From the NCBI GenBank assembly GCA_902796295.1, contig CADBOL010000071.1:1-14656 (forward strand): a stretch of DNA of 14,656 bases, in the 5' to 3' direction. Under the pieces are notes generated by a model that was not told where the DNA came from, did not search any database, and worked only from the letters and a program-made list of their open reading frames with translations. Position numbers and translations under genes: made by a program. The stretch is from Oscillospiraceae bacterium (GTDB taxonomy: Bacteria > Bacillota > Clostridia > Oscillospirales > Acutalibacteraceae). Shown here in pieces: positions 1-14,656 of this stretch (within the stretch, counting starts at the first letter, position 1; each line of letters opens with the position of its first letter).

Positions 1-185
1 TCACAGCCGAGCGAGATAAAAGTTTTTAGAGCGTCATTGTCTTCATCGCAGATATCAAAGCTTGCCGTGGGCAGAAAAACAAGACGCGGTTTGCTTTTTT
101 TCGACAGGGAGCATATATACTCCGCAATATTCAGTATTTCGCCGTTATCGTATCTCCCGCCGCCTATGCCGATTATTATGCCCAT
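1..185 (-). CDS. Peptidase E (S51)-like protein, N-terminal fragment
   Basis: This gene starts at the ATG at 185-183 and runs off the left edge, leaving 61 codons. The visible N-terminus is MGIIIGIGGG, followed about 25 residues later by KPRLVFLPTAS. That Gly-rich first strand and the 'P-x-hydrophobic-FxPTAS' second strand are typical of the start of peptidase E-like serine peptidases (MEROPS S51: dipeptidase E, cyanophycinase relatives). The catalytic Ser lies further into the protein and is outside the window, so activity cannot be judged. The start is 4 bases past the stop of the metallophosphoesterase, and a purine-rich AAGGAAGAAG just upstream, inside the end of that gene, can serve as ribosome binding site. 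The two are therefore probably co-transcribed and translationally coupled. It was found by reading the minus strand directly. The family call rests on about 60 residues and is moderately sure. Confidence 0.68.
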   Translation of the reverse strand, partial: MGIIIGIGGGRYDNGEILNIAEYICSLSKKSKPRLVFLPTASFDICDEDNDALKTFISLGC

Positions 186-189
186 ATCA

Positions 190-1302
190 TTACTTCTTCC
201 TTTTGCTCAGCAGCAGTGCTCCTCCGACGGCCGCGCCGATTGTACCGAGCACCATGCCCGCCTCTTTGAAAAAGGTTTTGGTGCCTTCTATGCTTACCGG
301 AGCCATCTCATAAAGAGCGTATTTCCACCTGAGCTCTTTCAGTTCTCCCAGCAGGCCCCCGTATGTGAGAGTCGCCGATTCAAATGAGCCGTCGGGTTTT
401 ATATCAAGATATCTGACGCCTCTGTCAAGGCTCGGACCGTATGCGCTGAAGCTGCACCCCTGTGTGAAGCCGAGCTTGATTCCCCTGTAATCGGCCATGA
501 AGCTGTCATTGTGATTGTGGCCCGCGAGCAGAACTTTTACCTCGCCTTTTTCAAGGAAGGCCTCAACCTCACCGCTGTTTATCTTTGATGTCGCAGGCGA
601 TTCGCCCATAAAGTCGCGGATTGAGCCGACATTGTGAGGGTCAAGCTTATACCATTGATTTTTGAAGTTTCCGTAAGCCCTGACACTGCCGTATGAAAAT
701 CTGCCGGAGCGTTCAAGCACCTCAAAGAATTCGGGCGTCGGGATATGCTGAAACACAAATGACGGCAGGGGAGCACCGCATTTTCCTTCATAGGAATCCC
801 TTGTCTGCCTGTACCATTCAACCTGGTTTTTATGAAGCGTACCGAATCCGCCCGCGCCGTCTTTGGCGTGAGTGTCAAAAAGATAGATGAGCACCCTGTC
901 ATCAACGCTCAGGCAGAATGTACCCTCATCCCCCTGCCCGGGGCCCTCGCTCCACACAAAACCGGGCAGAGATTTGTAAATCTCAAACTGCTCCGAATTG
1001 CTGATACCGCATTCGGCGTCATGGTTTCCGAATGTGGCCGTAAACGCAATGCCTCTGTCGGTCATGGGCCTGCAGATATTGCGTATAACCGCCTCCACTT
1101 TTTCTCGGCCTCCGCCGATTAAATCGAGAGCGTAGCCCTTGATCTGGTCGCCGGTGAGGATTACAAGATCCGGCTTTGCCTCATCAAGAGCCGCTTCCAT
1201 AAGGCGTATCGTATTCGGATTTGTTCTGTACTGTTCCTGAATATCCGCTATCTGCATTACCCTGAAATTGTCATTCACAAAGTGAAGAGCCGTGCTGCAC
1301 AT
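190..1302 (-). CDS. Calcineurin-like metallophosphoesterase with C-terminal membrane anchor
   Basis: A 370-residue predicted metal-dependent phosphoesterase. Motifs in order are IADIQ (Asp20, Gln22), the metal-bridging GDQ (51-53), GNHD (92-95), FQHIP (His186) and GHNH (261-264). Together they give the two-metal calcineurin/purple acid phosphatase-type core, most like the Dcr2/PPA29-type branch. The usual DxH of the first motif is DxQ here; I recall this variant from Firmicutes relatives, so it is probably not inactivating. The last 23 residues form a glycine-rich hydrophobic helix (about 348-366) ending in SKRKK, a likely tail anchor. There is no N-terminal signal peptide, so the catalytic domain would be expected on the cytoplasmic side. 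The frame is open from a TTG at 1320, but the ATG at 1302 with GGAAG seven bases upstream is preferred. It is the first gene of a minus-strand operon with the S51-like gene. The natural substrate is unknown. Confidence 0.87.
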   Translation of the reverse strand: MCSTALHFVNDNFRVMQIADIQEQYRTNPNTIRLMEAALDEAKPDLVILTGDQIKGYALDLIGGGREKVEAVIRNICRPMTDRGIAFTATFGNHDAECGISNSEQFEIYKSLPGFVWSEGPGQGDEGTFCLSVDDRVLIYLFDTHAKDGAGGFGTLHKNQVEWYRQTRDSYEGKCGAPLPSFVFQHIPTPEFFEVLERSGRFSYGSVRAYGNFKNQWYKLDPHNVGSIRDFMGESPATSKINSGEVEAFLEKGEVKVLLAGHNHNDSFMADYRGIKLGFTQGCSFSAYGPSLDRGVRYLDIKPDGSFESATLTYGGLLGELKELRWKYALYEMAPVSIEGTKTFFKEAGMVLGTIGAAVGGALLLSKRKK

Positions 1303-1347
1303 TCTGTCACTTCCAAACAAAAAGATTTCATAAACTCTCCCAATTAT

Positions 1348-1377
1348 AATATATCACAATATAAACAGCTCAGTCAA
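1348..1377 (-). promoter_or_regulatory. Putative sigma-70-type promoter for the metallophosphoesterase operon
   Basis: Read on the minus strand there is TTGACT (1377-1372), an 18-base spacer and TATATT (1353-1348). An overlapping TATAAT lies at 1348-1343, but at a spacing of 23 it fits this -35 poorly. The predicted transcript would start about 35-40 bases before the ATG at 1302. Support is sequence match only. Confidence 0.45.
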
Positions 1378-1404
1378 TAATACGGATGAATCTTAAGCTG
1401 AATA

Positions 1405-1420
1405 TTCCCGGGAACCGGTT
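1405..1420. repeat. Two overlapping perfect palindromes between divergent promoters
   Basis: TTCCCGGGAA (1405-1414) and AACCGGTT (1413-1420) are each perfect inverted repeats and share two bases. They lie 11 bases upstream of the -35 of the FKP-like gene promoter and about 27 bases beyond the -35 of the divergent metallophosphoesterase promoter. That is a natural place for an operator controlling one or both directions. They are GC-rich islands in an otherwise AT-rich spacer. No regulator is encoded nearby, so the role is a guess. Confidence 0.3.
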
Positions 1421-1431
1421 TATTATTTCTC

Positions 1432-1460
1432 TTGAAACAATTTGATATGTGTGTTAGAAT
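1432..1460 (+). promoter_or_regulatory. Putative extended -10 promoter of the FKP-like gene
   Basis: TTGAAA (1432-1437), a 17-base spacer and TAGAAT (1455-1460), with TGT immediately before the -10 (extended -10, TGn). This is close to the vegetative sigma-A consensus at ideal spacing. The TTG of the -35 is also the first possible start codon of the downstream reading frame. If the promoter is real, that codon lies upstream of the transcript, which argues for the ATG at 1501 as the true start. Confidence 0.6.
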
Positions 1461-1500
1461 ATGTCCGTTATATTTTTATTATATACAGCGAGAAAAACAC

Positions 1501-4443
1501 ATGTTACAGAATCCGAACAATAATAATCAGAGAATTCAGACCATGTTCCTTGAGCAGTCATTTTTTGACTCTCAGGCGGACTGGCTCCGTTCGCTCAAAA
1601 ATCCGGATGCTCCGCATTTTGATGTTGTTGTAATCACCGCGTCAAACGAGCATCAGGTGGAGATTTTCCGTACACGGCTTGAGATGTCCGATTTACCGGA
1701 AAGAACGGATTTTGTAATTATACCCGATAAAAACGGCGAGAGAATCGGCTCCGGCGGAGCGACTCTTGAGGCTGTAAGATACATAGGAGAGAAATACGGC
1801 AGCTTCAGAAATCTGCGCGTCGCGGTAATCCACAGCGGAGGCGACGGAAAAAGAATACCCAATTACTCCGCCATGGGCAAGCTGTTTTCTCCTGTTCCGC
1901 GCCTTCTGCCCTGCGGCAGGCCGTCAACTCTTTTTGATGAAATCATGATTTCAATAGCCGGTGTTCCCTCGAGAATCAAGGAGGGAATGCTCATCCTTTC
2001 CGGAGATATTCTGCTTCTTTTCAACACTCTGCAAATTGATTTCTGCGGACACGGCGCCGCGGCTCTGGCTTTTAAAGAGAGTGTCAAAACCGGTGTCAAC
2101 CACGGCGTTTATCTTCAGGGAAAGGAAGACAATGTTGCGTATTTTCTTCATAAGCAGAGCGAGGAATACCTCAGAAGCACCGGCGCTGTCAATGAGCAGG
2201 GAAATGTTTCAATAGACACGGGCGCGGTGATTTTTGCTCCCGATATTCTTGAGAGCATGTATGAGCTTGTCGATACACCCGAAAAAGCGGAGAAATATAT
2301 AAATACCGAAACCAGGCTTTCTTTTTACGCTGATTTTCTCTATCCTCTCGCGGAGGAATCAACTCTTGAGGAATACTATCTTGAAAAGCCGGAGGGAGAG
2401 TTTAACGGCAGCCTCAGACAGGCGCGCACCGTTCTGTGGCAGACACTCAGGCAATACCGCCTGCAGCAGATAAATCTTTCACCGTCCAAGTTCATTCATT
2501 TCGGCACCACAGCTCAGGTTATGGAGCTTATGAATGACTACAGCAGCCGCTATTCTTCGCTCGGCTGGAGCCGTGTGGTTAATTCTTTTGTTCCGGACGG
2601 AACAGCGGCGTATAACAGCCTTTGCGATCCGCTCTCGGAGGTGGGCAGCGGAAGCTATCTTGAGTGTTCACACATACTGGGAAACTCAAAAATCGGCAGA
2701 AACTGTTTGATTTCATCTACCGAACTCAGGGATAAAACCGTTCCCGACAATACGGTTCTGCACTGTCTGAAACTGCTTGACGGCAGATTTGTCTGCAGGA
2801 TATACGGCGTGGATGACAATCCGAAAGAGGATAAGATTTTCGGAATACCTTTCCGGGAAATTGACTTCATCAACGCGGATTCGCTGTGGGATGCCGAAAT
2901 TTACCCGGTGTGTGAAAACGTCTCTCTCGCGGTTGATTCCGCTCTGGAGCTGTACGATATAATCACGGGCGGAAAAGCTGCCACGGAATCATATAAATCA
3001 AAGGAAAAGAAATCGCTGTGGAGCGGTTTCAACGAGGCGGACCCTGCAGCTCTCAATCAATGGCTCAACCGTATGGATGAGCTTATAAAGATGCACAAGA
3101 TTGAATCGCTTATTGATTCCGGAATTCCGGCTTTCGAAACAGGCAGGATTATAACCTCCGGCTCTCTGACAGGGATTCAGCTTGAGTGGCTTGAAAGCAG
3201 AGTGAGCAGCCTTGATTTGTCAAAGCCCGAAGGTCTTGCCAAGGCAATCAGACTTTACAGATATACAGATTTTTCCGGAGATAATGGCAGGGAAAAACAG
3301 TGGTTCCGTCTTATTTCTCAGGCAATTCAAAGCGTGACGACGCGCGGATTCAAGCTGAGCGGAAAAGCTGATAGCAAAGTTACGGTGAGGCTTCCTCTGC
3401 GTGTGAATTTCGGCGGCGTATGGTCCGACACACCCCCGTTTTGTCTTGAAAACGGCGGAAAAGTGCTCAACTGCGCGATTAAGATTAACGGAGATTTTCC
3501 GGTGAATGTCACGGTGGAGCGCATTGATGAGAAAAAAATAGTTTTCGACTCCGGAGACATGAATGTTCACGGTGAATTTACCGGGATTTCGGACCTGCAG
3601 GATTTCGGGAATCCCTATGACTCGTTTGCTCTGCAGAAAGCTTGTCTGCTTGTGTGCGGCATAATACCGCGCGAAGGCGGAAATCTCGCTGAGATTCTTG
3701 ATTATTACGGCTCGGGATTCAGAATTGATTCATTTGTTACGGGAGTTCCCAAGGGCAGCGGGCTCGGCACATCCTCAATCCTTGCAGCCGCGTGTTCAAA
3801 GGCGATTCTTGAATTTTTCGGTATCTCATATACCCTTGATGATTTATACGGATATGTGCTCGCGGAGGAGCAGATAATGTCAACCGGAGGCGGCTGGCAG
3901 GATCAGGCCGGAGGACTGACTCACGGGCTGAAGCTGGTTTCGGGTGAGCCCGGCATACATCAGAAAATATCAGCGGAAAAAATCAGCCTGAGCGAGGAAA
4001 CAAAAAAGGAATTCTCCGACAGATTCTGTCTTGTATACACAGGGCAGAGAAGACTCGCGAGAAATCTTCTCAGAGATGTTGTGGGCCGCTATATCAGCAA
4101 TGAACCCGAGTGTGTCAAAGCATATAATGAGATTATGCCGGTTGCGGAAAAAATGAAATCAGCCCTTGAATCGGGCGATATTGATGAATTCGCGCATCTG
4201 CTCGATTATCATCTCGGGCTCAGCAAAATGATTAATCCCGAAACGGTCAATACGCTGATAGAGGATATATTCGCCACTGTTGAGGATATGATCGACGGCA
4301 GATTTGTCTGCGGAGCCGGAGGAGGGGGATTTCTCCAGGTTATCCTGAAAAAAGGCGTTTCGAAGGAGGATCTGCACCGACGCCTCAAGGATGAATTCGG
4401 TGATTTTCCGATAGATGTTTATGACTGCGAACTCCTTTTGTAA
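1501..4443 (+). CDS. fkp: FKP-like bifunctional fucokinase / GDP-fucose pyrophosphorylase
   Basis: A 980-residue two-enzyme protein, close to the roughly 950 residues of Bacteroides Fkp. The N-terminal half is a nucleotidyltransferase: GSGGAT (83-88), IHSGGDGKR followed by PNYSAMGKLF (110-128) and the metal-binding SGD (167-169) match fucose-1-phosphate guanylyltransferases. Around residues 385-410 there are hexapeptide-like repeats suggesting the left-handed beta-helix linker. The C-terminal part is a GHMP kinase: RVNFGGVWSDTPP (634-646), the ATP loop PKGSGLGTSS (750-759), GGGWQDQ (796-802) and GAGGGGF (938-944). In known proteins the kinase makes L-fucose-1-phosphate and the other half makes GDP-L-fucose, in the cytosol. 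Sugar specificity cannot be read from sequence; D-arabinose or a heptose is possible. The frame is open from a TTG at 1432, but that lies in the likely promoter; the ATG at 1501 is chosen although its ribosome site (GCGAGAAAA) is weak. It is a single-gene transcript closed by a terminator. Confidence 0.9.
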   Translation: MLQNPNNNNQRIQTMFLEQSFFDSQADWLRSLKNPDAPHFDVVVITASNEHQVEIFRTRLEMSDLPERTDFVIIPDKNGERIGSGGATLEAVRYIGEKYGSFRNLRVAVIHSGGDGKRIPNYSAMGKLFSPVPRLLPCGRPSTLFDEIMISIAGVPSRIKEGMLILSGDILLLFNTLQIDFCGHGAAALAFKESVKTGVNHGVYLQGKEDNVAYFLHKQSEEYLRSTGAVNEQGNVSIDTGAVIFAPDILESMYELVDTPEKAEKYINTETRLSFYADFLYPLAEESTLEEYYLEKPEGEFNGSLRQARTVLWQTLRQYRLQQINLSPSKFIHFGTTAQVMELMNDYSSRYSSLGWSRVVNSFVPDGTAAYNSLCDPLSEVGSGSYLECSHILGNSKIGRNCLISSTELRDKTVPDNTVLHCLKLLDGRFVCRIYGVDDNPKEDKIFGIPFREIDFINADSLWDAEIYPVCENVSLAVDSALELYDIITGGKAATESYKSKEKKSLWSGFNEADPAALNQWLNRMDELIKMHKIESLIDSGIPAFETGRIITSGSLTGIQLEWLESRVSSLDLSKPEGLAKAIRLYRYTDFSGDNGREKQWFRLISQAIQSVTTRGFKLSGKADSKVTVRLPLRVNFGGVWSDTPPFCLENGGKVLNCAIKINGDFPVNVTVERIDEKKIVFDSGDMNVHGEFTGISDLQDFGNPYDSFALQKACLLVCGIIPREGGNLAEILDYYGSGFRIDSFVTGVPKGSGLGTSSILAAACSKAILEFFGISYTLDDLYGYVLAEEQIMSTGGGWQDQAGGLTHGLKLVSGEPGIHQKISAEKISLSEETKKEFSDRFCLVYTGQRRLARNLLRDVVGRYISNEPECVKAYNEIMPVAEKMKSALESGDIDEFAHLLDYHLGLSKMINPETVNTLIEDIFATVEDMIDGRFVCGAGGGGFLQVILKKGVSKEDLHRRLKDEFGDFPIDVYDCELLL

Positions 4444-4502
4444 TAAACTGACGCGGATAAAGATATATTTATCTCCGAATAATAATTGTGATGCCAAAGC
4501 TC

Positions 4503-4531
4503 GCGGGGCTGTAAAAGCCCCGCATTTTTTT
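4503..4531 (+). terminator. Rho-independent terminator after the FKP-like gene
   Basis: An 8-base-pair perfect stem, GCGGGGCT (4503-4510) with AGCCCCGC (4516-4523), closes a five-base loop GTAAA. It is followed by an A and seven T residues (4525-4531), then more T-rich sequence. It is a textbook intrinsic terminator and separates the FKP-like gene from the downstream operon. Confidence 0.93.
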
Positions 4532-4558
4532 ATTTATTTTTTTTATATTAATTAAATG

Positions 4559-4587
4559 TTGATTTAAGTGTCTATATATGATAATAT
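4559..4587 (+). promoter_or_regulatory. Putative extended -10 promoter of the radical SAM / glycosyltransferase operon
   Basis: TTGATT (4559-4564), a 17-base spacer and TAATAT (4582-4587), with TGA directly before the -10 (TGn). It is the only good promoter seen between the terminator and the membrane-protein genes, in a very AT-rich stretch where chance matches are common. If used, transcription would begin near 4594, downstream of the ATG at 4578. Only about 35 bases of leader would precede the TTG at 4629, which leaves no room for a riboswitch. Confidence 0.45.
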
Positions 4588-4628
4588 ATATTGAATATCT
4601 ATCGTCAACTGATGCGAGGTACAGTGTT

Positions 4629-5825
4629 TTGAATAAAAATCCGGACATTCAAAGAATAAAACAGAATACCGTGCTTCTTTATCTTATTCCTCTGCTGTTG
4701 CTCGGCGGCAATCTTATATATTTGGTTTTCAGCGGGCAGATAGAGAGTGTCCGCGGATACTATCTTATTCATTATCTCTATGATTACAGCCACGGATTTG
4801 TGGCGAGAGGGCTTGTCGGTGAAGTCCTCAGCCGTTTTTTTGATATCATCACAGATGAGATTACATATGGCGTGATGATACTCTTTGATTCTTTGCTTGT
4901 AATTTCATCATCTCTTTGTTTCGGCAAAGCTCTCAGCAGGGTGAAAGATGACAGCTTCCGTTTTAACTGCATACTCTTTCTGATTGTTTTAATCTGCATT
5001 TTTCCTTTTTCATTCAGAAGCTATCATATGGATTTCAAGCTTGATAAGCTGCTCTGGGCTCTTACATTGTTTGCAGTGTTTATCGCGGATAATAAAATCG
5101 GTATTTTCTTAACCCCGTTTATCTGCGCGGCCGCGACAATGGTAAATCCCGTCTTTCTGTTTTGCAGTATGATTCTGATTTCAATCATATTGCTGCAAAA
5201 GCTCTGTGACAGCAAATTCTCCGCAAAGCATATTGTCATTTGTTTTGTTGCTTATTCCGCTATGATTGCGATAGGAATCTACGGAACACTCAATGAAAAG
5301 AATCTTGGATTTGACAACCCTACCGAGATGTTAAATTATTATTTTTCCAGGTATTCGGGTATTATTCCGGATGATGTTGCGGAAAGATTTGTAACAGAAT
5401 GGATATTTGAATATTTCGACTCACCCGGAACAATAATAAAGAAAGCATACGACATTTATCTTGTTCAATGGAATAATAAACCTATTGTCATTCTCAACGC
5501 TATATTCTTTGCTGTTCCCGTTTACACATTTCTTTCAATATTCTGGATTGACGTGATTAAGGCGGAAGAGAAGAAATTTCAGAAATTTATTTTCTTTCTC
5601 TGTCTGATTTCTCCGGTTGTGCTTATTCCTCCCATAGTGCTTTCATGGGAGTCATCCAAATATTTTGCCAATAACATAATGGTCCAGCTGGGTCTTATCA
5701 TCTATTATCTTGCAAATAACAACCAGTCCGTATTGTCCGCAGTGTATAAACTTAAAAAAAGATTCGGAAATAACTTTGTCATTTGTTCCGCTGCGGCTTT
5801 GTATCTTGCGTTATTGATAAAGTGA
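4629..5825 (+). CDS. Polytopic membrane protein, possibly GT-C glycosyltransferase-like
   Basis: A 398-residue integral membrane protein with about nine to ten hydrophobic helices, near residues 15-34, 80-98, 112-129, 140-153, 157-189 (long enough for two), 201-219, 285-306, 319-339, 349-362 and 382-397. A charged segment follows the first helix and contains DYSHGFVARGLVGE (52-65), the most conserved-looking part. An acidic residue in the first external loop is a hallmark of GT-C glycosyltransferases that use polyprenol-phosphate sugars. That is only an analogy; I do not recognise the family. A second soluble loop covers about 220-284. The frame is open from an ATG at 4578, which has no ribosome site and lies in the predicted promoter. 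The TTG at 4629 with GAGG (4616-4619) nine bases upstream is preferred. It heads the operon, and the next gene starts after 5 bases. Confidence 0.72.
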   Translation: MNKNPDIQRIKQNTVLLYLIPLLLLGGNLIYLVFSGQIESVRGYYLIHYLYDYSHGFVARGLVGEVLSRFFDIITDEITYGVMILFDSLLVISSSLCFGKALSRVKDDSFRFNCILFLIVLICIFPFSFRSYHMDFKLDKLLWALTLFAVFIADNKIGIFLTPFICAAATMVNPVFLFCSMILISIILLQKLCDSKFSAKHIVICFVAYSAMIAIGIYGTLNEKNLGFDNPTEMLNYYFSRYSGIIPDDVAERFVTEWIFEYFDSPGTIIKKAYDIYLVQWNNKPIVILNAIFFAVPVYTFLSIFWIDVIKAEEKKFQKFIFFLCLISPVVLIPPIVLSWESSKYFANNIMVQLGLIIYYLANNNQSVLSAVYKLKKRFGNNFVICSAAALYLALLIK

Positions 5826-5830
5826 GTTAT

Positions 5831-6883
5831 ATGAAACAGAATCGAAAGACAATTTTATACTGCATTATTTACCTGTTTTTCGGAACGGTCAGACTGTTAT
5901 TTTACGGCGGCATAAGCTTTGACCGTATGATAAACGAGCGCACCTTTCCCGACGCCGGAACGTGTCTGCATATTCTGCTGATTGTTCTTCTTGCGGCCAT
6001 GCCGGTGGTTACATATCTCAATTACCGGAGAAAACAGTCTGCGGGTCTTTTGCTTCTTTTCGGCCTTATCGTCTGCAATCCCGAGATGATTACTTTCAGC
6101 TCCGATCCCGTTAAAGCCGTTACTCTAATTTTGCTTTTTGTGTATCTCAACCTTAAAGCTCTTGACGGAAAATTCGGCGGTATTATCCCGACAGCCGTGT
6201 TTCTTGCCGTATGCGTTTTTCTTGTTCCGGGAAACATATTCGGCATAGCTCCGCTGATTGCCGCCGTTTATTATCTGACAGATATCAGGAGAATCAATAT
6301 TGTTTCTGCGGCGGTTTTCGCCCTGTGCTCGGGTGCGGCTGTAGCGGGAACCCGCCTGCTTATGAAGGCGGATATTCCTTATTGGCTCAGATCGGCGTGG
6401 GAGTTTTATTTTTCAAACGGGCTCAGATTCAGGATTCCGAATATCATCAGATATCTTCTTCTGATTGCAATTGCGGTTTGTCTTATCCGGAGCTTTATTC
6501 TCGCGTTTAAAGAGTATAAGAGCCTCGGAGCTCCGGAGGATAACAGAAAGAAATATCAGGCGGCACTGATTAAGCAGAAACAGCTGCCTTACAGAAACAA
6601 ATGTATTGTTCTTTCCGTAATGATTGCCGGATTTTTCATTTCGGCATTCGGCGAGCTGTTTACGCTTTGCGGCAGCACAGCCGTTCTGTTCATTCTTGTA
6701 TCTCTGCTGATACTTTCCCGAAGCGGTGATTACAGAATCGATAAAGCACTGATTAAAATCGACGGCTATTTTGAAAACCATCTTATTATCTGGGCCGCAA
6801 TACTGTATCTTGCTGCGCATATGCACGATTATTTCGGCTCCGGAAACTCTTTTTATTCAACGGTCACAGAATTCTTCTTTTAA
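5831..6883 (+). CDS. Polytopic membrane protein of unknown function
   Basis: A 350-residue protein with about ten to eleven predicted membrane helices, roughly at 7-25, 45-62, 70-86, 95-108, 117-132, 135-149, 156-174, 204-220, 258-276, 280-296 and 317-331. A basic cytosolic-looking loop lies at 222-257, rich in Lys and Arg. No catalytic motif or family is recognised. Size and topology would fit a glycan transporter, polymerase or GT-C-like enzyme, but nothing decides between these. The start is the ATG at 5831, five bases after the stop of the preceding membrane protein, with a weak AAGTGAG ribosome site in that gene's end, suggesting translational coupling. A longer frame reaching back to 5783 would overlap the previous gene and is not needed. 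The pairing suggests the two membrane proteins work together. Confidence 0.72.
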   Translation: MKQNRKTILYCIIYLFFGTVRLLFYGGISFDRMINERTFPDAGTCLHILLIVLLAAMPVVTYLNYRRKQSAGLLLLFGLIVCNPEMITFSSDPVKAVTLILLFVYLNLKALDGKFGGIIPTAVFLAVCVFLVPGNIFGIAPLIAAVYYLTDIRRINIVSAAVFALCSGAAVAGTRLLMKADIPYWLRSAWEFYFSNGLRFRIPNIIRYLLLIAIAVCLIRSFILAFKEYKSLGAPEDNRKKYQAALIKQKQLPYRNKCIVLSVMIAGFFISAFGELFTLCGSTAVLFILVSLLILSRSGDYRIDKALIKIDGYFENHLIIWAAILYLAAHMHDYFGSGNSFYSTVTEFFF

Positions 6884-6921
6884 TGATTGAATAACCGAAA
6901 CCCCGGACGGAAGATAAGGAT

Positions 6922-8838
6922 ATGAAGAAAAACATTTATCTGGTTCAGGCGGGCTGCCTTTACGGCAACACCTACTATCTGCCTTACGCGGTGGGTATGC
7001 TGGCGGCCTTCGCATTCAGTGACCCGCAGGTGAGCGGGGCGTACGAACTGAAAAGGATGATTTACCGGCTTGAGGATATCGATGAGAGTATCGATTCCCT
7101 CGAGAATCCTGCGTTTATGGGTTTTTCAAATTCAATCTGGAATTATGAGTATAATCTCGTCTATGCCGAAAAGCTGAAAAAAAGATATCCGGACTGTATA
7201 ATAGAATTCGGCGGGCATCATGTGCCTCCCACAACCGAGTATCTTGAGAAATATCCGTTTATAGATGTACTCATTCACCGCAAGGGCGAGGAGGCATTCC
7301 GCGATGTTCTTGTCGCGCTTGACAGGGGAGAGGATCTGGCAGATATTCCGAATATATCATTCAGAAATAAGACGGGAGAGCCCGTACAGACTCCGTTTAA
7401 AGCAATAACCATATCCGATTATCCGTCGCCTTACCTGAGCGGATACTTTGACGATATTATCAAGGATAAAAACTACAGATTTTCATGTGTGCTCGAAAGC
7501 AACCGCGGCTGCCCTTACAACTGCAGCTACTGCGACTGGGGTGAGCTTCATTCCAAGGTCCGTCTGTTTCCGCTCGAAAAAGTGCTTGCGGAGCTCGAGT
7601 GGATGGGCGAGCATGAGATGGAATTTGTTTATCTTGTTGACGCAAACTTCGGTATGTTTGAGCGCGATGAGATAATTGCCCGGAAGCTTGTCGAATTAAA
7701 AAACACAAAGGGGTATCCCAACAGGCTTCAGGTTTCGTACGCAAAGAATGAAGTGGAGCGAACTTTCAGGATTAATAAACTCCTTGCCGATAACGGAATC
7801 GGAAAGGGAGCGACTCTGTCTTTGCAGACTTTGAATCCGGAAGCTCTGGAGAACATAGGCAGAGTGAATATTTCCCTGCAGCAATATGCCGACCAGATTG
7901 CGAGATACAGGGAAGCGGGCATTTCAACTTATACAGAGCTTATTCTCGGCCTTCCGGGGGAAACAAAGGAAAGCTTCTGCGAGGGTCTCTGCAAGGTTCT
8001 TGAGTTCGGTCAGCACAGTTCAATCAGCGCTTATTACTGCGAGCTGCTTCCCAATTCCAGGATGAGCACTCCCGAATTTATCGAGAAGTATAAAATCAAA
8101 ACCGTACGCACCTCTCTCAATCAGTATCACTGCGAAGTTATGGAGGATACAATATCCGGCTTCTCAAATATCATTGTCGGTACTTATACAATGAGTGTGC
8201 GCGATTGGGTTGAATGCAATGAGTTTTCAACCTGTGTGCAGAGTTTCCATCACTTCGGGATTCTTCAGTGTTTCGCAATGTATATCAACAAAGAGCTCGG
8301 CGTATCGTATTATGATTTTTACAGCGCTCTTTATGATTATATCGTGAATAAAAGCTCATTTCTCAGGCCGATATTCAAGCTTGTCTCGGATGTGCTCAAC
8401 GGATTTGTCAATGACAAATGTACTCTCACGGTTACAGACTCTCATTTCGGCAGCATAACCTATCCTCTTGAGGAGGCTGTTTTTCTCAAATGCCTCTATG
8501 ATTCGGATGAGTTTTACGCCGATGTTTCGGATTTTATCCAGATGTATCTTAAGGATGAGTACCTTGTTTCCGAAATAATGAGATATCAGCGCTCTGTTGT
8601 GTTAACTCCCGGGAAAAACGATTTTTCAGTGAGCTTTGATTTTGATTTCTGCAGTTATTTCAATGCGATTCTCAGAAATGAACACATACCGCTTGAGAAG
8701 AAGAGAATAACCTACAGATTTCATACTCCCTTTGCGATTGACAACTGGGTGGAATACGCAAAAGAGATAGTCTGGTACGGTAGAAGAAATAACAGGATGA
8801 TGTTTTACAGCAGGCCGAACACTATAGAATCAGTGTGA
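6922..8838 (+). CDS. B12-binding-type radical SAM protein, copy 1
   Basis: A 638-residue protein. Residues 1 to about 170 form a Rossmann-like cobalamin-binding half: KNIYLVQAG start, GFSNSIWNYEYN, EFGGHHVP (95-102). The radical SAM core follows with Cys197, Cys201 and Cys204 in NRGCPYNCSYCDWG, binding the [4Fe-4S] cluster that cleaves S-adenosylmethionine, and GLPGET (343-348) later in the barrel. After about residue 414 comes an extension ending in a YGRR motif, shared with copies 2 and 3. Two features stand out. The GEGE usual at the end of the cobalamin-like half reads RKGE (120-123), and no DxHxxG cobalamin-ligand motif is present, as in many methylase-type members. The ATG at 6922 has GGAAG eight bases upstream. 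It begins 38 bases after the membrane protein, the largest gap in the operon. Substrate and reaction are unknown; methyl transfer or C-C bond formation are the family's known options. Confidence 0.9.
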   Translation: MKKNIYLVQAGCLYGNTYYLPYAVGMLAAFAFSDPQVSGAYELKRMIYRLEDIDESIDSLENPAFMGFSNSIWNYEYNLVYAEKLKKRYPDCIIEFGGHHVPPTTEYLEKYPFIDVLIHRKGEEAFRDVLVALDRGEDLADIPNISFRNKTGEPVQTPFKAITISDYPSPYLSGYFDDIIKDKNYRFSCVLESNRGCPYNCSYCDWGELHSKVRLFPLEKVLAELEWMGEHEMEFVYLVDANFGMFERDEIIARKLVELKNTKGYPNRLQVSYAKNEVERTFRINKLLADNGIGKGATLSLQTLNPEALENIGRVNISLQQYADQIARYREAGISTYTELILGLPGETKESFCEGLCKVLEFGQHSSISAYYCELLPNSRMSTPEFIEKYKIKTVRTSLNQYHCEVMEDTISGFSNIIVGTYTMSVRDWVECNEFSTCVQSFHHFGILQCFAMYINKELGVSYYDFYSALYDYIVNKSSFLRPIFKLVSDVLNGFVNDKCTLTVTDSHFGSITYPLEEAVFLKCLYDSDEFYADVSDFIQMYLKDEYLVSEIMRYQRSVVLTPGKNDFSVSFDFDFCSYFNAILRNEHIPLEKKRITYRFHTPFAIDNWVEYAKEIVWYGRRNNRMMFYSRPNTIESV

Positions 8839-8851
8839 ATCAGGTGATAAT

Positions 8852-9601
8852 TTGGATTCATTCAAAACGGTATTTACGGGCGTTACAGTATTTATTCTGA
8901 CAACTAACGAAACGGATGCTCTGTCCGAAACTGTTAAGCGGGTATTTGAATACTGCCCCGAAGAATCACTTTACAGAATTACTATTCTTCCTATAAGCAA
9001 AGAATGCCCCGGCGCAGAGCAGGCAATGAGGATTGCGGATAATGATAAAACGGGGAAAATCGATGTTTACTATCAGAACAATCCCGGAATTGATAACTGC
9101 ATCGCGGAAACTGTATGTCAAGTTGAAAGTTCTCATTTTATTTATATCGCGGCAGATCTTGAAATGGATCCGTCAAATATCAGGATATTTGTGGAAAAAG
9201 CCAGAGAAAATCCGGACAGAATAGTATGCGCATCCAAATGGATAAAAGGTTCAAGAGTTTCCGGATATGGAAAGACAAAAGAATTCACAAACAGATTTCT
9301 CAATTTTTTAACCTCCGCTTTATACTTGAGAAAGGTAACCGATGTATTCAATATATATCAGATTTATCCTTCGGAACTTGCGAAAAGAATAAGAGTTGTA
9401 AAAAAAGATGAGGTTGGTTATCTTTTTACGTTGGTTGTGCTGAGACTCGGAATAGAATATGAGGAGATTCCCACCGTTTATATTCAAAGGAGAGACGGCA
9501 AACCGTTTGTTTCATTCAAGGAGCTTATGCGAATCGGAATGAGATTCTCTGCTTTTATTCTGAGAACCAGATTTACGCCTAAAAAAAGAATTCTGAAATA
9601 A
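8852..9601 (+). CDS. Family 2 glycosyltransferase, polyprenol-phosphate sugar synthase-like
   Basis: A 249-residue GT-A fold glycosyltransferase. The N-terminus (VTVFILTTNETDALSETV, 11-28) corresponds to the nucleotide-binding 'IPTYNE' segment of family 2 enzymes. AADLEMDP holds Asp102 and Asp106 at the place of the DxD-like metal site. The later KGSRVSGYGK and the R-R-x-G-K-P stretch near the end resemble dolichyl/undecaprenyl-phosphate mannosyl- or glucosyltransferases. The DxD region is not canonical (A-D-L-E-M-D), so donor and even activity are uncertain. There is no membrane helix; a basic C-terminus (PKKRILK) could touch the membrane surface. The TTG start at 8852 follows an AGGTGA site with a short spacer, 13 bases after copy 1; the first in-frame ATG would remove the donor-binding segment. 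It sits between radical SAM copies 1 and 2, so it is likely part of the same pathway. The DNA looks more AT-rich than copy 1. Confidence 0.82.
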   Translation: MDSFKTVFTGVTVFILTTNETDALSETVKRVFEYCPEESLYRITILPISKECPGAEQAMRIADNDKTGKIDVYYQNNPGIDNCIAETVCQVESSHFIYIAADLEMDPSNIRIFVEKARENPDRIVCASKWIKGSRVSGYGKTKEFTNRFLNFLTSALYLRKVTDVFNIYQIYPSELAKRIRVVKKDEVGYLFTLVVLRLGIEYEEIPTVYIQRRDGKPFVSFKELMRIGMRFSAFILRTRFTPKKRILK

Positions 9602-9631
9602 GTAAGCACTCCCGGTTGAAAGGTATTATTG

Positions 9632-11536
9632 ATGAAAAACATCTACATGGTCCAGCCAAATTCCCAATACGGCAATTCGGTTTATTTTCCTTATGCCGTA
9701 GGTTCACTTATCGCCTACGCATTTAAAAATGAGGAAATCAAAAAGGAATACGATTTCATTTCATTTTTCTACAAGAAGGAAAATATTGAAGAATGCATAA
9801 AACAAATTGACAGCCCGTTTGCTGTCGGTTTCTCCTGCTATGTCTGGAATTATGAATACAATAAAGCGTTTGCCCGGGCCATAAAAGAAAAATGGCCCGA
9901 GTGCAGGATAATATTCGGCGGCCATCAGGTCAATGAAAAAAGCGGTATTCTCGAGGAAGATTACATTGACTATATAATACTCGGAGAAGGGGAGCAGAGC
10001 TTTGAAAGTCTTTTGCTTGCTCTTGCGGGTAAGTGCGATATCAAATCAATCCCAAATCTGATGTACAGAGAAGACGGCGTCTTCACAAGCACGGAAAAGA
10101 TGCTCACTCAGATTCCTCACAGAGTCTCACCCTATGTTGAGGGATATTTTGATGAGATAGTCAAAAATGAAGAGCTTGAGTTTTCCGCGATACTTGAAAC
10201 CAACAGGGGATGCCCCAACAGATGCGCATTCTGCGACTGGGGCAATATAAAATCAAGAGTCCGCCTTTACAATATGGAACTGGTCAAAAAAGAAATTGAC
10301 TGGTTCAGTGAGAACAGAATTGAATATGTTTATGCGGCGGATGCGAATTTCGGCCTGTTTCCGCGCGATGAGGAAATAATAGACTACATAATCCAAAAGC
10401 ACAGCGAAAACGGTTATCCGCAGAAATTTCAGGCTACCTACTCAAAAAACAATCCCGAAGTAGTTTTCAGAATAAACAAGCGTCTCAATGAGGCCGGTAT
10501 GAGCAAGGGCGCGACTCTGTCGTTCCAGTCTATGAATGAGGGAGTACTGAAAAACATCGGCAGGGAGAATATGCCTCTTGACAACTATAAGAAACTCATG
10601 GGTATGTATAACACCGAAGGTATCGCCGCGTATTCGGAGATAATAATAGGCCTGCCCGGCGAAACATATGATACCATGAAGGAAGGCATAGAAACGCTTC
10701 TTGAATGCGGACAGCACAGTTCGATAAACTTCTTTAACTGCGAGCTGCTCAAGAACTCGATCATGGGAAGCCCGGATTATGTTGAGCAGTATGATATTAA
10801 GACAGCGGTTACCGAGCAGCACCAGTATCATGTTATTCCCTCAAAAAACACGGTTAAGGAGTTTTCCGACATTGTCATTTCCACATCATCAATGACCACG
10901 GAGATGTGGATAGATATCAATATTTTTTCCGTTTTTGTCAGGGCGTTTCATAATCTCGGCCTGCTTCAGTGTGTGGCGATTTATCTTTATTATGAGGAAG
11001 GAATAAAGTATTCCGATTTTTACGAGAGACTCATTGCTTTTTCAAAAGAGAATCCGTCTTCCGTCTGCGGCAGGGTTTATGACTTTCTCAAAGGGAAATA
11101 CACCGAGGTTTCACAAAGCAGCGGTTCGCTCACCTGTGTAATACCTGAATTCGGGGAGCTCCTGTGGCCGCTTGAGGAGGCGTCATTTCTCAAAGTAATT
11201 CTCGAATATGATAAATTCTATGATGAGATAACCGGATTTATCGCCTCTTATTTCAAGGATGAAAAGATTTTTAACGAGCTTATGGCATATCAGAAGTCAA
11301 TCGTCAAAACACCTTACAAAAACTCGATTGAACTTTCTCTCGGATTTGATTTTCCGGCATATTTTACCTCTGTATATGAAAATAACTACTCCCCGCTGAA
11401 ACAATCGGACTGCCGTATTCTTATTGATATGCGCGATGTTCCGTCCGGTTTTCCGGAGTATGCTGAGCGGACGGTCTGGTACGGGAGAAAGGGAAGCAAA
11501 AACACAGCAAGCAATATAAGCTATCTCGAAAGATGA
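9632..11536 (+). CDS. B12-binding-type radical SAM protein, copy 2
   Basis: A 634-residue paralogue of copy 1 with the same layout. The cobalamin-binding-like half has KNIYMVQPN, FGGHQV and an intact GEGE (118-121). The radical SAM core has Cys194, Cys198 and Cys201 in NRGCPNRCAFCDWG, with GLPGET at 340-345. The C-terminal extension runs from about 410 and ends in a VWYGRK motif. Like copy 1 it has Asp-Trp right after the third cluster cysteine, and it shares KGATLS before the second half of the barrel, so copies 1 and 2 form a pair. The frame opens one codon earlier at a TTG (9629); the ATG at 9632 with GAAAGG about eight bases upstream is preferred. It follows the glycosyltransferase by 30 bases and precedes copy 3 by 10. 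The enzyme class is clear; substrate and reaction are not. Confidence 0.9.
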   Translation: MKNIYMVQPNSQYGNSVYFPYAVGSLIAYAFKNEEIKKEYDFISFFYKKENIEECIKQIDSPFAVGFSCYVWNYEYNKAFARAIKEKWPECRIIFGGHQVNEKSGILEEDYIDYIILGEGEQSFESLLLALAGKCDIKSIPNLMYREDGVFTSTEKMLTQIPHRVSPYVEGYFDEIVKNEELEFSAILETNRGCPNRCAFCDWGNIKSRVRLYNMELVKKEIDWFSENRIEYVYAADANFGLFPRDEEIIDYIIQKHSENGYPQKFQATYSKNNPEVVFRINKRLNEAGMSKGATLSFQSMNEGVLKNIGRENMPLDNYKKLMGMYNTEGIAAYSEIIIGLPGETYDTMKEGIETLLECGQHSSINFFNCELLKNSIMGSPDYVEQYDIKTAVTEQHQYHVIPSKNTVKEFSDIVISTSSMTTEMWIDINIFSVFVRAFHNLGLLQCVAIYLYYEEGIKYSDFYERLIAFSKENPSSVCGRVYDFLKGKYTEVSQSSGSLTCVIPEFGELLWPLEEASFLKVILEYDKFYDEITGFIASYFKDEKIFNELMAYQKSIVKTPYKNSIELSLGFDFPAYFTSVYENNYSPLKQSDCRILIDMRDVPSGFPEYAERTVWYGRKGSKNTASNISYLER

Positions 11537-11546
11537 GGTTTACAGT

Positions 11547-13472
11547 TTGAAAAACGTTTATCTTATACAGCCCGGTCAGGTGCTCAGCGGCGAAATATTC
11601 CTGCCCTATTCAATAGGTGCGCTGGCCGCTTATGCCTGGCAGTCTGAAGAGATAAAAAAAGAATATTGCCTCGAAAAATTCGTTTTTATGAAGGATCCGT
11701 TTGATGAGGTGCTCGGCAATATGGAGTCGCCTTATCTTGTCGGCTTTTCTTCATACATGTGGAATATCAATTATAATCTTGCTCTTGCCGAATCAGTCAA
11801 AAAAATGTGGCCGGAAGCAATTGTCGTTTTCGGCGGCCCGCAGGTTCCGGATGATACGGAGTATCTGGAACAGTATCCGTTTATTGATATCCTTATGCAC
11901 GGTGAGGGCGAAAAGACATTCCGCTCGCTTCTTGAAACGCTTGCCGAAGATGAAAGCCTCTCGGCAGTCAATAACATTTCATTCAGAAAAGACGGAGATA
12001 TCATAAGGACTCAAAAGCTTTTGAACCGGGACGTGTCGGATTTTAATTCACCTTATTCATCGGGTATGTTTGATGACATTGTCAATAACCCGAAATACTC
12101 ACATCTGCGGTTTGATGCCGTTCTTGAAACCAACAGAGGCTGCCCTTACGGATGCATTTACTGCTGCTGGGCAGGTACCGAAAAAAATTTCAGACTTTTT
12201 AACCTCGAGAGAGTTAAAGCGGATATTGACTGGATGGCAAAAAACAAAATAGTTTATTGCATAAGTGCCGATTCAAATTTCGGAATACTGCCGCGGGATA
12301 AGGAAATAGCAGAATATATTGTTGAAACAAAAAGGAAATACGGATTTCCGGCTAAGTTTGAAACATCGCTTGCAAAGAATAAGGATGAAACCACATTTGA
12401 AATTGCAAGACTTCTGGAAACAGAAAAAATGAACTGCGGCATCAGCGTTGCAGTTCAGAGCATGGATCCGACCGTTCTTGAAAATATCGGCAGGAAGAAT
12501 ATTTCGATTGACAATTTTGCCGAGCAGATGAAGCTTTATCAGAATGAAAACATATCAACTTATACCGATTTCATTCTCGCTCTGCCCGGAGAGACCTACG
12601 AGAGTTTTTGCCGGGGACTCTTCTGTGCTATTGAAGCGGGGCAGCATTCATCGATAAATGTTCATCCCTGTGAGGTGCTTCCCAATACTGTACTTTACCT
12701 GAAAGAAACACGGGAGAAATACGGTATAAAAACGAGAGTGTCCACCCTCTGTCAGGAACGTACAAGCCCGTCATCGGATATTGTTAACAGCACAAGGTCC
12801 GAAATAATTATTGCTACCGATACGATGAACTCCGGCGATTGGTGCAAGGCCATGCGCTTCTCTTCATTTGTTCAGTCTTTTCACTCTTTCGGAATGGTTA
12901 AGTATTTAGCTGTCTATTTCAGAAGAAACGGAATCCCGTTTCTTGATTTCTATACTGATTTATTTGAAAAAATAGAGAAGAGCAACGGGTTTATTAATTC
13001 CGTAATACGCAGCGTATGTAAAAACATAGATTTGTTTGTTGAGGGAAAAACCGATCTTTATTATATTGATGAAAAGGTTCCCGAAGTTTATATACCTTTT
13101 AAAATCGGAATTTTTCTTGCGTGTGTTACTGATCTTGAAAGATTCTATTCCGAGATATCGGAGTTCGTTTCGTTCAGGTTTGAGGATGAATCAGTTCGTG
13201 AAAGCCTCATCGGTTTTCAGAGAGCTTCTGTTAAGTATCCCGGTGAAAAAGAGGAAGAAATCAGTTTTGAGTATGACTGGCCGGATTATTTTTCCGATAT
13301 CATCGATATATCATACAAACCTGTCAAGAAGAAAAAAACAGTTTTGATAAGGGACAGCTGCCCTCAGGAAACCTGGCAGGATTATACACTGTACAATATT
13401 TTTTACGGAAAGCGTGAGTGTAAAATGCTGCATAGGTTTACATATGCAAACAGAAAGGAAACAGAATCATGA
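11547..13472 (+). CDS. B12-binding-type radical SAM protein, copy 3
   Basis: A 641-residue paralogue. The N-terminal half carries KNVYLIQPGQ, VFGGPQVPDD and HGEGE (118-122). The cluster motif is NRGCPYGCIYCCWAG with Cys199, Cys203 and Cys206, plus a fourth, adjacent Cys207 that copies 1 and 2 lack. The SAM-side motif reads ALPGET (345-350). The C-terminal extension from about 411 contains FVQSFHSFG and ends with a FYGKR motif. The start is a TTG at 11547; GAGG (11535-11538), overlapping the stop codon of copy 2, sits eight bases upstream, and the predicted N-terminus aligns with the other copies, so this unusual start is well supported. Its end overlaps the start of copy 4 by four bases (ATGA), showing co-translation. 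Function is unknown beyond the cobalamin-type radical SAM class. Confidence 0.9.
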   Translation: MKNVYLIQPGQVLSGEIFLPYSIGALAAYAWQSEEIKKEYCLEKFVFMKDPFDEVLGNMESPYLVGFSSYMWNINYNLALAESVKKMWPEAIVVFGGPQVPDDTEYLEQYPFIDILMHGEGEKTFRSLLETLAEDESLSAVNNISFRKDGDIIRTQKLLNRDVSDFNSPYSSGMFDDIVNNPKYSHLRFDAVLETNRGCPYGCIYCCWAGTEKNFRLFNLERVKADIDWMAKNKIVYCISADSNFGILPRDKEIAEYIVETKRKYGFPAKFETSLAKNKDETTFEIARLLETEKMNCGISVAVQSMDPTVLENIGRKNISIDNFAEQMKLYQNENISTYTDFILALPGETYESFCRGLFCAIEAGQHSSINVHPCEVLPNTVLYLKETREKYGIKTRVSTLCQERTSPSSDIVNSTRSEIIIATDTMNSGDWCKAMRFSSFVQSFHSFGMVKYLAVYFRRNGIPFLDFYTDLFEKIEKSNGFINSVIRSVCKNIDLFVEGKTDLYYIDEKVPEVYIPFKIGIFLACVTDLERFYSEISEFVSFRFEDESVRESLIGFQRASVKYPGEKEEEISFEYDWPDYFSDIIDISYKPVKKKKTVLIRDSCPQETWQDYTLYNIFYGKRECKMLHRFTYANRKETES

Positions 13473-14656
13473 AAAAAGGAAAAGTCTATCTTGCTCAGCC
13501 GAGCGATAACAAGCAGAATAAATCCACCTTTCTGCCTTATTCTGCGGGATGTCTGGCTGCGTATGCCTTTGAAAAAGAGGATATTCGAGAGAATTTCGAT
13601 TTTTGTGGTTTCGTTTATATCAAAGAAACGGTTGAAAAGAGCATGGAGCTTATTGATGATCCATGCTTTGTCGGCTTCTCATGTTATATGTGGAATGTGG
13701 ACTATAATCTTGCTCTGGCGAAAACAGTAAAAGAAAAATACCCCGAAGCTGTTATTTCCTTCGGGGGTCCTCAGATACCGGACGATACAGAGTATCTTGA
13801 AAAATATGATTTTATCGATGTGCTCACTCACGGAGAAGGAGAAGTCGTTTTCTATGAGCTGCTTTCCGCAATGTCCCGCTGCGAAAAATTTTACGATATT
13901 AAAAATATATCTTTCAGGGACGGGGAAAAAATAATAAAGAATGAAAAACAACCCGCTTGTGATTTACTTGACTTCCCGTCGCCGTACATATGCGGATACT
14001 TTGATTACATAGTAAATGATCCTGAGCTTGAGGGAACACAGTTTGACACGGTTATGGAAACCAATCGCGGGTGTCCCTACAAATGTATTTATTGCTGCTG
14101 GGGGAAAAACAGGTCAACAGTCAGACCTTTTTCAATGGAAAAAGTAAAGGCTGAACTTCTTTGGCTGGCAGAGCATAAAATATCATTTTGTTTCTGCGGC
14201 GATGGTAATTTCGGAATTCTCGATCGTGACGAAGAAATAGCCGATTATGTTATCGAATTGAAAAAAAAGTACGGTTATCCGGAGAAATTCGAAACTTACA
14301 CAGAGAAAAACAAAAGAGATTTAACATTTAAAATAAATCAAAAACTTGAGAGCGTGGGTTTGAATCGCGGCGTTTCCATAGCCGTCCAAAGTCTTTCGCC
14401 TGAGGTCCTGAAAATAATCGGCAGGAAAAATCTTTCCCATGAAGAATTATCCCGCGAGTTGAAAAAATACCGTGAAAATGACATTTTCACTTATACCGAT
14501 TTGATTCTCGGATTGCCGGGAGAAACCTTCGACAGCTTTTGCAAAGGCCTTTTTGAAGTGATTGAGGCCGGACAGCATATAGCAATCAATATCAATTATT
14601 GCGAACTGCTGCCTAACACTATTTTAAGATCGCCCGAGATAGTCGAAAAATATAAA
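13469..14656 (+). CDS. B12-binding-type radical SAM protein, copy 4 (cut by window end)
   Basis: The frame is open for 396 codons to the last base of the window with no stop, so the gene continues beyond it; about 240 residues are missing if it matches its paralogues. It shows KVYLAQPS, SFGGPQIPDD and HGEGE (121-125). The cluster motif is NRGCPYKCIYCCWGK with Cys202, Cys206 and Cys209, plus the extra Cys210 shared with copy 3, and GLPGET is at 348-353. After that it has GQHIAI where copies 1 to 3 have GQHSSI. The ATG overlaps the stop of copy 3 in ATGA, and AAGGAA (13455-13460) lies eight bases upstream. Whether its C-terminal extension is present cannot be seen. Confidence 0.9.
   Translation, partial: MKKGKVYLAQPSDNKQNKSTFLPYSAGCLAAYAFEKEDIRENFDFCGFVYIKETVEKSMELIDDPCFVGFSCYMWNVDYNLALAKTVKEKYPEAVISFGGPQIPDDTEYLEKYDFIDVLTHGEGEVVFYELLSAMSRCEKFYDIKNISFRDGEKIIKNEKQPACDLLDFPSPYICGYFDYIVNDPELEGTQFDTVMETNRGCPYKCIYCCWGKNRSTVRPFSMEKVKAELLWLAEHKISFCFCGDGNFGILDRDEEIADYVIELKKKYGYPEKFETYTEKNKRDLTFKINQKLESVGLNRGVSIAVQSLSPEVLKIIGRKNLSHEELSRELKKYRENDIFTYTDLILGLPGETFDSFCKGLFEVIEAGQHIAININYCELLPNTILRSPEIVEKYK

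Follow-up and report, generated by a model that had tools for sequence, protein, structure and literature searches.

A tandem array of TokK/CysS-type radical SAM genes with GT2-like and GT-C-like partner genes in an Oscillospiraceae genome

The solved enzymes closest to the radical SAM proteins considered here are TokK and CysS, which belong to the carbapenem and cystobactamid pathways, respectively, and methylate iteratively (excerpts of PMC13331322 / PMC12846815). Both have a tryptophan under the cobalt, Trp76 in TokK and Trp75 in CysS (excerpts of PMC13331322, PMC12846815). Two further described systems are a pathway to an activated heptose for surface polysaccharides, with the enzymes HddA, HddC and GmhB, and the GT2 enzymes of the DPMS/ArnC type together with GT-C proteins of the ArnT, PimE and PMT type. 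GT-C enzymes use lipid-linked sugars and usually build envelope glycans.

The DNA analysed here, referred to as the window, is an entire contig (C71, 14,656 nucleotides) of an incomplete Oscillospiraceae genome (G000; 2.04 Mb in 344 contigs, 79% complete). From position 4578, seven tightly spaced genes run on the plus strand: two encode membrane proteins, and these are followed by radical SAM protein A, a GT2-like protein, and radical SAM proteins B, C and D. The intergenic gaps are, in order, 5, 38, 13, 30 and 10 nt, then an overlap of 4 nt, and Shine-Dalgarno-like stretches were seen by eye upstream of several of the starts. Open reading frames, Pfam matches and junctions confirm the arrangement described in an earlier reading made from the letters without database searches (the sequence-only reading), with four homologous, co-directional cobalamin-type radical SAM genes, a GT2 gene after the first of them and two membrane genes at the head. 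Its count of 'at least four' copies was right, as the fourth gene runs off the contig end; because the window is the whole contig, it cannot be extended. Another contig of the same genome (C101, 6.9 kb) opens with the C-terminal piece of a related radical SAM gene, possibly the missing end of gene D.

Proteins A (6922-8838, 638 aa), B (9629-11536, 635 aa, likely start ATG at 9632), C (11547-13472, 641 aa) and D (13469-14656, with 396 aa before the contig end truncates it) each carry a Pfam Radical_SAM domain, a B12-binding domain and a CxxxCxxC motif. The B12-binding domain scores above the Pfam cut-off in two of them (38.8 and 37.6 bits) and below it in the other two (26 and 27.6 bits). Assembly duplication was rejected as the source of the four copies because they are too diverged, with pairwise identities of 35-52%. 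Among NCBIfam models all four score highest against KedN5 (NF033712), but membership in that family was also rejected, the scores being 231-266 bits against a curated cut-off of 700. A profile built from 19 family members has TokK as its best match among solved structures (E = 5.5e-151, profile positions 5-583 of 640) and also matches CysS (E = 3.2e-86); A alone aligns with TokK at E = 8.3e-95, residues 19-565 on TokK residues 22-590 of 681. By the TokK matches of A and of the profile, a homologous C-terminal domain is present up to profile position 583 of 640; D is cut short.

Full-length relatives number 211 (238 found, minus 13 duplicates and 14 shorter pieces). All 211 have the CxxxCxxC motif, part of which was in the search pattern, and all 211 have a Trp at the place of TokK Trp76, in the register taken from the alignment of A with TokK; this Trp is also invariant in family alignment A1. 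A tree of 51 proteins contains many old paralogous groups that are common to several species. Judged by sequence, A to D are of the TokK/CysS type, the cobalamin-dependent C-methylase kind, and we infer C-methylation as the default reading of their chemistry because of the near full-length TokK match and the invariant Trp under the cobalt. The TokK and CysS profile matches bear out the sequence-only reading in calling these genes cobalamin-type radical SAM paralogues, and its suggestion of C-methylation agrees with TokK and CysS being the closest solved relatives. Nothing was seen that points to lipid chain joining, which it had named as a related chemistry.

The GT2-like protein (8852-9601, 249 aa) is barely above its Pfam cut-off (25.6 versus 23.3 bits) and has no predicted membrane helix. 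Its closest relative is dolichol-phosphate-mannose synthase (DPMS): the family profile matches 5mlz at E = 1.2e-22 over positions 5-235 of 243. The nucleotide and metal motifs, DDxS and DxD, are altered in this family, DDxS being absent and the first Asp of DxD present in 4 of 38 members, with the second present in 38 of 38. These changes make the protein 'DPMS-like' and not a DPMS member, and it may not be a glycosyltransferase, since DDxS is lost and the first Asp of DxD is rare.

The first membrane protein (4578-5825, 415 aa) has a predicted GT-C fold and is probably a glycosyltransferase of the GT-C-like kind. As candidates for the catalytic acid that GT-C enzymes have in the first external loop, Asp69 is found in 13 of 24 family members and Asp156 in 23 of 24. 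For the second (5831-6883, 350 aa; the open frame runs from 5783, with an ATG at 5831), no sequence relative was detectable among the loci searched, and its AF2 model is poor (pLDDT 57.6). Membrane proteins of similar size adjoin the GT-C gene in six related loci, although their sequence identity is only 12-21%. Of the two polytopic membrane proteins first noticed, one therefore falls into a recognisable family and the other does not.

The partner genes follow the radical SAM genes closely within the window's genus. The TokK-like family was found in 27 of 45 genus genomes (E <= 1e-50), with 3-8 matches in each and 146 in total, some of them partial at contig ends. The GT2 and GT-C profiles match exactly these 27 genomes and no others, a count that is uncorrected for phylogeny among related genomes and that uses profiles built from array-linked members. 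Every one of the 30 GT2 matches has a TokK-like gene at a distance of 3 kb or less, and for 26 the distance is at most 83 bp. For the GT-C family, 23 of the 28 matches are within 12 kb of a TokK-like gene and one is 40 kb off, while the contigs of the other four have no TokK-like gene among those listed. Contrast genes do not follow the array pattern (fucokinase in 11 of 45 genomes, SIS_2 in 31 and, at a permissive threshold, the HddC model in 29). Another genus of the same taxonomic family shows the pairing as well: of 39 genomes, the two with TokK-like genes are also the two with GT2 genes, and the genes adjoin. In wider samples the TokK-like family is rare at E <= 1e-60, with 2 of 295 genomes in an order sample and 1 of 398 in a phylum sample (window genome included), where at most four and three candidates per genome, respectively, were scored.

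A named collection of 73 loci, taken from the best 80 matches, gives a looser picture. Their titles name Clostridia, Clostridiales, Clostridiaceae, Oscillospiraceae, Ruminococcaceae, Clostridium sp. or Bacillota metagenome genomes, and many come from ruminant gut sites. Among these loci from the best 80 matches, 57 have at least two TokK-like open frames and 19 at least four, with a maximum of seven, a split gene counting twice. In a six-frame count of the same loci from the best 80 matches, GT2 was found in 50, GT-C in 22 and a kinase or guanylyltransferase for sugar activation in 30; at least one of these partners was present in 61 and none in 12. Each of the 51 GT2 frames in these best-match loci has a TokK-like frame no further than 4.8 kb away, and for 42 the distance is within 200 bp. 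The sequence-only reading had held that most homologous arrays lacking the glycosyltransferase and membrane genes would speak against it, and the opposite was found, GT2 and GT-C occurring in exactly the 27 array genomes of 45. The idea that the partners travel with the array thus holds at the level of the genus and is weaker for single fetched stretches, where 12 of the 73 loci from the best 80 matches have no partner.

Sugar-activation genes belong to the array set in relatives of the window. An HddC-type guanylyltransferase scoring 174-200 bits occurs in 16 array-positive genomes and in none of 18 negative ones, always close to a TokK-like gene. Its open frame is at least 414 aa, enough to hold a GmhB fusion, in 14 of these 16 genomes, and the one scanned as an example does join HddC to GmhB; the matches in the other two (G006 and G014) are short, with frames of 239 and 246 aa and without the GmhB part. 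In six further positive genomes the HddC-like gene scores lower and has an open frame of 424-431 aa; in five of these it lies no more than 2 kb from a TokK-like gene. Four more encode, within the array set, a fucokinase-like protein that is diverged and about 780-840 aa long. In rows picked by hand, all 26 other positive genomes thus have an activation gene, and in 25 a TokK-like gene is no more than 2.6 kb away from it. Seven high-scoring HddC loci also have an HddA-like kinase (7/7), a cupin (7/7) and an epimerase (6/7); at two HddC loci (L126 and L128) the cupin is present and the kinase absent from the stretch read. Among the 18 array-negative genomes, the HddC model matches in six (E <= 1e-20, with lower scores) and fucokinase in five. 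The window's own genome has no HddC match at E <= 1e-20 and no array-linked fucokinase-like gene, which proves little because that genome is incomplete.

A gene for a fucokinase/fucose-1-P guanylyltransferase-like protein of 1003 aa does lie upstream in the window, on the plus strand (1432-4443), and is the only fucokinase-type gene of this genome. Its pyrophosphorylase and GHMP kinase domains are both above cut-off (PF07959, 276.1 bits; PF00288, 37.6 bits), it matches 5yys/9iit at E = 6.4e-59, and it scores 401.8 bits against NF009948, under the cut-off of 721 for that model. This gene was rejected as an operon member and sugar-activation gene, and we regard it as a neighbour, probably outside the operon, because the window copy falls in a fucokinase tree into one group (98/99) with six copies from outside arrays, while 11 array-linked copies stand apart, and because a strong terminator-like site (4503-4523, plus strand; a stem of 8 pairs, 7 of them G-C, with a T tract) parts it from the operon. 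Five of those six outside copies come from genomes without the array; the copies of two array loci (L055 and L078) fall on the window copy's side, on long branches and with unsure placement. The terminator-like site is the first listed of 27 in the window, where 13.1 would be expected by chance.

We propose, with a probability of about 0.58, that the operon serves to tailor a sugar within a pathway for cell-envelope glycans, in which an activated or lipid-linked heptose or 6-deoxyhexose is C-methylated and then attached outside the cell by the GT-C protein. Computation shows the enzyme family, the predicted GT-C fold, how the GT2-like protein is related, which genes co-occur and are linked, and which sugar-activation genes relatives have; from these we infer the methylation, the sugar substrate, the order of the steps and the outside location. 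GDP-heptose or GDP-6-deoxyhexose would be made and the sugar passed to polyprenyl phosphate, the GT2-like protein handling the polyprenyl-phosphate sugar inside the cell. At the stage of the GDP-sugar or of the polyprenyl-phosphate sugar, the TokK/CysS-type enzymes could use methylcobalamin and a 5'-deoxyadenosyl radical to methylate an unactivated sp3 carbon of the sugar, and a methyl group on the terminal carbon would give a longer chain. Different paralogues may act on different positions or residues, possibly iteratively, and since TokK and CysS are described as iterative in the excerpts cited above, the methyl groups added could outnumber the four enzymes. Transfer of the branched sugar to an outside acceptor would fall to the GT-C protein together with the second membrane protein. 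A carrier-linked or membrane-linked substrate class, as proposed from the letters, is supported.

Other products and reactions were considered. The array could make a small secreted, antibiotic-like natural product that the sugar genes merely glycosylate, as TokK and CysS work in the carbapenem and cystobactamid pathways (excerpts of PMC13331322 / PMC12846815) and some sets include, close to the array, a ferredoxin-reductase-like protein and an oxidoreductase that resembles phytoene desaturase. However, the recurrent neighbour families scanned, a part of all recurrent families, comprise sugar kinases, guanylyltransferase, cupin, epimerase, peptidase, hydroxyacid dehydrogenase and VTT protein, with no NRPS, PKS or RiPP gene among them. 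The usual role of GT-C enzymes in envelope glycans also argues against a secreted product, which we consider improbable. A substrate other than the sugar, namely the lipid carrier or some other lipid of the membrane, appears less probable still: the solved relatives of the GT2 and GT-C proteins include handlers of polyprenyl-phosphate lipids, and there are weak matches to models of lipid cobalamin radical SAM enzymes (HpnJ, HpnR and ladderane type), but these models score far below TokK and KedN5, and guanylyltransferase genes adjoin the arrays.

It is also improbable, to the same degree as a secreted product, that some or all of the paralogues carry out another radical reaction on the sugar, such as epimerisation, dehydration or rearrangement, in place of methyl transfer. 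Some cobalamin radical SAM enzymes, OxsB among them, are not methylases (excerpts of PMC13331322 / PMC12846815). C and D form their own clade in the 51-protein tree, with relatives in other array loci, and carry a Cys in place of Asp after the third cluster Cys (CxxxCxxC then CW, not DW), as do 5 of the 211 relatives. Against this, the near full-length TokK-type sequence and the invariant Trp favour methyl transfer.

If the sugar-tailoring reading is true, branched surface sugars would be reached by radical chemistry, and many new C-methylases of differing specificity would come to light. The array would then also be a clear trait, carried by 27 of 45 genus genomes, whose product could be sought by glycan analysis. 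A bolder version, which we think unlikely, would be a branched-sugar assembly line in which a soluble GT2-fold protein, no longer a glycosyltransferase, presents a polyprenyl-phosphate sugar to interchangeable TokK-type methylases, one for each position. The paralogues kept would then set which heavily C-alkylated or chain-extended (octose-like) sugars diversify the surface of these uncultured gut bacteria.

The array resembles each of the described systems in part. Like TokK and CysS, its radical SAM proteins have a cobalamin domain, a radical SAM core and a C-terminal domain in a near end-to-end match, with the CxxxCxxC motif and the Trp under the cobalt. Unlike TokK (carbapenem C6 alkylation) and CysS, which act in antibiotic pathways, they occur as 3-8 matches per positive genome, among sugar genes; KedN5 is their top NCBIfam model, yet they remain far under its cut-off. 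The HddA-like kinase and HddC-like guanylyltransferase beside related arrays recall the GDP-D-glycero-D-manno-heptose pathway, although they score under the curated cut-offs, are missing from the window and are joined with radical SAM arrays. A GT2 of the polyprenyl-phosphate-sugar kind paired with a GT-C-fold protein is likewise shared with the DPMS/ArnC-type systems, but the array GT2 differs in its lack of DDxS, mostly of the first Asp of DxD, and of a predicted membrane helix. Searches of the open-licence PMC literature gave no description of a set that unites TokK-type paralogues, a GT-C protein, a GT2 related to DPMS and activation genes of the heptose or fucose type. The enzymes are of known kind, and the set in which they occur together appears, from those searches, to be undescribed: TokK-type enzymes expanded, and tied to an apparent lipid-linked-sugar pathway, in one genus of uncultured Clostridia.

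In the genome from which the window comes, another contig (G000:C101; locus L135, 1-1505) carries the end of a TokK-type gene together with a GT-C-like gene. The contig begins within the TokK-type gene, of which the final 111 aa are present; the nearest relative of this fragment is a TokK-type protein from another locus (L069|6), followed by several relatives of the window's radical SAM proteins C and D. The GT-C-like gene, the second of its kind in this genome, lies at 381-1505 on the strand opposite to the fragment. This contig may be the continuation of the window's operon.

Upstream of the operon, the window encodes a metallophosphoesterase (PF00149; 190-1320, on the strand opposite to the operon), for which we saw no connection with the operon. 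Also present is a fucokinase/guanylyltransferase-like gene (1432-4443). Its counterparts in five genomes of the genus that lack the array are 51-57% identical to it, and one genome that has the array contains, away from the array, a copy with 46% identity.

A phytoene-desaturase-like FAD protein adjoining a ferredoxin-reductase-like protein is a recurrent pair (L029, 12906-15478; L042, 1359-4119; L137, 7804-9686). It recurs near arrays and adjoins a fucokinase gene once, in an array-free genome.

Locus L033 (G008:C34:1-20000) harbors eight radical SAM genes within a 15-kb stretch (1885-16563). Three are TokK-type, two encode proteins of ~610 aa with PQW near the start, and three encode proteins of ~495 aa, a class that is HpnJ/BchE-like in the one of the three scanned. 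The ~495-aa and ~610-aa classes also occur near TokK-type arrays at other loci.
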